64,000 bases of DNA from a bacterium 210917-DFI.7.65. GTDB lineage: Bacteria > Bacillota > Clostridia > Oscillospirales > Oscillospiraceae. The stretch lies in NCBI GenBank assembly GCA_020555865.1, contig JAJCJJ010000001.1:248001-312000 (forward strand), in the 5' to 3' direction. This document shows, one piece after another, positions 1-64,000 of this stretch (its first letter is position 1; the number at the start of each line of letters is the position of its first letter). Under the pieces are notes generated by a model. It had not been told where the DNA came from, ran no database searches, and saw only the letters and a program-made list of their open reading frames with translations. Made by a program: the position numbers and the translations under genes.

Positions 1-1
1 G

Positions 2-253
2 AGAGATGAAACTAAAACAGTTGAGATTCGAAAGCTGAGGCCAGTTATTCCCGAGATTGCATATAAATGGTGCTGTCAGCTTTATTCCAAGCCAATGATT
101 ATATCCAGTGAATACGATGCGGCAGTCTTTCGCATTTTTGGAGGGCAGGCTATTATCAGTCAAGAAATCTGCGATACATGTTTTCCGGAATTGGTAGCGT
201 TTCAAGGCCCGAACCCTCAATATAATCTGGACATTCTGGAACCCCCTTTTTGA
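2..253 (+). CDS. C-terminal end of an unrecognised protein (5' truncated by window)
   Basis: An open frame enters from the left edge and gives 83 residues before TGA at 251-253. It has two cysteines spaced CDTC near residue 60 and a proline-rich tail ending in EPPF. I recognise no family. It is noticeably more AT-rich than the genes from 1138 on and lies directly before a decayed ParA-like stretch, so it may be the edge of a degraded mobile or plasmid-derived segment. It could equally be an ordinary lineage-specific gene. Confidence 0.4.
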   Translation, partial: RDETKTVEIRKLRPVIPEIAYKWCCQLYSKPMIISSEYDAAVFRIFGGQAIISQEICDTCFPELVAFQGPNPQYNLDILEPPF

Positions 254-324
254 ATTTGGACGTTCCGTCTCCGAAAAAATATCAACCATATCGGTTTTGT
301 TTGTTTTGCAGCGGTTGTTGTATA

Positions 325-645
325 GCGATCATGATTGGTGTGGGACTTACCGTAAGGGAGAGAAAGTCCTGCTGCTGGATGTAGACTTGCAGGGGACTTT
401 AACAAGCCGGCCAAGGCGTAATTTCGGGTCGGATTTCGTATCCGGCGCGGTGGTCCTCCCGAAGGTTTTGCACCGTAATTCCTTCCATAATTCAGCGGCT
501 CGCCGCTTGCTTTTTTATAGGCCGCTGACAGGGCATCCGCGGGCCCACTACAGGACACTGGGCGGACGAATTCGAGTGGATGCCGACCATGGGAGTCATG
601 GCAACCAGGGGTGTGATGATGCCTTTCTGGAAGAAAAAATTTGTG
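325..645 (+). pseudogene. ParA/Soj-type ATPase relic, frameshifted
   Basis: Two separated pieces resemble ParA-family partition ATPases. The codons at 325-351 read AIMIGVGLT. One frame over, 351-404 reads RKGEKVLLLDVDLQGTLT, close to the family's KVLLVDADPQGxLT segment. Restoring one base near 350 would join them. At 568-610 the frame gives EWMPTMGVMAT, similar to the D(C/W)MPSLGMMT motif further along ParA. No P-loop lysine motif is visible upstream and the spacing between the pieces is too short, so this is a decayed copy rather than a working gene. Confidence 0.4.
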
Positions 646-1050
646 CGAAAGCAACAGTTTCATTGGTGTTGCGGCCGCTGCATGGATGGTGCCGCATACG
701 TTCTTGGAAGTGCTTGCAGCCGGGAGACCAGATGCAGGCGACAAAACAAATGGAGCGATTTGCGGAACAGGTGAAGTCCGTCCTCTCCGGCGGCAGCGGA
801 AGTCGCGGCCTGACAGTAAATGGAGATACGCCATACAAGGATGCCATGGCAATGCCGTTCCGCTTTGCGTTTGGCACATTCCGGAAACGCCCAGATCAAA
901 CTGATGAAGGCTGTACCTCTTTAGCTGCAGAAAGCGTTCTGTTCTGTTTCAAACGTTTGTGCAGTTCAAGCAGCCTGTCTGGGATCCTTACTGGATTCTT
1001 TCGGGGCCGGGAAAGGCGGAATTTGCTGTATACCCTGCGTCCCTTTCGAT
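646..1050. other. Non-coding or decayed stretch
   Basis: About 400 bases without a convincing gene. Several short frames overlap on both strands, but none has a good ribosome-binding site plus recognisable content. A segment near 732-800 (frame reading QMQATKQMERFAEQVKS) has a helical, coding-like composition and may be another relic. It separates the ParA-like remnant from the promoter at 1062. Confidence 0.35.
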
Positions 1051-1061
1051 GTGGAAAAAAG

Positions 1062-1091
1062 TTGCATTGGACAAGGCAGATACGATATAAT
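1062..1091 (+). promoter_or_regulatory. SigA-type promoter of the HAD-deoC unit
   Basis: TTGCAT at 1062-1067 and TATAAT at 1086-1091 are separated by 18 bases. They lie 46 bases upstream of the HAD start codon. Confidence 0.6.
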
Positions 1092-1137
1092 ACAAGAGCG
1101 GTTTTGGCCGCGGATTTTTTTGGAACGGGGAAACAGT

Positions 1138-1797
1138 ATGTATCGCTTTGTGTTATTTGATTTGGATGGCACGCTGACGGATTCCCGGGAGGGAATCTTC
1201 AACAGTGTGCGCTACAGCTTGGATAAACTGGGACGGCCCTGCCCGCCCTACGAAACGCTGCTGCGCTTTGTCGGCCCGCCTCTGTACGACTCCTTTGAGC
1301 GCTACTGCGGCATGGATGCACAGGAGTCGCACCGTGCGGTGAACGTGTTCCGCGAACGCTATGAAACCATTGGCTGGGCAGAGAATAAAGCGGCGCCCGG
1401 CATGGTGGAGCTGATGCGCTGCCTGAAGGAACAGGGGCGAACGTTGGCCGTGGCATCTTCCAAACCTGAGCGCAGCGTGGTGCCCATTGTGGAGAAGTTT
1501 GGCTTTCAGCCCTATTTGGACGCCGCCTGCGGCAGCGATGGGAAAAGCGAAGCGAAAACCGATGTGATCCGCAAAGCCTTCGCCCGGTTGGGGATCGATG
1601 GAGAGAGACAGAAACAGACGGTGATGGTGGGTGACCGCAAATATGATGTGGAAGGGGCGGAGGAGTGCGGCATTCCCTGTATTGGCGTCACCTTTTTTGA
1701 TTTTGCTCCGCCGGGAGAACTGGAAGCATCCTCTGCTGTGGCCGTATGCGCAACGGCAGAGGAATTGAAGGCAGTATTGCTGCGGGAAACGGACTGA
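1138..1797 (+). CDS. HAD-superfamily phosphatase, phosphoglycolate-phosphatase-like
   Basis: A 219-residue haloacid-dehalogenase hydrolase of subfamily IA. Motif I FDLDGTLTDS is at residues 6-15, so the nucleophile is the first Asp. A cap region follows, then the motif II serine in VASSKPE and motif IV MVGDRKYDVEGA near residue 165. Such enzymes remove phosphate from small metabolites such as 2-phosphoglycolate or sugar phosphates; the substrate cannot be read from sequence. The ATG at 1138 is chosen because motif I then sits at the usual position and a promoter lies just upstream. deoC follows after 15 bases, so both are probably co-transcribed, and a role clearing phosphometabolites in deoxynucleoside salvage is possible. 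Confidence 0.85.
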   Translation: MYRFVLFDLDGTLTDSREGIFNSVRYSLDKLGRPCPPYETLLRFVGPPLYDSFERYCGMDAQESHRAVNVFRERYETIGWAENKAAPGMVELMRCLKEQGRTLAVASSKPERSVVPIVEKFGFQPYLDAACGSDGKSEAKTDVIRKAFARLGIDGERQKQTVMVGDRKYDVEGAEECGIPCIGVTFFDFAPPGELEASSAVAVCATAEELKAVLLRETD

Positions 1798-1812
1798 AAA
1801 GGAGAAAAAACC

Positions 1813-2499
1813 ATGGATATTCAGGCGATTCTGAAAACAGTGGATCATACGTTGCTGCGGCCTGAGGCCACCTGGCCTCAGATCAAAGCGCTGTGCGACG
1901 AAGGAGTGCGTTATGGCGTGGCGACGGTATGCGTCCCGCCGGCCCATGTGGCCAACGCAGCACAATATCTCAACGGAAACCTTCCGGTGTGTACTGTCAT
2001 TGGGTTTCCCAATGGCTACAGCACAACCTATATGAAGTGCCTGGAGGCGCAGGACGCACGGCAAAACGGCGCCGAAGAGATTGATATGGTGATCAATCTG
2101 GGCTGGGCGAAAAACGGGCGTATGGAATGGGTTGGCGAAGAGATTAAAGCCGTTAAAGGCATTTGCGGTGAGCATGTGTTAAAGGTCATTATTGAAACGT
2201 GTCTTTTGACTGAAGAAGAAAAACTTCAGCTTTGCGAAGTCGTTTCCAACTCCGGGGCAGACTTTATCAAAACATCCACCGGTTTTGGCGGCGGCGGAGC
2301 CACATTTGAAGATGTGGCGCTGCTGAAAGCGCACATCCGTCCAGGGCTGAAACTCAAGGCCTCCGGCGGCATTGCTTCTCTGGAAGATGCAGAACGGTTT
2401 CTTTCTTTGGGTGCAGACCGGTTGGGCACGTCCAGAGTAGTCAGGGCGGTACAGGAGCTGGAAGCGCAAAAAACCGCAAAAGAGAAATCCAAAACGTAA
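1813..2499 (+). CDS. deoC: Deoxyribose-phosphate aldolase
   Basis: A 228-residue class I aldolase that cleaves 2-deoxyribose-5-phosphate to glyceraldehyde-3-phosphate and acetaldehyde in deoxynucleoside catabolism. The Schiff-base lysine is K153 in FIKTSTGF, with the supporting acid at D91 and the proton-relay lysine at K182 in LKASGG. Length matches the family. AGGAG is placed well before the ATG at 1813. It follows the HAD phosphatase by 15 bases and ends in an intrinsic terminator. No deoxyribomutase or nucleoside phosphorylase gene is adjacent. Confidence 0.95.
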   Translation: MDIQAILKTVDHTLLRPEATWPQIKALCDEGVRYGVATVCVPPAHVANAAQYLNGNLPVCTVIGFPNGYSTTYMKCLEAQDARQNGAEEIDMVINLGWAKNGRMEWVGEEIKAVKGICGEHVLKVIIETCLLTEEEKLQLCEVVSNSGADFIKTSTGFGGGGATFEDVALLKAHIRPGLKLKASGGIASLEDAERFLSLGADRLGTSRVVRAVQELEAQKTAKEKSKT

Positions 2500-2541
2500 T
2501 TATTGGTTTATATATTGCAAAATGGAATGAAACTATATGCG

Positions 2542-2576
2542 AAAGAGCGGCCTGCCAAAAACGGGCCGCTCTTTTC
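2542..2576 (+). terminator. Intrinsic terminator after deoC
   Basis: An 11-bp GC-rich stem (2542-2552 with 2564-2574) is followed by a short T run. Confidence 0.75.
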
Positions 2577-2613
2577 TGCATGAACCGTATGACGCTTTTT
2601 GAGATTTTATTGA

Positions 2614-2675
2614 ACTATAATTATAGTATTGACTTTAATAAAATGAAAGTATATACTAAATATAGTGAAAGGAGC
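2614..2675 (+). promoter_or_regulatory. Promoter with palindromic operators for the DUF2089 unit
   Basis: TTGACT (2629-2634) and TATACT (2652-2657) have a 17-base spacer. A perfect 14-bp palindrome with half-site ACTATAA lies at 2614-2627, just upstream of the -35. A related but imperfect copy (ACTA...TAGT) overlaps the -10 and start site near 2655-2666. Sites bracketing a promoter in this way suggest autoregulation by the downstream DNA-binding protein; this is inference. Confidence 0.6.
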
Positions 2676-2684
2676 GTGCGGGGA

Positions 2685-2990
2685 GTGGCCATAGAAATCA
2701 TTCCTGAGTGGATGGGAGAATTGGAAGAGGAGGATCTGGCGTTTATCCGGCGCTTTTTGCTGGCGTCCGGGTCGCTTAAAGAGGTGGCACGGCAGTATGG
2801 CGTTACCTATCCCACAGTACGGCTGCGGTTGGACCGGTTGATCCAGAAAATCCAAATCAGCGAGCATACTGCGGCGGAGCCGTATATTGCGCTGATCAAA
2901 CGCTTGACGGTAAATGACAAAATGGATGTGGATACGGCAAAGCTTTTGATCCACGAATACAAGAAACTGCACAAGGAGGAATCGGTATGA
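2685..2990 (+). CDS. DUF2089-family helix-turn-helix regulator
   Basis: About 101 residues. The segment PEWMGELEEEDLAFIRRFLL, then SGSLKEVARQYGVTYPTVRLRLDRLI, is the DUF2089 signature: an acidic entry helix followed by a helix-turn-helix. The GTG at 2685 is chosen over a longer upstream frame because the promoter occupies that extension and AAAGGAG sits 10 bases before the GTG. The stop overlaps the next gene's start (ATGA), so translation is probably coupled to the membrane protein, which may be its partner or target. It likely controls its own promoter through the palindromes upstream. Confidence 0.75.
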   Translation: MAIEIIPEWMGELEEEDLAFIRRFLLASGSLKEVARQYGVTYPTVRLRLDRLIQKIQISEHTAAEPYIALIKRLTVNDKMDVDTAKLLIHEYKKLHKEESV

Positions 2991-3304
2991 GAATCATGAC
3001 GTTTGCGCTGGTGGGCGTTCTGCTGTTTTTGGTGGCCATGGTGGTTTTGCAGATTTTTCTTTCCCGCAGGGAAAACAAATGGGCGGGACGAATACTGCCG
3101 ATCATCACGTTTGGTTCTTCGCTTGTTATGATGCTGAATGTGGCGCATACGGGGGATCTGTGGCAGACGGCCGGTGCGCTGATCAGTGTGTTTGTTGCGG
3201 GCAATATTCCAACAGCAGTGCTGCTGGCGATTTACTTTGCCTGCCGCGATGCGCAGCGGCGGCGAAAGGAATTGAACAAAATGAATGCGCAGGATCTGGA
3301 ATAA
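2987..3304 (+). CDS. Small membrane protein, partner of the DUF2089 regulator
   Basis: A 105-residue protein with hydrophobic segments at about residues 5-25, 35-55 and 60-82 and a charged C-terminal tail (RDAQRRRKELNKMN). It overlaps the DUF2089 gene by 4 bases. Its function is unknown. The two-gene arrangement, a cytoplasmic DNA-binding protein with a small membrane protein, suggests signal sensing or sequestration at the membrane, but no sensor motif is visible. Confidence 0.7.
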   Translation: MRIMTFALVGVLLFLVAMVVLQIFLSRRENKWAGRILPIITFGSSLVMMLNVAHTGDLWQTAGALISVFVAGNIPTAVLLAIYFACRDAQRRRKELNKMNAQDLE

Positions 3305-3327
3305 GCGGGACAGCGGAAAAATCACGC

Positions 3328-3386
3328 TTGACATAAGCGGTCGATTGTTATAGACTCAAGATGAAGTCTACAATAATCGACCGCTT
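3328..3386 (+). promoter_or_regulatory. Promoter with long inverted-repeat operator before the BlaI/M56 unit
   Basis: TTGACA (3328-3333) and TAGACT (3351-3356) are spaced 17 bases. A 22-bp inverted repeat (3335-3356 with 3365-3386, 20 of 22 positions matching) covers the -10 and the start region. A repressor bound there would block transcription. The BlaI-type repressor encoded two genes downstream is the obvious candidate. Confidence 0.65.
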
Positions 3387-3411
3387 GCGGTTTCAGAAAG
3401 GAGATGCGGCA

Positions 3412-3579
3412 ATGGAACTTTGTCCGCAGTGCCGGAAGGCGATGGAGGAAGGCTATGTGCTCAGGGCCAATACTTATGGGACGATCCGTGTAGAACGGGG
3501 AATCGCGAAAAAAGGCGGCGTCCGGGCGGCGGTGTGTCCGTCGTGCGGCATGCTGGTGCTGCGTATGGAGCGGGAGTGA
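3412..3579 (+). CDS. Small zinc-ribbon protein
   Basis: 55 residues with two CPxC knuckles, CPQC at residues 4-7 and CPSC near residue 43, which would bind one zinc ion. The start ATG at 3412 has AAAGGAG seven bases upstream. It is the first gene after the operator and precedes blaI by 10 bases. Proteins of this type can act as adaptors or nucleic-acid-binding modules; no specific role can be assigned. Its place in a BlaI-M56 operon is worth noting. Confidence 0.65.
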   Translation: MELCPQCRKAMEEGYVLRANTYGTIRVERGIAKKGGVRAAVCPSCGMLVLRMERE

Positions 3580-3589
3580 AAGAGGGGGG

Positions 3590-3952
3590 ATGGACAGTTG
3601 GAAGCTGTGTGACAGCGAGTATCGGTTTATGAATGTGGTGTGGGACAGTGCGCCGGTGCCTTCGGGAGAACTGGTGGCCCTGTGTGCCCGGCAGCTGGGC
3701 TGGAAAAAGTCCACGACCTACACCATGGTAAAAAAACTGGCTCAAAAGGGGCTGTTGCGCAATGAAAACGCTGTGGTCACGGCGCTGGTGCCCCGGGAGG
3801 ATGTACAGGCGGAGGAAAGCGCCGCCTTTGTGGAGCGCACTTTCGGCGGATCCCTGCCGGCGTTCCTGGCGGCCTTTATGGGCGGCCGGCCGATCAGTGA
3901 CGAAGAGGCCAAACAGATTCAGGCATTGATCGACGAACACCGGAAGGGGTGA
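3590..3952 (+). CDS. BlaI/MecI-family transcriptional repressor
   Basis: A 120-residue winged-helix repressor. The N-terminal region (SEYRFMNVVWDSAPVPSGELVA, then GWKKSTTYTMVKKLAQKGLL) is the BlaI DNA-binding domain. The C-terminal half provides dimerisation and the site where the partner protease usually triggers loss of repression. Start ATG at 3590 follows a purine-rich GAGGGGGG. The next gene, an M56 peptidase, overlaps it by 4 bases (GTGA). Together they form a classical sensor-protease/repressor pair, likely acting on the operator at 3335-3386. Confidence 0.88.
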   Translation: MDSWKLCDSEYRFMNVVWDSAPVPSGELVALCARQLGWKKSTTYTMVKKLAQKGLLRNENAVVTALVPREDVQAEESAAFVERTFGGSLPAFLAAFMGGRPISDEEAKQIQALIDEHRKG

Positions 3953-6075
3953 GCGGGGTGCTGAGCGAAGTGTTTGTGCAGGTGTGCTGGATGTCGATCA
4001 CGGCGCTGATCGTGGCCGTGCCGGTGATGCTGCTCCTGTTGGGGCTGGATGCACTGCATGTACCCAAGCGCTTTTCAAACCTGCTGTTTGCTCTGGTGTT
4101 GCTGCGGATGGTGTTTCCCGGAGCGCTGCCTTCCGATTGGAGCCTGTTTAACGCGCCTTTTATCCAGACAGTGCAGCAGGAAGCCATGCCGCCGGTGGAC
4201 GGACCCAGCGGGACATATGAAATTGCGGTGGAGGGTACGGAGGCGTTTCAGCGCGCTGTGGAAGCGGGCGTTGTGCCGGAACCGGGTCTTCCGGATCATC
4301 CGGATTCCATCCAAGCGGTCTTTTATCAGGAGATGGACGGCGCCATCCGGCCGGCCGACCGGGCCATGGATACCTGGGTACCGGTGTTGGCAAAGGTTTG
4401 GCTAAGCGGTATGCTGCTCTTTTACGGATTAACGTTGCTTTCGTATCTCCGCCTGCGGTACAGACTGCGTTTTGCGGTGAAACTGGAGGGGAACGTCTAT
4501 GTGTGCGACCGGATTCCCTCGCCCTGCGTAGCCGGGTATTTCCGGCCCAGAATTTATCTGGTGCCCCGTTTGAACGAAGAGGAACGGAGCCATATCCTGG
4601 CACACGAACGTGCCCATCTGCGTGCCGGGGATCATTGGGCCAAGCTGATTGCCTGGCTGGCTCTGGGAGCGCATTGGTTCAACCCGTGGTTGTGGGGCGT
4701 GCATCATGTATATTGCACGCAGCTTGAACTGGCCTGCGATGAACAGGCAGTGCGCACACTGGGTATACAGGAGCGGACGGCTTACAGCCAGACACTGCTG
4801 AATCTGGCCTATGACCGGCGTTTCCGCTGGCTCAATCCGGTATCGTTCACCGAGGGCGGCACAAAAGAGCGGGTACAGAATGTGCTGCGGTTTCGCAATG
4901 CCAGGCCGGCAGCGCTCCTGTTGGCTGCGGCCGCAGTGATTGTCATGGCGGTGATCTGCGGCACGGGCGGCGCACGAAGCGATGTCCTGGCGGCGGAGGA
5001 GCCGGTCGCCATTGTCACCGACCATACCGGGCGGCTGACCCAGGACCAGATTCAGGCCCTGGCCGTGGGGGAATGGGCGTACACCGGGTTCAGCGAGGAT
5101 CTGGACTGGATCAATACCAGGTCGTTTTTTGCTATGGAAGTGCTGAGTGTGGAGCAGAGCGGGGAACGCTATACGCTGGAAACCCTGCAGGGAAATGTCC
5201 TTTTTTCCTGGCTGCTCCACGGGACGGATTATGAGGACGGCGTCGCGGTAGCTGCCTTCGGCATTCCGTGCGCCTTGCGGACGGACTATCTCTGGCGGGA
5301 TGGCCAATTTATGTATTTGGGCAGCGAGAGCGTGGGCGAAACGCCGCAGTTGGGCGATGCGGCGTTTGACCTGTCCGGATGTTCTGAGCGGGCAAGAGAA
5401 ACCGCGGAAGCGTCCGGTGCGGGGATTGCCACACTGATGGAAACCCTTTGCCGTCAGGCGGAGGTGTGGTATGGCTGTGAGGCGTTCAACAATGATTGCT
5501 TTTATGAAGGGCGCGTCGGCGGATGGAATATCATGCCCAATGGAAGCTGGATTTTTTATGAGTACCGGGACGGGGACCGCGAGGAAAACGTCCGGCAGTG
5601 CGAGGGAAATTTTGTCGCGTTAAGCATGCTGGCGGATACGCCGGCGGGTACAGACCTTTCCGGCTGGAGCCACGAACAGGTGGCGTGGGCCCTGGCTGGG
5701 GCCGGGGGCGCGTTTGCGCAGGAAGCGGCGGAAGAGCTCTATAGCCGTCTGTGCGCTGCTCCGGAGGCGGTGCTGCGGGAAATTACCGCTTTGGGGCAAA
5801 GCCGGCGCAGTGCTGTGCTCTGGCATTTAGCCGGCGAAGCGTGCGCTGGAAAAGCATCCGATGACGAAAGAGACTGGATAGAAGGACTGAATCGCCTTTC
5901 TGCTCTGCCGCCAGCGGTGCAGGATACGGCGCAGCGGTTCGAGCAGTACTGCGACGTCCGCCGCTCCGGCGCTGCAGCGCCGCCGGAGGACAAGGGAACA
6001 GGCGATACCTGGGCCGTATCCGGGCCGACTGCCATCGACAGGCAGATGGAGCGGGTGATCGATTATACCGAATAA
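3949..6075 (+). CDS. BlaR1-like M56 membrane metallopeptidase
   Basis: 708 residues. N-terminal transmembrane helices (residues about 5-25, 35-55 and 140-160) frame the cytoplasmic zinc-protease domain with HERAH at residues 219-223 and the third-ligand segment ELACDEQAV near 262. Another membrane helix lies near residues 322-342, followed by a large extracytoplasmic domain. That domain lacks the SxxK/SxN/KTG motifs of a penicillin-binding sensor, so the ligand is unlikely to be a beta-lactam bound covalently. In BlaR1 relatives, sensing activates the protease, which inactivates the BlaI partner. The frame continues for 51 coding-like codons after the TAA stop, suggesting a recent nonsense truncation. 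Confidence 0.85.
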   Translation: MSGVLSEVFVQVCWMSITALIVAVPVMLLLLGLDALHVPKRFSNLLFALVLLRMVFPGALPSDWSLFNAPFIQTVQQEAMPPVDGPSGTYEIAVEGTEAFQRAVEAGVVPEPGLPDHPDSIQAVFYQEMDGAIRPADRAMDTWVPVLAKVWLSGMLLFYGLTLLSYLRLRYRLRFAVKLEGNVYVCDRIPSPCVAGYFRPRIYLVPRLNEEERSHILAHERAHLRAGDHWAKLIAWLALGAHWFNPWLWGVHHVYCTQLELACDEQAVRTLGIQERTAYSQTLLNLAYDRRFRWLNPVSFTEGGTKERVQNVLRFRNARPAALLLAAAAVIVMAVICGTGGARSDVLAAEEPVAIVTDHTGRLTQDQIQALAVGEWAYTGFSEDLDWINTRSFFAMEVLSVEQSGERYTLETLQGNVLFSWLLHGTDYEDGVAVAAFGIPCALRTDYLWRDGQFMYLGSESVGETPQLGDAAFDLSGCSERARETAEASGAGIATLMETLCRQAEVWYGCEAFNNDCFYEGRVGGWNIMPNGSWIFYEYRDGDREENVRQCEGNFVALSMLADTPAGTDLSGWSHEQVAWALAGAGGAFAQEAAEELYSRLCAAPEAVLREITALGQSRRSAVLWHLAGEACAGKASDDERDWIEGLNRLSALPPAVQDTAQRFEQYCDVRRSGAAAPPEDKGTGDTWAVSGPTAIDRQMERVIDYTE

Positions 6076-6230
6076 TTGACGGCGGAGCAGGCTGTGACGC
6101 TGGCGGGATTCACAACGGGTGGCAGGCGCTGTGAGATGGATCTGTGCAGTGCCGGCGCATACACTCTGAGAAAAGAAAGAGATGTGGACGGGGAAACAGG
6201 AGTTAATATCTACCGGGGCGATTCTTAAAA
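6076..6230 (+). other. In-frame continuation after the M56 peptidase stop
   Basis: Directly after the TAA at 6073-6075 the same frame stays open to a second TAA at 6228-6230. It reads LTAEQAVTLAGFTTGG and further residues with composition like the upstream gene. This may be the lost C-terminal end of the peptidase or chance openness in GC-rich DNA. Confidence 0.4.
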
Positions 6231-6232
6231 AA

Positions 6233-6281
6233 GATAAGGCAGAGCGGAGCACAGAAAATGCTGTGCTCCGCTCTGCTTTAT
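6233..6281. terminator. Bidirectional terminator between the M56 gene and ylbJ
   Basis: A perfect 16-bp stem (6239-6254 with 6261-6276) is flanked by A-rich and T-rich ends, so it can serve both converging genes. It overlaps the last bases of ylbJ. Confidence 0.8.
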
Positions 6282-7291
6282 CCGCAGGGGAAAACGGTGA
6301 ACAATGCAAAAGCCAACACGGCGGAAAAAAGCCCCTGCAGAAATTTCCCGACGAAATATGGTTTGCAGGAAAGGTCTGTTTCCAATACAAACAGCAGGCT
6401 CTGACAGTGTACCGACAGCCCGCCCCAGCCGAGGAGAAAGGCGGCCAGGGCGGCGGTGCCGGGGGTGAGCGGCGCGCCCTGCATGCAGGCTGCGCCGGTG
6501 GATAGTTCGAGAAGCCCCGCAAAAAAAGCGGTGGACAGATGCTCTGTCATGCCAAAGGGAGACAGCGCCGCTTCCAGAGCGGCAGCGAGCAGATGCAGCA
6601 GGCCCGTCAGGGAAAGCAGGCGTAAAGCGATCATAAAAAACAGAACAAAGGCGCAGATATTGAGCACTGCCAAAAACGAGCCGGTGACGGCTTCGGTGAA
6701 AAGCTGCGCCAGGGGCGGCACGTCTGGGCTGGCGGCAGGCTTGGTGCCATGGGTGCACAGCGGGTCGGAGCCACCATAGAAACGGAACAGGAAACCAACC
6801 AGCAGCGCTGCGGCAATATGAACCATATAAAGCCGCATTCCGGCGGAGGCGGAGCCGAACACACCGATGCCCACCACGCCCAGCAGAAAGCCGGGGCCGG
6901 AGTTGTTGCAGAACGCGAGCAGCCGCTGGGCCTCGCTGCGACGCAGTGTGCCCTGACGGTACAGCGCTGCCGTTGTCCGCACGCCTACGGGGTACCCGCC
7001 GGCAAAGCCCAGAGCCAGCACGGCTCCGCAGTCTCCACTCAGCCGGAATATGGGCCGCATCAGTGGGGAAAGAGCCCGATCCAGTGCTGCCGTGGGAAGG
7101 AGCGCCGTCAGCAGAGCAGAGAAAACCAGAAAAGGAAACAGGGATGGCACAATGGTTTCGCTGCATAGCCGCAGGGCTTCCCGCACGGCTTCCATGGCCG
7201 GGGCGGGACGAAGCAGCAGCAGCGCAGCGCTCAGCGCACACAGAAGAAAAAACCATTGCCGCGCCTGCGGCGGGTGTGAAGATCGCGGCAT
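6278..7291 (-). CDS. ylbJ: YlbJ-like sporulation integral membrane protein
   Basis: 337 residues with about eight hydrophobic helices, a nucleoside-recognition (gate) domain and the conserved stretches GFAGGYPVG and FCNNSGPGFLLG that are typical of YlbJ. In Bacillus, YlbJ belongs to the SigE regulon and is needed for a robust spore cortex. The ATG at 7291 has GGGGGAAC upstream. It is divergent from yqfC-yqfD, another SigE-type pair, so the 124-base intergenic space probably carries two mother-cell promoters. The sequence contains all expected membrane segments and looks intact. Confidence 0.85.
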   Translation of the reverse strand: MPRSSHPPQARQWFFLLCALSAALLLLRPAPAMEAVREALRLCSETIVPSLFPFLVFSALLTALLPTAALDRALSPLMRPIFRLSGDCGAVLALGFAGGYPVGVRTTAALYRQGTLRRSEAQRLLAFCNNSGPGFLLGVVGIGVFGSASAGMRLYMVHIAAALLVGFLFRFYGGSDPLCTHGTKPAASPDVPPLAQLFTEAVTGSFLAVLNICAFVLFFMIALRLLSLTGLLHLLAAALEAALSPFGMTEHLSTAFFAGLLELSTGAACMQGAPLTPGTAALAAFLLGWGGLSVHCQSLLFVLETDLSCKPYFVGKFLQGLFSAVLAFALFTVFPCG

Positions 7292-7415
7292 TTTTTGTTC
7301 CCCCTTGCAAATTGGTCTTGCTCACTCTATGACGTACCTGCAGAAAAAATGAACGCTGGACAAGCAAGAGCCGCCTCTTTGCTGCATACAGTAGCTCAAG
7401 CAAAGGAGTGGCGAC

Positions 7416-7697
7416 ATGAACCGATTTGAAGACAGCGATATTCTGACCAAAACAGCCGAGCTGCTGGATCTGCCCATGGATGTGGTGGCGGGCCTTCCGA
7501 ATCTGGAGCTGCTGGGGGACCGGCAGTTGTTTCTTTCACACCATCAGGGGATCTTATCGTACAGTGACACAGCTATTGATGTGAATTGCGGCGCACTGCT
7601 GGTGCGTGTGCGGGGGCGGGGACTGCAGCTGTTGTCCATGACCGGCGACGAAATGCGCATTGGTGGGACTATTGAAGGGATTGAACTGACGAGGTGA
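7416..7697 (+). CDS. yqfC: Sporulation protein YqfC
   Basis: 93 residues matching the YqfC family: TAELLDLPMDVVAGLPNLEL, then a beta-strand repeat (LELLGDRQLFLSHHQGIL, YSDTAIDVNCGALLVRVRGRGL). AAAGGAG precedes the ATG at 7416. It is followed 3 bases later by yqfD, the conserved gene pair. CATACAGT at 7385-7392 resembles a SigE -10, but no good -35 is visible. The biochemical role is unknown. Confidence 0.88.
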   Translation: MNRFEDSDILTKTAELLDLPMDVVAGLPNLELLGDRQLFLSHHQGILSYSDTAIDVNCGALLVRVRGRGLQLLSMTGDEMRIGGTIEGIELTR

Positions 7698-7700
7698 AAC

Positions 7701-8885
7701 ATGTTCCTGAATGTTGTAAACCTGCTTTCGGGCACGGTGGCTATCACGGTGGAAAGCGGATTTCCCGAACGGGTGCTGAACCTGTGCTCGGCTCATGGCT
7801 TGGCCTTTTGGGACATGGCGTGGCACAGCCCTACCTGTTTTTCCATGAAATTGAGCCGGAAGAGCTATCTCCGGTTGCGCCGCCTGGCCAAAAAACTCGA
7901 CTGCGACATTTCTGTGGAGAAAAAAACGGGCGTTCCTTTTTTTGTGGGCCGCTTTCGGCGCCGCTATTTTCTGCTGGCAGGACTGATCCTGTCTCTGGGA
8001 TTGCTGTTTATTGGATCTTTCTTCGTTTGGGATTTTGAGATCGAGGGCAATGAGACGGTTTCCGATGAACGTATTCTGCGGGCGCTGGAGAAAGAGGGGG
8101 TGCGTTACGGCACTTTTGGGCTTGGCATTCATCCGGAAACGCTGAAAAATCATATTTTGATGGAAATCCCGGAGCTGTCCTGGATGACGGTGAATGTGAA
8201 CGGGTTCCGCGCAACGGTGATCGTGCGCGAGCGAACGCCGGTGCCAGAGCTGCGCGACGAACACACCGACGCCAATGTGGTGGCGAAAAAGGACGGTCTG
8301 GTGACGCTGGTGCAGCTCTATGGCGGTCACGCCGAGGTGAGCAAAGGAAGCACCGTGACGGAGGGTCAACTGCTGATCAGCGGTATTGCTGACATCGGGG
8401 ATCTGGGGGCCTATATCACCCGGGGCGAGGGAAATGTCTGGGCGCGCACCTGGTATGACCTGACGGCCCTGCAGCCCGAAACCGTAGTGGAAAAAGCGTA
8501 TACCGGACGGAAAAAACAGGTGTTTACCCTGATTTTTGGAAAACAGCGCATAAAAATCGCGCCAGGCAGTAGCATTTCCTATGCCAATTATGATAAAATA
8601 ACAAAAACGAAACGCCTGCGCCTGCCAGGCGGTGTGGCTACGCCGCTGGCGCTTGAGTGCGTCACGGTGCGGGAATATGAGCCGGTGGAACGCGCGCTGA
8701 GCGCCGAGGAGGCCCAGAACCGTGCCGACGAAGCTCTGCAGCGGCAGCTTGCAGACTGCATGGAAGAGGGCGGCAGCGTGAAAAGCAGCACACTGAGCGT
8801 GAAGAAAAGCGGCGCGGCCTATGCTGTGACGCTGCATGCCGAATGCGAGGAACAGATCGGGATGACTGTAGCGCTGGCGGAATAG
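7701..8885 (+). CDS. yqfD: Sporulation membrane protein YqfD
   Basis: 394 residues. A cytoplasmic N-terminal region (about 1-88) is followed by one strong transmembrane helix (YFLLAGLILSLGLLFIGSFF, about 90-112) and a long extracytoplasmic part starting DFEIEGNETVSDERILRAL, which has the look of a POTRA-like domain. YqfD is a SigE-regulon protein required for efficient sporulation, and in Bacillus it influences engulfment and forespore-mother-cell communication. It continues the yqfC-yqfD-phoH-ybeY-era order seen in many Firmicutes. Confidence 0.9.
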   Translation: MFLNVVNLLSGTVAITVESGFPERVLNLCSAHGLAFWDMAWHSPTCFSMKLSRKSYLRLRRLAKKLDCDISVEKKTGVPFFVGRFRRRYFLLAGLILSLGLLFIGSFFVWDFEIEGNETVSDERILRALEKEGVRYGTFGLGIHPETLKNHILMEIPELSWMTVNVNGFRATVIVRERTPVPELRDEHTDANVVAKKDGLVTLVQLYGGHAEVSKGSTVTEGQLLISGIADIGDLGAYITRGEGNVWARTWYDLTALQPETVVEKAYTGRKKQVFTLIFGKQRIKIAPGSSISYANYDKITKTKRLRLPGGVATPLALECVTVREYEPVERALSAEEAQNRADEALQRQLADCMEEGGSVKSSTLSVKKSGAAYAVTLHAECEEQIGMTVALAE

Positions 8886-8910
8886 ACAAAACCGGAGGAG
8901 ATTGTTCAGC

Positions 8911-9906
8911 ATGGTGGAACAAAGGATGAGCATCGGAAGGATGGAAGAGGCCATCAATGTATTTGGTTCTTTCGATGAAAACATACGCCTGATTGAAAGC
9001 GAACTGCATGTGGCGGTGACGAACCGCGATGGGGAGCTGAAGATCACTGGCGAAGCGGAGAACGTGCTGCTGGCTGCCCGCGCATTGAAGGCGCTGCTGG
9101 CTCTGTCGGCCAAGGGTGAGCCGATCAACGAACAGAATGTGCGTTATGTGCTCAGCCTGACCCGGGCGGGGCAGGAGGAGAAAGTGGCGGATCTGGCCCG
9201 AGATGTGGTGTGCATCACCGCTAAGGGCCGCCCGGTGAAGGCTAAGACCATCGGCCAGCGCAAATATGTGGAGTCCATTCAGAAAAATACCGTCACCATC
9301 GGCGTCGGCCCTGCTGGCACGGGCAAAACCTACCTCGCTGTAGCTGCCGCTGTGGCGGCTTTCCGGGAAAAGAGCATCGACCGCATTATCCTCACCCGTC
9401 CGGCGGTGGAAGCCGGCGAGCGCCTGGGCTTTCTGCCCGGCGATCTGCAGAGCAAGGTGGATCCCTACCTGCGGCCCCTGTACGATGCGCTGTTCGATAC
9501 CCTGGGGGCGGACACCTATAATAAATACCTCGAACGGGGCAATATCGAGGTGGCTCCCCTGGCCTATATGCGCGGGCGCACGCTGGACAACTCTTTTATT
9601 ATTCTGGACGAGGCTCAGAATACCAGCCGCGAGCAGATGAAAATGTTCCTCACTCGCATGGGCTTTGGTTCCAAGGTGGTCATCACCGGCGATGTGACCC
9701 AGATCGATCTGCCCGCCGACAAAGTCAGTGGTCTGAAAGAGGCGGTGCGGGTGCTCCGGGATGTGGAAGGCATCGGTATCTGCGGCCTGACGCAGGACGA
9801 TGTGGTGCGCCATGTAATGGTGCAGCGCATCATCAAAGCCTATGAGGATGACGAAAAGCGCCGTGCCGGGGGCGGCGGCAAACCGGCGGGAAAGGTAAGG
9901 CGATGA
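8911..9906 (+). CDS. phoH: PhoH-family ATPase
   Basis: 331 residues with Walker A GPAGTGKT near residue 136 and Walker B FIILDEAQN, plus the PhoH motif RPAVEAGERLGFLPGDLQ. PhoH-like ATPases are proposed to act in RNA metabolism together with YbeY. The ATG at 8911 is preferred because GGAGGAG ends 10 bases before it; a TTG 9 bases earlier is too close. It is followed closely by ybeY and era, the usual RNA-processing and ribosome-maturation neighbourhood. Confidence 0.93.
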   Translation: MVEQRMSIGRMEEAINVFGSFDENIRLIESELHVAVTNRDGELKITGEAENVLLAARALKALLALSAKGEPINEQNVRYVLSLTRAGQEEKVADLARDVVCITAKGRPVKAKTIGQRKYVESIQKNTVTIGVGPAGTGKTYLAVAAAVAAFREKSIDRIILTRPAVEAGERLGFLPGDLQSKVDPYLRPLYDALFDTLGADTYNKYLERGNIEVAPLAYMRGRTLDNSFIILDEAQNTSREQMKMFLTRMGFGSKVVITGDVTQIDLPADKVSGLKEAVRVLRDVEGIGICGLTQDDVVRHVMVQRIIKAYEDDEKRRAGGGGKPAGKVRR

Positions 9907-9910
9907 GCGT

Positions 9911-10420
9911 ATGACAAAGCGGCATTATATCCCCATCACGGCCGATGTGCCCGGCGCGTCCAGCGAGCGCAACTGCGCACTGATCCGCAAAACCATCCGC
10001 ACGGTCCTGGCGCTGGAAAGGGTTGCTCTCCCCTGCGAGGTGGACGTACTGCTCACGAACGATGCGGGCATCCACGCCATTAATCTGGAAATGCGCGGTG
10101 TGGACATGCCCACAGACGTTTTGAGCTTTCCGGAATTTGAATTCACTCCCGGTTGCCCGCCTGAGGATGCGGCGCTGTGCGACGTGGCCACCGGCCTTCT
10201 GCCGCTGGGCGATATGGTGCTGAGTATGGAGCGGGTGTGTGCCCAGGCAAAGGAATACGGACACTCCAACCGCCGGGAGCTGGCCTATCTTGTTACCCAT
10301 TCTGTGCTCCACCTGCTGGGCTACGACCATTTGGATGAGGGTGAGCAGAAGCGGCAGATGCGCGCGCGGGAGGAAGCCATTATGGAGGAACTGGGAATCG
10401 GAAGAAAAGCAAAACGATGA
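9911..10420 (+). CDS. ybeY: Endoribonuclease YbeY
   Basis: 169 residues. The zinc-binding motif HSVLHLLGYDH near residues 130-140 (H-x3-H-x5-H) and the upstream signature DMPTDVLSFPEF identify YbeY, which takes part in 16S rRNA 3'-end maturation and 70S quality control. The start ATG at 9911 lies 4 bases after phoH, so they share a transcript. No unusual features. Confidence 0.95.
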   Translation: MTKRHYIPITADVPGASSERNCALIRKTIRTVLALERVALPCEVDVLLTNDAGIHAINLEMRGVDMPTDVLSFPEFEFTPGCPPEDAALCDVATGLLPLGDMVLSMERVCAQAKEYGHSNRRELAYLVTHSVLHLLGYDHLDEGEQKRQMRAREEAIMEELGIGRKAKR

Positions 10421-10499
10421 CGGATTTCATTAAAAACGGAGAATGACACCGGAAGGAAATAATCTAAAATTGCTCAGGAAAGTTGAGGATCATAAAACC

Positions 10500-11399
10500 A
10501 TGCCAATTACAAAAGAAGCGATGATCACCCTGTGCGGGCGGCCCAATGTGGGCAAGTCGTCCCTGACCAATGCGCTGGTGGGCGAAAAAATCGCCATTGT
10601 GTCCAACAAACCTCAGACTACCCGCACTCGTATCCGCGGTGTGGTGAACACCGGGGACACCCAGTTGGTGCTGATGGACACGCCTGGACTGCACAAGGCT
10701 CAGAACCGGCTGGGCGACTATATGGTCAAGGTGGTGGAGAACAGCCTCAGCGATATCGACGTGGTAGTGATGCTGGTGGAACCCATTGCCCACGTGGGTA
10801 AACCTGAGGAAATTTTGATCGAGAGGCTGAAACGAAGCGGTGAAAAAGCCATCCTGGTCATCAATAAAATTGATACGGTGAAAAAAGAGGATTTGCTGGC
10901 GGTGATTGCCGCCTACCAGGGGGCTTATGACTTCGATGCAATTATCCCTGTTTCCGCCCGTACCGGCGAAGGGCTGGAGGATTTGCTTGATACGCTGAAG
11001 GGGTATGCCCAGGGCGGCCCGCAGCTGTACCCCGACGACATGACCACCGACCAGAGCGACAGCCAGGTGTGCGCGGAAATCGTGCGCGAAAAGATTCTCT
11101 ATTGCCTGCAGCGCGAAGTGCCCCACGGTGTGGCCATCGAGGTGACGAAATTCAGTCAGCGCAACAGCAGCGACATCATCGACCTGGATGTGACGATATA
11201 CTGCGAGAAGGCCAGCCATAAAGGTATCCTGATCGGCAAGGGCGGCGAGATGCTCAAAAAAATCAGTACCATGGCCCGTGCGGATATTGAAACCTTTATG
11301 GGCGCCCAGGTGTACCTGCAGACCTGGGTCAAGGTGAAGGAAAACTGGCGCGACAACCTGAATACCATCCGCTCCTTCGGCTACGACGGGGAGCAGTGA
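10500..11399 (+). CDS. era: GTPase Era
   Basis: 299 residues. The G domain carries G1 GRPNVGKS, G2 TTRTRIRG, G3 DTPG and G4 NKID, and a C-terminal KH domain includes GILIGKGGEMLKKI. Era binds the 3' end of 16S rRNA during 30S assembly. The ATG at 10500 is preferred to one 57 bases upstream because Era proteins normally begin just before the G1 strand; the upstream extension is possible. It sits between ybeY and yqzL-recO as in Bacillus. Confidence 0.95.
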   Translation: MPITKEAMITLCGRPNVGKSSLTNALVGEKIAIVSNKPQTTRTRIRGVVNTGDTQLVLMDTPGLHKAQNRLGDYMVKVVENSLSDIDVVVMLVEPIAHVGKPEEILIERLKRSGEKAILVINKIDTVKKEDLLAVIAAYQGAYDFDAIIPVSARTGEGLEDLLDTLKGYAQGGPQLYPDDMTTDQSDSQVCAEIVREKILYCLQREVPHGVAIEVTKFSQRNSSDIIDLDVTIYCEKASHKGILIGKGGEMLKKISTMARADIETFMGAQVYLQTWVKVKENWRDNLNTIRSFGYDGEQ

Positions 11400-11486
11400 A
11401 AACAGAGACTTTCTGCGCAGTTTTGGCTGGATTTGTCAGGGATAGTTCTTTTGGAAGCGCCAAAGGCTATCGTTGAGGTGAACGAC

Positions 11487-11585
11487 ATGAAAAACGAGGG
11501 TTATTGGGCGCTGTTTTGCCAGACCGGCGTGCCGGTGTTTTACCTGACTTACCGTATGGAAGACGAGCGGGAGCGGCTTGTATGA
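11487..11585 (+). CDS. yqzL: YqzL-like small protein
   Basis: A 32-residue frame starting ATG at 11487 with GAGGTG upstream. The pattern YWALFCQTGVPVFYLTYRM matches the YqzL family, which features an aromatic pair, a central TG, then xYLxY. Its position exactly between era and recO, where yqzL lies in Bacillus, supports the call more than the short sequence does. Its function is not known. Confidence 0.7.
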   Translation: MKNEGYWALFCQTGVPVFYLTYRMEDERERLV

Positions 11586-11618
11586 GCGCGCTCCCTACAT
11601 AGAGAAAAGGAGTACATC

Positions 11619-11840
11619 ATGGACGAACAGGTACATCGCTACACGCGACTGTATGGGAATATTGGCTGCATTGCGGGTCTTATCATCAGCGGACTTATGG
11701 TCATGTCACTGCCTACCACGGAGCCGCAGCTCAAACTGCTCCTGGTGGCCGGCGTATTGCTGGGGGCTGGCATTGGCATGGTGCTAGGCCGTCGCAGGGA
11801 TAAACGGAACGCTGCTGAGCGGGATGCACAGGATCGTTGA
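11619..11840 (+). CDS. Small two-helix membrane protein
   Basis: 73 residues with hydrophobic segments at about 16-34 and 39-58 (the second ends in a GxGxG-like LLGAGIGMVLG), then a basic and charged tail RRRDKRNAAERDAQDR. AAAGGAG is 8 bases before the ATG at 11619. The last 17 bases overlap recO, implying co-translation. The family is not recognised. Confidence 0.7.
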   Translation: MDEQVHRYTRLYGNIGCIAGLIISGLMVMSLPTTEPQLKLLLVAGVLLGAGIGMVLGRRRDKRNAAERDAQDR

Positions 11841-12591
11841 AGGTATCGTGCTCCGGGAAACGGAGACCAAGGAAACGGATAAAATCCTGACGGTGCTGAC
11901 CCGCACGGAGGGCAAGCTTGCCGTGGTTGCCCGGGGTGCCCGGCGGCGGCGCAGCCGCATTGCCGCCGCCGCCCAGCTGCTGGTCTATTCTGAAATGACC
12001 TTGTATCAGAAAGGAAATTGGAGTATACTGGATGATGCCTCTACGATAGAGCTGTTTGACGGTGTTCGGCAGGACGTGGAGCTGTTGGCTCTGGGATCGT
12101 ATTTCGCTGAGTTGACTGAGCTTTTGACGGCAGAGGATGTGCCCGCCCCGGAGATCCTGTCGCTGCTGCTTAACGCGCTGTATGTGCTGGGAACGCTGCG
12201 CCGGGAGCCGGCGCAGGTCAAAGCGGCTTTTGAACTGCGCCTGCTGGCGCTGGGCGGTTTTGAGCCGATGCTGGAGTGCTGCGCGGTGTGCGGCGCAGAT
12301 GTGCCGGAGGAGCCGATGCTGGATGTGGTGCAGGGCGTGCTGCACTGCCGGCGCTGCGTGCTGGAGGGGCGCAGGGGTCTGTCCATGCCGTTGTGCGCCT
12401 CTTCCCTGGCAGCCATGCGCCATGTGCTGCGCTGTGCGCCGAAGAAATTATACGCTTTTTCACTGTCGCCCGGCGCGTTGCGCTGGATGGAGGATGCGGC
12501 AGAAGCGTTTGCCGCCGCCCAGCTGGAGCGGGGGTTCTGTACGCTGGATTTTTATAAGCAGCTGCGCCGCTCCGGCGGAACGCTGCGTTGA
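11824..12591 (+). CDS. recO: DNA repair protein RecO
   Basis: 255 residues. The N-terminal OB-fold contains EGIVLRETETKETDKILTVLT, and a four-cysteine zinc site is formed by CAVC near residue 154 and CRRC near residue 177. RecO loads RecA onto SSB-coated single-stranded DNA in the RecFOR pathway. It starts within the preceding small membrane-protein gene. Length is normal for Firmicutes RecO. Confidence 0.93.
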   Translation: MHRIVEGIVLRETETKETDKILTVLTRTEGKLAVVARGARRRRSRIAAAAQLLVYSEMTLYQKGNWSILDDASTIELFDGVRQDVELLALGSYFAELTELLTAEDVPAPEILSLLLNALYVLGTLRREPAQVKAAFELRLLALGGFEPMLECCAVCGADVPEEPMLDVVQGVLHCRRCVLEGRRGLSMPLCASSLAAMRHVLRCAPKKLYAFSLSPGALRWMEDAAEAFAAAQLERGFCTLDFYKQLRRSGGTLR

Positions 12592-12633
12592 GCGATCTCT
12601 GGGATCGGATACAGACAGAAAGGAAGAAACGAT

Positions 12634-13041
12634 ATGGCAAAAAGCAACAACCGTACGGAGCAGGAGATTCAGGAAGCGCGCCGCCGCAGAAAGCTGGAAC
12701 GGCAGGAAAAGCGGGTAGAGCGTTTGAACGAACCACTGCTCGTGTGGCTGCACAAGTCGTTCCGCGTGGTTACCATTGCCGGCACCGTCGTGATGGCAGG
12801 CCTGGAAGTGCGCAACAGTATGATGGTCGGCGCTGAAAATATGATGCAGCGGGTGCTGTTCACGGCCTTGGGCGCCTGGCTGGTGTTTGGTCTGGTGTGG
12901 GCCGGTTCGGCTATCGGCCAGATGATTGTGCTGCACAAAGCCGGCCAGGGCGGCTCGAAGGAGTTCCGCTCCTACCGCAACAGTGCATTGGTTGCCATTG
13001 CGGGGATGATCCTTTTGGGCGCAGCCTTTGCAATGACTTGA
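12634..13041 (+). CDS. Unrecognised membrane protein with basic coiled N-terminus
   Basis: 135 residues. The first 35 are strongly basic and helical (RRRRKLERQEKRVERL). Three hydrophobic segments follow at about 42-60, 73-95 and 113-133. AGAAAGGAAG precedes the ATG at 12634. It lies between recO and mutS2 and ends before a terminator. No family is recognised; the basic helix could contact nucleic acid or the membrane surface. Confidence 0.65.
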   Translation: MAKSNNRTEQEIQEARRRRKLERQEKRVERLNEPLLVWLHKSFRVVTIAGTVVMAGLEVRNSMMVGAENMMQRVLFTALGAWLVFGLVWAGSAIGQMIVLHKAGQGGSKEFRSYRNSALVAIAGMILLGAAFAMT

Positions 13042-13051
13042 TGATACAGGA

Positions 13052-13075
13052 GGGGGGGACGGCAGTCCCCCTTTT
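13052..13075 (+). terminator. Intrinsic terminator before mutS2
   Basis: A 7-bp stem of pure GC type (13054-13060 with 13065-13071) is followed by TTTT. It is short, so it may be leaky. Confidence 0.55.
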
Positions 13076-13102
13076 CAAATCCTTTGGGAAGGATCAAAAG
13101 GT

Positions 13103-15499
13103 ATGGATGAATTATTTGAAAAATCGCTCCGCACGCTGGAGCTGCCCCGAGTTTTGGAAAAACTGGCTGCCCAGGCAACGTCTGAGGCGGCCAAAGCCAA
13201 AGCCCGTGCACTGCTGCCGCAGACGGATGTGGAGGATGTGAAGCGTTTGCAGCAGGAGACCAGCGCGGCCTGCATGCTGCTGGGCCTGCAGGGCAGCCCG
13301 TCCTTTGCCGGAGCAAAGGATGTGTCTGCCGCGCTGGGCAGGGCGCAGCGCGGCGGTATGCTGAACACGCGGGAATTGCTGGATATTGCAGCGCTTCTGC
13401 GGTGCGCCCGCCGGGTAAAGGATTACCGCGGCGACGAAAGCGATCGGGACACTGTGCTCGATACCATGTTCCGCGCCCTTCATGGGGGACGCTTTCTGGA
13501 AGACAGGATCACCCGGGCCATCCCTGAAGAGAACGAGATCGCCGACAACGCCAGCGCAGAACTGGCCGATATCCGCCGCCATATGCACGCTGCCGGCGCC
13601 CGCTCCCGGCAGATCCTGCAGAAAATCATCTCATCGCCCACCTATTCCAAAGCCCTGCAGGAGAGCCTGATCACCCAGCGGGACGGCCGCTTTGTGGTGC
13701 CGGTGAAAGCGGAGTGCCGCAGCGAGGTTCCGGGACTGGTTCACGACGTGTCGTCTTCGGGCGCCACGGTGTTTGTCGAACCGATGGGTGTGGTGCAGGC
13801 CAACAATGAACTCAAGGAGCTGGAAGCCAAAGAGAAAAAAGAGATCGAGCGGATTTTGCTTCTGCTTTCCCAAGAGGCGGCAGCCCTGCAGGAAGATATT
13901 CTATGGGACTACGACCTGCTGGTGCAGCTGGATCTGATTTTTGCCCGGGGCCAGCTCTCTTATCAGATGGGAGGAACTTGTCCGGACATCGGCACCGACG
14001 GACACATCTTTTTGCGCCGTGCCCGTCATCCTCTGCTGGATAAAGACAAAGCGGTGCCCATTGATGTGGAGTTGGGAGGAGACTTTGATACCCTGGTCAT
14101 CACCGGTCCCAACACCGGCGGCAAAACTGTCACGCTGAAAACCATCGGCCTGCTGGCGGCCATGGCCCAGTGCGGGCTGCACATTCCCGCCGACAGCGGA
14201 AGCTGCGTGTCTGTCTTTGACCATGTGATGGCGGATATCGGCGACGAGCAGAGTATTGAACAGAGCCTTTCCACGTTTTCCTCCCATATGGTCACGATCG
14301 TAAAGATTCTCGAACAGGCGGGAGAGGGGACGCTGATCCTGTTCGACGAGCTGGGTGCCGGCACCGACCCGGTAGAGGGGGCGGCTCTGGCCATCGCTAT
14401 CATTGGTGAGGCCCGGGATCGGGGTGCAAAGATCGCTGCCACCACCCACTATGCCGAGCTGAAGACTTTTGCCATGACCACGCCGGGAGTGCAGAATGCT
14501 TCCTGTGAGTTTGACGTGGAGACACTGCGGCCTACGTATCGCCTTTTGATCGGAATTCCAGGCAAATCCAACGCTTTTGCCATCTCGCAGCGTCTGGGAT
14601 TGAGCCGTTCCGTCATCGAACGGGCCAAAGCCCAGATGGACAGCGAGAGCGTCCGCTTTGAGGATGTGCTGACGCAGCTGGAGCAGCAGCGCCAGCGCAT
14701 GGAGCAGGATCGGGACGAGGCGGCGCGGCTGCGCCTGAGCGCGCAAACCGATGCGAATAAGGCAAGGGAGTTCCGCGATCAGATGGAACGGGCCAGACAG
14801 AATGTCCGGGGGAAAGCAGAAAAGGAAGCGCGCCGTATTCTGGAGGATGCCCGCGCCCAGGCAGGACGTGTGTTTGACGAGTTGGACCGCATGCGCGCTG
14901 CGGCGGAGCAGGAGCGTTCGGCGCAGCAGGAGAATGAAGCGCGCGCCGCATTGCTGCGGGATTTGAATGCCGCAGCGGATAAGCTGCAGGGGGATGCCGC
15001 GTTGCCGGATGCCCCCCGGCGTAAAAATGAGCGCCCCATCGCAGTGGGGGACCGTGTGGAGCTGCCCGGTGTCAAGACCCATGCCACGGTGCTTTCCATC
15101 AATAAAGACGGCTCGCTGCAGCTGCAGGCCGGGGCGTTGAAAATTAATGCCAGGCCCGGCGAAGTGTTTCTGGTGGAAGGTGAGAGCCGCGGAAGCCAAA
15201 AGGCGGCCGCGCCGCGCAAAGGAAAAGGGAGCGTGTCCGTCCCGGCCCGCGCTGCGGCCAGCATGGAGCTGGACATCCGCGGTATGATGACCGATGAGGC
15301 GGAGATTGTGGTGGATCGCTTCTTGGATGAGGCGGTGATGGGTCGTCTGACCCAAGTGACGATTATTCACGGGAAAGGCACCGGGGCGTTGCGTAAGGCG
15401 GTGCACCAGCTCCTGAAACGCCATCCCTATGTCAAGGCGTTCCGTCTGGGCGTGTTCGGCGAGGGTGAAGATGGCGTGACGGTGGCGGCATTGAAATGA
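13103..15499 (+). CDS. mutS2: MutS2 family ATPase/endonuclease
   Basis: 798 residues: the MutS core with Walker A GPNTGGKT near residue 340 and Walker B LILFDELGAGTDP near 412, a long coiled-coil linker rich in Q, E and R (about 515-640), a KOW-like region (AVGDRVELPGV), and a C-terminal Smr nuclease domain (ELDIRGMMTDEA with the HGKGTGAL loop). It lacks the mismatch-recognition domain of MutS1. MutS2 acts on branched DNA and, in Bacillus, on collided ribosomes. Its length matches the family. Confidence 0.95.
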   Translation: MDELFEKSLRTLELPRVLEKLAAQATSEAAKAKARALLPQTDVEDVKRLQQETSAACMLLGLQGSPSFAGAKDVSAALGRAQRGGMLNTRELLDIAALLRCARRVKDYRGDESDRDTVLDTMFRALHGGRFLEDRITRAIPEENEIADNASAELADIRRHMHAAGARSRQILQKIISSPTYSKALQESLITQRDGRFVVPVKAECRSEVPGLVHDVSSSGATVFVEPMGVVQANNELKELEAKEKKEIERILLLLSQEAAALQEDILWDYDLLVQLDLIFARGQLSYQMGGTCPDIGTDGHIFLRRARHPLLDKDKAVPIDVELGGDFDTLVITGPNTGGKTVTLKTIGLLAAMAQCGLHIPADSGSCVSVFDHVMADIGDEQSIEQSLSTFSSHMVTIVKILEQAGEGTLILFDELGAGTDPVEGAALAIAIIGEARDRGAKIAATTHYAELKTFAMTTPGVQNASCEFDVETLRPTYRLLIGIPGKSNAFAISQRLGLSRSVIERAKAQMDSESVRFEDVLTQLEQQRQRMEQDRDEAARLRLSAQTDANKAREFRDQMERARQNVRGKAEKEARRILEDARAQAGRVFDELDRMRAAAEQERSAQQENEARAALLRDLNAAADKLQGDAALPDAPRRKNERPIAVGDRVELPGVKTHATVLSINKDGSLQLQAGALKINARPGEVFLVEGESRGSQKAAAPRKGKGSVSVPARAAASMELDIRGMMTDEAEIVVDRFLDEAVMGRLTQVTIIHGKGTGALRKAVHQLLKRHPYVKAFRLGVFGEGEDGVTVAALK

Positions 15500-15667
15500 C
15501 TGCCGTTGCAGGCAGCACCTTTTTCACGGAAAAGCGTATGATAGACTGAAACGCGCTGCGGCGTCTGTTCTGGAAAAGAACGGTATGCTTTTTGTGTAAA
15601 AAAGATGAATTTTGGATAAAATGACTGGTAAACTTTTTTTGATTGGCGAAGTTTGTGCAAATCGTCA

Positions 15668-15697
15668 TTGACGCGGCACAAGGAAATTTGCTAAAGT
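15668..15697 (+). promoter_or_regulatory. Promoter of the HPr-like gene
   Basis: TTGACG (15668-15673) and TAAAGT (15692-15697) are separated by 18 bases, about 41 bases before the start codon. The 15500-15667 stretch before it shows no gene. Confidence 0.45.
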
Positions 15698-15738
15698 ATA
15701 GCTAACTGAAAAGATAACATTTGAAGGGGTGCTGATAC

Positions 15739-16002
15739 ATGTACATGCAGGAGGTCACGGTGAATAACGAGGTTGGCCTGCACGCCAGACCTGCCACCTT
15801 TTTTATCCAGAAGGCCAATGAATTTAAGAGCGGTATCTGGGTTGAAAAGGATGAGCGCCGTGTCAACGCAAAGAGCCTGTTGGGCGTTTTGTCTCTGGGC
15901 ATTGTTCAGGGTACTGCGATCAACCTGATTGCAGATGGCAGCGACGAGAAGGAAGCCGTCGCGGCTTTGTCGGAGTTGGTTTCCACCAATTTTGCCGAGT
16001 AA
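15739..16002 (+). CDS. HPr-family phosphocarrier protein
   Basis: 87 residues. With the ATG at 15739, the phosphorylatable histidine falls at H15 (GLHARPAT) and the regulatory serine at S46 (AKSLLGVLSLGI), exactly the canonical HPr numbering. So it could both carry phosphate in the PTS and be a target of HPr kinase for carbon catabolite control. It stands alone between mutS2 and uvrC, with its own promoter and terminator, and no enzyme I or hprK is in the window. It may be ptsH or a Crh-like paralogue; the intact H15 favours HPr. Confidence 0.88.
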   Translation: MYMQEVTVNNEVGLHARPATFFIQKANEFKSGIWVEKDERRVNAKSLLGVLSLGIVQGTAINLIADGSDEKEAVAALSELVSTNFAE

Positions 16003-16023
16003 TTCGGGAGAGAAAGAAAAAAA

Positions 16024-16057
16024 GCCGCCGTGTCTATGGACGCGGCGGCCCTTTTTT
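16024..16057 (+). terminator. Intrinsic terminator after the HPr-like gene
   Basis: A GCCGCC-rich stem (16024-16034 with 16039-16049, one G-T pair) is followed by CTTTTTT. Confidence 0.8.
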
Positions 16058-16100
16058 GCTACACTGAACAAAACGCTGTTGTGTGCGGAGGGGGCATAGC

Positions 16101-17957
16101 TTGACAAAGCAGGAATTGAAGGAAAAAGCCAACGGCTTGCCGCTGAGTCCCGGCGTCTATATTATGATGGACGTTCAGGGCACGGTGATTTATGTGGGCA
16201 AAGCAAAAAAATTGAAAAACCGGGTGAGTCAGTATTTTCAGGACAATGCGGGCCATAATGAAAAAACGCGGCGCATGGTGTCCCGGGTGGATCACTTTGA
16301 TACCATCATTGCCTCCAGCGAATTTGAGGCGCTGATCCTGGAAAATGCGCTCATTAAACAGTACATGCCTCGCTACAATATTCTGCTCAAGGATGATAAA
16401 GGCTATCCGTTTGTCCGGCTGACGGTGCAGGAGGAATATCCTGTCTTTTCCCTCTCCAACACCGTGCGCGAGGATGGGGCGAAATATTTTGGCCCTTACG
16501 GTGGGCGCAGCGAAACCCGTGCTGCGCTGAATGCGGTGTGCGGCGCGCTGCGCCTGCCCACTTGCCGCCGCAAGTTCCCACGGGATATTGGTAAGGAGCG
16601 CCCGTGCCTGAATTTCCACATGGGCCGCTGCGATGGCTTCTGCTGCGGCACCCCCGGAAAAGAGGAGCACCGCCGCCGCATTGATCAGGCGGTTCTGTTG
16701 CTGACGGGTAAGGTGAAGCAGGTGACGGCAGCGCTGACAGAAGAGATGACGGCTGAGGCCGAAGCGCTGCACTTTGAGCGGGCGGCGGCTCTGCGGGATC
16801 AGATTGCCGCCATCGATGTGCTGAGCAAAAAACAGAAAGTCATTGCCGGAGCCATGCCGCAGACGGATATCTGGGGATTGTATCGGGGCGATGTAAAATC
16901 CTGTTATGCTGTGCTTCACTACCGGGATGGACAGCTCACCGGGCGGGAAACGGAAGTATTTTCTGCCCGCATGGACGAAAAAGCCGAGGAGATGCTGCCG
17001 CTGCTGCTGGCGCAGTACTATCTCAGCCGCAGCGCGCTGCCCCGGGAGATCTGGCTGCCGCTGCCCATCGAAGACCCGGATACCATGGAACAGGCGCTGA
17101 GCCAGCATGCGGCCAGCCGTGTGCTGGTGCGCATCCCAAAACGGGGAGAAAAGGCAGATCTCATCCGTTTGGCCAACCGCAATGCGCAGGAGGAGGCGGA
17201 ACGTGTTACTTCGGAGGCCGAGCGTGTCAGCAAAACGCTGGAGCTGCTGGCTAGGATGACCGGCCTTGCCCACCCGCCCCGGCGTATGGAATCCTACGAT
17301 ATTTCCAACACTGGCAGCAGCGATATTGTTGCTTCCATGGTGGTTTACGAAGGGGCACGTCCGAAGAAAAGCGCTTATCGGAAATTTCACATCAAGTCGC
17401 TTTCCGCGCCGGACGATTATCGCTCTATGGAAGAGGTTTTAACCCGCCGGCTGCAGCGCTTTGTGGATGGGGACGAAAAATTTGCCCCGCTGCCGGACCT
17501 GTTCCTGATTGACGGTGGCGCGGCTCATGCCGCAGTGGCTGAAACGGTGCTTGCGCGCTTCGGCCTGCACCTTCCGGTGTTCGGCATGGTTAAGGACGAC
17601 CGGCACCGCACCCGCGCGCTGATTACGGCCCGGGGGCATGAGATCGGTATTCAGGCCAGCGAGCCGGTGTTTGCCCTCATTGGTCAGATTCAGGAGGAAA
17701 CCCATCGTTTTGCCGTTACCTACCACCACCAGCGGCATACGAAAAACGCCTATCATAGTGCGCTGGACGACGTGCCCGGCATCGGGCCGGCACGCAAAAA
17801 ACAGCTGCTCAAAGCTTTTGGAACCATCCGGGCTATCCGGGAAGCGGATGAGGAAGCCTTGGCCCGGGTGGTGCCGTCCGCGGCTGCCCGGGCGGTCTGG
17901 CAGCATTTTCACGAACAAATACAGGAAACTACGGAGGACGAAAGCACATGCGAGTGA
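16101..17957 (+). CDS. uvrC: Excinuclease ABC subunit C
   Basis: 618 residues. The N-terminal GIY-YIG nuclease is PGVYIMMDVQGTVIYVGKAK. A UVR motif follows (TAEAEALHFERAAALRDQI, about 215-240), then the RNase H-like nuclease half with DISN and LFLIDGG. A C-terminal helix-hairpin-helix pair (DDVPGIGPARKKQLL) completes the protein. UvrC makes both incisions in nucleotide excision repair. The TTG at 16101 is chosen because GGAGGGGG ends 6 bases before it; a GTG 18 bases earlier has no spaced ribosome-binding site. It overlaps rsmD by 10 bases. Confidence 0.95.
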   Translation: MTKQELKEKANGLPLSPGVYIMMDVQGTVIYVGKAKKLKNRVSQYFQDNAGHNEKTRRMVSRVDHFDTIIASSEFEALILENALIKQYMPRYNILLKDDKGYPFVRLTVQEEYPVFSLSNTVREDGAKYFGPYGGRSETRAALNAVCGALRLPTCRRKFPRDIGKERPCLNFHMGRCDGFCCGTPGKEEHRRRIDQAVLLLTGKVKQVTAALTEEMTAEAEALHFERAAALRDQIAAIDVLSKKQKVIAGAMPQTDIWGLYRGDVKSCYAVLHYRDGQLTGRETEVFSARMDEKAEEMLPLLLAQYYLSRSALPREIWLPLPIEDPDTMEQALSQHAASRVLVRIPKRGEKADLIRLANRNAQEEAERVTSEAERVSKTLELLARMTGLAHPPRRMESYDISNTGSSDIVASMVVYEGARPKKSAYRKFHIKSLSAPDDYRSMEEVLTRRLQRFVDGDEKFAPLPDLFLIDGGAAHAAVAETVLARFGLHLPVFGMVKDDRHRTRALITARGHEIGIQASEPVFALIGQIQEETHRFAVTYHHQRHTKNAYHSALDDVPGIGPARKKQLLKAFGTIRAIREADEEALARVVPSAAARAVWQHFHEQIQETTEDESTCE

Positions 17958-18490
17958 TTACAGGCACCGCCCGCGGCCGGCGGCTCAACGAACTCAAAGG
18001 TAAAGAGACCCGCCCTACGGCCGATCGGGTGAAGGAAGGCATGTTCAATATTATCCAGTTTGACATTGAGGGCCGGCGGGTGCTGGACTTATTCGGCGGC
18101 ACGGGCCAGTTGGGCATCGAATGCCTGAGCCGCGGCGCGGCGCACGCCACGTTTGTGGATGCCCGGACCGATGCAGTTAAACTGATTCGGGAAAATCTGG
18201 CGCTGACGGATCTGGCCGACCGGGCTGCGGTGCTCACGGCGGACTACGCCACAGTGCTCTCCAGTGCTGCGGAAAAATACGATTTGGTCTTTTTGGATCC
18301 ACCCTATGAAACCAAATTGCTGGAGAGATCCCTGGAATTGATTTCTCAGTTTGACATTCTGCGCGAACATGGTATAATTATCTGCGAAAGTCCGCAGGAG
18401 AAGATCTTGCCGGAGCTTTCCGCACCATATGGAAAATACCGCGAATATCGGTATGGAAAGATCAAAGTCACCGTTTACCACCGTGATTGA
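17948..18490 (+). CDS. rsmD: 16S rRNA (guanine966-N2)-methyltransferase
   Basis: 180 residues. It begins MRVITGTARGRRL, has the SAM-binding loop VLDLFGGTGQLGIE, and the catalytic motif DPPY in LVFLDPPYETK. It methylates G966 of 16S rRNA. It overlaps the end of uvrC and is followed after 27 bases by coaD, the standard rsmD-coaD pairing. Confidence 0.93.
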   Translation: MRVITGTARGRRLNELKGKETRPTADRVKEGMFNIIQFDIEGRRVLDLFGGTGQLGIECLSRGAAHATFVDARTDAVKLIRENLALTDLADRAAVLTADYATVLSSAAEKYDLVFLDPPYETKLLERSLELISQFDILREHGIIICESPQEKILPELSAPYGKYREYRYGKIKVTVYHRD

Positions 18491-18520
18491 TATTGCGCAC
18501 AAGAGAGGGATCCGCCAGTG

Positions 18521-19015
18521 ATGACAGCCATTTACCCCGGAAGCTTCGACCCCATTACCCTGGGGCATATCGATATCATCGAGCGCGCGGCAAGATGTTT
18601 CGACCGGCTGTATGTCTGCGTGATGATCAATGCAGATAAAAAAAATCCCATGTTCACTCCGGAAGAGCGGATGGAATTTGTAAAAAAAGCGGTTGCTCGT
18701 TTTGAGAATGTGCAGGCGGAGAGCTGGCAGGGCCTTTTAACAGATTATGCCGCGCAGAAGGGCGCCACTGTGCTGGTCAAAGGCGCGCGCAATGTGTGCG
18801 ATTTTGACAATGAATATCAGATGTCCCTGATCAACCGCAGCATCAAGCCGGATCTGGAAACGCTGATCCTGCCGGCCAGCGCGCCGTACATCCATTTCAG
18901 TTCTTCCATGGCCCGGGAAATGATCCGCTACCGGCAGCCGCTGGAGCGGTATCTTCCGCCGGAGATTGCGGCGGATGTGGCGAAGATCGCCGAGCAGAAA
19001 CATATCGGGAGGTAA
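18521..19015 (+). CDS. coaD: Phosphopantetheine adenylyltransferase
   Basis: 164 residues. The nucleotidyltransferase motif is YPGSFDPITLGHIDII (TxGH-type), the substrate loop is VKGARNVCDFDNE, and the C-terminal ISSTxxR-like segment is FSSSMAREM. It transfers AMP from ATP to 4'-phosphopantetheine in CoA synthesis. A GTG three bases earlier is an alternative start. Confidence 0.94.
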   Translation: MTAIYPGSFDPITLGHIDIIERAARCFDRLYVCVMINADKKNPMFTPEERMEFVKKAVARFENVQAESWQGLLTDYAAQKGATVLVKGARNVCDFDNEYQMSLINRSIKPDLETLILPASAPYIHFSSSMAREMIRYRQPLERYLPPEIAADVAKIAEQKHIGR

Positions 19016-19021
19016 TAAACC

Positions 19022-19543
19022 ATGGAAAATGATGTGCAGCACCTGATCGACCTGTTATACGATATGATTGACAATGCCAAGGGCGTGCCCCTGGGCAATG
19101 ATAAGTGTATCATTGAGCGCAATCGCGCCCTGGATTATCTCGACGAAATCCGCGCCCAGCTGCCCGCGGAGCTGGAAGAGGCAAAAAAACTGATGGCTGC
19201 CCGGGCAGAATATGTGGCCAATGCCAAAAAAGAAGCGGAAAACCTGCGCCAGCGGGCGCAGAACGACGCCAAGCACATCGTTTCCGAAAGCGAAACGCTG
19301 CAGACCGCCCGCCAGCAGGCCAATGATATTGTCCGCAAGGCGGAGGAGCGTACCCGTGAAATGTACCGCGTTGCCAATGAATATACGGAGGACGCCCTCA
19401 AGCGCACGGAAGATGCGCTGCAGGCCGCGCTGGAAGAAGTGCGCGCGTCCCACCGGCAGTATACGGATCTCTCCCGCAGCCGGATGCAGGAAGCCATCCG
19501 GGGTAAGAGTGCGCAGAATACCACTTCTTCAGAAGAAGAGTAA
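19022..19543 (+). CDS. Coiled-coil protein downstream of coaD
   Basis: 173 residues, almost entirely charged alpha helix from residue 40 to 155, with repeated AxxxAEN-type heptads (KKEAENLRQRAQNDAKHIV). It has no transmembrane segment. It resembles the ATPase or DivIVA-like coiled-coil proteins often encoded after coaD in Clostridia, frequently misnamed as ATP synthase B/H subunits. Start ATG at 19022 with GGGAGG upstream. Probably structural; no catalytic motif is visible. Confidence 0.7.
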   Translation: MENDVQHLIDLLYDMIDNAKGVPLGNDKCIIERNRALDYLDEIRAQLPAELEEAKKLMAARAEYVANAKKEAENLRQRAQNDAKHIVSESETLQTARQQANDIVRKAEERTREMYRVANEYTEDALKRTEDALQAALEEVRASHRQYTDLSRSRMQEAIRGKSAQNTTSSEEE

Positions 19544-19564
19544 AGAAAAAATACAACGTTGCTG

Positions 19565-19598
19565 CACCCGCCGTTTTTCATAAACGGCGGGTGTTTTG
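19565..19598 (+). terminator. Intrinsic terminator after the coiled-coil gene
   Basis: A 12-bp stem (19565-19576 with 19582-19593) is followed by a T-rich tail. Confidence 0.85.
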
Positions 19599-19602
19599 TA
19601 TG

Positions 19603-19631
19603 TTGCAAAAAGATCAAAAATGCGATAAGAT
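19603..19631 (+). promoter_or_regulatory. Promoter of the S-layer beta-helix gene
   Basis: TTGCAA (19603-19608) and TAAGAT (19626-19631) have a 17-base spacer. Transcription would start near 19638, giving a leader of about 97 nt that contains both palindromes. Confidence 0.55.
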
Positions 19632-19646
19632 AAAACCATAAATCAC

Positions 19647-19696
19647 AAAAGGCACGTTAACGTGCCTTTTCCATCTCCTGCAGGAGATGGAAAAGG
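19647..19696 (+). repeat. Two overlapping perfect palindromes in the S-layer gene leader
   Basis: 19647-19670 is a perfect 24-bp palindrome, and 19665-19696 is a perfect 32-bp palindrome. They share the CCTTTT at 19665-19670. As RNA, that shared block can pair either with AAAAGG at 19647-19652 or with AAAAGG at 19691-19696, but not both. The second has no T run after it, so it is not an ordinary terminator. An operator or a leader switch is possible. Confidence 0.75.
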
Positions 19697-19734
19697 ATAT
19701 TGTACAACTAAAATTTTGAAAAAGGAGAGGTTTT

Positions 19735-22700
19735 ATGAGAAAGAAACTATTATCTGTCGTCCTGGCGCTGGCAATGGTTCTGTCCCTGATGCCCATGGCT
19801 TGGGCCGAAAACGGGACAGAAACAGTGACAGAGCCGGCGAACCCGGCTGCGGACAAGGCTGTGACGCTGACGCAAGGGGATACGGTGCAGCAGTTTGATA
19901 CGCTGCAAGCTGCGATTGATGCAGTGCAGGCATATGACTACTCAACGAATAAGGAGTCATATGAAATTACGTTGAATCAGAATTTAACTGAGAGTGTGGA
20001 GATCCCGGCGCAGAGGCTTAAATTGACAATTGACCTGAATGGCTGCAAACTGACGAATAGTGATCATCATACAATTACAAATAAATCAACATACGGTATT
20101 ACGATTACCGACAGCCAGGGTGGCGGCATTGTTGATAATGTGAGTCACGGAAAGGCTGCCATCTATAACGACATAAACGCCAGAATCACTTTGTCCGGCG
20201 GTACTTACACGCGCTCTGCCGAAGCCAGCACAGGTGAGAGTGATTCTGGCAAAAACTCTTTTTATGTGATCAAGAACTTTGGCACGATGACAATTAAGGA
20301 CAACGCCACTGTGAAGTTCTCCGATACCAATCAGGGACTGTATTCCAGCCTGATTGGCAATGGCTGGCAGAACGCCGCAGACGCAGAAGCGGGAACCAAC
20401 GGCGAACCCAAGCCCAGCGAAGGCAAAAACAAAGCTGCGCTTACGATTAACAACGGTACCTTTACCGGCGGTCAGATCACCGTTAAGAATGATGACTTCG
20501 GTGTTCTGACGATTAAGGATGGAACTTTTAAGCAGTCCGGCGATGGACGCAGCGCAGTGGCCAACAATCATATTGCGACCATTTCGGGCGGAACATTTGA
20601 TTCTACTACGGGTCCGGCAGTGTATTCCCGCCACTATGACGGAGAAGCGAACGATGGTACGCTGACCATCAGCGGTGGTACCTTTACCAGCACCGGCAGT
20701 CATGCAGTGGCGCTTTTGACCTCTGGCGCGAAAGCCGACATTACAGGCGGAACTTTTGACGCTGGAGCTGGCAGCTACGGTGTTTCTGGCGTGGAAGGAG
20801 CATCTGCTCAAATCAGTGCTGGTACGTATAAGGTAGATGACGCCGAGAAAATCTGCAATTTACCAAATGCTTTGGTTCCTTCCTACGGTGCCGTGCAGGG
20901 TGAAGACGGCAATTTTACCGTGCAGGTGACAGATGGGGAAGCAGTTGTCATTGAGAATGGTGTTACGACACAATACCCCACGCTGAAAGCAGCTATGGCG
21001 GCTGTTCAGACTGGCGGCACCGTGCAGCTGCAGAGAGATGTGACATTGGAGAAAGGCGTCGAAACTGGAAGCGTTTCCGGCATTACCCTTGACCTTAACG
21101 GCTACAGTATTGATGGCACAGCCGTTAAGAACGCGAATGGTGTCATTTTTATGCAAGCGAAATATGGCTGGAAGCCTGTAGAGGGTATTGACCCAACTAT
21201 GAAAATCATCAACTCTGTTTCCGGGCAGGGAGGTGAAATCAAGGGGACACTGCCGGTTCAGTTCGGTTCTGGTGACAGTCGTTATACGATCCCTGGCGTA
21301 ATCGGTGAGGGCGTAACGCTAACCGTTACCGGAGACGGTACTGACGCTGTTAAGTTGAAATCTTCCGCTTATCTGGTGTATAGTGAGATTACAAAAGATT
21401 ATATCAAAAATGGTGGCTTTAAGATCACTGCCGATGACGGTACCGAGCGGATCTACGGCGATTATGCCAATGCGGCTGGAAAGGCTGCGGATGGCATAGT
21501 CACCATGCTGCATGATTATACCGGAAACGACTCTATTGCTTCCGGTACTTCTTCCGGTACTTTGGATTTGAATGGAAACACGTTTACTTCTCTGAGTTCG
21601 GATCAGATGGTTCAGATCAATTATGACAATGCCGGTATTACGATTCGAAACGGTACATTGACCGGCACTGCGGAAGCGCTGTCGAAAGGCGGCATTACCG
21701 CACTGTACAACAATACCACGCTGGTGCTGGAAAATGTGATTATGAATGTTCCCGGTGATAGTTATGGTATCGTCACGAATGGTACCAATACTGGCAATTC
21801 TGTCACCCTTAAAAACTCCACCCTGAATGTGCCTGATGGACTTGGTATTTACTTCCCGTCTGACGGCAATGTAACCATTGAGAATTCCAAAATCAATGCT
21901 AAGCATGTTGGTGTGCAGATGTGCGCGGGCAGCCTGACCGTTACCGGCGATCAGACCGCCATCACCACCACCGGTACAAAACAGCAAAAGACGGAAGGCG
22001 ACGGCCCCATCGTGGATGGCGCGGCGATCTCTATTGTTAAGCGCGACGGCTATAAAGATCTTGGGAAAGTAGAAATTCGTGCTGGTGCTTTCAAGAGCGC
22101 CCAGGCAGATGCAGTTAAGGCGTATACTTTCAACAACACCGATAAAACCGAGGGCGCATGGGATGAAGCGAATACCGTCGTTAAGATCTCCGGCGGCCTG
22201 TTCTCCAGCGATCCCACTGCCTATCTGGCAGAGGGAAAGATGGCATTTCCCATCACGCAGGGTGATTATTCTTTCGAGGTAAAGGATGCCATCGCCAGTG
22301 TAGAAATCGCCGACGGAAAGGCAGATACCCAGCCTGCGGAGGGCGAATATCCTGCCGATGCCGTGACCGAAGAGGCTGCAACCGCTGCAGCGGAAAGCGT
22401 AACGGCCAGTCTGGCCGGCGCCGCCGGCAGCGTGGCATCCGGTGTAGACAGCGCTGTTGTTGCCGATGCAGAAAGCAAGCTGGGCAGTAAGAAACCTGTT
22501 GGCGAGGAAACCGTGGTTCTCGTGCAGCCCTATCCGGAAGTGACGCCTGCCGGATCTTCTGTGGATGGGGACAAGAAGACGGTCACCTTCAACATTGTGC
22601 CCAAATACAATCTGATCGCTACACACACTGGCGTCACTGTAACGACGCCTGATGCCCTGGATGAGACTAACAGTGTGGTGCTGAAAAAAGCACAGCCGTT

Positions 22701-23982
22701 GACGGTCACCACTCCTGCCGAGGTGACGCTGACCCTGCCGGAAGGCTTTGCGGCTGCAGGCGCTGATGTCTATATCAAGCACGAGGCATCCAACGGCAAA
22801 ACTTATTACTATACCGCAAAGGTTGCTAGCGACCGGACGATCACCTTTACTACCAGCCATGGTTTCTCTCCTTTTACCATTTCCACTGTCAACGAGGCGG
22901 CAGCTGAGGTAAACGGTGTCGGTTATCCCACCCTGCAGGAAGCGGTAGACGCGGTGGAGAACAACGGCACCATCAAGCTGCTGAAGAATATCGACGCAGC
23001 CGAAGTGGCAACGGTCAGCAAGGACATCACCTTCACCGTGGATACGGATGGCAAAACCTTTGACAAAGATACGAATATTGTGGCCGGTAGTAATACCACG
23101 GTCAAAATCAGCGGCAATGCCACTAGCTATACCTATATCTTTGACTATACCGCGCCTTCCTCCGGCGGTGGCTCTTCCAGCGCAACGTATACGGTGAACG
23201 TGGAGAAGAGCAAGCACGGGAGCGTGGAGAGCAACCGCAGCCGTGCCAGCTCCGGCACTACGGTTACGCTGACGGTCCAGCCCGATAAGGGTTATGAACT
23301 GGATGAGCTGACGGTGACGGATAAGGATGGGGACGAACTCAAGCTGACCCAAAAGAGCGATACAAAGTACACTTTCACCATGCCCCGGAGCGCTGTCACG
23401 GTGGAAGCCGTCTTTGTGGAAGAGCGTGAGGATACGGGCTACAGCGATGTGAGCGCGGATGCCTGGTATGCCGATGCAGTGCAGTATGTGACCGACAAGG
23501 GCATGATGCAGGGCAACAACGGAAAGTTCATGCCCGCCGACAAGCTGAACCGCGGCCAGATGGCACAGGTGCTCTTCAATCTGGAGGGCAAGCAGCCGGT
23601 CAACTACGCCATGTCTTTCGGTGATGTGAACGGCAGCGAGTGGTTTGCTGAAGCGGTGCGCTGGGCAGCTTCCGAGAAGATCGTAAGCGGCTATGACAAC
23701 GGCAACTTTGGCCCCAACGATCCCATTACCCGTGAGCAGCTGGCGGTCATCCTGTTCCGCTATGCGCAGTACAAGGGGATGGATACGGTAACGCTGGAAG
23801 AAAATCTGACCGGCTTTGCAGATGCGGATGAGATCTCCGGTTATGCGGTTTCGGCGCTGAACTGGGCTGTGGGTGCAGGTGTGCTCAAGGGCACCGGCAC
23901 GGGCCTTGCGCCCAAGGCCAACGCTACCCGCTCCGAAGTGGCGCAGATGCTGATGAATTTTGACCAGAATGTGGCCAAGTGA
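19735..23982 (+). CDS. SLH-domain cell-surface protein with beta-helix repeats
   Basis: 1415 residues. A signal peptide spans residues 1-24 (cut after AWA). A long region of short beta-strand turns with ISGGTF and NGTFTGG-type repeats (about 60-830) suggests a right-handed parallel beta-helix. Fold-like strands follow at about 940-1055, then a bacterial repeat domain (YTVNVEKSKHGSV, about 1151-1228). Three SLH domains close the protein (about 1234-1285, 1290-1350 and 1360-1411) and would anchor it to cell-wall polysaccharide. It is monocistronic, with its own promoter, unusual palindromic leader and strong terminator. Likely an adhesin, S-layer or glycan-interacting protein; no catalytic residues were recognised. 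Confidence 0.85.
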   Translation: MRKKLLSVVLALAMVLSLMPMAWAENGTETVTEPANPAADKAVTLTQGDTVQQFDTLQAAIDAVQAYDYSTNKESYEITLNQNLTESVEIPAQRLKLTIDLNGCKLTNSDHHTITNKSTYGITITDSQGGGIVDNVSHGKAAIYNDINARITLSGGTYTRSAEASTGESDSGKNSFYVIKNFGTMTIKDNATVKFSDTNQGLYSSLIGNGWQNAADAEAGTNGEPKPSEGKNKAALTINNGTFTGGQITVKNDDFGVLTIKDGTFKQSGDGRSAVANNHIATISGGTFDSTTGPAVYSRHYDGEANDGTLTISGGTFTSTGSHAVALLTSGAKADITGGTFDAGAGSYGVSGVEGASAQISAGTYKVDDAEKICNLPNALVPSYGAVQGEDGNFTVQVTDGEAVVIENGVTTQYPTLKAAMAAVQTGGTVQLQRDVTLEKGVETGSVSGITLDLNGYSIDGTAVKNANGVIFMQAKYGWKPVEGIDPTMKIINSVSGQGGEIKGTLPVQFGSGDSRYTIPGVIGEGVTLTVTGDGTDAVKLKSSAYLVYSEITKDYIKNGGFKITADDGTERIYGDYANAAGKAADGIVTMLHDYTGNDSIASGTSSGTLDLNGNTFTSLSSDQMVQINYDNAGITIRNGTLTGTAEALSKGGITALYNNTTLVLENVIMNVPGDSYGIVTNGTNTGNSVTLKNSTLNVPDGLGIYFPSDGNVTIENSKINAKHVGVQMCAGSLTVTGDQTAITTTGTKQQKTEGDGPIVDGAAISIVKRDGYKDLGKVEIRAGAFKSAQADAVKAYTFNNTDKTEGAWDEANTVVKISGGLFSSDPTAYLAEGKMAFPITQGDYSFEVKDAIASVEIADGKADTQPAEGEYPADAVTEEAATAAAESVTASLAGAAGSVASGVDSAVVADAESKLGSKKPVGEETVVLVQPYPEVTPAGSSVDGDKKTVTFNIVPKYNLIATHTGVTVTTPDALDETNSVVLKKAQPLTVTTPAEVTLTLPEGFAAAGADVYIKHEASNGKTYYYTAKVASDRTITFTTSHGFSPFTISTVNEAAAEVNGVGYPTLQEAVDAVENNGTIKLLKNIDAAEVATVSKDITFTVDTDGKTFDKDTNIVAGSNTTVKISGNATSYTYIFDYTAPSSGGGSSSATYTVNVEKSKHGSVESNRSRASSGTTVTLTVQPDKGYELDELTVTDKDGDELKLTQKSDTKYTFTMPRSAVTVEAVFVEEREDTGYSDVSADAWYADAVQYVTDKGMMQGNNGKFMPADKLNRGQMAQVLFNLEGKQPVNYAMSFGDVNGSEWFAEAVRWAASEKIVSGYDNGNFGPNDPITREQLAVILFRYAQYKGMDTVTLEENLTGFADADEISGYAVSALNWAVGAGVLKGTGTGLAPKANATRSEVAQMLMNFDQNVAK

Positions 23983-23996
23983 TTGGAAACGAATCG

Positions 23997-24045
23997 AAAA
24001 ACAAAGCGTCCTGTGGGAAAACACCCCACAGGACGCTTTGTTTTT
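23997..24045 (+). terminator. Strong intrinsic terminator after the SLH gene
   Basis: A near-perfect stem of about 21 bp (23997-24017 with 24025-24045) is flanked by A and T runs. Confidence 0.9.
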
Positions 24046-24303
24046 GTCGTCATTTTGCTGCGGCGAAAAAATTTTTTTCAGTTGATTTTGCACTTTTTTT
24101 TGTAAATATTTTTCGACTTTATTTGCACCTGCCTGTACAGATAATACAAATTGTGTTTTATTTTTGATTTAGATACAATATATTGTGTTTTCTGCGGGAT
24201 AAAGGGAAAAAATAAAAAATTGAAACAAATGTATTTGTATCAAAAAAGTAACAAAATTGTTTCAAATCAGAGGAGAAACGGAAACAAATCGGGAAATTTT
24301 TTC
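24046..24303 (+). other. AT-rich leader region before mraZ
   Basis: No convincing gene. The stretch is much more AT-rich than its surroundings. It holds a 12-bp perfect palindrome at 24175-24186, a 9-bp inverted repeat (TTGAAACAA and its complement, about 24220-24266) and the upstream promoter at 24151. A 69-codon open frame here lacks a plausible ribosome-binding site and coding-like composition. Confidence 0.5.
24151..24179 (+). promoter_or_regulatory. Upstream promoter candidate for the dcw cluster
   Basis: TTGTGT (24151-24156) and TACAAT (24174-24179) have a 17-base spacer. The -10 overlaps the 12-bp palindrome at 24175-24186. Confidence 0.4.
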
Positions 24304-24332
24304 TTGCAATCTGAAATTGTTTCGCTTATACT
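24304..24332 (+). promoter_or_regulatory. Main promoter of the dcw cluster
   Basis: TTGCAA (24304-24309) and TATACT (24327-24332) have a 17-base spacer, immediately before the MraZ-type boxes. Confidence 0.75.
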
Positions 24333-24341
24333 TAACATAAA

Positions 24342-24367
24342 AAGTGGGGCGAAGTGGTGAAAAGTGG
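24342..24367 (+). promoter_or_regulatory. MraZ operator: three direct repeats
   Basis: AAGTGG occurs at 24342, 24352 and 24362, an exact 10-base period on one face of the helix just after the transcription start. Tandem GTGG-type boxes at this spacing are the known MraZ binding pattern, so autorepression of the cluster by MraZ is likely. Confidence 0.8.
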
Positions 24368-24413
24368 TTCAAAATCCCTGGCTGTCCCATAAAGAGAAAG
24401 CGAGGTGGCAGGT

Positions 24414-24830
24414 ATGACCGGCGAATATCAGCATTCCATTGATACAAAAGGCCGTCTGTTTATTCCTGCCAGTCTGCGCGAAGAGCTGGGAGACACGATT
24501 TATGTCACCATCAGCATTGAGCGCGCCCTTGCTGCTTATTCCGAAGAAACCTGGCGGGAGAAGGAAGAAAAATTCAATGCGCTGCCTTCGGCACAGGCCC
24601 GCCGTATCCGTCCGCTGTTCGTCAATGCAGCCAAATGCACTTTGGATGCCCAGGGACGCATTCTGCTGCCCCAGAAACTGCGCGGTTATGCAGGACTGAA
24701 AAAAGATGTCATGGTACTCGGCGTTTCCAATCACGCTGAGATTTGGGACAAGGATGCTTGGGCAGCGGTGTCTGAGATTGAAATGGATCCGGCCAGCCTG
24801 GAAGCGGCCGTGGATGAGTTGAATTTCTGA
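24414..24830 (+). CDS. mraZ: Transcriptional regulator MraZ
   Basis: 138 residues with the double SpoVT/AbrB-like fold: MTGEYQHSIDTKGRLFIPASL at the start and TLDAQGRILLPQKLRGYAGL in the second half, the paired DxKGR/DxQGR signatures. MraZ represses the division and cell-wall cluster that it heads. The ATG at 24414 is chosen because it gives the standard N-terminus and has GAGGTGG upstream. It ends 1 base before rsmH, so they are translationally linked. Confidence 0.95.
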   Translation: MTGEYQHSIDTKGRLFIPASLREELGDTIYVTISIERALAAYSEETWREKEEKFNALPSAQARRIRPLFVNAAKCTLDAQGRILLPQKLRGYAGLKKDVMVLGVSNHAEIWDKDAWAAVSEIEMDPASLEAAVDELNF

Positions 24831-24831
24831 T

Positions 24832-25791
24832 ATGCAGGGAGAATTTTCGCATGTACCGGTGCTACTCCGTGAGTGCATCGAAGGACTGGCCATTCGGCCG
24901 GATGGGATCTATGTGGACGGTACGTTGGGCCGGGCGGGGCACTCGCTGGAGATTGCCCGCCGACTGACGACAGGACGCCTGATCTGTATTGACCAGGACG
25001 AGGCGGCCATTGAGGCAGCCAAAGTCCGTTTGGCAGAATATATGGACCGCATCACACTGGTGCGCAGCAATTTCAATGCGGTGGGAGAAATCCTCCGGGA
25101 GCTGGGTATCGCAGGCGCGGATGGGATGCTGTTTGATCTGGGGGTGTCTTCCCCGCAGCTGGACGACGCGGAGCGGGGCTTTTCCTATATGCACGACGCC
25201 CCGCTGGATATGCGGATGGATCGCCGTGCGGCGCTGACGGCCCACGATATTGTTAACACCTGGAGCGCGGAAGAATTGAAGCGCATTTTATATGAGTATG
25301 GTGAAGAACGTTATGCCGGCGCCATTGCCCGTTCCATTGTTCGGGCGCGGGAGGATGCGCCCATTGGCACCACACTGCAGCTGGTGGAAGTGATCCGATC
25401 CACCCTGCCGGCTGCGGCAAAACGGGAAAAACAGCACCCTGCCAAACGCAGCTTTCAGGCCATCCGCATTGCCGTGAACGATGAGTTGGGGGTACTGGAA
25501 CCCATGCTGCGCGGCGCAGTGAAGGGGCTCAATCCCGGCGGCCGCCTGTGTGTGATTACGTTTCACTCACTGGAGGACCGCATTGTGAAAAAGACGATGC
25601 AGGCACTGGCCCGGGGCTGTACCTGTCCGCCGGATTTTCCGGTGTGCGTGTGCGGAAACAAGCCGAAAGTGCGTATCGTATCCCGGAAACCGATCCTGCC
25701 GGGGCAGGATGAAATAATGGACAACCCCCGCGCCCGCAGCGCCAAGCTGCGCATTGCTGAGCGCACCGAATTTGAATGGAAAGAGGACTGA
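24832..25791 (+). CDS. rsmH: 16S rRNA (cytosine1402-N4)-methyltransferase
   Basis: 319 residues. Begins FSHVPVLLRECIEGL. The SAM motif is YVDGTLGRAGHS, and the conserved LFDLGVSSPQLDDAERGFSY and RAFQAIRI-type segments are present. Formerly MraW. It follows mraZ by 1 base and overlaps or abuts ftsL. Confidence 0.95.
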   Translation: MQGEFSHVPVLLRECIEGLAIRPDGIYVDGTLGRAGHSLEIARRLTTGRLICIDQDEAAIEAAKVRLAEYMDRITLVRSNFNAVGEILRELGIAGADGMLFDLGVSSPQLDDAERGFSYMHDAPLDMRMDRRAALTAHDIVNTWSAEELKRILYEYGEERYAGAIARSIVRAREDAPIGTTLQLVEVIRSTLPAAAKREKQHPAKRSFQAIRIAVNDELGVLEPMLRGAVKGLNPGGRLCVITFHSLEDRIVKKTMQALARGCTCPPDFPVCVCGNKPKVRIVSRKPILPGQDEIMDNPRARSAKLRIAERTEFEWKED

Positions 25792-25796
25792 TTGCC

Positions 25797-26363
25797 ATGG
25801 CTGCACAGCGCAAACAGAATCGGAGCGGAAGAAGCATGTACACAGACCGCGCCGCCCGGCAGGGCTATGGGGCCGATCGCAGCAATCTGGCTTATGATTA
25901 CAATGCCTTGGAGCGCCGCCGGGTGCAGGAGCGCCCGACGCCTCATCCTCAGGTGCGCACCATCCGTCGCCCCAAAGTCAATCTGCGCCCGGCCGAGCAG
26001 GTGTCCGTATCCGCGGTACTGGGCTTTCTGGTGGCCGGCGCCATGCTGGTGCTGGTGCTGATGAGCTATGTGCAGCTGACGGCTCTGTCCGATTCTGTGG
26101 TGTCGCTGCAGAAAGAATTGACAACGCTGCAGACGGAGAATGTGACGCTGACGACGGCCTATGAACGCGCATTTGATCTGGAAACGGTGGAGAGCGCCGC
26201 CCGCGCTGCGGGAATGAGCAAGCCCAGCACCAGCCAGATCTATTATCTGGATTCCAATCTGCCGGACAGCGCTTCGGTGTATACCACCGCCAGCAGCGGT
26301 GCGGGGCAGATTTTGTCCATCATTGGGGACAAGCTGCATGCAGTGGTGGAATATTTTACGTGA
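25797..26363 (+). CDS. ftsL: Cell division protein FtsL-like
   Basis: 188 residues. A basic cytoplasmic N-terminus (about 1-68), one transmembrane helix (SVSAVLGFLVAGAMLVLVLM, about 70-92) and an extracellular leucine-zipper-like helix (LTALSDSVVSLQKELTTLQ). Sequence conservation is weak, as usual for FtsL; topology and position between rsmH and the transpeptidase gene support the call. AGAGGA is about 10 bases before the ATG at 25797. It would form the FtsQ-FtsL-FtsB type complex with DivIB. Confidence 0.8.
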   Translation: MAAQRKQNRSGRSMYTDRAARQGYGADRSNLAYDYNALERRRVQERPTPHPQVRTIRRPKVNLRPAEQVSVSAVLGFLVAGAMLVLVLMSYVQLTALSDSVVSLQKELTTLQTENVTLTTAYERAFDLETVESAARAAGMSKPSTSQIYYLDSNLPDSASVYTTASSGAGQILSIIGDKLHAVVEYFT

Positions 26364-26470
26364 GCAGTCAGTCTAAGAGCGCTTGTATACGCATATAGTG
26401 GAACAAACGAGGAAGGAGTAAGAAAGGAATTTCTTGCTCCTTGCTTGCCATTCATGGGAGGATAAAAGCA

Positions 26471-28747
26471 TTGCCGAATCAGAAAGACCGAAGAGAAACG
26501 TCCGCAAAGCGGGCCACAAAAGTATTGAAATCCCGTACGCTGGTGCTGGCGGCGGTGTTGGGAGTAGCAACATTTGCGGCGCTTTTGTGCCGGCTGTATT
26601 ATCTGCAGATTGTTCGCCATGAGGAGCTGCAGGAGAAAGCGGTGGCGCAGCAGACCCGATCTTCCACCATTTCTGCTTCCCGCGGCACCATTTATGATGC
26701 CAATGGGGAGACGCTGGCCATTTCCGCCACGGCAGAGACGATTTTCATCTCGCCCCACGAGATTACTGAAAATGAGTGCGATAAGGATTTGATTGCACAG
26801 ACGCTGGGAGAAATTTTGAATGTAGACGCGGAGAACATCCGCAAAAAAGAAGATAAGGTGGAATCCTATTACCAGGTGGTCAAGCAGAAGGCCGAACAGG
26901 ACGAAGCGGATCAGGTGCGGGAGTTCATCAATGAAAAGGAGATCAAGGGCATCTATCTGGTGCCCGACAGCAAACGCTATTACCCCTTCGGCTCCCTGGC
27001 CAGCCAGGTCATTGGTTTTGTAAGCAGCGACAATGTGGGTCTGTACGGCATTGAGGCGCTGTATGAAGAGGAGCTGGAGGGTACTGCTGGCCTGGTGGTG
27101 ACGGAGAAAAATGCCCGCGGCGAAGATGTGCTGTATAAATATGAACAGTATTATGACGCGCAGGATGGCGACAGCCTGGTGCTGACCATCGATGCGACCA
27201 TTCAGCACTATTTGGAACAGGGGCTGGAAGATGCGATAGAAAAATACGATGTGAAAAACGGTGCCACCGGCATCGTGATGAATGTTAAAACCGGCGCGAT
27301 TCTGGCGATGGCGTCGCTGCCCAATTATGATTTGAATGATCCGCGCACGATTTACGATGAGCGTCTGGCGGCGCAGCTTGAAGGGTTGGAGGGAGACGCC
27401 TATAAAGAAAAATTGGGCGAACTGCAGCTCAAACAGTGGCGCAGCAAGGCCATTAACGATACCTATGAGCCTGGATCCACTTTCAAGATCATTACGCTGG
27501 CCATGGCGCTGGAAGAGGGGCTGGTTAACGAAAGCAGTACCTTCGAATGTTCCGGCCACATCAATGTGACCGGCTGGCCCAAACCCATTTACTGCTCGAA
27601 AAAGGCAGGCCATGGCCATCAGACTCTGGCTCAGGCGGTGGCTAATTCATGCAACCCCGCGTTTATCACCATCGGCCTGAAGGTAGGAACGGATAAATTT
27701 TATCAGTATATCAAAGATTTTGGCTTTTTGGAGAAGACCGGTATTGACTTGCAGGGCGAGCAGAAAGGTATTTTCTTTGATGAGGAACAGTTCGGCACAA
27801 ACGTGGTTTCCCTGGCCTCGGCGGCTTTCGGCCAAACCTTTACCGTGACGCCCATTGCGCTGGTAACGGCAGAGGCCGCGGCTGTCAACGGCGGCTATCT
27901 GCACCAGCCCTATATTGTGCAGGAGGTGCTCGACAGCGAGGGCAACGTGACCTACGAGCACGACGCTACACCGGTGCGTCAGGTGGTCAGTGAGGAGACG
28001 TCGAAGCGGGTATGTGCATTGCTCGAAGGTGTGGTAGATGGCGGTACCGGTAAGAACGCCTATGTTTCCGGTTACCGCATCGGCGGAAAAACCGGTACCG
28101 CCGATAAAACCGGCACCAAGACCGCGGAAAATCCGCAGGGCGACATTGTGGTTTCCTTTGTGGGCGTGGCGCCCATCGACGATCCGGAAGTCATTGTTCT
28201 GGTCGCGCTGGATACGCCCAGCCGCACTACCGGCACATATCCCAGCGGCGGCAATATGGCGGCGCCCCTGGCGGGCAGCCTGTTTTCCCAGATTCTGCCG
28301 TATCTTGGCATTGAGCCGACCTATTCCAGCGAGGAACTGGCTGCAGCAGATGCCAATGTTCCCAACTGTGTGGGCCTGACGCTGGAAGAGGCCAAACAGC
28401 GGCTGAGCGAAAACGGCTTTTCCTGCCGCACGGTGGGCAGCGGCGCGGAGGTGACCGATCAGACACCTGTAGGCGGTTCCATTGTGCCGGGTACGGCGGA
28501 GATTATACTCTATCTGGGAGAAGAGAAGCCCACCAAAAAATGCGTGGTGCCTAAGGTGATTGGCATGACTGCTGAGCAGGCGAACACGGCTTTGACCAAC
28601 GCAGGCCTGATTATGAAAGTCATGGGCGATACGTCCAACAACTCCGGTACGATCCGTGTGAGCACCCAGTCGGTGGCGGAAGGCGGCGAAGTGGAAGCGG
28701 GCACAGTGGTATCTGTGCAGCTTACGGACACAGCAATGGTGGATTGA
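26471..28747 (+). CDS. Class B penicillin-binding protein with PASTA domains (PBP2/SpoVD type)
   Basis: About 758 residues. One N-terminal membrane helix (about 22-42), a dimerisation domain beginning RGTIYDANGETLA, and a transpeptidase domain with STFK at S336, SCN at S393 and KTGT at K540. Two C-terminal PASTA domains (about 625-755) follow. It cross-links septal peptidoglycan. In sporulating Firmicutes this dcw position holds ftsI/pbpB or its sporulation paralogue spoVD, and one copy alone cannot be told apart by sequence. The TTG at 26471 is chosen because GGGAGG ends 9 bases earlier. Confidence 0.88.
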   Translation: MPNQKDRRETSAKRATKVLKSRTLVLAAVLGVATFAALLCRLYYLQIVRHEELQEKAVAQQTRSSTISASRGTIYDANGETLAISATAETIFISPHEITENECDKDLIAQTLGEILNVDAENIRKKEDKVESYYQVVKQKAEQDEADQVREFINEKEIKGIYLVPDSKRYYPFGSLASQVIGFVSSDNVGLYGIEALYEEELEGTAGLVVTEKNARGEDVLYKYEQYYDAQDGDSLVLTIDATIQHYLEQGLEDAIEKYDVKNGATGIVMNVKTGAILAMASLPNYDLNDPRTIYDERLAAQLEGLEGDAYKEKLGELQLKQWRSKAINDTYEPGSTFKIITLAMALEEGLVNESSTFECSGHINVTGWPKPIYCSKKAGHGHQTLAQAVANSCNPAFITIGLKVGTDKFYQYIKDFGFLEKTGIDLQGEQKGIFFDEEQFGTNVVSLASAAFGQTFTVTPIALVTAEAAAVNGGYLHQPYIVQEVLDSEGNVTYEHDATPVRQVVSEETSKRVCALLEGVVDGGTGKNAYVSGYRIGGKTGTADKTGTKTAENPQGDIVVSFVGVAPIDDPEVIVLVALDTPSRTTGTYPSGGNMAAPLAGSLFSQILPYLGIEPTYSSEELAAADANVPNCVGLTLEEAKQRLSENGFSCRTVGSGAEVTDQTPVGGSIVPGTAEIILYLGEEKPTKKCVVPKVIGMTAEQANTALTNAGLIMKVMGDTSNNSGTIRVSTQSVAEGGEVEAGTVVSVQLTDTAMVD

Positions 28748-28945
28748 CCGGACTGCAGACGAAGGAGCGGCGTCTGCGGAAACGGTTTTTCGGCAGAAGG
28801 CGCTGCTGCTTCCGCCGCCGCACGGGCGGCAACGCCGGATATTCAATGAGACGCTGCCCCTTGGGATGTTCCGGGTGCGGTCTGGGGAAATGTACGTAAA
28901 ATCAGGAAAGGGACCTTCCGCTGCAATGAAAGGTAGGATTCAGAA
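28748..28945 (+). other. Intergenic spacer between the PBP gene and murE
   Basis: About 200 bases with no gene. A 7-bp hairpin (28756-28762 with 28772-28778) lies near the start, but no clear terminator or promoter is visible, so readthrough into murE is likely. Confidence 0.4.
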
Positions 28946-30403
28946 ATGAAATTAAGGGAACTGCTCTCCGGTGTGGAGGTGCTGGAGTGGCACGCGCCGG
29001 AGGAGTTGGAAATCGGCGGCGTCAGCTATGATTCAAGAGAAACGGTGCCGGGGGACCTGTTTGTTGCCATGACCGGCTACGCAGCCGACGGACACGATTT
29101 TATTCCCATGGCACGGGAAAAAGGCGCGGTGTGTATTTTGTGCGAGCGCGCGCCGGAGGATGCGCAGCCTTGGGTAAAAGTGGCCCACAGCCGCCGGGCG
29201 CTGGCGCTGCTCAGCGCCAACTGGTTTTCCCACCCGGCGGAGGAGATGACCATGATTGGCGTTACCGGCACCAACGGCAAAACTACCACCACATACCTTT
29301 TGAAAGAAGTACTGGAGCGGGAGGCCGGGGCCGCGGTGGGGCTGATCGGTACCAATCAGATCCTGATTGGTACCGAAGTGTTGGAAGCGGAGCGCACTAC
29401 GCCGGAATCTTTCGAGCTGCATCGTCTTTTCCGGAAGATGCGCGAAGCGGGCTGTACCTATGTGGTGATGGAGGTGTCCTCCCATGCGCTGTTTCTTGAC
29501 CGGGTGTATGGCATCCCCTTTGAGGTAGGCATTTTCACCAATCTGACCCAGGACCACCTGGACTTTCACAAAACGATGGAAGCCTACTGCGACGCCAAAG
29601 CCCGGCTCTTTTCCATGTGTCGCGTGGGTGTCGTCAACGGGGACGATCCCTGGCACAAACGCCTGCTGGAACATGCGGCGTGTCAGGTGCTGACCTATGC
29701 TGAACAGGCTCCGGCGGATCTGCGGGCGGAAAACGTGTCACTGAGTGCGGCGGGCGTTGCCTTTGATGCGGTGACAAAATCGGAGCGCCAGGCAATTTTT
29801 GTTGGTATTCCGGGCGGATTTATGGTATATAATACTCTGGATGTTCTGGGAGCGGCGCTGGCACTGGGTATCCCGCTGAAAGACAGTGCTGCAGCGCTGC
29901 GCCAAAGCCGTCATGTGAAGGGCCGTGTGGAGGTGGTCCCCCTGCCGGGGGCAGAGTACACTGTGCTGATTGACTATGCCCATACGCCGGACGCGGTGGA
30001 GAATGTGCTCCGTTCGGTGCGGGGCTTTACCAAAGGGCGTGTGGTGGCGCTGCTGGGCTGCGGCGGGGACCGAGACAAGACGAAACGCCCCAAAATGGGG
30101 GCTGCCGCCGCCGCACTGGCCGATCTGGTGATTGTCACTTCAGACAATCCCAGGACAGAGGACCCCAGAGGTATCATTCAGGATATTCTGGCGGGGATGT
30201 ATCGTTCCCAGACGCCCCATATTGTAGTGGAAGACCGTGCTGCGGCAATTGTGTACGCTATGGATCACGCGCAGAAAGACGATGTGATTGTACTGATGGG
30301 AAAGGGACATGAGACCTATCAGATTGTGGGCGCGGAGAAACGCCACCTGGATGAGCGCGAGATCGTTGCAGCGCACTGGAAACAGACGCACGACGGCCTG
30401 TGA
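28946..30403 (+). CDS. murE: UDP-N-acetylmuramyl-tripeptide synthetase (meso-DAP type)
   Basis: 485 residues. The Mur-ligase ATP loop is GVTGTNGKTTTTYLL (about 110), and the conserved DYAHTPDAVENVLR follows. DNPR at residues 400-403 is the motif that binds meso-diaminopimelate in MurE enzymes, as opposed to the lysine-type variants. So this organism probably makes DAP-type peptidoglycan. In this cluster murE is followed directly by mraY, with no murF between them. Confidence 0.94.
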   Translation: MKLRELLSGVEVLEWHAPEELEIGGVSYDSRETVPGDLFVAMTGYAADGHDFIPMAREKGAVCILCERAPEDAQPWVKVAHSRRALALLSANWFSHPAEEMTMIGVTGTNGKTTTTYLLKEVLEREAGAAVGLIGTNQILIGTEVLEAERTTPESFELHRLFRKMREAGCTYVVMEVSSHALFLDRVYGIPFEVGIFTNLTQDHLDFHKTMEAYCDAKARLFSMCRVGVVNGDDPWHKRLLEHAACQVLTYAEQAPADLRAENVSLSAAGVAFDAVTKSERQAIFVGIPGGFMVYNTLDVLGAALALGIPLKDSAAALRQSRHVKGRVEVVPLPGAEYTVLIDYAHTPDAVENVLRSVRGFTKGRVVALLGCGGDRDKTKRPKMGAAAAALADLVIVTSDNPRTEDPRGIIQDILAGMYRSQTPHIVVEDRAAAIVYAMDHAQKDDVIVLMGKGHETYQIVGAEKRHLDEREIVAAHWKQTHDGL

Positions 30404-30439
30404 GCGACAAGAAACAAAAGAGAAGGGTTTGGTTCAAGA

Positions 30440-31426
30440 GTGGAAATGATTCTTTCCTGTGTGATCGCCTTTGCGGTTACACTGATTGTGGGGCGGATGC
30501 TGATCCCGGCCCTGCGCCGCCTGAAAGCGGGGCAGAGTATCCGGGAGGATGGCCCTACCTGGCATATGAGCAAACAGGGTACCCCCACCATGGGTGGACT
30601 GATGTTTATCATTGGCATTGGCGCCGCTGTATTGATTGCCGGGCTCCGCGGTATGATGATGGGCAGCTTTGTACATCTTTATGTGTTTGTCTTTGCCCTG
30701 GTTTTCGGTATCATCGGCTATATCGACGATTATAAGAAAGTGACCCGGCACCAGAACGAAGGCCTGACGGCGTTGCAGAAATTTGTTCTGCAGCTGGCTG
30801 CGGCGGTGGCATTCCTGACGCTGATGCGCTTTGAGCATCTGCTCACGCCCAATGTATACATCCCGTTTCTCAATGTGCATATCCACCTGAATTGGGTGGT
30901 GTATCTGATTTTTGCGGCCTTTGTTATTGTGGGTACGGTGAATGCGGTGAACATCACCGACGGCATTGACGGCCTGGTGGGCAGCGTGTCCGTGCCGGTG
31001 GCACTGTTTTTCGTATGCTGTGCATTCTGGTGGGGCTATACGCAGCTGGGCATCTTTGCTGCGGCGATGCTGGGCGGCCTGGTGGCGTTTCTCTTTTACA
31101 ATTTCCACCCGGCCAAAGTCTTTATGGGCGATACGGGTTCCCTTTTCCTGGGCGGCTGCGTAGCGGCCATGGCCTTTGCCTACGATATGCCGCTGATTTT
31201 GCTGTTGGTGGGCATTATTTATGTAGTGGAGACGCTGTCCGACATCATTCAGGTAACTTATTTCAAGGCCACTCACGGCAAGCGTCTGTTCAAAATGGCG
31301 CCGCTGCACCATCATTTTGAAATGTGCGGCTGGAGCGAAGTGAAAATCGTTTTGGTATTTACGGCGGTCAGCACTGTGTTTTGTGCCCTGGCGCTGTTGG
31401 GTGTGATGGACCGCTTTGCGGTTTGA
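30440..31426 (+). CDS. mraY: Phospho-N-acetylmuramoyl-pentapeptide-transferase
   Basis: 328 residues with about ten membrane helices. Signature segments are GTPTMGGLMFI (residue about 50), GYIDDYKK with the catalytic Asp pair, NITDGIDGLVGS and the C-terminal APLHHHFE motif. It makes lipid I at the membrane. The GTG at 30440 is used; an ATG two codons later is equally possible. ftsW follows 64 bases later. Confidence 0.94.
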   Translation: MEMILSCVIAFAVTLIVGRMLIPALRRLKAGQSIREDGPTWHMSKQGTPTMGGLMFIIGIGAAVLIAGLRGMMMGSFVHLYVFVFALVFGIIGYIDDYKKVTRHQNEGLTALQKFVLQLAAAVAFLTLMRFEHLLTPNVYIPFLNVHIHLNWVVYLIFAAFVIVGTVNAVNITDGIDGLVGSVSVPVALFFVCCAFWWGYTQLGIFAAAMLGGLVAFLFYNFHPAKVFMGDTGSLFLGGCVAAMAFAYDMPLILLLVGIIYVVETLSDIIQVTYFKATHGKRLFKMAPLHHHFEMCGWSEVKIVLVFTAVSTVFCALALLGVMDRFAV

Positions 31427-31490
31427 GCCGGGCAGTGTTCTGCGCTGTGGTGTTGTGGACCCGACTGGCTTTGGAAAGGAGGGGATGGCG

Positions 31491-32666
31491 GTGACAAGTG
31501 AAGAAAAACGGCAGAAAGCGCAAATCAACCGCCTGATGGCCAAAGGCCCCATTGACCTGCCTTTTGCCCTGCTGGTACTGCTGCTGACAGCCATCGGTGT
31601 GCTGATGGTGTTTTCGGCGTCTTTTGCCCGGGCGTTTTATGAAGCGGAAGACCCTTCGGCCATGGCGGCGCTGAGCGTTTTTCTCCGTCAAGCGGTCTTT
31701 GCTGCGGCGGGTGTCGTGGTGATGTTTATCACTTCGAAGATTGACTATCACTGGTGGCGCCGCTGGGCGGTGCCGTTGCTGGGGCTGACGATTCTGCTGC
31801 TTCTGGCGGTCATTGTGCTGCCCTATCCCATCGCCATCACATCCAACGGTGCTACCCGCTGGCTGAATGTGGGCTTTACCACGTTCCAGCCGTCCGAAGT
31901 GGCAAAGTTTGCGGTTATCCTGTATTTTGCCGCGACCATCAGTGTGAAAAAGGATAAAATGGAAACGCTGCAGGATGGCATCTTCCCCTATTTCCTGATC
32001 CTGGGCGTGATCGTGATTCTGATGATGAAAGAACCGCATCTGTCTGGTTCCGTGCTGATTTTGTGTATCGGTGCATGTATGATGTTTGTGGGAGGCATCT
32101 CCCGAAAAATGGTGGCGCTGGGCGTCAGCCTGGGCGTGGGGGGCATCCTGGTGCTGATTTCCGGTGTGCTGCCCTATGGACAAAGCCGGATCCTTCAGTG
32201 GAAGGATCCCTGGGCCTATGCTTCCGATGAGGGATATCAGACGGTGCAGAGCTTACTGGCCATCGGCTCAGGCGGGCTTGCAGGTTTGGGCTTTGGAAAA
32301 GGGCGGCAGAAGCTTCTGTATCTGCCTGAAGAGCACAATGATATGATTTTTTCCATCGTGTGTGAGGAACTGGGCTTTATCGGCGCGGCGCTGATTTTGG
32401 CGCTGTTCTGTTTTCTGGTGCTGCGGGGCTATTGGATTGCCCTGCATGCGAGGGACCGTTTCGGCGGCTTGCTGGCGGTGGGAATTACTACCATGATCGC
32501 CGTGCAGACTTTCCTTAATGTGGCGGTGGTGACCAATTTTGTGCCCAACACAGGTATCTCACTGCCCTTTTTCAGCTACGGCGGTACGGCGCTGATGATT
32601 CAGCTTTTTGAAATGGGCGTGCTGCTCAGCGTATCGCGGCAAATCCCGGGACCGAAATCGGGGTAA
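31491..32666 (+). CDS. ftsW: Peptidoglycan polymerase FtsW
   Basis: 391 residues, a SEDS-family glycosyltransferase with about ten membrane helices. Conserved segments include TFQPSEVAKFAVILYFA, KEPHLSGSVLI, the extracellular loop YLPEEHNDMIFSIVCEELG and FVPNTGISLPFFSYGGTA. It polymerises septal glycan with the class B PBP encoded upstream. The GTG at 31491 is preferred because AAGGAGG lies 8-9 bases before it; an ATG at 31485 is too close. murD, often found before ftsW, is absent. Confidence 0.93.
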   Translation: MTSEEKRQKAQINRLMAKGPIDLPFALLVLLLTAIGVLMVFSASFARAFYEAEDPSAMAALSVFLRQAVFAAAGVVVMFITSKIDYHWWRRWAVPLLGLTILLLLAVIVLPYPIAITSNGATRWLNVGFTTFQPSEVAKFAVILYFAATISVKKDKMETLQDGIFPYFLILGVIVILMMKEPHLSGSVLILCIGACMMFVGGISRKMVALGVSLGVGGILVLISGVLPYGQSRILQWKDPWAYASDEGYQTVQSLLAIGSGGLAGLGFGKGRQKLLYLPEEHNDMIFSIVCEELGFIGAALILALFCFLVLRGYWIALHARDRFGGLLAVGITTMIAVQTFLNVAVVTNFVPNTGISLPFFSYGGTALMIQLFEMGVLLSVSRQIPGPKSG

Positions 32667-32797
32667 GAAGAAGCCGGGAGGGCTCCGTGTCAAACGCGGT
32701 TCGTTCCATCAAAAAGAAACGTCTTCCGCGGTGTGGAGCCGACTGCGTTTTGCATCGGAATGTGCACTTTACTTTTACGACAAAGGACGGAAAAACG

Positions 32798-33940
32798 ATG
32801 AACGTGATTTTTACCTGCGGCGGAACGGCCGGTCATGTAAATCCAGCGCTGGCCCTGGCAGGGTTGATGCAGGAGCGGGATGCATCCGTCAACATCCTGT
32901 TCGTGGGCAGCAAGCGGGGTATGGAAGGGAAGCTTGTTGAAAAAGCGGGCTATGCCTTTCGGGCTATTGAGATTGACAATTTCCGCCGCTCCTTCAAGGT
33001 TGCGGATATTCGGCACAATCTGCACACAGCGGCGCTGGTGGTGAAAACGCCCCGACAGGCCAGAGCCGTGCTGGAGGAATTTAAGCCGGATCTGATCGTT
33101 GGCACCGGCGGCTATGCCAGTTACCCGATGGTTAAATACGGCGCTAAGGCCGGTGTGCCCACTGCAGTGCATGAATCCAATATGGTGCCTGGACTGACCA
33201 CGAAAACGCTGGAGCCGCTGGTGGATAAAGTGATGGTGGGATTTGAGGCCTGCCGCCCGTATTATCAGCATCCGGAAAAGGTTGTAGTTACCGGTACCCC
33301 GGTACGAGGCGACTTTTTTGCCTGCAGCCGTGCCCAGGCCCGTGCCCGATTGGGCTATGCAGACGACAAGCCCTTGGTGGTATCCTTCTGGGGCAGCTTG
33401 GGCGCTGCCCATATGAATGAACAGATGGCGGATTTTATCCGTGCGGAGCTTTCCTCGGGCAGCCCGTTTCATCATATCCATGCTGCGGGATCCACGGGTT
33501 ATCCCAAGATGCAGGAAGCCCTGCGCGCTGCCGGAATAGATCTGGCGCATACGGATGTGGATCTGCGGGAGTATATTTACGATATGCCTACCGTGATGCG
33601 CGCGGCGGATCTGGTGATCTGCCGCGGCGGTGCCTCCACTATCAGCGAACTGACGGCGCTGGGCATGCCGTCCATTATTGTGCCCTCGCCGTATGTGGTC
33701 AACAATCATCAGGAAAAGAACGCCCGCGTGCTGGAGAAAGCCGGCGGTATCTGCCTGATGCTGGAAAATGAGAGCAGCGGCAAGGCGATTTACGATACCG
33801 CCATGGAGATTTTGGGCGACAGCACCAAGCGTGAGGGAATGCACAAAGCTATGCTTTCACTCAGTGTGGCTGACGCTGCCGAACGCATTTATCATACGGT
33901 AATGGCGCTGGTGCCGAAGGCGGAAAAAACGGAAATCTAA
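32798..33940 (+). CDS. murG: UDP-GlcNAc:lipid I N-acetylglucosaminyltransferase
   Basis: 380 residues, a GT-B fold enzyme. The N-terminal loop is FTCGGTAGHVNPALAL, the middle GTGGYASYPMV and ESNMVPGLTTK, and the UDP-GlcNAc site ICRGGASTISELTALGMPSIIVPSP. It completes lipid II at the inner face of the membrane. The ATG at 32798 places the glycine-rich loop at its normal N-terminal position; a longer frame of 37 codons upstream is not supported. Confidence 0.94.
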   Translation: MNVIFTCGGTAGHVNPALALAGLMQERDASVNILFVGSKRGMEGKLVEKAGYAFRAIEIDNFRRSFKVADIRHNLHTAALVVKTPRQARAVLEEFKPDLIVGTGGYASYPMVKYGAKAGVPTAVHESNMVPGLTTKTLEPLVDKVMVGFEACRPYYQHPEKVVVTGTPVRGDFFACSRAQARARLGYADDKPLVVSFWGSLGAAHMNEQMADFIRAELSSGSPFHHIHAAGSTGYPKMQEALRAAGIDLAHTDVDLREYIYDMPTVMRAADLVICRGGASTISELTALGMPSIIVPSPYVVNNHQEKNARVLEKAGGICLMLENESSGKAIYDTAMEILGDSTKREGMHKAMLSLSVADAAERIYHTVMALVPKAEKTEI

Positions 33941-33947
33941 AACGAAA

Positions 33948-33996
33948 GGCCCCTCCTTTGCATACGATGAGGTAGTAGAAATGCAAAGGAGGAGCC
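33948..33996 (+). promoter_or_regulatory. Hairpin that would bury the murA ribosome-binding site
   Basis: A 16-bp inverted repeat (33948-33963 with 33981-33996, 15 of 16 positions matching, 17-nt loop) includes the AAAGGAGG Shine-Dalgarno at 33985-33992, one base before the murA ATG region. There is no T run, so it is not a terminator. In RNA form it should restrict murA translation unless opened. Confidence 0.7.
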
Positions 33997-33997
33997 T

Positions 33998-35266
33998 ATG
34001 AATTATTTAAGAATCATTGGCGGCCGCGCCCTGCAGGGGGAACTGGAGATTCAGGGAGCAAAAAACAGCGTGCTTCCGATTTTGGCAGCGACGTTGCTCA
34101 ATCGGGGGCAAAGCGTACTCCATCGCTGCCCGCGCCTGCAGGATGTGGACGCTTCGATCCGTATTCTGCGCCGTTTGGGCTGCAGTGCGGAGTGGGAGGG
34201 GGACACGCTGTGTGTACATACCGGCGCCATGGCCTGCGGTGAAATTCCCGACGCCATGATGCGGGAGATGCGCTCATCTGTTATTTTTCTGGGTGCGATC
34301 CTGGCACGGTGCGGCCATGCAGTGCTGTCCTATCCAGGCGGCTGCGAGTTGGGGCCGCGGCCCATCGATCTGCATTTGGCGGCTCTGCGGGCCATGGGCG
34401 TAGAAATTGAAGAAAAGGGCGGCTATCTTCACTGCTGTGCCCAAAAGCTGCGGGGCTGCGAGATCATGCTGAGCATTCCCAGTGTGGGGGCCACGGAAAA
34501 TGTGATTCTGGCCGCCTGCGGAGCTGAGGGCGCCACCGTGCTGTGCAATGCGGCGCGGGAACCAGAAATTGTGGATTTGCAGAACTTTTTGAATGCCTGC
34601 GGTGCGGATGTGCGCGGCGCGGGCAGTTCTACGATTGTGGTGCAGGGCGGCAGGCCGCTGCACGATTGTGAGCACACGATCATTGCTGACCGGATTGTGG
34701 CGGCCACGTATCTTTCCGCTGCTGCTGCGGCCGGCGGCGACGTGCTGCTGCGGCGGGTGGATTATCGCCACCTGTCTACCGTGACGGCGGCGCTGAAAGA
34801 AGCGGGCTGTACGGTGCGCAGCCATACGGACTGGGTCCAGCTGCGCAGCGATGGCTGCCTGCGCGCCATTCGTCCGGTGCGGACGGCGCCCTATCCCGGC
34901 TTCCCTACGGATGCTCAGGCTGTGCTGATGGCGGCGCTGCTGAAAGCCAAGGGCACAACAGTCTTTATCGAAAACATTTTTGAAAACCGCTATCGTCATG
35001 TGGATGAGCTGACCCGGCTGGGGGCTGGAATTCGTACGGAGGGACGCGTGGCGGTGGTGTGTGGTGTGGGGAAACTGCACGGGGCCAGAGTGCAGGCAAC
35101 CGATTTGCGCGGCGGTGCAGCACTGGCCGTGGCGGCGCTGACCGCCGAAGGAGAAAGCCGCGTTTCGGAGTTGCAGCACATCGACCGGGGCTATGCAGAT
35201 CTTGCCGGCGACCTGGCCTGCTTGGGGGCAGATATTGTGCGAGTGGACGAAATGGAAAAAAACTGA
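33998..35266 (+). CDS. murA: UDP-N-acetylglucosamine 1-carboxyvinyltransferase
   Basis: 422 residues. The substrate lysine region is QGAKNSVLPIL (K22-N23), and the catalytic cysteine is C116 in SYPGGCELGPRP, the residue alkylated by fosfomycin in sensitive enzymes. It catalyses the first committed step of peptidoglycan synthesis. Its ribosome-binding site lies inside a strong hairpin, implying translational control. It lies between murG and divIB, as in several Firmicutes dcw clusters. Confidence 0.94.
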   Translation: MNYLRIIGGRALQGELEIQGAKNSVLPILAATLLNRGQSVLHRCPRLQDVDASIRILRRLGCSAEWEGDTLCVHTGAMACGEIPDAMMREMRSSVIFLGAILARCGHAVLSYPGGCELGPRPIDLHLAALRAMGVEIEEKGGYLHCCAQKLRGCEIMLSIPSVGATENVILAACGAEGATVLCNAAREPEIVDLQNFLNACGADVRGAGSSTIVVQGGRPLHDCEHTIIADRIVAATYLSAAAAAGGDVLLRRVDYRHLSTVTAALKEAGCTVRSHTDWVQLRSDGCLRAIRPVRTAPYPGFPTDAQAVLMAALLKAKGTTVFIENIFENRYRHVDELTRLGAGIRTEGRVAVVCGVGKLHGARVQATDLRGGAALAVAALTAEGESRVSELQHIDRGYADLAGDLACLGADIVRVDEMEKN

Positions 35267-35343
35267 TATAATACACTATCCCGTTCTGCTGCGCGGGAGA
35301 TGGAACAGGGCGGGAAAAGAATACGGAAGAAAGGAGGATACCT

Positions 35344-36105
35344 ATGGCAAGAAGGCGGCATACGCGCCGGCGGCGGCATCATCGCAGCGTGGCGGTGCTC
35401 TACAAGCTGCTCAGCGTTGTGGTCATCAGCGGAGCTATCGTAGCGGCGCTGACACTATTTTTCAAGGTAGAAACCATCACGGTTTCCGGCACGACGGAAT
35501 ACAGCAGCGAAGAGATTATCACAGCTTCCGGCATCCAGCAGGGCGACAATCTATTTTTATTGAATAAGTATGAGATTTATGAGTCTATCCTGGAAAAGCT
35601 GCCATATGTATCCTCCGTCAGCATCAGCCGCAAACTGCCCGATACCTTGCTGATCGAAGTGACGGACAGTAATCAGGGCGGTGTCATTGAGGATCACGGG
35701 ACCTACTGGGTTCTCAGCGCAGAAGGAAAGATCTTGGGAAAGCGCGCCGAGGCTGGCCACGGCGCATTGATCACGGGACTCACTCTGTCAGAGCCGGAGG
35801 TGGGGAAAAAGGCTGCTGTGGAGGAAGGGCAGGAGCGCGCTCTAAAGCAGCTGCTCGATCTGCTGGCGGCACTGGAGGAAAAAGGGATGCTTCAGGGCGT
35901 CGGAAGTTTTGATTTCTCTCAGGAGTCCGTTATATCGATCAAATACGCGGATCGGTATGTGGTAAAATTTCCCTACGGCGCCGATTTTCCCTATAAACTC
36001 ACGCGGTTGAGCCAGGTGATTGAGCGTCTGGAAGAGCAGGGAGACCAGCGCGCAGGTGTGCTGGATCTGACGGCTGAGGGTGAGATCCATTTTATTCCGG
36101 ACTGA
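35344..36105 (+). CDS. divIB: Cell division protein DivIB/FtsQ
   Basis: 253 residues. A very basic N-terminus (RRRHTRRRRHHR), one membrane helix (about 20-42), then the POTRA domain beginning FKVETITVSGTTEYSSEEI and a beta domain. It helps assemble the divisome with FtsL. GAAAGGAGG precedes the ATG at 35344. Expected size and position for the family. Confidence 0.9.
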   Translation: MARRRHTRRRRHHRSVAVLYKLLSVVVISGAIVAALTLFFKVETITVSGTTEYSSEEIITASGIQQGDNLFLLNKYEIYESILEKLPYVSSVSISRKLPDTLLIEVTDSNQGGVIEDHGTYWVLSAEGKILGKRAEAGHGALITGLTLSEPEVGKKAAVEEGQERALKQLLDLLAALEEKGMLQGVGSFDFSQESVISIKYADRYVVKFPYGADFPYKLTRLSQVIERLEEQGDQRAGVLDLTAEGEIHFIPD

Positions 36106-36134
36106 TACAAAAGAAAAGAGGATACAGTTATTTC

Positions 36135-36896
36135 ATGAAAGAGTCAAAACACATCGGCAAGGTGTCCATCAGTGTGGTCTGTGTGATCTTGGGCATTCTG
36201 CTGGCGCTGCAGTTCAAAAGCGTGCGGGAAAACAACCAGATAGACGCTTTGAATACGACCCGTGTGCAGACGCTGCAGAATCTGCTGGATGAAACGCGGG
36301 AACAGAACGACCGGCTTTCAGAGCAGGTGAAAGAAATGCGCAAAGAGGTGCAGAGTTACCGTGAAGCCGCCGCCGGCAGCAGCGAGCAAAGCGATCAGGC
36401 TCTGTTGGACGAGATTGCCCACCTGCAGTTGGCAGCCGGTATGACCGACGTGGTGGGGCCAGGCATCGAGGTGGTGCTCGAGGACAGCACAGCTGCCAAC
36501 ATCAGCGGCGATGAGGCGGATTATCTGATCCACGACAGTGACATTCTTTCCGTGGTCAATGAGCTGCGCGACGCCGGGGCGGAGGCATTGTCCCTCAACG
36601 GCAACCGTATTCTTGCCACGTCGGAGATCCGCTGCAGCGGGTCGGTGGTCACCATCAACGGACGGCGCACCAGCGCGCCCTTTGTCATTGATGCCATCGG
36701 TGACACGGATACCATGTTTAATGCGCTGATGATGCGCAACGGCGTAGTAGATGTGCTCAAGCAGTGGTCCATCCAGGTAAGCGTCACAGAAGTGGACGAG
36801 CTTCTCGTTCCTGCTTACGACGGTACCATCGAATACCGCTATGCACAGACCGCCACCGAGGATAATGTGACGGACGAAGAAACGGAGGCGTCCTGA
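36135..36896 (+). CDS. DUF881-family protein
   Basis: 253 residues. One N-terminal membrane helix (about 12-28), a coiled coil (LQNLLDETREQNDRLSEQVKE, about 48-75) and the extracellular DUF881 domain (GPGIEVVLEDS, VVNELRDAGAEALSLNGNRI). In many Firmicutes and Actinobacteria the gene lies next to sbp and ftsZ. The function is not settled; a cell-envelope role at the division site is inferred from location. Confidence 0.85.
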   Translation: MKESKHIGKVSISVVCVILGILLALQFKSVRENNQIDALNTTRVQTLQNLLDETREQNDRLSEQVKEMRKEVQSYREAAAGSSEQSDQALLDEIAHLQLAAGMTDVVGPGIEVVLEDSTAANISGDEADYLIHDSDILSVVNELRDAGAEALSLNGNRILATSEIRCSGSVVTINGRRTSAPFVIDAIGDTDTMFNALMMRNGVVDVLKQWSIQVSVTEVDELLVPAYDGTIEYRYAQTATEDNVTDEETEAS

Positions 36897-37300
36897 TGTA
36901 TATTGTACTGAGCGTTTTGCTGGGTGTGCTCATCGGCGCGCTGTTGCCATGGAGCATCCCTGCGCAGTATTCGATTTATGCGGCGGTGATGCTGCTGGCA
37001 GCCCTGGATGCCGCGGCAGGCGGCATCAATGCGCGGCTGCATCATAAATTCCGCGGCTCCCTCTTTGTCTCTGGAGCTTTGGGCAACGGGCTGATTGCGG
37101 TATTCCTCACCTATATGGGCGAGCGCATCGGCATTTCGCTTTATTTGGCGGCAGTGGTGGTGTTTGGTACGCGATTGTTCCAAAACTTTGGAGAAATCCG
37201 GCGAGAACTCTTGACCTTGTCTGGAAACCGTAATACAATAGGTAAAAATACGGACAAAACACAAGAACTGGGGCAAAGCGACCATCTTGACCCGCTGTAA
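36896..37300 (+). CDS. sbp: Small basic protein Sbp (DUF1290)
   Basis: 134 residues. Three hydrophobic helices (about 1-20, 24-45 and 80-105) with the conserved ARLHHKFRGSLFVSGALGNGL and GTRLFQNFGEIRR segments of the DUF1290/Sbp family, and a polar C-terminal tail. It overlaps the DUF881 gene by 1 base (TGATG). The ftsZ promoter lies within its 3' end. Confidence 0.88.
   Translation: MYIVLSVLLGVLIGALLPWSIPAQYSIYAAVMLLAALDAAAGGINARLHHKFRGSLFVSGALGNGLIAVFLTYMGERIGISLYLAAVVVFGTRLFQNFGEIRRELLTLSGNRNTIGKNTDKTQELGQSDHLDPL
37211..37239 (+). promoter_or_regulatory. Internal promoter for ftsZ
   Basis: TTGACC (37211-37216) and TACAAT (37234-37239) have a 17-base spacer. It lies inside sbp, about 106 bases before the ftsZ start, and would allow ftsZ expression apart from the rest of the cluster. 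Confidence 0.6.
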
Positions 37301-37344
37301 AACGCAACGTCTTGTAGTTTGCATAAATTTAAGGAGGAACCATC

Positions 37345-38496
<1,152 letters not shown>

Positions 38497-38511
38497 AATG
38501 GGACAGGCTAA

Positions 38512-38546
38512 GTGCGGTAGGAGAATCTCTCCTGCCGCATTTTTGT
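38512..38546 (+). terminator. Intrinsic terminator after ftsZ
   Basis: A 13-bp stem with GU pairs (38513-38525 with 38528-38540) is followed by TTTTTG. It closes the dcw cluster. Confidence 0.85.
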
Positions 38547-38801
38547 TTAACATCAAAAAGCAGCGGTTCTCCGATGCTCTTTGCAGGAGTCATATGGAAA
38601 ATGGCTGTTGAATCAATGGCAGTTTTAGCGGAAAGCAGAAAAAATTTGCTCCGCGCCTTTGCGATCTGGCTGCGGCGCGGTGTTTTTCCAGATTGTGCCA
38701 TCCAAAATCGCCTGATTTTGTTCCTTGTTTTTTGCTGCTGCGGTGGGCAACGTAACAACGCCGCAGAACCGTGCGGCAAATTTTTGACAAGGGGTGATTG
38801 A
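38547..38801 (+). other. Spacer before spoIVB
   Basis: About 255 bases without a convincing gene. A hairpin (CTGCGG near 38738 with CCGCAG near 38761) is visible. No clear SigF or SigG promoter could be picked by eye. Confidence 0.35.
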
Positions 38802-39878
38802 ATGGATGAACCTTTTTCTTTGCAATCGATTCGCTGCAGGGCGCCGGCTTTCCGGCGTCGGGCCGCCGCTGTTCTGGGCACGCTTATTTTCATTTTTTGC
38901 ATGGCGGCCCCGGCTTATGCAGCCGTATCCAGCGCCGGAAGCGTGTCGGGCCAGTCCCGGACGCTGGTGCCGCTGGGACGCGCCGTGGGCGTCAAGCTGT
39001 TCTCCGACGGGCTGCTGGTGGTGAATCTGTCGGAAAGCGTGACGGAGGACGGTACCGCTTCTCCTGCGCGGCAATGTGGAATCCGTACGGGGGATGTCCT
39101 GCTGGAACTGAATGACGAGGACCTCAAAAGCACAGAGCAACTGCAGACGGCGCTGCAGAAAAACGGCGCGCAGAGCGTTTCGCTGACTGTGAAGCGCGGC
39201 GCCCGGACGTTATCTTTGGAAGCGACGCCGGAAAGCGGAGCCGACGGCGTGTACCGACTGGGCGCTTGGGTGCGGGACAGTATGGCCGGTATCGGGACGA
39301 TGACCTATTATGACCCACAAACGGGGACGTTTGGCGCACTGGGCCACGGCATCACGGATGTAGACACGGCTCAGCTGATGCCCATTTCCTCCGGCGCGCT
39401 GATGTATGCCGATGTAGCGTCGGTAAAGAAAGGGCACAGCGGCACGCCCGGTGAGCTGACGGGAGATTTCAAGCCCTCCCAGGAGCTGGGCGAGTTGACC
39501 TGCAATGCCTCGTCCGGCATTTTCGGTACGTTGAGCGACACCTCTATGGCCTCCGGCGAGGCACTGGAAGTGGCGCGCCGGGACGAAGTGAAATGCGGGA
39601 ATGCGGTGATCCTTTCCAATATCCGCGGTGATAAGGTGGAAGAGTTTTCCATCAAAATTACCAAAATTATGGAAAATGAGGGCGGCGGACGTGACATGTT
39701 GATCCGTGTCACAGATCAGAGACTATTGTCTTCCACTGGAGGAATCGTACAGGGGATGTCCGGTAGCCCGATTTTGCAGAACGGTAAATTGGTGGGTGCG
39801 GTGACACATGTTCTTGTGAGCGACCCGACAAAGGGGTACGCTATCTTGATGGAGCACATGCTTGAGGCAGAACCTTAA
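38802..39878 (+). CDS. spoIVB: SpoIVB serine peptidase (S55)
   Basis: 358 residues. An N-terminal hydrophobic segment (about 20-40) directs export, a PDZ domain follows (GIRTGDVLLELNDEDLKS, about 88-145), then the S55 peptidase domain with GHGITD (H182) and GMSGSP (S320). In Bacillus, SpoIVB is made in the forespore and triggers pro-SigK processing in the mother cell. It precedes spo0A, the conserved spoIVB-spo0A pairing. AAGGGGTG is before the ATG. Confidence 0.95.
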   Translation: MDEPFSLQSIRCRAPAFRRRAAAVLGTLIFIFCMAAPAYAAVSSAGSVSGQSRTLVPLGRAVGVKLFSDGLLVVNLSESVTEDGTASPARQCGIRTGDVLLELNDEDLKSTEQLQTALQKNGAQSVSLTVKRGARTLSLEATPESGADGVYRLGAWVRDSMAGIGTMTYYDPQTGTFGALGHGITDVDTAQLMPISSGALMYADVASVKKGHSGTPGELTGDFKPSQELGELTCNASSGIFGTLSDTSMASGEALEVARRDEVKCGNAVILSNIRGDKVEEFSIKITKIMENEGGGRDMLIRVTDQRLLSSTGGIVQGMSGSPILQNGKLVGAVTHVLVSDPTKGYAILMEHMLEAEP

Positions 39879-40115
39879 GATTTGACCAAAACCCCGCCAA
39901 AGCGACAGATTCACTGAAAAGCCATACGGAGGCCGTCGAACGAAAAACTGCACAAATTACCAAAAATTACCAAATACTCCTTGAAAATACTGTCCGATTA
40001 TGCTACCTTATTAATATAGCAAAAACGAAGCTTCGCAATGCGGCGCAGTAGCTGAGCGCCAATGTGACGGGCTGCGGACCAGCCAAAAATTCTTTGTAGA
40101 GGGTTTGGTATACAA
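39879..40115 (+). promoter_or_regulatory. spo0A upstream region with promoter and possible 0A box
   Basis: TTGAAA (39981-39986) and TACCTT (40004-40009) are spaced 17 bases. CGTCGAA at 39934-39940 is one base from the core of a Spo0A box (TGTCGAA), about 45 bases upstream, which would fit autoregulation. Tandem AAATTACCA repeats lie at about 39954-39974. Confidence 0.45.
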
Positions 40116-40883
40116 ATGGAATCGAAATGGACAGTACTGCTGGCGGATGCCAGTGAAGAGTTCCGAGGCCTACTGATGGCGGCCTTGGCGGAAACAGAAG
40201 AGTTTGAAGTGGTCGCTTCTGTAGGCGACGGTGCGGAGGCGGCACGCCTGGCGGAGGAGAAGCAGCCAGATCTTGTGGTGATGGATATGATTCTGCCAGG
40301 GCTGGACGGTCTTGGACTGCTGGATCAGCTTTCCATCATGAAGGAGAAGCGGCCGGAGGTGATTGTGCTTTCGCAGTTTATGAGCGAGCGGATCATCGCC
40401 GCGGCTATGGAGCACGGCGTTTATTACTATATGACAAAGCCCTGCCGAACAGAATCCTTGCTCGAACGGATGCGTCAGGCGCTGACACCGACGGGCAGCG
40501 CGGCTGGGCGGGGCGCGGTCGAGGAAGGCGTGGAGTTGAGCAGCCAGATTACTTCGATCATTCATGAAATCGGTGTGCCGGCCCATATCAAGGGATATCA
40601 GTATCTGCGCGAGGCGATCCTGATCGCCGTGGAGGATATGGAGGTCATCAATGCGGTGACTAAAGTGCTGTATCCCGAGGTGGCCCGTCGTTATAACACC
40701 ACACCGTCGCGTGTGGAGCGCGCTATCCGACATGCCATCGAAGTGGCCTGGGACCGCGGCGACCTGGAAACACTGCAGAAGTTCTTTGGCTATACGGTGT
40801 CCAACACCAAGGGAAAACCCACCAACAGCGAATTTATTGCCATGATTGCCGACCGGCTGGTGCTGCAGAAACAGCACGCCTGA
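40116..40883 (+). CDS. spo0A: Sporulation master regulator Spo0A
   Basis: 255 residues. The receiver domain has acidic D11, the phosphorylation site D57 (VVMDMILPG) and K107-type KPCR. The effector domain starts near residue 145 ([24 protein letters not shown]) and contains the recognition helix region [19 protein letters not shown]. All expected functional residues are present. Spo0A~P controls entry into sporulation. Gene order spoIVB-spo0A is conserved across endospore formers. Confidence 0.97.
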
Positions 40884-40887
40884 AGAA

Positions 40888-40950
40888 ATGCACCAGGTGG
40901 AATTCTGCCGTCTACCTGGTGCATGGCCGCCTGAATTCTGCCTGAAGGCG
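40888..40950 (+). repeat. Two hairpins downstream of spo0A
   Basis: A perfect 11-bp stem (40888-40898 with 40914-40924) is followed by a second with GCCGCCT (40926-40932) against AGGCGGC (40946-40952). Neither has a T run. They precede the actual terminator and may protect the 3' end of the mRNA. Confidence 0.55.
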
Positions 40951-40956
40951 GCGAAA

Positions 40957-40992
40957 AAAGACGTGTCCTCTGAAAAGAGGGCACGTCTTTCC
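40957..40992 (+). terminator. Intrinsic terminator after spo0A
   Basis: A 15-bp stem with one mismatch (40957-40971 with 40976-40990), A-rich before and T-rich after. It may also serve the converging minus-strand gene. Confidence 0.8.
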
Positions 40993-41039
40993 TGTTCAGG
41001 CACTGCGGTATTGCCTATGGAAAAATGCCGCTTTCGCTG

Positions 41040-41735
41040 TTATGCTTTTCGGATGATCCCCATAGGCGTAGATTCCCGGGATTGTCCCAGGGGATTGTCT
41101 TTCAGAATACGGGCGTAGAGATCACGGTCCATGGAACAGTCTGAAACGCCCAAAATATTTCCGCCCAAATCATTGATATCTACGATAATAACAGGATAGC
41201 CGATGTGTTTGGAGATATCGGCGGCCGTTTCGTCCGGGTTCAGAGGACCCAGGACAACGCATTCATTGTAAGGCGGAATGGTGTTGGGGCAGGGACCGTC
41301 AATGGAAGAAGCCTTGGGTCCGGCGATGATATAAAACCAGCCGCGTTTGCGGAAGAGTTTGCCGATGGCGCCGATAAAGGCGGCGAACAGGATACGGAGT
41401 GTACCGCACTCCTGCAGGGCCATTTCCATCGTTTCCGGAATACCAAGACCAATGCCGTGGGGCGTTTTGGTGACAAAGCGGCTCAGCAGCACAGCCAGGC
41501 GGCGGGGATGGATATCTTTCATGTAGATAGCGCGCTTTTGTGTGCAGGCCACGCATTTTTCGGAAATGAACAGCACGTCGCCTTCCACCATGGAAGGAGC
41601 GGCATATGTGGCGCAGACCTCGTTGATCTTGTCCCGATCGGTCACTACGTGAGTGCGGATAGGATGGCGGCGGTACGAAACGCCGTCGACCTCGATGATC
41701 TCGTTTTTTCCTTCGTTGTTGGTCAGCTCATTCAT
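41040..41735 (-). CDS. CofE-like (F420-0:gamma-glutamyl ligase family) protein
   Basis: 231 residues. Conserved segments KTPHGIGLGIPETMEMALQE, FYIIAGPKASSIDGPCPNTIPPYNECVVLGP and VIIVDINDLGGNILG match proteins annotated as F420-0 gamma-glutamyl ligases in Clostridia. True CofE adds glutamate to coenzyme F420, yet Oscillospiraceae are not known to make F420, so the actual substrate is uncertain. The ATG at 41735 is chosen since the upstream extension looks non-coding. It stands alone, converging on spo0A and divergent from folC. Confidence 0.65.
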   Translation of the reverse strand: MNELTNNEGKNEIIEVDGVSYRRHPIRTHVVTDRDKINEVCATYAAPSMVEGDVLFISEKCVACTQKRAIYMKDIHPRRLAVLLSRFVTKTPHGIGLGIPETMEMALQECGTLRILFAAFIGAIGKLFRKRGWFYIIAGPKASSIDGPCPNTIPPYNECVVLGPLNPDETAADISKHIGYPVIIVDINDLGGNILGVSDCSMDRDLYARILKDNPLGQSRESTPMGIIRKA

Positions 41736-41898
41736 ATCATATACCTGTCTTTCTTCTGGTAACCAAAAATAGCACAAAAATGGAACCCCTTTGGCAATAT
41801 CAGCATTATAGCCAGAAATCAAAAAAAATACAAGCCGCATCCTACACAGAATCCGGAAAAAGTTTGTGCGCATCTTTGTTCTTCGTGCAATATTCCTC

Positions 41899-41927
41899 TT
41901 GCATATGCCGTGTCAATGGCATACAAT
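41899..41927 (+). promoter_or_regulatory. folC promoter
   Basis: TTGCAT (41899-41904) and TACAAT (41922-41927) have a 17-base spacer, 35 bases before the folC start. Confidence 0.7.
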
Positions 41928-41961
41928 AGCGGTATCGTTTTTTGCGGAAGGAAGTCATTTC

Positions 41962-43257
41962 ATGACCGGTGAGGAAGCTATTGCCTATATTGAACACATT
42001 CCCTGGCAGGGGGTCCGGCTGGGTCTGGAGCGAACGCGGGAGTTGCTGAAAAAGTTGGGCAACCCCGAAAAGAATCTGCGTTTTGTCCACATTGCCGGCA
42101 CCAACGGCAAGGGGAGCACTGCCGCCATGCTGGCCGCCGTGCTCCAAAGTGCCGGATATCGTACGGGGTTGTATATTTCTCCCTTTTTGCAGGTGTTCAA
42201 CGAGCGTATGAGCGTCAACGGAACGATGATTTCCGGCGAGGAGCTGGGGGAAATCACGGAACAGGTGCGCTTTTCCGCGGAGGCCATGGAAGACCGGCCC
42301 ACAGAGTTTGAGCTGATGACTGCAATTGCGTTCTTGTATTTCCGTCGGCAGCATTGTGACATTGTAGTGCTGGAGGTGGGCATGGGCGGCCGGTTGGATT
42401 CCACCAATGTCATTGGTTCGCCTGAAGCTGCAGTGATCTGCAACATTGGATTGGACCATGTGAAAGAGCTGGGCGGTACTGTGGAACAGATTGCCTTTGA
42501 AAAAGCGGGGATTATCAAGCCGGGCTGCGAAGTGGTGTTGTACCAGCCGGAGAAAGACAGCGTGGCGCAGGTCGTGCGTACTGCTTGCCGGGAACGGAAT
42601 GCCGCGCTGCACGAGGTGGATTTTTCCCAATTGCGGCTTTTGAAGAATTCTATTGAAGGGCAACGGTTTTCCTATCGGCAATGGGAAGATCTGCATATCC
42701 GGCTGCTGGGTTTGCACCAGCTGAAAAACGCAGCGGTGGTGTTGGAAACAGTTGCCGTGCTGCGCGGACGGGGATGGAACATTTCTGACGAGGCAGCGCG
42801 CCGGGGCCTTTCCGAGGCCCGGTGGCCTGGACGGTTTGAAGTGCTGCGTGCCGACGGGCCGGTGTTCCTGGCCGACGGCGGTCATAACCGCCAGTGCGCC
42901 GAAGCAGTGGCGGCGGCGCTGAAAGCATATTTTCCCGGCAAAAACATTCATTTCATTATGGGTGTGCTGGAAGATAAGGATTATGCGTCCATGCTTGCCG
43001 TTTTGGCGCCCTTGGGCGGACGGTTTTATACCGTAACGCCCGACAGTCCCCGCGCGCTCAGCGCGGCGGCGCTGGCACAGGAACTTTCTATTTATGGTAA
43101 ACCGACCGATGTGTGCCAAAGTGCGGCGGAGGCTGTGGCGAAAGCCCTCCGGAGCGCTGGAAAGGACGATGTCGTCTGCTCCGTCGGCTCGCTTTATATG
43201 ACCGGAGAGATCCGGTCGGCCGTGCTCAGCCTGCCTGTACAGGCGGAGCAGGGGTAA
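41962..43257 (+). CDS. folC: Folylpolyglutamate/dihydrofolate synthase
   Basis: 431 residues. The Mur-ligase-like ATP loop is FVHIAGTNGKGST (residue about 40), followed by SPFLQVFNERM, EVGMGGRLDSTNV and LADGGHN near the C-terminal domain. It adds glutamates to folates so they stay in the cell and bind enzymes. GGAAGGAAG lies 7 bases before the ATG at 41962. No terminator separates it from the THF riboswitch and folT, so folate retention and folate uptake may share a transcript. Confidence 0.93.
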   Translation: MTGEEAIAYIEHIPWQGVRLGLERTRELLKKLGNPEKNLRFVHIAGTNGKGSTAAMLAAVLQSAGYRTGLYISPFLQVFNERMSVNGTMISGEELGEITEQVRFSAEAMEDRPTEFELMTAIAFLYFRRQHCDIVVLEVGMGGRLDSTNVIGSPEAAVICNIGLDHVKELGGTVEQIAFEKAGIIKPGCEVVLYQPEKDSVAQVVRTACRERNAALHEVDFSQLRLLKNSIEGQRFSYRQWEDLHIRLLGLHQLKNAAVVLETVAVLRGRGWNISDEAARRGLSEARWPGRFEVLRADGPVFLADGGHNRQCAEAVAAALKAYFPGKNIHFIMGVLEDKDYASMLAVLAPLGGRFYTVTPDSPRALSAAALAQELSIYGKPTDVCQSAAEAVAKALRSAGKDDVVCSVGSLYMTGEIRSAVLSLPVQAEQG

Positions 43258-43273
43258 AAAGTTCATACAAATG

Positions 43274-43379
43274 CTAACAGAGTAGGAACAGGCGCGTTAA
43301 GTGCTGGTCGGACGGGAAGTTGCCGGCCGGACGAGTGGGCCGGAGGCCCAGCGGTGCCTGTTCCGCATTCCGCTGTTAG
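43274..43379 (+). ncRNA. Tetrahydrofolate (THF) riboswitch
   Basis: Conserved THF-riboswitch blocks are visible: AGAGTAGG (43279-43286), CGCGTTAAGTGC (43293-43304), GTTGCCGGCCGGACGAG (43319-43335) and GCGGTGCCTG (43351-43360). The closing stem CTAACAG/CTGTTAG (43274-43280 with 43373-43379) and the stem GGAACAGGC/GCCTGTTCC (43285-43293 with 43356-43364) are perfect. It precedes folT, the classical target. Confidence 0.9.
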
Positions 43380-43417
43380 AAAGGGGAAACAACCGGCGTG
43401 CCATGCATGCTCCGGAG

Positions 43418-43451
43418 CCTCCTTTTTGACAACGCTATGCAAAGAAGGAGG
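43418..43451 (+). promoter_or_regulatory. Ribosome-binding-site sequestering stem before folT
   Basis: CCTCCTT (43418-43424) is complementary to AAGGAGG (43445-43451), the folT Shine-Dalgarno. With no terminator visible, the riboswitch most likely controls translation: folate binding would favour the closed form. Confidence 0.65.
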
Positions 43452-43459
43452 TAACGAAC

Positions 43460-43984
43460 ATGCAATCCAAAAAAATATCATCCCCGCATCTGCAGATCCT
43501 GCTCCGCGTGGCGGTTCTGGCTGCCATGGACGTGCTGCTGATGAATTATCTCGGCATCCACACACAGTATTTTAAAATCGGGTTTTCTTTCGTCCCCATT
43601 GCCCTGTGCGGCATGCTGTACGGCGCCAAATGGAGCACGGCATGCGCGGGAGTGGGCGATTTAATCAACTGCCTGCTCGGCCCGTACGGCTGGTATCCGC
43701 CGCTGACGCTGAGTGCCTGCCTGAACGGCTTTTTGTTCGGCTTTTTCCTCAAAGGGCGCAGTGATCATCTGGGTGCGATCATTGCAGCAGTTGTAACATT
43801 CCAGTTGGGGGTCAGCCTGCTGCTGAACACCTGGTTCCTTTCCCTGTTGTATTCCACACCCTTTTTGGAGTTGATGATCACCCGTGTGCCGCAAGTACTG
43901 CTGATGTTGCCGATTCAGATTATTGTACTGCGCCTGATTGGTTCCAAGCGGCTGGTGACAGCACTGGCCGGCACGGCAGCCTGA
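43460..43984 (+). CDS. folT: ECF transporter folate-binding subunit FolT
   Basis: 174 residues with about six membrane helices (first at 15-32) and the ECF S-component pattern. The stretch FKIGFSFVPIALCGMLYGAKWS and GDLINCLLGPYGWYPPLTLSACLNG match FolT. It binds folate and works with a shared EcfT/EcfA module encoded elsewhere. Control by the THF riboswitch supports the ligand assignment. It ends in a very strong terminator. Confidence 0.93.
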   Translation: MQSKKISSPHLQILLRVAVLAAMDVLLMNYLGIHTQYFKIGFSFVPIALCGMLYGAKWSTACAGVGDLINCLLGPYGWYPPLTLSACLNGFLFGFFLKGRSDHLGAIIAAVVTFQLGVSLLLNTWFLSLLYSTPFLELMITRVPQVLLMLPIQIIVLRLIGSKRLVTALAGTAA

Positions 43985-43997
43985 AAAGAAGCGATCT

Positions 43998-44040
43998 GCC
44001 GGCGCGCCTCCATCGCCAGGGAGGCGCGCCGGCGTTTTTT
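43998..44040 (+). terminator. Intrinsic terminator after folT
   Basis: A 14-bp GC-rich stem (43998-44011 with 44020-44033) is followed by GTTTTTT. Confidence 0.9.
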
Positions 44041-44094
44041 GACGAACGGAAGCATTCACAATTTATTCAAAAAAGAAATACAAATTGGTCACCA

Positions 44095-44124
44095 TTGCCG
44101 GCTGGGGCTGTGGTATGTTATAGA
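44095..44124 (+). promoter_or_regulatory. Promoter candidate for an orphan transcript
   Basis: TTGCCG (44095-44100) and TATAGA (44119-44124) are spaced 18 bases, with no plausible gene directly downstream. Confidence 0.4.
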
Positions 44125-44130
44125 TGTGCT

Positions 44131-44311
44131 TGAGAAAGACCAAAAGAACAAGAACATTACTTATTTCTCCTATCTCTCTTTTTTATGAAACAACACCCTC
44201 CGCCGCGGCCGAATGGCTGTGCAGTGCTCATGGCGGAGGGACCAAAAATTCCATGTCCCCGGAAAGGGCATGTTTGAAGGCTGTGCCTACGGGCGCGGCC
44301 CTTTTTATTTT
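44131..44311 (+). ncRNA. Candidate small non-coding RNA, about 180 nt
   Basis: Bounded by the promoter at 44095-44124 and a terminator at 44279-44311. It starts with about 60 unstructured nt, then a hairpin with a perfect 9-bp stem (44196-44204 with 44232-44240), then CATGTCCCC pairing with GGGCATG (about 44252-44272), then the terminator hairpin. A 74-codon frame crosses the terminator and has no ribosome-binding site, so translation is unlikely. No known RNA family was recognised. Confidence 0.45.
44279..44311 (+). terminator. Terminator of the candidate RNA
   Basis: A 9-bp stem with two GU pairs (44279-44287 with 44292-44300) closes on a TACG tetraloop and is followed by CTTTTTATTTT. Confidence 0.75.
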
Positions 44312-44362
44312 GTGCGCCAGTTGTCCGGGCCTTCTGGAGCAGGCTTAGGGTAGGGGGAGTGG

Positions 44363-44494
44363 GTGGCCGTGCTCAGAAAAACTGGCCCGGATATACTGCC
44401 AATAGTTCTGTTGATGTCCCTGGTTCATTCGGATCCGGTACTACGGCAGTGGCAGCGGAGCCGGCAGAAGGCGAACGATACGAATCGTCCATAA
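44363..44494 (+). CDS. Possible 41-43 residue protein
   Basis: GTG start at 44363 (or GTG at 44369) with AGGGGGAG just upstream. The product has a basic N-terminus, a short hydrophobic stretch DILPIVLLMSLV and a basic tail. A stem at 44505-44534 follows the stop closely. Ribosome-binding site and downstream hairpin argue for expression, but no family is recognised and the length allows chance. Confidence 0.35.
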   Translation: MAVLRKTGPDILPIVLLMSLVHSDPVLRQWQRSRQKANDTNRP

Positions 44495-44504
44495 AAGCAG
44501 GCAG

Positions 44505-44540
44505 CCGCCGCAGACGAGGTACAGTCTGCGGCGGTCTTCT
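44505..44540. terminator. Stem between the small ORF and gerQ
   Basis: A perfect 11-bp stem (44505-44515 with 44524-44534). T runs are modest on both strands, so it may terminate gerQ, the small ORF, or both. Confidence 0.55.
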
Positions 44541-44542
44541 GT

Positions 44543-45130
44543 TTACCAGGCAGTGGGGTTGTTGGTGCAGGGGCGGCTCATCAGGGCAAAACGGTTGCCC
44601 GATTCACTAAATTCCACAAATCGCAGGCTGTTGCTATCGCCCAGCACATAGCGGCCGACTTCCTGCTGGTAAATGACGATGTAGTTATTGCCTACTTCGT
44701 ACAGTCGCCCTTCCCAGCGCACCAGCTCACCGTTACCCATCAGAAAAGTGGCGGCAATGTAAGCGCCGATCTCGCGGCTGAGCATACCGCGCATGGAGCC
44801 TTCGAAGGCTTCCTCCACAGAGATTGGGCTGCCGATCACATCGCTGCTCAGTCCGTGGCGCATATTGAGATGGTTGGCGCCGGAGGGGCCCTGAGTGGAT
44901 GCGGCAGTGCCGGCGGCTGCGCTGCTTTGGGCGCTCATACCGTTCTGTGCAGCTGCTGCGGCGTTCCTATTTCTTTGGGCGGCGGTGTTGGCTGCCATAG
45001 CGTCCTGGCCGGCGGCTGCTGACATTGTGCCTGGTGGTGCAGCCATGGGGTCGTTTGCACCCTGTACATAAGGATCCTGCATAAGGTACCTGTCGTTCTG
45101 CGTTCCGTTCATGCTGTTGATCAGCTCCAT
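44543..45130 (-). CDS. gerQ: GerQ-like spore coat protein
   Basis: 195 residues. A low-complexity A/Q/G/N-rich N-terminal region (about 1-90) is followed by a GerQ-like domain: IGAYIAATFLMGNGELVRWEGRLYEVGNNYIVIYQQ, then GRYVLGDSNSLRFVEF. In Bacillus, GerQ is a coat protein cross-linked by transglutaminase and needed to localise CwlJ. Here the gene starts 3 bases after cwlJ ends, the conserved pair, which supports the call more than the N-terminal sequence does. Confidence 0.75.
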   Translation of the reverse strand: MELINSMNGTQNDRYLMQDPYVQGANDPMAAPPGTMSAAAGQDAMAANTAAQRNRNAAAAAQNGMSAQSSAAAGTAASTQGPSGANHLNMRHGLSSDVIGSPISVEEAFEGSMRGMLSREIGAYIAATFLMGNGELVRWEGRLYEVGNNYIVIYQQEVGRYVLGDSNSLRFVEFSESGNRFALMSRPCTNNPTAW

Positions 45131-45133
45131 TCA

Positions 45134-45574
45134 TTAAGTTTGGTAGTACGCGTCGGTGGGGTTATAAAAGCAGTGGTCGCCGATGCGTATCTGTAAGTAC
45201 CCGACATTCGAGGGAAACTGGCCGCGGCAGGTGGGGCTGAAAGGATTATAAAACCAAAGAGCCTGCCCCAGGTCGGGCAGACGGTTGCCGGCCAGGGCCC
45301 AGTCCGCGATCGCATAGTGTTCGGAGGTGGGGTTCATATTGTATATGTTCTGTGGATTATATGCCCCAGCTTCCGTTTCCGAAGCACATACAAACTGGCC
45401 CGGCTGGAAAACGATGTTGCGCAGGCTCCCTCTGCCGATCCGCGCATATTCTCCGCCGACAGCGTTGACACGGTTCATGACCACGCTCGCCACGGCTTTC
45501 ATGCCGTTTTCACCCTCGCCGCCCGCCTCGCACTGCACCAGGCGCGCCAGGAGTTCACGGTCCGTATAAGCCAT
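45134..45574 (-). CDS. cwlJ: CwlJ/SleB-type spore cortex hydrolase
   Basis: 146 residues, no signal peptide. The hydrolase_2 pattern starts MAYTDRELLARLVQCEAGGE, with the catalytic glutamate in CEAGGE. VASVVMNRVN and the C-terminal ALWFYNPFSPTC...IGDHCFYNP follow. CwlJ lyses cortex peptidoglycan during germination and depends on GerQ. The ATG at 45574 is chosen because AGGAC lies just upstream and the size fits CwlJ rather than secreted SleB. Confidence 0.85.
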   Translation of the reverse strand: MAYTDRELLARLVQCEAGGEGENGMKAVASVVMNRVNAVGGEYARIGRGSLRNIVFQPGQFVCASETEAGAYNPQNIYNMNPTSEHYAIADWALAGNRLPDLGQALWFYNPFSPTCRGQFPSNVGYLQIRIGDHCFYNPTDAYYQT

Positions 45575-45659
45575 AAAAGTCCTCGCTTTCTGCTCTTGAG
45601 CGGGAATGAGATTGCGGCATCCCGCTTCCATTTCATCCTATGCGCTGGGGGCGAAAAGG

Positions 45660-45714
45660 TGAAAAGCGCTCAGAAAGGGCGTCGGCTGCAGTGCAGCCGA
45701 CGCCCTTTCTGAGC
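45660..45714 (-). terminator. Very long perfect-stem terminator of the TSCPD gene
   Basis: 23-bp perfect arms (45668-45690 with 45692-45714) around a single central base, followed on the minus strand by GCTTTTC. Confidence 0.85.
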
Positions 45715-45727
45715 GGAAGAGTGATTC

Positions 45728-45982
45728 TCAAACGGTCTGTTCCAGCGCTTCCTGCAAAGCGGTGGCAAGCTGGTCGGGACAGGAAGTGGGGCGCATGCCG
45801 CAGCGGATCCCCTTCATGCGTTCAATGGCATCCTCTACCCGCATACCCTGCAGCAGGCTGGCGATGCCCTTCAGGTTGCCGTTGCAGCCGCCCAGAATAT
45901 CCACATGCTTGATGGCGCCGTTTTCAATTTCCACTGTCATCTGCCGGGAGCAGACGCCGTGGGGGGTATAAGTATAGGTCAT
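45728..45982 (-). CDS. TSCPD-domain protein (TIGR03905-like)
   Basis: 84 residues. MTYTYTPHGVCSRQMTVEIENG, CNGNLKGIASLLQGM and GMRPTSCPDQLA give the TSCPD pattern, also found at the C-terminus of vitamin-B12-dependent ribonucleotide reductase. Conserved cysteines suggest metal or redox chemistry, but the role is not established. The ATG at 45982 has AAAGGAG 10 bases upstream. Confidence 0.8.
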   Translation of the reverse strand: MTYTYTPHGVCSRQMTVEIENGAIKHVDILGGCNGNLKGIASLLQGMRVEDAIERMKGIRCGMRPTSCPDQLATALQEALEQTV

Positions 45983-46055
45983 GGTGATCATTCTCCTTTT
46001 CTTTCCCAATTTCCTGCGTTTGCGGCGCTGGGCACCACATTTCGCGCTTTTCTGC

Positions 46056-46084
46056 ATTATAGCGCAGACGCAGCGCGCGTGCAA
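46056..46084 (-). promoter_or_regulatory. Promoter of the TSCPD gene
   Basis: On the minus strand, TTGCAC (46084-46079) and TATAAT (46061-46056) have a 17-base spacer. Confidence 0.7.
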
Positions 46085-46238
46085 GAGGGGATAACGTTGG
46101 AAGCATACCGGCACAGGGCAGTGCATACAGTGACACAGGAACTTTTGCGCTGCGGGGACAGTTTGACGTTTTGCATCAAAAAGAAATGTGAATATTATGT
46201 AAATTTCACGTTATGAACATGGCGCTTTTCCAGTAACA

Positions 46239-46343
46239 TGTTATACTAAAAGCTTAGTAAGTCGTTTTTTGTCGCGGTTTGTCAGAATTAAGGGAATCTT
46301 AAAGGATTTACCGCTTTGTTTTTCGTGCAGTGTGTGGTATGCT
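46239..46343 (+). promoter_or_regulatory. Two promoter candidates for the LTA-synthase-like gene
   Basis: An extended -10 (TG then TATACT, 46239-46247) lacks a good -35. A second candidate is TTGTTT (46316-46321) with TATGCT (46338-46343), 16-base spacer and an extended TG. The space 46085-46409 contains no gene. Confidence 0.4.
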
Positions 46344-46409
46344 TTCAAACAATCTACCGCTCCGCGCGCGAAACGATTCGGCGGGAGAAACACAAAGGAG
46401 TATGCGAAA

Positions 46410-48548
46410 ATGTCCATATGGAAAAAGGCGGGCATTAAAGTTCAGATTACAGGCCGTTCTAAAATTGCGGCGGCGATCATTACGGGCGCATTGGCCGTAT
46501 TCATCGCCGTGGAGCTGGCGGAATTTTTCAAGCCCGAGGTTGTGCTTGGAAAATGGCAGTTGTTGTGGAGTGTGCTGTGCGCCTTGGGCGCCGGCGCGGC
46601 GGAACTGATTTCGGTCCAGTGGACCGGGGATCATGGCCCTGTCCGGCAGCGCAGGGCCATGATTGTGCTTTTTTTACTGCTGCCTGTGGCAACCCTTACC
46701 ATGATGGAATTTCTGCACGGCACCTTTATTTACAATTGGACGCCGGCGGTCTTTGCGGAAAATTATGTGTTCATGCTGGTGATCTATCTGGTGTTTTTTG
46801 CCATCACCGGAAATATCCATACCCCCGTTACCCTGGCGAATATTCTGTGCTACATATTTGGCATGGTGAACCATTTTGTGCTGGAATTCCGCGGCACCGT
46901 TTTTGTGCCTTCGGACATTGCCAGCGCCAAAACGGGTATGAGCGTCGCCGGCGGTTACGCCATCACGCCGGACAACCAGGTGGTGCTGGCTACGGCGCTG
47001 TTTGTGCTGTTGCTGGTGGTGGCGCATAAAATGCGCATGGAAAATCCTGCGAAAATCCTGGTCCGCAGTGTGCGCATCGGTGGCGCGGCGGTAGCGCTGG
47101 TCTTCTGCGGCCTTCTGTATAACACAGACTGGTTTGCAGATCACGGTATGAAACCGGATTTTTTCAATCAAACGCGGGGTTATACCAATCATGGTTCGCT
47201 GTTCCACTTCTGGATCAATACGAAATATCTTTCTGTGCAGGAGCCGAAGGACTACAGTGCCGAAGAGGCCAGCAGCATTGTGGAAGAGATGCTGCCCGCA
47301 GTGGACGCTATGGGCGAAGTACAGGTGGGCGAGGAAAGCGGACAGATGCCCAATATCATCTGCATTATGAACGAGACGTTTTCCGATTTGAGCGTGGTGG
47401 GCGAGTTTGAGACAAACGAGGATTATATGCCCTATTGGCATTCGCTGACGGAAAATACCGTGAAAGGCTATGTCCATGTGCCGGTGTACGGCGCGGGTAC
47501 GGCCAATTCGGAATTTGAATTTTTGACCGGCGATTCTATTGCTTTCCTGCCGGTGGGCGCCTGCGCCTATGAATCCTATGTCAAAGGTCCCCAGCCTTCG
47601 CTGGTTTCGTCGCTGGGCGCGTTGGGCTATGATAAAACGGCATTTCATCCCTATTATGGAAATAACTGGAGCCGCGATGTGGTGTATCCCTATCTGGGAT
47701 TTGACCGGTATGTGGATATCGGCGCTCTGCTGGGCGAAGACTTGGTGGCGGAGTATCAGGCCGACAAAAATTTCAGCAAATATTATAAGGCGGTTCGGGA
47801 GAAATTCCCGGAGGAAAACGTTTTCCTGCGCCGCTATGTCAGTGATGAATTTGATTACCGCAGCGTGATCGACATGTATGAACAGGAGCGGAGCAATACG
47901 CCGGAAAAGCCGTTTTTTATGTTTAACGTGACGATGCAGAACCATTCCGGCTATCAGTATACTTACAGCAATTTTGACCAGGAGATTTATCTGACCGGCG
48001 CCATGGAGGGGAAGTATCCCAAGGTGGACCAGTATCTTTCCCTGATTAAAAAGTCGGATACGGCGCTGCAGGAGCTGATCGAATACTACAGTCAGGTGGA
48101 CGAGCCTACGATCATCTGCATTTTCGGCGATCACCAGCCGTCGGTGGAGTCGGCGTTTTATGAGGAGCTTTTTGGAAAACCCACCAGTGAGCTGACGCTG
48201 GAGGAAGAGCAGAAGATGTATGTCACGCCATTCATGATCTGGGCCAACTACGATATTGAGGAGAAAACCGTGGAGGATATCAGTTTGAATTATCTGGCCA
48301 CGCTCCTGCTGGAAACGGCGGAATTGCCCATGACGGCCTATCAGCAGTATCTGACCGAACTGCACAAAACCCTGCCTGTGATCACTACGCTGGGGTATAT
48401 GGATGCCGAGGGCAGCTGGTATCGCATGGACGATGAAGACTCACCCTATGCCGAACTGGTGGAAAATTACCGCAAAGTACAGTACAACAATCTGCTGGAT
48501 AAGCGAAACCGTGTGAACAGCCTGTTCCTCCTGCCAGAGCGAACCTGA
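46410..48548 (+). CDS. Lipoteichoic-acid-synthase-family membrane sulfatase
   Basis: 712 residues. Five to six N-terminal membrane helices (about 20-270) are followed by an extracellular alkaline-phosphatase/sulfatase fold. Metal-binding E322 is in NETFSDL, the nucleophile threonine is T364 in GAGTANSEFE, and FGDHQPS lies near residue 573. LtaS-type enzymes polymerise glycerol-phosphate from phosphatidylglycerol; relatives make primers or transfer other phospho-groups. The ATG at 46410 is chosen because AAAGGAG lies about 10 bases upstream. No partner gene is adjacent. Confidence 0.88.
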   Translation: MSIWKKAGIKVQITGRSKIAAAIITGALAVFIAVELAEFFKPEVVLGKWQLLWSVLCALGAGAAELISVQWTGDHGPVRQRRAMIVLFLLLPVATLTMMEFLHGTFIYNWTPAVFAENYVFMLVIYLVFFAITGNIHTPVTLANILCYIFGMVNHFVLEFRGTVFVPSDIASAKTGMSVAGGYAITPDNQVVLATALFVLLLVVAHKMRMENPAKILVRSVRIGGAAVALVFCGLLYNTDWFADHGMKPDFFNQTRGYTNHGSLFHFWINTKYLSVQEPKDYSAEEASSIVEEMLPAVDAMGEVQVGEESGQMPNIICIMNETFSDLSVVGEFETNEDYMPYWHSLTENTVKGYVHVPVYGAGTANSEFEFLTGDSIAFLPVGACAYESYVKGPQPSLVSSLGALGYDKTAFHPYYGNNWSRDVVYPYLGFDRYVDIGALLGEDLVAEYQADKNFSKYYKAVREKFPEENVFLRRYVSDEFDYRSVIDMYEQERSNTPEKPFFMFNVTMQNHSGYQYTYSNFDQEIYLTGAMEGKYPKVDQYLSLIKKSDTALQELIEYYSQVDEPTIICIFGDHQPSVESAFYEELFGKPTSELTLEEEQKMYVTPFMIWANYDIEEKTVEDISLNYLATLLLETAELPMTAYQQYLTELHKTLPVITTLGYMDAEGSWYRMDDEDSPYAELVENYRKVQYNNLLDKRNRVNSLFLLPERT

Positions 48549-48559
48549 AAATGGCGGAA

Positions 48560-48592
48560 AACATGCCCGGCGCAGCGCGCCGGGCATGTTTT
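48560..48592 (+). terminator. Intrinsic terminator after the LTA-synthase-like gene
   Basis: A 14-bp GC-rich stem (48560-48573 with 48577-48590) and TTTTA. Confidence 0.85.
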
Positions 48593-48609
48593 AGTTCGGC
48601 AGGAAAAAA

Positions 48610-48638
48610 TTGACAAGGATAGAGCGGAACGATATAAT
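48610..48638 (+). promoter_or_regulatory. Consensus SigA promoter of the AI-2E gene
   Basis: TTGACA (48610-48615) and TATAAT (48633-48638) with a 17-base spacer: a full consensus match. Confidence 0.9.
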
Positions 48639-48694
48639 AAAAACCATGTTGACGTTAGGACTGCCGCGCTGTGCGGCCATAGGAAAGGACCGAT

Positions 48695-49978
48695 ATGAAC
48701 TTTAAGGAATTTCGAGAAACACAGGGGCGCAAATATTTCCCCATCGCGGCAGTGATATTTGCCCTGTTCGTTGTATGTATCCTGTTTTTCTTCCTGGTGT
48801 TTCGTTTCCAGGCTGTGCGCAGCGGCCTGGCGACGGTGATGGGGATCCTGGCTCCGTTTTTCTACGGCGCGGCCTTTGCCTATCTGCTGCGGCCCATGTG
48901 CAAATATTTCGAGCACAATTTTGAGCACCGCCTGCGCCTGCGTATGGCGAACCCGAAACGGGCGGGAAGCCTGGCCAACGTGCTTTCGGTGGCGGTATCG
49001 CTCCTGCTGGCGCTGGCGGCGGTGTTCCTGCTTCTGACGCTGACGCTGCAGAGCGTATTCAACAGTATTGTGGATTTGGCCGTTATGCTTCCGGGACAGA
49101 TTGAGGAGCTGACCACCTGGCTGGAAGGTTTGTTTGCCGAAAACGAGGTGGCGCTGAATTACATTCATAATCTGAGCGATAGCGTGAATACTTGGTTCAC
49201 GAATTTCTTCGGCAATGAATTGCTGCCGAACCTGCAGGAGATCCTGAACGGCGTATCGGCCGGAGCCGTTACAATTCTGACGGAACTGGTGAACCTGTTC
49301 ATCGGTCTGGTTGTGGCGATTTATCTTCTGACCAGCCGCAAAAAATGGCGCGCACAGCTGAAAATGGTGCTGCGCGGTATCTTCCCTGACAAGGCGTATG
49401 CCGCTGTGGTGAAAGAGCTGCGCTTTATTGACCGCACTTTCACGGATTATATCAGCGGCCGGATTCTGGATTCGGTGATCGTGGGCGTGATTGTGTATGT
49501 GGCGTGCCTTGTTATGGGCTTGCCAGACGCGGCGCTGATTGCAGTGGTCAACGGCATCACAAATATCATTCCGTATTTTGGACCCTATATCGGGGCGATT
49601 CCTTCGGCGCTGCTGATTTTTATGGATGATCCGGTGAAATGTATCTGGTTTATCATCTTTATTTTGATTCTGCAGCAGGTGGATGGCAATATTATATGCC
49701 CGAAGATTCTCAGCGGTAAAGTGGGACTGAGCAGCTTCTGGGTGCTGTTCTCCACGCTTCTGTTCGGCGGCCTGTTTGGCTTTGTGGGGCTGCTCATCGG
49801 TGTGCCGGTGTTTGTGGTGTTTTATGATCTTATCAAAAAAGCGATTTACTGGGCGCTGGGTAAGCGCGGCCAGGAAGAGCTGATCGAACGCTACGAGGAC
49901 ACATACCATCCGCCGACACAGGAAGTGAAAAAGCGCCCGGCCTTTTTGCGGGCCAGAGAAGACAAAAAGAGAACGTGA
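48695..49978 (+). CDS. AI-2E family transporter
   Basis: 427 residues, seven to eight membrane helices. The family pattern appears as GILAPFFYGAAFAYLLRP near the start and VNGITNIIPYFGPYIGAIPSALL, then GKVGLSSFWVLFSTLLFGGLFGFVGLLIGVPV, in the C-terminal half. Members export varied substrates, and AI-2 transport is shown only for some, so the substrate is open. It has a consensus promoter, and asnA follows closely. Confidence 0.88.
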   Translation: MNFKEFRETQGRKYFPIAAVIFALFVVCILFFFLVFRFQAVRSGLATVMGILAPFFYGAAFAYLLRPMCKYFEHNFEHRLRLRMANPKRAGSLANVLSVAVSLLLALAAVFLLLTLTLQSVFNSIVDLAVMLPGQIEELTTWLEGLFAENEVALNYIHNLSDSVNTWFTNFFGNELLPNLQEILNGVSAGAVTILTELVNLFIGLVVAIYLLTSRKKWRAQLKMVLRGIFPDKAYAAVVKELRFIDRTFTDYISGRILDSVIVGVIVYVACLVMGLPDAALIAVVNGITNIIPYFGPYIGAIPSALLIFMDDPVKCIWFIIFILILQQVDGNIICPKILSGKVGLSSFWVLFSTLLFGGLFGFVGLLIGVPVFVVFYDLIKKAIYWALGKRGQEELIERYEDTYHPPTQEVKKRPAFLRAREDKKRT

Positions 49979-50007
49979 AATGCTGTACGGAAAGAGGGGA
50001 AATTGAT

Positions 50008-51021
50008 ATGAACAACTGTACTATTCCGGAAAAATACCGGCCGTTGCTGGGGCTTTATGATACCCAGGTGGCCATTGCCATGACCAAACGTGTGTTTGAA
50101 GATACCCTGAGCGGTGCGCTGCATTTACGCCGCGTGTCGGCGCCGCTGCTGCTGGATGCCGCCACGGGACTCAACGATGATCTCAACGGCGTGGAGCGCC
50201 CGGTGGAATTTGATATTCGGGCCACCGGCACCCATGCTCAGGTGGTGCATTCTCTGGCCAAATGGAAACGCGCGGCGCTGCACCGCTATGGTTTTGATGT
50301 GGGCAGCGGAATTGTCACGGATATGAACGCCATCCGGAGGGATGAAGATCTCGACAATCTCCACTCCATTTATGTGGATCAGTGGGACTGGGAAAAAGTG
50401 ATTGCGCCGCAAGAGCGTACGCTGCAGCATCTGCAGGAGACAGTGGAGCGCATCGTGGGAGCGATCTGTGACACGGAAAAAACCATGCGCGCACTGTTCC
50501 CGGCGCTGAATATCCTGCCTGCCACGCAGCGGGACATTACTTTTATTACCACGCAGGAGCTGGAGGATCAATATCCCGAATGGACGCCGAAGGAGCGGGA
50601 GGACGCCTTTGTAAAAGACCATCCGACCACATTCCTGATGCAGATCGGCGGCGCGCTGCGCTCCGGTAAGCCTCATGACGGCCGTGCTCCGGACTATGAC
50701 GACTGGGCACTCAACGGCGATTTGCTGTTTTGGAATCATACTTTGCAGCGCTCCTACGAGGTGTCCTCCATGGGCATCCGCGTCAATGCGGAAAGCATGG
50801 ACCGTCAGCTTTCTCTGGCCGGATGTGATGCGCGCCGGACACTGCCCTTCCACAAGGCGCTGCTCTCCGGGGAGCTGCCCGATACCATGGGCGGCGGTAT
50901 CGGCCAGTCCCGCCTGTGCATGCTGCTGTTGGGCAGCGCTCACATCGGCGAAGTGCAGTCCTCCATCTGGGATGAGGAGACTCGGCGTATCTGCGCAGAG
51001 CGCGGTGTGACGCTGCTGTAA
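50008..51021 (+). CDS. asnA: Aspartate--ammonia ligase (asparagine synthetase A)
   Basis: 337 residues. A class II aminoacyl-tRNA-synthetase-like fold with VSAPLLLDAATGLNDDLNG near residue 45, the segment HSIYVDQWDWEK and the C-terminal ATP site GGGIGQSRLCMLLL. It makes asparagine from aspartate and ammonia using ATP. The ATG at 50008 is preferred over a start 33 bases upstream that overlaps the AI-2E gene, because GAGGGG precedes it. Confidence 0.95.
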   Translation: MNNCTIPEKYRPLLGLYDTQVAIAMTKRVFEDTLSGALHLRRVSAPLLLDAATGLNDDLNGVERPVEFDIRATGTHAQVVHSLAKWKRAALHRYGFDVGSGIVTDMNAIRRDEDLDNLHSIYVDQWDWEKVIAPQERTLQHLQETVERIVGAICDTEKTMRALFPALNILPATQRDITFITTQELEDQYPEWTPKEREDAFVKDHPTTFLMQIGGALRSGKPHDGRAPDYDDWALNGDLLFWNHTLQRSYEVSSMGIRVNAESMDRQLSLAGCDARRTLPFHKALLSGELPDTMGGGIGQSRLCMLLLGSAHIGEVQSSIWDEETRRICAERGVTLL

Positions 51022-51064
51022 ACAGAAAAAGAAGGGGGCGGAGCCCTTCGGCAAAATGGATGAA

Positions 51065-51096
51065 AAAACGCGGAAAACGATGTTTTCCGCGTTTTC
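51065..51096 (+). terminator. Intrinsic terminator after asnA
   Basis: A perfect 13-bp stem (51065-51077 with 51083-51095) ending in TTTT. Confidence 0.85.
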
Positions 51097-51139
51097 TGCA
51101 TTCTTGCGGAACAGTGGCGCGCTTCTCCCAAAAACGCTG

Positions 51140-51168
51140 TTGACAAACGGAAAAACAAATGATATAAT
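51140..51168 (+). promoter_or_regulatory. Consensus promoter of the first GntR-ABC operon
   Basis: TTGACA (51140-51145) and TATAAT (51163-51168) with a 17-base spacer. A direct repeat ATACACT lies at 51188-51194 and 51197-51203 in the leader and may be part of the regulator site. Confidence 0.9.
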
Positions 51169-51228
51169 AACTGTACTAACACAGATAATACACTAAATAC
51201 ACTCTGAGCAGGAAAGGAGTGAAGGGTA

Positions 51229-51600
51229 TTGATTAGTCTGAACTATCGGGATGCCAGGCCGATCTATGAGCAGATCAAAAACGGACTGAAGCGCCTGATC
51301 GTTACCGGTGCGCTGAAAGAGGGTGACAAGCTTCCTTCGGTGCGTTCCCTGGCTACGGAGCTGGCTATCAATCCAAACACGATTCAAAAGGCGTACAATG
51401 AACTGGAAAACGAGGGATATATCTATTCCGTTCCCGGCAAAGGCTCCTTTGCCAGCGGAGATGCCCGAACGGACGAGCGGCGCAAGGAAGAACTGAAACA
51501 CCGCTTTCGGGAACTGGCGGCGGAGCTGCGCTATCTGGGCACGTCGCAGCAGGAGCTGATGGAATTGCTGAAGGAAGGAAAGGAGAGCAGCCATGATTGA
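51229..51600 (+). CDS. GntR-family regulator, YtrA type
   Basis: 123 residues. The winged helix-turn-helix includes RPIYEQIKNGLKRLIVTGAL and LPSVRSLATELAINPNTIQKAYNELENEGY; the short C-terminal helix is typical of the YtrA subgroup. The start is TTG at 51229 with GGAAAGGAG 9 bases upstream. It overlaps the ABC ATPase gene by 8 bases. YtrA regulators usually repress their own ABC operon and respond to cell-envelope-active compounds, so autorepression is likely here. Confidence 0.9.
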   Translation: MISLNYRDARPIYEQIKNGLKRLIVTGALKEGDKLPSVRSLATELAINPNTIQKAYNELENEGYIYSVPGKGSFASGDARTDERRKEELKHRFRELAAELRYLGTSQQELMELLKEGKESSHD

Positions 51601-52489
51601 CGTGCAGAATGTGAGAAAGGAATTTGACGGCTTTGCCGCACTGGGCGGGGCTACCCTTACTGTACCCAACGGCGCGGTGTACGGCCTGGTGGGTCCCAAC
51701 GGCGCGGGGAAATCCACTTTGATCCGCCACATTACCGGTATTTACCGTCAGGATGCAGGCGAGATCACAGTAGACGGGGAGGCGGTTTTCGAGAATCCTT
51801 CCGCCAAAGCGCGCATCGCTTCGATTCCGGACGACTGGTACTATTTTCTCCAGTCCGATGTGCGGGATATGATGCGTTTTTACCGGGGATTTTATCCGAA
51901 GTTCAATATGGAACGCTATGAGAAATTCAAGGAAGTGTTTTCCATCGATGAAAAGCGGACGATCCGCCGCCTGAGCAAAGGTATGCAGAAGCAAGTGGCG
52001 TTCTGGCTGGCTATGTGCACGATGCCGGATTATCTGGTGCTGGACGAACCGGTGGACGGGCTGGACCCCGTGATGCGCCGCCAGGTGTGGAGCCTGATCC
52101 TCAATGACGTGGCTGAGCGGGGCACCACGGTGCTGGTTTCTTCCCACAACCTGCGCGAATTGGAGGACGTGTGCGACCACGTGGGCATTATGGATCACGG
52201 AAAAGTGCTGCTCCAGCGCTCGCTGGAAGAACTGCAGGGCGGTACAGTGAAAGTTCAGATGGTGCCCTCCGGCGAGGACGTGGCTCTGCCGGAGGAGTTG
52301 GAGATTCTTCACCGCAGCGCTACCGGCCGGGTGCAAACGCTGATTGTCCGCGGCAGCGCCGAGGAAGTGACTGCGCGCCTTTCCGTGCTTCAGCCGCTGC
52401 TGCTGGAAGCGCTGCCGCTGTCCCTGGAAGAAATTTTTATCTACGAATTGGGAGGTGTGGACTATGCAGTCAAAGACATCGTGCTTTAA
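51593..52489 (+). CDS. ABC transporter ATP-binding protein
   Basis: 298 residues. Walker A GPNGAGKS (residue about 38), signature RRLSKGMQKQ near 127, Walker B YLVLDEPVDGLDPV near 150 and a switch histidine in VLVSSHNL. The C-terminal 80 residues are a non-catalytic extension. It begins inside gntR and ends inside the permease gene, so the three are translationally coupled. It energises an ABC-2-type exporter or resistance complex. Confidence 0.93.
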   Translation: MIDVQNVRKEFDGFAALGGATLTVPNGAVYGLVGPNGAGKSTLIRHITGIYRQDAGEITVDGEAVFENPSAKARIASIPDDWYYFLQSDVRDMMRFYRGFYPKFNMERYEKFKEVFSIDEKRTIRRLSKGMQKQVAFWLAMCTMPDYLVLDEPVDGLDPVMRRQVWSLILNDVAERGTTVLVSSHNLRELEDVCDHVGIMDHGKVLLQRSLEELQGGTVKVQMVPSGEDVALPEELEILHRSATGRVQTLIVRGSAEEVTARLSVLQPLLLEALPLSLEEIFIYELGGVDYAVKDIVL

Positions 52490-54449
52490 TCTGACGCTGC
52501 TGCGCAAAAATGTGATCCGCTTCAGCCCGCTGTGGATCGTATATTCCGCCGCTTGGTTTGTGGCGATGCCGCTGCTGCTGGGCATGCAGCTCTCCAGCGA
52601 CTGGCCGCCGGAACTCAATGATGTGATCCAGATCCTGGGCGCTTTCATGACAAGCGCGGGGCCTGTGGTAGCCTGCCTTTACGGTGTGGCAGTGGCTATG
52701 GCTGTGTTTTCCTACCTTTATTCGGCCCGCAGTGTTTCGCTGATGCACTCCCTGCCCATCCGGCGCAGCGGATTGTTCCTCACCAACTATATCAGCGGGC
52801 TGCTCTTTTTCGTGGTACCCAACCTGATCCTGTGCGGAATCACGGCGTGCGTGACGCTGGTGGGCCATGTGTTCTGTCCGGGCATGCTGCTGGCGTGGCT
52901 GCTGGGATTAACTGCCATGGAGTTGTTTTTCTACTCCTTCGCTGTATTTTGCGCCATGTTTACCGGAAACCTGCTGGCGCTGCCGGTATTTTATGGTGTG
53001 CTCAATGTACTGGCTTTTGTGCTGTGGTGGTCGATCTCCATGTTTCTTGAGCCGTTTCTGTATGGCTTTTCCATGACGGACCGCGCAGCAGTGGTGGAAT
53101 GGCTGACGCCGCTGGCCAGACTTTATGACTCGGTATCTGTGGTATGGAACTATAATGCAGCGGATTATTCGTTCAGCACAGCATCGCTGCACGGGATCCC
53201 CGTTTTGGTGATCTATGCGGCTGCAGGCATTGTTTTTGCCGTTTTGGCGTATGCGGCGTATCGCCGCCGCCGCAGTGAGAGCGCCGGGGATATTGTTTCC
53301 GTGCGCTGGGCTAAGGTGCTGTTCCGTTACGGCGTGGCTCTGACAGCGGCGCTGACGATCGGACAGGGACTGTATGGGCTGGTCTTTATGAATAGCCGTC
53401 TGAGCGGTGTACCCGTGCGGCTGGTGTGTATGATCGTCGTGGGTGCTGTGGGCTTCCTGGTGGCACAGATGCTGCTGCAGAAATCTTTCCGTGTGGTAAA
53501 AAAGAGCCTGCGCGGCAGTGTGGTGTGCGCAGCGGTGATTCTGCTGGTGGCGCTGGGCGCACAGCTGGATGTGACTGGGTTTGTCAGCCGTGTGCCACAG
53601 GTCGGGCAGATTGATTTCGTTCATGTGACCGTCAGCGGCAACGATGCTGCCAGTGCCACCGTGCAGGGCGAAGAGGCTGTGGAGAAGGTGCGCGCGCTGC
53701 ATCAAGGCATTGTGGATCACCGCAGCACAGCGCAGCGGGATGTGTGGAATACCGACTACAGCGACGGCAGCGGCAATTCGCCTCTGTATGTCAGTCTGAG
53801 TTACCGTTTGAAAGACGGTACGGTGCTGCAGCGGAATTATGACTATATGACGGTGCGTGAAAGCGACCTGGAAGATGCGTCCTCGTTGACGGCACTGGCC
53901 CAAGCGCTGGTGGATGATGCAGAATTCCGCACGAAAAACGCTCTGGGTCCCGTGGCTGGCGAGGAAGTGGACGGTGAAGCCGTTACTCTGACCGGCGGCT
54001 GTTTCACCTATTACAATGCGGGTGTCATCGATGTGGAGCAGGAACGTATTCTGACGGAGGCCGAAGCGCAAACCCTGGCGGCGGCCCTGCGTGAAGATGC
54101 TGCGGCGGGACGTACGGAGCGCATCCTCGTGGCCGACCGACGCAGTGACGCCGAACAGCAGGCACAGGACGGGGAAAAGAGATATGTAAATAATCTGCAG
54201 TTTAATTATCGAATTGGTTCGTCGGTGGATACCGGCAGGGCATACATTGACCTGAGCGTGGACATGACCGCAACGGTTCAGGCGCTGAACGATCTGGGGA
54301 TCCTGAACGAATATGTGACGTTGCGCACCTGCGCGGAGCACGACGCGCTGTATGAAAGCAGGTATCAGGACGGAAATGCGACAGTGGCTGTGTATGAAGA
54401 TTCGTATGAAACGGATTTGGTGCCGGAATCTGCCACAGAAAGCGCCTGA
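52464..54449 (+). CDS. Large ABC permease with extracytoplasmic domain
   Basis: About 661 residues. Six membrane helices in the first 240 residues (ABC-2 type) and further helices at about 285-310, 322-345 and 355-375, then a 280-residue soluble domain (SGNDAASATVQGEEAVEKVRAL and after) that is probably extracellular. The partner ATPase overlaps it. Similar large permeases lie with YtrA-type regulators in other Firmicutes; the substrate is unknown. The ATG at 52464 has GGAGG 8 bases upstream. Confidence 0.8.
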   Translation: MQSKTSCFNLTLLRKNVIRFSPLWIVYSAAWFVAMPLLLGMQLSSDWPPELNDVIQILGAFMTSAGPVVACLYGVAVAMAVFSYLYSARSVSLMHSLPIRRSGLFLTNYISGLLFFVVPNLILCGITACVTLVGHVFCPGMLLAWLLGLTAMELFFYSFAVFCAMFTGNLLALPVFYGVLNVLAFVLWWSISMFLEPFLYGFSMTDRAAVVEWLTPLARLYDSVSVVWNYNAADYSFSTASLHGIPVLVIYAAAGIVFAVLAYAAYRRRRSESAGDIVSVRWAKVLFRYGVALTAALTIGQGLYGLVFMNSRLSGVPVRLVCMIVVGAVGFLVAQMLLQKSFRVVKKSLRGSVVCAAVILLVALGAQLDVTGFVSRVPQVGQIDFVHVTVSGNDAASATVQGEEAVEKVRALHQGIVDHRSTAQRDVWNTDYSDGSGNSPLYVSLSYRLKDGTVLQRNYDYMTVRESDLEDASSLTALAQALVDDAEFRTKNALGPVAGEEVDGEAVTLTGGCFTYYNAGVIDVEQERILTEAEAQTLAAALREDAAAGRTERILVADRRSDAEQQAQDGEKRYVNNLQFNYRIGSSVDTGRAYIDLSVDMTATVQALNDLGILNEYVTLRTCAEHDALYESRYQDGNATVAVYEDSYETDLVPESATESA

Positions 54450-54554
54450 TTCGGATGTGCAGCGGTTGCCTGTGCGGCCGCTGGGGAAGGTAAGTTCCAC
54501 GATGGTGCCGCCGCCGAAGAAGGCAGCGCGGTAAAAGAAAGAGAGGAAACATCT

Positions 54555-54743
54555 ATGCAAACGACCATCATGCTGCTGTTTTATGGCTTTTTGGCTGGTA
54601 TTCTGGTGATGTGCGCCGGTTTTTCTACCCGCAAACGCGCATCCCGGCGCGTGGCCGAAACGATTTCCGCCGCTGGCGGCACGCTGTCGGCTTGCTGCTT
54701 TTTGATGATTTTGGGCTGCGGATATTTGTCCACACTGCTGTAA
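54555..54743 (+). CDS. Small membrane protein
   Basis: 62 residues with two hydrophobic helices (about 4-24 and 40-60) joined by a basic loop STRKKRASRR-like (TRKRASRRVAE). AGAGAGGAAA precedes the ATG at 54555. It follows the permease by 105 bases without a terminator and ends before one, so it may belong to the same operon. Function unknown. Confidence 0.65.
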   Translation: MQTTIMLLFYGFLAGILVMCAGFSTRKRASRRVAETISAAGGTLSACCFLMILGCGYLSTLL

Positions 54744-54766
54744 AAAGCGGCGGCCAATGAAAAAAG

Positions 54767-54806
54767 AAAGCGCCCGAGATGGCGGAAAGCCGTCCTGGGC
54801 GCTTTT
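54767..54806 (+). terminator. Intrinsic terminator closing the first GntR-ABC operon
   Basis: A stem with a 9-bp perfect base (54767-54775 with 54796-54804) and an imperfect upper part, followed by TTTT. Confidence 0.7.
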
Positions 54807-54812
54807 GCGCTC

Positions 54813-54841
54813 TTGCTATCTGAGGCAGTTTTGGATATAAT
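54813..54841 (+). promoter_or_regulatory. Promoter of the lipoprotein gene
   Basis: TTGCTA (54813-54818) and TATAAT (54836-54841) with a 17-base spacer. Confidence 0.75.
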
Positions 54842-54907
54842 AACTTTGCAGTCTATCTTTCCTGCGCCGAAAGAGAGGAAAAGAGACCGATAAGGAGGTC
54901 GTTTGAT

Positions 54908-55582
54908 ATGAAATCAAAGCGCATATGGATCCTGACCGCTGCGGCTGCACTGGTTGTGTCTGCCGCGGGCTGTGCCATGCCGGTGCAGCCCGGCACGGAC
55001 GGTACGCAGCAGGGCGGCGGAAGCAGCATGCAGGAGTCGGCCGGCCAAACGCAGCAGGGTGCTGCATCGAATCCCTTCAGCCGCCCCCGGACTGATTCTG
55101 AACAGGAGGAGCCGAAGACCGTAGAACTGCAGGTTCAGCAGGAGGACGGCACCACGGATACCGTCACAGCCACGGTCTACACTGGAAACGGCTATACGCT
55201 TGCCATTCCGGAAGGATGGGAGCGCGATGACAACGAGCCGCAATGGAATCCCCATGCCAACGATGCCGTAGAATTCACAGTTCGTTATTACGATGGAAAG
55301 AAAGCGGATGCGGTGGCGGAGCTTTTTCGGAAAGACGAGGATGACTATACCTTTGAAGCGCCCCAAACCGGCGCGCTGGCCCATGTGTCTGATGTAGTTT
55401 CGCTGCGCGGCAGTGAAATGGACAATGGGACGATCACGGATTTGGTGGCCTATTTTGTCAATCATGGTGATAAGGGCTGCTATGGCCTGATTCTCGAATG
55501 TCCTACGGAGGCTTCGGAGAGTTTTGGCGCCTATCTTGGCGCCATTGCCAACAGTTTTACCTTAGCAGAAACGGGAAAATAA
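54908..55582 (+). CDS. Predicted lipoprotein
   Basis: 224 residues. A lipoprotein signal peptide with lipobox VSAAGC (lipidated cysteine at about residue 22) is followed by a disordered Q/G/S-rich linker (25-65) and a compact domain (about 70-222) with TLAIPEGWERDD and GAIANSFTLAETG at its edges. The fold resembles PsbP/DUF1795-type domains (start LxIPxGW, end IxxSF), but I cannot assign a family firmly. AAGGAGG precedes the ATG. Monocistronic. Confidence 0.75.
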   Translation: MKSKRIWILTAAAALVVSAAGCAMPVQPGTDGTQQGGGSSMQESAGQTQQGAASNPFSRPRTDSEQEEPKTVELQVQQEDGTTDTVTATVYTGNGYTLAIPEGWERDDNEPQWNPHANDAVEFTVRYYDGKKADAVAELFRKDEDDYTFEAPQTGALAHVSDVVSLRGSEMDNGTITDLVAYFVNHGDKGCYGLILECPTEASESFGAYLGAIANSFTLAETGK

Positions 55583-55596
55583 CAGTTCAAGACAAA

Positions 55597-55632
55597 CAGG
55601 CGGTATGGCTTCAGCCATACCGCCTGCTTTAT
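55597..55632. terminator. Bidirectional terminator between lipoprotein and MATE genes
   Basis: A perfect 14-bp stem (55597-55610 with 55613-55626) with T-rich sequence on the + side. Confidence 0.85.
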
Positions 55633-55635
55633 TTT

Positions 55636-57030
55636 TTAAAGAGATGCCGATGAGGTGGTGTGTTCCTGTGTTTGGGAGGGAAGGCGTTTAGTAAGCCATT
55701 TTCCCTTTTTATAATAGATGAAAAAGGCGATTGTGCCCATCACCCAGGAAATGGGATAGCTGATGCAGATCATGCCCAAAGTGTTATGGAGCGGCAGAAT
55801 CCACAGAATCCAAACGACGCGGAACACGCAGATGGAAAGACCCGTGATGATCATCGGGATCAGCGCTTCCCCCACGCCGCGGATCACGCCGGAAAATACT
55901 TCGATGCACATATAAGTAATATATGTGGGGGTGAGCATCAGCAGCATCTGCACACAGATCTGCACTACCTTAGGATCGGTGGCAAACAGGTGGGTGAGAG
56001 GATAGCGCAGAACGACCGTGACAACGGTAATGATTACACAGCCCAGCGCCGAAAGGCCCAGCCCCACCCGGACGCCCTGATGCAGTCGGTCCAGTTTGCC
56101 TGCGCCGAAGTTTTGCCCGATGAACGTGGTGATGGTGGTACCCATGGCGCTGACGGTCATCCAGAATACCAGATTGATGTTACTATACGCTGTCCAGGCC
56201 GTGATGGTGCTGGTGCCGAAATAGTTCACGCTGGCCTGGATCAGCAGATTGCTCAGATCGAACATGGTCGACTGAATGCCGGTAGGCAGGCCGATGCGGG
56301 TGATACGCCAGAGAAGGCGCAGATCCGGTTTCAATTCGCGCCAGTGAAGCTGCACAGGCAGCGACCGCTCCTGGGCCAGACACAGCAGCACCAAGCTCAT
56401 AGCCAGCGTCTGGGAGAGCACCGTGGCCAGTGCCGCACCGGATATGCCCATCCGCAGCACGGCGGTGAACAGCAGGTCGAGGATGATGTTGACTACCGCT
56501 GTGCAAATGAGGATATACACAGGCCTGCGGGCGTCGCCCACTGCGCGCAGTATGCCTGAGCCCATGTTATACAGCACACTGGGAAGCATGCCCAGCGAGT
56601 AGATCCGAAGATACTGCACGGCCATGTCGAAAATGTCTTCCGGGGTTTGCAGCAGTTCCAGAAGCCAGGGCGTGATGAACAAACCGAGAACCATGAAAGA
56701 TAGGCCGATGATTGCTGCCAGCGCCAGTGCGGTGTGGGTGGCCCGGCGCACCATGTCGTTTTCCCGCGCGCCGAAATACTGGGCGATCACGACTGTAGCG
56801 CCGCTGCCGATGCCGACGAAGAAGCCAATGAGCAGGTTGATGAAAGTGCTGGTGCAGCCCACCGCGGCCAATGCGGATTCGCCCACGACTTTGCTGATGA
56901 TGACGGCATCGGCGGTAATGTAAATCTGCTGGAAAAAAATACCGCACCAAATGGGGATGAAAAAGCGGATCATTTGTGTGGAAATACGGCCCTCGGTCAG
57001 GTCGATCTCCCGTTTTTTCAAAGTAGTCAT
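55636..57030 (-). CDS. MATE-family efflux transporter
   Basis: 464 residues with twelve membrane helices. The MatE pattern appears as FFQQIYITADAVIISKVVGESALAAVGCTS in helix 1-2 and repeats in the second half (NINLVFWMTVSAMGTTITTFIGQNFGAG). MATE proteins export cationic drugs and metabolites using Na+ or H+. The ATG at 57030 is preferred; a TTG 24 bases upstream has no ribosome-binding site. A short attenuator-like hairpin lies in its leader. Confidence 0.92.
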   Translation of the reverse strand: MTTLKKREIDLTEGRISTQMIRFFIPIWCGIFFQQIYITADAVIISKVVGESALAAVGCTSTFINLLIGFFVGIGSGATVVIAQYFGARENDMVRRATHTALALAAIIGLSFMVLGLFITPWLLELLQTPEDIFDMAVQYLRIYSLGMLPSVLYNMGSGILRAVGDARRPVYILICTAVVNIILDLLFTAVLRMGISGAALATVLSQTLAMSLVLLCLAQERSLPVQLHWRELKPDLRLLWRITRIGLPTGIQSTMFDLSNLLIQASVNYFGTSTITAWTAYSNINLVFWMTVSAMGTTITTFIGQNFGAGKLDRLHQGVRVGLGLSALGCVIITVVTVVLRYPLTHLFATDPKVVQICVQMLLMLTPTYITYMCIEVFSGVIRGVGEALIPMIITGLSICVFRVVWILWILPLHNTLGMICISYPISWVMGTIAFFIYYKKGKWLTKRLPSQTQEHTTSSASL

Positions 57031-57057
57031 GGTAGTTCTCTCTATCTTTTTCAAATT

Positions 57058-57077
57058 AAAAAACGCCCCTGAGGGCG
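57058..57077 (-). terminator. Attenuator-like hairpin in the MATE leader
   Basis: On the minus strand a 5-bp CGCCC/GGGCG stem with a TCAG loop (57077-57064) is followed by six T. It lies between the promoter and the start codon, so it could stop most transcripts before the gene. Confidence 0.5.
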
Positions 57078-57110
57078 AAAATGGATTTCTGTCACTCGGA
57101 CATGTTTTTT

Positions 57111-57139
57111 ATTATAGCAAATCACGCTGCGCGGAGCAA
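57111..57139 (-). promoter_or_regulatory. Promoter of the minus-strand MATE gene
   Basis: Minus-strand TTGCTC (57139-57134) and TATAAT (57116-57111) with a 17-base spacer. Confidence 0.7.
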
Positions 57140-57197
57140 TGAAAAGATGCAAAAAAACGCCGGGAAAATTATGCCAGTCCGGAATGCTCCCGGGCCG

Positions 57198-57226
57198 TTC
57201 CCTTTTGCGCGGAAATGTGATATGAT
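57198..57226 (+). promoter_or_regulatory. Promoter candidate of the EFR1 gene
   Basis: TTCCCT (57198-57203) and TATGAT (57221-57226) with a 17-base spacer; the -35 is weak. Confidence 0.4.
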
Positions 57227-57252
57227 CAGAAAAAAGAAAAGGGAGCGATGGC

Positions 57253-58080
57253 ATGGAGATCACAGTGGTGCGGGCGCTGTATTTCAGCGGCACGGGGACG
57301 ACGGAGAAAGTTGTCTGTACTTTGGCAAAAGCGCTGGGACGGTATTTGGGTGCATCAGTGGAACGGTTTGATTTTACCCGACCGGAGGCGCGGGAAGCGG
57401 AGCAGCGCTTCGGTCCCGGCGAACTGGCTGTGATAGGTACGCCGGTGTATGCCGGCCGGGTGCCCAATGTGCTGCTGAAGTATTTGACGGGAAAGCTGCG
57501 CGGCAGCGGCGCTCTTGCCATTCCTGTGGTATTGTTTGGCAACCGCAACTTCGATGACGGATTGATTGAGCTGCGGAATATTTTGGAACAGGACGGGCTG
57601 CGTGCGGTGGCTGGCGCGGCCTTTGTGGGAGAACATTCCTTTTCCCGAACGCTGGCCGCCGGGCGGCCGGACAAACAGGATCTGGCGCGGGCAGAAGATT
57701 TTGCCCGCGCTGCGGCGGAGAAGATCGCCGCGCTGTCGGCACTGCCGGAAACAGCGGTGGCCGTACGGGGGGAGGAACCGCTGCGGCCCTATTATACGCC
57801 CCGGGACCGGCAGGGCAAAGCGGTGAATATCCTGAAGGTCAAGCCGCTCACCGATCTGGACAAGTGCAGCGGCTGCGGATTGTGCGCAGCGCTGTGCCCC
57901 ATGGGCAGTATCGATCCGGTGGATGTTTCCCAGGTGAAGGGTATCTGCATCAAATGCTGTGCCTGTGTGAAAAAGTGTCCCACAGGGGCAAAGTTTTACA
58001 CGGACCCGGGCTATCTGTATCACCAGCACGAACTGGAAGAAGGCTTTGCCCGCCGGGCAGCGGTGGAAACGTTTCTGTAA
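57253..58080 (+). CDS. EFR1-type flavodoxin-ferredoxin fusion
   Basis: 275 residues. The N-terminal flavodoxin-like domain has the phosphate loop YFSGTGTTEKVV (residues 10-21) and GTPVYAGRVPN. The C-terminal half carries two [4Fe-4S] motifs, CSGCGLCAALCP (about 202-213) and CIKCCACVKKCP (about 231-242). This matches the EFR1 ferrodoxin family. It probably moves electrons between flavin and iron-sulfur partners in the cytoplasm; no partner enzyme is adjacent. Confidence 0.88.
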   Translation: MEITVVRALYFSGTGTTEKVVCTLAKALGRYLGASVERFDFTRPEAREAEQRFGPGELAVIGTPVYAGRVPNVLLKYLTGKLRGSGALAIPVVLFGNRNFDDGLIELRNILEQDGLRAVAGAAFVGEHSFSRTLAAGRPDKQDLARAEDFARAAAEKIAALSALPETAVAVRGEEPLRPYYTPRDRQGKAVNILKVKPLTDLDKCSGCGLCAALCPMGSIDPVDVSQVKGICIKCCACVKKCPTGAKFYTDPGYLYHQHELEEGFARRAAVETFL

Positions 58081-58087
58081 TTCATTG

Positions 58088-58122
58088 CAACAGGCCCTGC
58101 GGCAGCGCCGCAGGGCCTGTTG
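58088..58122. terminator. Bidirectional terminator between EFR1 and proC
   Basis: A perfect 16-bp GC-rich stem (58088-58103 with 58107-58122). Confidence 0.75.
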
Positions 58123-58132
58123 ATTTGCCGGT

Positions 58133-58942
58133 TTATTTTTTCCCCAATTCCATGGTTTTGGCATAAGCGGCACTTACTGCACCCATGACGGTGGCGCGGA
58201 ACGCGCCGTCTTCCAGGGCATGCACGCCAACGATGGTGCTGCCGCCGGGACTGCATACCCGATCCTTCAGCACGGCGGGATGTGTGTCGCTCTCCAGGGC
58301 CAGCCTGGCGCTGCCCAGTACCATCTGCGCGGCGTACAGCAGCGCCTTATCCCGGGGAAGGCCACATTCCACGCCGCCGTCGGCAAGCGCCTCCAGAAAC
58401 AGATCCACAAAAGCGGGTCCGCAGCCGGAAATGGCGCAGCCGGCGTCGATCAGTTCTTCGTGCAGTTCGTCCAGCACGCCTGCGGCGGCCATGTTCTGCA
58501 GGAACGCGGTTTTGTCCTCTGCCGTTACATTCGCGCTGGCGGTATACAGGATCATGCCTGATCCCACGGAGACCGGGGTGTTGGGCATAATGCGAATAGT
58601 GGGATAGGCCCCGCCGGCCAGTTCCTGGATCCGGGCGATGGTCATGCCCGCTGCCATGGTGACGAGGACGAACGGGTCGGTGCGTGCGCTCAGCACAGGC
58701 GCGATGGAGGTGAGCAAATCTTCCATCATCTGGGGTTTTACACCCAGAAAGAGAAAGTGGCTCTCGGCCGCGGCGGTTTCGTTGCTGCCGCTGCATGCGC
58801 CCAATTCGCCCGCCAGAGCTTCGGCTCTGGCGTTGTCGTGATCTGCCAACAGGATGTCGCAGCCCGGCAGCGTTTTCGCTGCAGCGGCGGACAGTGCGCC
58901 GCCCATATTGCCACAGCCGATAAAACCAAAGGTATACGCCAT
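58133..58942 (-). CDS. proC: Pyrroline-5-carboxylate reductase
   Basis: 269 residues. The NAD(P)H loop FIGCGNMGGAL is at residues 7-17, RIMPNTPVSVGSGM near 118, and the C-terminal signature LKDRVCSPGGSTIVGVHALE. It makes proline from pyrroline-5-carboxylate. AGGTG lies 8 bases before the ATG at 58942. No proA or proB is nearby. Confidence 0.95.
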   Translation of the reverse strand: MAYTFGFIGCGNMGGALSAAAAKTLPGCDILLADHDNARAEALAGELGACSGSNETAAAESHFLFLGVKPQMMEDLLTSIAPVLSARTDPFVLVTMAAGMTIARIQELAGGAYPTIRIMPNTPVSVGSGMILYTASANVTAEDKTAFLQNMAAAGVLDELHEELIDAGCAISGCGPAFVDLFLEALADGGVECGLPRDKALLYAAQMVLGSARLALESDTHPAVLKDRVCSPGGSTIVGVHALEDGAFRATVMGAVSAAYAKTMELGKK

Positions 58943-59095
58943 AAAAAATCACCTGATTTCCAAAAGTATCACTGCCAGTATACCACCGATTTGCGCATTT
59001 GTCTTGCTTTTCCGTGCCATTCGTGCCACAATATTTTTGATAACGGACCTGGGCGTATGCCTGCGGTCAAAAAAGCAAAAGGGAAAGAGGCGGCC

Positions 59096-59194
59096 ATGAA
59101 CGCTATGGAAGCGGTTCCGTATCTGATCGTTCACGCTCTGCCGTTGGGTACGGCGGATCTGCGCCGGAGGAAGGAATGGGCGAAGCAGCAGTGA
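59096..59194 (+). CDS. Possible 32-residue protein
   Basis: ATG at 59096 with AAAGAGG nearby, reading MNAMEAVPYLIVHALPLG, then a basic tail. It is 42 bases before the MATE gene and could be a leader peptide or chance. The rest of 58943-59236 shows no gene. Confidence 0.25.
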   Translation: MNAMEAVPYLIVHALPLGTADLRRRKEWAKQQ

Positions 59195-59236
59195 GGGTGC
59201 AAAGCAGGAAACAGCGGATAGAAAGGGATATTCAAC

Positions 59237-60604
59237 GTGACACAGCAGCATGATTTTTCCAAGGGCAGCGTTGCCCGCAATATTCTTTATCTGGCTGCCC
59301 CCATGACGGCGGCGCAGCTGATCAACGTGCTCTACAGTGTGGTGGATCGGATGTATCTGGGCCGCTTGCCGGGCCATCTTGCGTTAACCGGGGTAGGGCT
59401 GACTTTGCCGGTCGTCTCGATTATTATGGGATTTGCCAATTTGTGCGGCACCGGCGGCGCGCCGCTGTGTTCCATCTGCCGGGGCCGGGGGGACGACGAA
59501 GAGGCGGAGCGGATTATGGGGAATTCCTTCACGCTCCTGCTGCTGTTCGGTGCGGCGGTCACCGTAGTGTTTCTGGCCTTTCAACGACCAATTCTGTATT
59601 TGTTCGGCGCCAGCGACGCCACTTACCCGTATGCCAGCGCTTATATGACCATTTACCTGCTTGGTTCGATTTTTGTTATGATCGGGCTTGGTATGAATCC
59701 ATTTATCAGCATGCAGGGGTTTGGACGCACTGGGATGATGACTGTAGGGCTGGGAGCTCTTGTAAACATTGTGCTGGATCCGGTGTTTATTTTTGGGCTG
59801 AATATGGGAGTGCGGGGGGCGGCCTTGGCCACGGTGATCGCGCAGGCCTGTTCTGCGCTCTGGGTGCTGCGGTTTCTTACCGGGCCAAAAGCCCTGCTGC
59901 GCCTGCGCCGCAGATTCTTGCATCTGCATGCCGGCCGTGTGCGGCGCATTGTTGCGTTGGGGCTGTCCGGCTTTTGTATGAATTTGACCAACAGCCTGGT
60001 GCAGGTGGTATGCAACGCTACGCTGCAGCGCTACGGCGGGGATCTGTATGTTGGTGTGATGACCATTATCAATTCCCTGCGGGAAGTGTTCACCATGCCG
60101 ATCCAGGGCCTGAACAACGGCGCGCAGCCAGTCATCGGCTACAATTACGGTGCGGGGCTGTACAGCCGGGTGCGCCGCTCCATCCGTTTCAGCGTATCGC
60201 TCACTGTGCTGTATTCGGCGGCTTTCTGGGCTGCGGCCATGCTGCTGCCGGGGCTGCTGATCCGCGTGTTCAGCGGGGAGGCAAATGTAATTGCGGCCGG
60301 CATTCCGGCTCTGCGCATCTACTTTTGCCTGTATGTCCTCTTATCGCTGCAGATGGCGGGGCAGTGTGTATTTGTCAGCTTGGGCCGGTCTCGTTATGCC
60401 ATCTTTTTCTCCCTGCTGCGAAAAGCGGTGATCAACGCGCCGCTGACGGTGCTTCTGCCCCTGTGGATGGGCATCACTGGCGTTTTTGCCGCTGAAGCGG
60501 TGTCTCAGTTGATCGGCGGCACGGTTTGCATCCTGACCATGTATTTCACAGTCTATCGTCCCATGCGCGGCCAGGCGGATCACCTTCCGGAGGAGCGTTT
60601 GTGA
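59237..60604 (+). CDS. MATE-family efflux transporter (second copy)
   Basis: 455 residues, twelve membrane helices. Helix 1 region AAQLINVLYSVVDRMYLGRLPG and the second-half repeat LVQVVCNATLQRYGGDLYVGVMTIINSL fit the MATE fold, with GLNNGAQPVIGYNYGAG as a conserved loop. Sequence differs clearly from the minus-strand MATE protein 2 kb away, so this is not a recent duplication. The start is GTG at 59237 with GAAAGGGA upstream. Confidence 0.92.
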   Translation: MTQQHDFSKGSVARNILYLAAPMTAAQLINVLYSVVDRMYLGRLPGHLALTGVGLTLPVVSIIMGFANLCGTGGAPLCSICRGRGDDEEAERIMGNSFTLLLLFGAAVTVVFLAFQRPILYLFGASDATYPYASAYMTIYLLGSIFVMIGLGMNPFISMQGFGRTGMMTVGLGALVNIVLDPVFIFGLNMGVRGAALATVIAQACSALWVLRFLTGPKALLRLRRRFLHLHAGRVRRIVALGLSGFCMNLTNSLVQVVCNATLQRYGGDLYVGVMTIINSLREVFTMPIQGLNNGAQPVIGYNYGAGLYSRVRRSIRFSVSLTVLYSAAFWAAAMLLPGLLIRVFSGEANVIAAGIPALRIYFCLYVLLSLQMAGQCVFVSLGRSRYAIFFSLLRKAVINAPLTVLLPLWMGITGVFAAEAVSQLIGGTVCILTMYFTVYRPMRGQADHLPEERL

Positions 60605-60626
60605 ACGACTGCTGTGCTCTTTTGAG

Positions 60627-60665
60627 GCGGAGAACGGTTCCTGCAGAACCGTTCTCCGCTTTTTG
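60627..60665 (+). terminator. Intrinsic terminator after the second MATE gene
   Basis: A perfect 14-bp stem (60627-60640 with 60646-60659) followed by TTTTT. Confidence 0.9.
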
Positions 60666-60686
60666 GGTAAAGGAAAGAAAAGGGAC

Positions 60687-60737
60687 TTGACAACTGTGTA
60701 TATTGAATATATACTGTAGATACAGTGTATACACAGT
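60687..60737 (+). promoter_or_regulatory. Promoter and palindromic operator of the second GntR-ABC operon
   Basis: TTGACA (60687-60692) and TATACT (60710-60715) with a 17-base spacer. The promoter is packed with symmetry: ACTGTA/TACAGT (60713-60726), the perfect GTGTATACAC (60725-60734), and an outer pair ACTGTGTATA (60693-60702) with TATACACAGT (60728-60737). The GntR protein encoded next is the likely binder. Confidence 0.8.
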
Positions 60738-60755
60738 AATAACAGAGGTGCATCC

Positions 60756-61133
60756 ATGGATATTATTATCAGCAATGCCTCCGGCGTGCCGATTTATGAA
60801 CAGATCGTCCGCCAGATCAAGGGGGCGATTCTGTCCGGTCAGGTGAGCGAGGGTGAAGCGCTGCCATCCATCCGCCTGCTGGCCAGGGATCTGCGCATTT
60901 CCGTCATTACCACAAAGCGGGCTTATGAGGAGCTGGAGCGCAGCGGGTTTGTGACCACTGTGCCGGGCAAGGGCTGCTTTGTGGCCCATCAGGATCAGGA
61001 GACCCGAAAGGAGGCCGTGCTGTGCCGGGTGGAGGAGCATTTGACAAAGGCTGTAGAGGAAGCCCGCGTCGGTGCGGTATCGCTGGCGGAGATGGAAGAA
61101 ATGCTGCAGACACTATACAACGAGGGAGCATAA
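60756..61133 (+). CDS. GntR-family regulator, YtrA type (second)
   Basis: 125 residues. GVPIYEQIVRQIKGAILSGQV, LPSIRLLARDLRISVITTKRAYEELERSGF and the short helical tail mark a YtrA-type regulator. It probably represses its own promoter through the palindromes at 60693-60737. The ABC ATPase gene follows 9 bases later. It is related to the regulator at 51229 but clearly diverged. Confidence 0.9.
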   Translation: MDIIISNASGVPIYEQIVRQIKGAILSGQVSEGEALPSIRLLARDLRISVITTKRAYEELERSGFVTTVPGKGCFVAHQDQETRKEAVLCRVEEHLTKAVEEARVGAVSLAEMEEMLQTLYNEGA

Positions 61134-61142
61134 GGAGTGCTT

Positions 61143-62009
61143 ATGGAACACAATGCAATCGAACTTTCCGGATTGACGAAGCGCTATGCGGATTTCACGC
61201 TGGGCCCTGTCAATCTGACGCTGCCCGGCGGTGCCATTTTGGGCCTGATCGGTGAAAACGGTGCGGGAAAGACTACGTTGATAAAAACCATGCTGGGCGT
61301 GGCCCGGCCGGACGGCGGTACCGTGCGTCTGCTGGGGCGGGAGGCGGAACAGGCCAAAGCAGACATTGGTGTGGTGCTGGAGGACTGCTTTTTCTACGAA
61401 GGGCTGCACCCACGGGATGTGGGCCGAGTGCTCGGCGGTGTGTATCCCACTTGGGACGGGGCGCTGTTTGAGTCGTACCTCAACCAATTCGGCCTGGCAG
61501 ATAAAAAGAGCATCCGGGCACTGTCCCGGGGCATGCGGATGAAACTGTCCCTGGCGGCAGCGCTGGCACACCGCCCGCGGCTCCTGCTGCTGGACGAAGC
61601 CACCGCAGGGCTGGATCCGGTGGTGCGGGATGAAATTCTGGATGAGTTTCTGGCGTTTGCCTGCGACGAGCAGCACAGCATCCTCATCTCCAGCCACATT
61701 ACTTCGGATCTGGAAAAGGCGGCGGACTATATTGCCTATCTCCATCAGGGGAAGCTGCTGCTGTGTGAGGAAAAGGACCGCCTTCTGGAAGAGTATGGAC
61801 GTCTGGCGTGTTCCGAAGCCGAATTGAGCGTGGTCGACGCCTCGTTTCTGGCGGGCGTGCGCCGCGGGAAATTTTCCTGCGAAGCGCTGGTGAAACATCG
61901 GGCGCGCTTTGCCGCGGCCTACCCGCATTTGACTGTGGAGCGCGTCGGGCTGGACGATATTATGGTGTTTATCAACCGGGCGGAAAAAGAGCGGGAGGCG
62001 GAAGCATGA
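61143..62009 (+). CDS. ABC transporter ATP-binding protein (second)
   Basis: 288 residues. Walker A GENGAGKT (about residue 39), signature ALSRGMRMKL near 130, Walker B LLLLDEATAGLDPV near 152 and the switch histidine in ILISSHI. The glutamate after Walker B Asp is present. ATG at 61143 with AAGGAG upstream. Its stop overlaps the permease start (ATGA). Confidence 0.92.
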   Translation: MEHNAIELSGLTKRYADFTLGPVNLTLPGGAILGLIGENGAGKTTLIKTMLGVARPDGGTVRLLGREAEQAKADIGVVLEDCFFYEGLHPRDVGRVLGGVYPTWDGALFESYLNQFGLADKKSIRALSRGMRMKLSLAAALAHRPRLLLLDEATAGLDPVVRDEILDEFLAFACDEQHSILISSHITSDLEKAADYIAYLHQGKLLLCEEKDRLLEEYGRLACSEAELSVVDASFLAGVRRGKFSCEALVKHRARFAAAYPHLTVERVGLDDIMVFINRAEKEREAEA

Positions 62010-62656
62010 TTGGCTTGGTATATAAGGATCTTTTATGCCTGCGCAAAAGCGCGGCCAGCTATCTGTTTGTGGTGGCGATCTACGGGCTGCTGACCGTGGC
62101 CGGGGTTTGGGACGGCACGATTTTGTCCACCGTTCTGGCGGTGCTGATCAGCATGCTGCCCTACAGCTGTTTTTCCTATGACAATATAGCGAAATGGGAG
62201 TTGTACGGCCTGTCCCTGCCCCTGCGGCGCAGCCGGATCGTGCTGGCGCGGTATCTCACCGTGCTGCTGGCGCTGGCGTTTTCTGCGGTGCTGTGTGGTT
62301 TATTTGGGGCAGCGCTGGCGGCGTTGGGCCAGATGGAGGACTGGGGTCTGTATCTCAGCAGCGCCATCGGCGCGCTGGGCTTCAGCGTGTTGCTCAATGC
62401 GATTTTGCTTCCTCTGCTGTACCGTTTTGGCGCCGAGCGGGCGCGCATCCTCTTTTTCGGCGTGCTCGGTGCGATTGTGGCCATCGGCTTTACGGTACTG
62501 AGCCTCGTCGATGTGACGGGTTGGTTGGACGGCATCGAACATGTGCAATGGAAAGGGATGCTCCCGGTGGCGGGGGTTGCCGCGATTGCTGCGGCGGTTG
62601 TGCTGCTGCTTTCCTATGTTCTTTCGGTACGGATTTACCAAAAGCGGGAACTGTGA
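62006..62656 (+). CDS. ABC-2 type permease
   Basis: 216 residues, six membrane helices (first at about 18-36). It begins MIGLVYKDLLCLRKSAASY, the usual start of small ABC-2 permeases paired with YtrA-type regulators. It is much smaller than the permease of the first operon and lacks an extracytoplasmic domain. Translationally coupled to its ATPase. Substrate unknown; defence against envelope-active compounds is plausible. Confidence 0.85.
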   Translation: MIGLVYKDLLCLRKSAASYLFVVAIYGLLTVAGVWDGTILSTVLAVLISMLPYSCFSYDNIAKWELYGLSLPLRRSRIVLARYLTVLLALAFSAVLCGLFGAALAALGQMEDWGLYLSSAIGALGFSVLLNAILLPLLYRFGAERARILFFGVLGAIVAIGFTVLSLVDVTGWLDGIEHVQWKGMLPVAGVAAIAAAVVLLLSYVLSVRIYQKREL

Positions 62657-62715
62657 AAAACAGGCGGCCTTTTCAGGAAAAGGCCTGCTGCGGCAGATTG
62701 GAATGGAAAAAAGAA

Positions 62716-62751
62716 GCGGGTGGACGGTATTGTACCGTCCACCCGCTTTTT
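62716..62751 (+). terminator. Intrinsic terminator after the second GntR-ABC operon
   Basis: A perfect 14-bp stem (62716-62729 with 62733-62746) followed by TTTTT. Confidence 0.9.
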
Positions 62752-62859
62752 GCCTGGATGCAGAATCTGCCGGCGCCGTGGTTTTTCAGCACGCGGGCGC
62801 TGGAGGCGGCGGTGCCGGGCGTTTTTTGTTTGTGCACTCTTACTGGCAAAAAGGGTGCA
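62752..62859. other. Structured spacer, no gene
   Basis: Between the operon terminator and the T-box-like element. On the + strand a GC-rich imperfect stem ends in GTTTTTTG near 62821-62828. On the minus strand a weak hairpin follows the T-box terminator (about 62831-62858). No start codon with ribosome-binding site was found on either strand. Confidence 0.4.
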
Positions 62860-63130
62860 AGAAAAGACAGCATTCATCCCAATTTAGGACGAATAGCTGT
62901 CATACCCGCGGTGCTGCCGAATTTACCTGCGCGCCATTGCGCAGGCCACCCTTCGTGCTCATTTCTGCCAATGTTGCCCCTTTCACGTCGGGCGGACGGC
63001 GTCCCTGCCCAGACCGGGCGGACCGTTCAGGTTACGGGGGTGTTCCCATGCGCACCGGCGCAGAGCTTCCGTCTTACCCTTGCTCTCTGAGGCCGCCGGT
63101 CCATCGTACTTTTCTCGGATCGTTGCTTTT
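62860..63130 (-). ncRNA. T-box leader, interrupted and without a downstream gene
   Basis: Read on the minus strand: AGTA at 63110-63107; a Stem I base GGACCG/CGGTCC (63102-63097 with 63025-63020); AGAGAG (63088-63083); GGGTGGC (62951-62945); ACCGCGG (62912-62906); then TTCGTCC and a terminator stem (62901-62887 with 62880-62866) with TTTT. GGGTGGC plus ACCGCGG is exactly the T-box, but 32 bases (62913-62944) separate the halves. No coding region follows on this strand. Confidence 0.55.
62913..62944 (-). repeat. 32-base segment splitting the T-box
   Basis: The segment, with one flanking base, contains a perfect 7-bp hairpin CCTGCGC/GCGCAGG (62926-62932 with 62939-62945). Removing it restores an uninterrupted consensus T-box. 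It may be a small inserted repeat or a natural extension of the antiterminator. Confidence 0.5.
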
Positions 63131-63235
63131 GTGAGTCTGATTGCAGTACAAAAGCCTTTTCACACTCCCTTGCGCATGGGCTGAAATTCAAATTTTTGCG
63201 GCCGGGATAAGCAGCTGTTCCGATGGGGCGGCCGC
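63131..63235 (-). other. Spacer upstream of the T-box element
   Basis: Holds two interleaved stems just after the sigma-54 regulator's stop: GGATAAGC/GCTTATCC and GCGGCCG/CGGCCGC (about 63195-63242), followed by a T-poor run. They may end the regulator transcript. No convincing promoter for the T-box was seen here. Confidence 0.4.
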
Positions 63236-64000
63236 TTATCCTTCGCCGCTACGGATTCGATATTTCTGGAGTTTGCGCACAATGGTGGGCTGGCTGGTGT
63301 GCAGTGCGTCGGCCAGCTGCTGGGTGGTTCGGTAATAGCGGGAGTAATCCAGCAGGATTTCCCGCTCTTTTTCCTCAAGCATCTGTTTCAGGGAGGTGGG
63401 GCGCCGGGGCTGCTGCTGTGCGCCGCCGGTATGCGGCGCGGCGGCCGTGCGCCGCGAAACGCAGGTGAAGGTGTGGAGGATGTCTGAGGATTTGATCTCG
63501 TCGAAGGTTGTGTTGATCATGGCATGCTGAATGATATTCTGCAGTTCGCGCACGTTGCCCTGCAATGGCTGGACGGAAAGCAGGTTCAGCGCTGCGGGGC
63601 TGATGCTTTTGTGCAGGCCGAATTCCTGATTGTATTTTTGAATAAAGAAGTTGGTCAGCGGGATGATATCCTCCTGCCGCTTGCGCAGCGGATCAATCAG
63701 CACGGGGAATACATTGAGACGGTAGTACAAATCTTCGCGGAACAAATGCTGATGGACCATGTCCTCGAGATTACGGTTGGTGGCGGCGATAATGCGTACA
63801 TCAACTTTGACGGGTACGGTGCCGCCCACACGGGTGATCTCTTTTTCCTGAATGGCGCGCAGCAGCTTTGCCTGGAAAGCAAGGGGCAGTTCGCCCACTT
63901 CGTCGAGAAACAGTGTGCCATTTTGGGCTGTTTCCCACAGGCCGGTTTTGCCTTTTGTGCTGGCGCCGGTGAAGGATCCTTTTTCGTAGCCGAACAGCTC
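63236..64000 (-). CDS. Sigma-54-dependent transcriptional activator (5' end beyond window)
   Basis: The last 254 residues are visible. The AAA+ domain shows ELFGYEKGSFTGA (sigma-54 contact loop, with S where most relatives have A), Walker B GTLFLDEVGELP, RIIAATNRNLEDMV and the arginine-finger segment FREDLYYRLNVFPV. The C-terminal Fis-type helix-turn-helix is TTQQLADALHTSQPTIVRKLQKYRI. The sensor domain lies outside the window, so the signal and target genes are unknown. Confidence 0.9.
   Translation of the reverse strand, partial: ELFGYEKGSFTGASTKGKTGLWETAQNGTLFLDEVGELPLAFQAKLLRAIQEKEITRVGGTVPVKVDVRIIAATNRNLEDMVHQHLFREDLYYRLNVFPVLIDPLRKRQEDIIPLTNFFIQKYNQEFGLHKSISPAALNLLSVQPLQGNVRELQNIIQHAMINTTFDEIKSSDILHTFTCVSRRTAAAPHTGGAQQQPRRPTSLKQMLEEKEREILLDYSRYYRTTQQLADALHTSQPTIVRKLQKYRIRSGEG

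Follow-up and report, generated by a model that had tools for sequence, protein, structure and literature searches.

Probable remains of a tRNA-Asn-responsive T-box leader beside a remnant of asnB in a member of the Oscillospiraceae

As described in parts of two accounts of the T-box discriminator domain (PMC7583486, PMC7778990), Stem III is preceded by a purine string and followed by adenines (5'-RRRxG-Stem III-AA-3'), the antiterminator comes next, and UGGN lies at the 5' edge of its 7-base bulge. A literature search on orphan, remnant or decaying T-boxes returned no title on the subject, a result that concerns titles only and does not prove absence. The window, i.e. the whole stretch of 64,000 nucleotides analysed here, carries on its minus strand a T-box leader that is degenerate and is followed by no intact gene on that strand; the first-pass annotation of this DNA had already stated that no aminoacyl-tRNA synthetase or transporter gene follows. 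We consider it, at a probability of roughly 0.93, to be a pseudo-leader: the remains of the tRNA-Asn-responsive T-box of an asparagine synthetase gene, asnB, left after deletion of that gene in place and acting at most as a terminator. The suggestion made earlier that a decaying leader has lost its gene is borne out, as the intact homologues stand before asnB genes and a piece from the 3' end of asnB persists just downstream in the window. The significance is modest; we are dealing with a small genomic fossil and not with a new mechanism.

The leader and its homologues in related genomes

62857-63132, minus strand: degenerate T-box leader with Stem I, Stem II region, Stem III and antiterminator/terminator, recognised by RF00230 and by homology to asnB leaders

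All landmark letters listed for this element in the first-pass annotation are in place, namely AGTA (63110-63107, minus strand), AGAGAG (63088-63083, minus strand), GGGTGGC, ACCGCGG, TTCGTCC before the terminator stem and the terminator stem itself with its T's. The proposed check of the native minus strand with RF00230 did yield a match (62882-63132, 30.8 bits, E 4.8e-5 in 601 bases searched), but one that remains below the gathering score of 93, and an Rfam scan of the whole window at the gathering threshold missed the leader and reported only a THF riboswitch. The latter (RF01831, 43276-43377, plus strand, 92.6 bits) lies, by reading, between an ORF resembling folylpolyglutamate synthase (41866-43257) and one resembling the S component of a folate ECF transporter (43460-43984). 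For the T-box the gathering score is a weak criterion, because the asnB leaders of two relatives, G146 and G069, themselves score 86.5 and 85.4 bits. It is reached by five of twelve RF00230 matches in genome G001 and by nine of 32 in G146, G203 and G069, with 43.1 and 57.8 bits as the lowest scores listed for the two sets. Folded as a single sequence, the whole leader is unexceptional (z -1.87; 10 of 200 shuffles fold equally well or better).

Related genomes were searched with the products of the two genes flanking the locus:

63236-64000, minus strand: C-terminal part of a sigma-54-dependent regulator, upstream neighbour, running off the window
62009-62656, plus strand: convergent ABC-2 permease (PF13346), downstream neighbour, which links the locus to contig C53 of G146

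The regulator retrieved 32 loci from genome contigs, the best being 57% identical, and led to an Oscillospiraceae MAG (L001, 57% identical), whose family was sampled evenly by 400 genomes from a larger group. No recognisable synteny partner for the leader was present among the 32 regulator loci; an Rfam scan of six of them revealed T-boxes at one, about 9 kb from the regulator. The permease found no match in the genome contigs, and its best matches in the 400-genome family lie in G146, G203 and G069 (52, 49 and 49% identity). These are the three genomes compared here; they belong to one genus, the nearest found, and their ProC proteins share 76% (G146), 74% (G069) and 72% (G203) identity with that of the window.

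When eight genomes were searched with the DNA of the leader, one clear match each was obtained in G146 (75%, E 7e-52) and G069 (72%, E 3e-32); G203 and five further genomes gave no clear match, the next best being at E 0.017. Both homologous stretches are T-boxes by RF00230, with the scores given above, and both adjoin asnB, lying directly upstream of it. They contain the same hairpin and loop as the window leader, an intact AGGTGGC-ACCGCGG behind it, and AAC after the S-turn GAA. The AsnB protein of G069 passes the cut-offs of NF006949 (583.7 bits, cut-off 499) and TIGR01536. The asnB gene of G203 (73% identity) sits in a different setting without a T-box match, so the T-box-asnB arrangement is not universal. 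The comparison with related genomes that had been asked for revealed a leader with an uninterrupted T-box before asnB in G146 and G069 and the loss of asnB in the window.

tRNA-Asn has a G discriminator, and the UGGC of the homologous leaders fits the GCCA end expected of this tRNA. Applying the established T-box mechanism, we infer for the relatives that RNA polymerase would start at a TTGACA/TACAAT promoter, that uncharged tRNA-Asn would pair through its anticodon with the AAC specifier and through its 3' GCCA end with UGGC in the bulge, and that the antiterminator would be stabilised in this way, with transcription of asnB whenever asparagine is short.

Stem III and the T-box sequence

62947-62951, minus strand: GGGTG, purine string of the RRRxG type in front of Stem III (covariance alignment, homologues, published motif)
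62925-62946, minus strand: Stem III hairpin GCCTGCGC-AATGGC-GCGCAGGT, eight pairs including one G-U
62913-62916, minus strand: CAGC, a decayed form of the TGGC with which the T-box bulge of the homologues would bind the tRNA acceptor end
62906-62912, minus strand: ACCGCGG, retained 3' part of the T-box bulge and 5' strand of helix A2

GGGTGGC (62951-62945) and ACCGCGG (62912-62906) had been taken for the two halves of a single T-box sequence, parted by 32 bases (62944-62913). The spacing was confirmed by reading; the assignment of the two motifs as halves had to be given up. In the covariance alignment GGGTGG falls on an AAGUGG-like stretch preceding the hairpin before the antiterminator, the hairpin of the window falls on that hairpin and TTCGGCAGCACCGCGG on the T-box proper, and the two homologues, too, place Stem III between GGGTGG and the T-box. 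The 32 bases therefore take in Stem III for the most part, together with the AA flank behind it, and then run through the 5' strand of helix A1 to the four bases of the UGGN site. That GGGTGGC and ACCGCGG, when joined, resemble the consensus is a coincidence; both motifs, the one before Stem III and that of the T-box, contain GGTGG. Stem III is present in the window with its flanks (GGGUG, hairpin 62946-62925, UAA), and all seven of its model pairs are formed in the rows of the window, G146 and G069 alike. At one of its pairs C-G of the homologues has changed to T-A on both sides with pairing kept.

The origin of the segment as a small repeat insertion, also proposed at first, does not hold, the hairpin being Stem III and occupying the same place in both homologous leaders; an inserted hairpin or mobile repeat is ruled out by these two leaders and the covariance alignment. 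Hardly any credence is due to a functional variant T-box whose T-box sequence would be interrupted by an inserted 32-base hairpin. Such an element could be imagined from the way GGGTGGC and ACCGCGG border the segment, but the homologues and the covariance alignment identify the hairpin as Stem III with an uninterrupted T-box behind it, and no gene remains to be regulated. The case serves as a warning that RRRxG before Stem III can pass for the first half of the T-box and a normal Stem III for an insertion.

TGGN is present in every one of the 42 T-boxes read from G001, G146, G203 and G069 (42 of 44 matches), whereas the window has CAGC instead. A new class of T-box with a hairpin in the bulge was rejected on account of this conservation. 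In 34 of the rows read the sequence is TGGNACC and in the remaining eight TGGN is followed by another trinucleotide. At L035, L074, L075, L079, L070 and L071 this is TGGT with ATC or AAC in place of ACC. The eight of 42 lacking ACC in the bulge also include L095 (1501-1724, minus strand, contig C17 of G146; 65.1 bits) and L097 (1501-1722, plus strand, contig C32 of G203; 58.3 bits), where AGA or CAA seems to close the bulge and the specifier is AUC. The next ORF at L095 resembles, by reading, the gamma subunit of a 2-oxoacid:ferredoxin oxidoreductase; the element would be an Ile T-box ahead of an operon of this kind.

The remnant of asnB and the decay of the leader

62766-62809, minus strand: 44 bases, about 14 codons, left from the 3' end of asnB, without start or stop (blastn)

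The remnant lies some 50 bases past the terminator of the leader, on the same strand and in the order to be expected, between the leader and the convergent permease. It matches the 3' end of asnB from G069 with 84% over all 44 bases (blastn, E 2.4e-6) and asnB from G146 with 90% over 30 bases (E 1.1e-4). Its local alignment scores, 53 for G069 and 45 for G146, compare with maxima of 30 and 31 among 500 shuffles each. Residues 516-525 at the C-terminus of the G069 AsnB protein match 62804-62775 (minus strand), and tblastn with the complete protein detected no asnB gene in the window (best E 1.8).

In G146 asnB is split over two contigs that both end inside the gene, with 53 codons missing between the parts. 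The 5' part, encoding residues 3-198, lies next to the T-box on C27; on C53, three small ORFs separate the 3' part (residues 252-529) from the convergent permease, so that the adjacency of T-box and permease in this genome is deduced from two parts of one gene. Two small ORFs between asnB and the permease on C53 (L110, 2087-2744) resemble, by reading, an AbrB-like antitoxin and a PIN-domain toxin and are absent from the window. The window permease faces the remnant, in agreement with the initial observation that the RNA points at the 3' end of a convergent ABC operon. This operon (60756-62656, plus strand) encodes a GntR regulator, an ABC ATPase and the ABC-2 permease; the regulator is closest to NCBIfam PmtR (134.8 bits, below the cut-off of 200) and the ATPase to NCBIfam PmtA (210.4 bits, below the cut-off of 350).

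As the 3' remnant is in order and the convergent permease faces it as in G146, asnB was most likely deleted in place. From these arrangements we infer the following order of events: almost all of asnB would have been removed in the window lineage, with the leader and some 14 codons from the 3' end staying behind, and the leader would afterwards have decayed and lost its activity, through loss of the promoter, conversion of UGGC to CAGC and disruption of Stem I. The upstream neighbour, on the other hand, is a D-Ala-D-Ala carboxypeptidase in G146 and G069 and the sigma-54 regulator in the window, for which neither genome has a match at E 1e-20. Some rearrangement must therefore have occurred, and G203 carries asnB in yet another setting. 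Both points would accord with the leader and a scrap of asnB having been copied or moved to this site while asnB persists elsewhere with a T-box of its own. We judge such a relocation improbable, as the proper order of the 3' remnant and the common convergent permease fit deletion in place. The locus also suggests that the window lineage has lost a T-box-controlled asparagine synthetase.

The marks of decay begin upstream of the leader:

63164-63169, minus strand: GGGAGT at the site where the -35 box used to lie, TTGACA in both homologues (alignment)
63140-63145, minus strand: TGCAAT in the former -10 box, TACAAT in both homologues (alignment)
63042-63044, minus strand: former specifier codon AAC (Asn), still readable (alignments)

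A promoter scan found TTGACA-18-TACAAT in both homologues (11 of 12 positions, extended TG) and no promoter-like site in window positions 62600-63300. The surroundings of the specifier read GGGAAAGAACACCCCGGGAGC in G146 and CATGGGAACACCC plus a 6-base gap in the window. The S-turn GAA before AAC is altered and the six bases after AAC, on the side of the K-turn, are altered or missing (S-turn and K-turn assigned by reading). Of Stem I, AGTA and AAC are kept. The window forms 33 of 46 model pairs (10 mismatched, 3 gapped) and each homologue 42, a count that leans towards the homologues because the model was drawn from the G146 alignment. Most broken pairs fall into Stem I, where nine of 21 are formed, three gapped and nine mismatched in the window and only two or three are mismatched in the homologues. 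The window may be a metagenome record, but an assembly error joining a T-box leader to the wrong sequence is very improbable, since it would not produce the substitutions by which promoter, TGGC and numerous pairs of Stem I were lost.

At gap-free sites of the leader 53 changes are private to the window, five to G146 and 17 to G069; the corresponding counts for proC are 91, 68 and 57, a difference with Fisher p 2.7e-5, or p 1.0e-5 when the leader is compared with the third codon positions of proC. Judged by these counts, the window leader evolved faster than the neighbouring gene proC. At the same time the leaders of window and G146 are still 73-75% identical, which, together with the two-sided change in Stem III and the intact terminator, indicates that decay is incomplete or in part younger than the split of the species. 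The locus offers an example, dated by comparison, of riboswitch decay after gene deletion, in which promoter and ligand-contact bases go and local hairpins stay.

The terminator and comparison with known T-boxes

62859-62901, minus strand: intrinsic terminator, intact, with hairpin 62901-62866 and T-run (fold; terminator scan 62895-62871)

The terminator folds with -20.6 kcal/mol in the window and with -18.9 kcal/mol in both homologues. It differs from that of G146 at four positions and the stem stays the more stable one; among random versions of the G146 stem with four substitutions, 32 of 5000 reach the energy of the window. These statistics hint at a terminator that has been kept, though some of the constraint would predate the loss of the gene. 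By its sequence it still has the look of a working terminator, which may passively stop transcripts coming from the sigma-54 regulator. The scan that reported it is no measure of function, as this simple procedure missed the T-box terminators of the homologues. In the window, eight of nine antiterminator pairs and the whole terminator stem are able to form, but without UGGN no tRNA would be expected to stabilise the antiterminator.

It is conceivable, and of all alternatives the one we would least readily dismiss, that the leader owes its retention to a terminator that, without any need for tRNA, now stops transcripts of the sigma-54 regulator or keeps read-through out of the convergent ABC operon. 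Terminator and Stem III are the best kept parts of the leader, and few random versions attain the stability found. This comparison, however, comprises three sequences, other terminator-like sites lie near (62748-62714 and others in the terminator scan), and some of the divergence arose before gene loss, at a time when the terminator was in any case under selection. Exaptation is therefore unlikely in our view, and slightly more doubtful still is the general notion that a T-box leader can outlive its gene as a tRNA-independent terminator for the upstream gene, its sensing part decaying and its terminator being kept or improved. The earlier idea of a role outside cis regulation for this RNA retains the intact terminator in its favour and has gained no other positive evidence. 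We adhere to the reading as a pseudo-leader.

Despite its descent from a T-box, the window RNA is not counted as a working member of this class, as it lacks UGGN and the Stem I features and is followed by a 44-base piece of asnB in place of an amino-acid gene. In its discriminator domain, GGGUG, the 8-bp hairpin and UAA match RRRxG-Stem III-AA without difference, as far as that layout is given in the portions of PMC7583486 and PMC7778990 considered. The closest known systems are the Asn-type T-boxes of asnB in G146 (L108, L081) and G069 (L109, L083), with which the window leader has in common the order of elements, the loop of Stem III, ACCGCGG, the terminator and AAC. Unlike them it has CAGC where they have UGGC, lacks a promoter match, scores 30.8 instead of 85-86 bits, and has broken pairs in Stem I and no gene to control.
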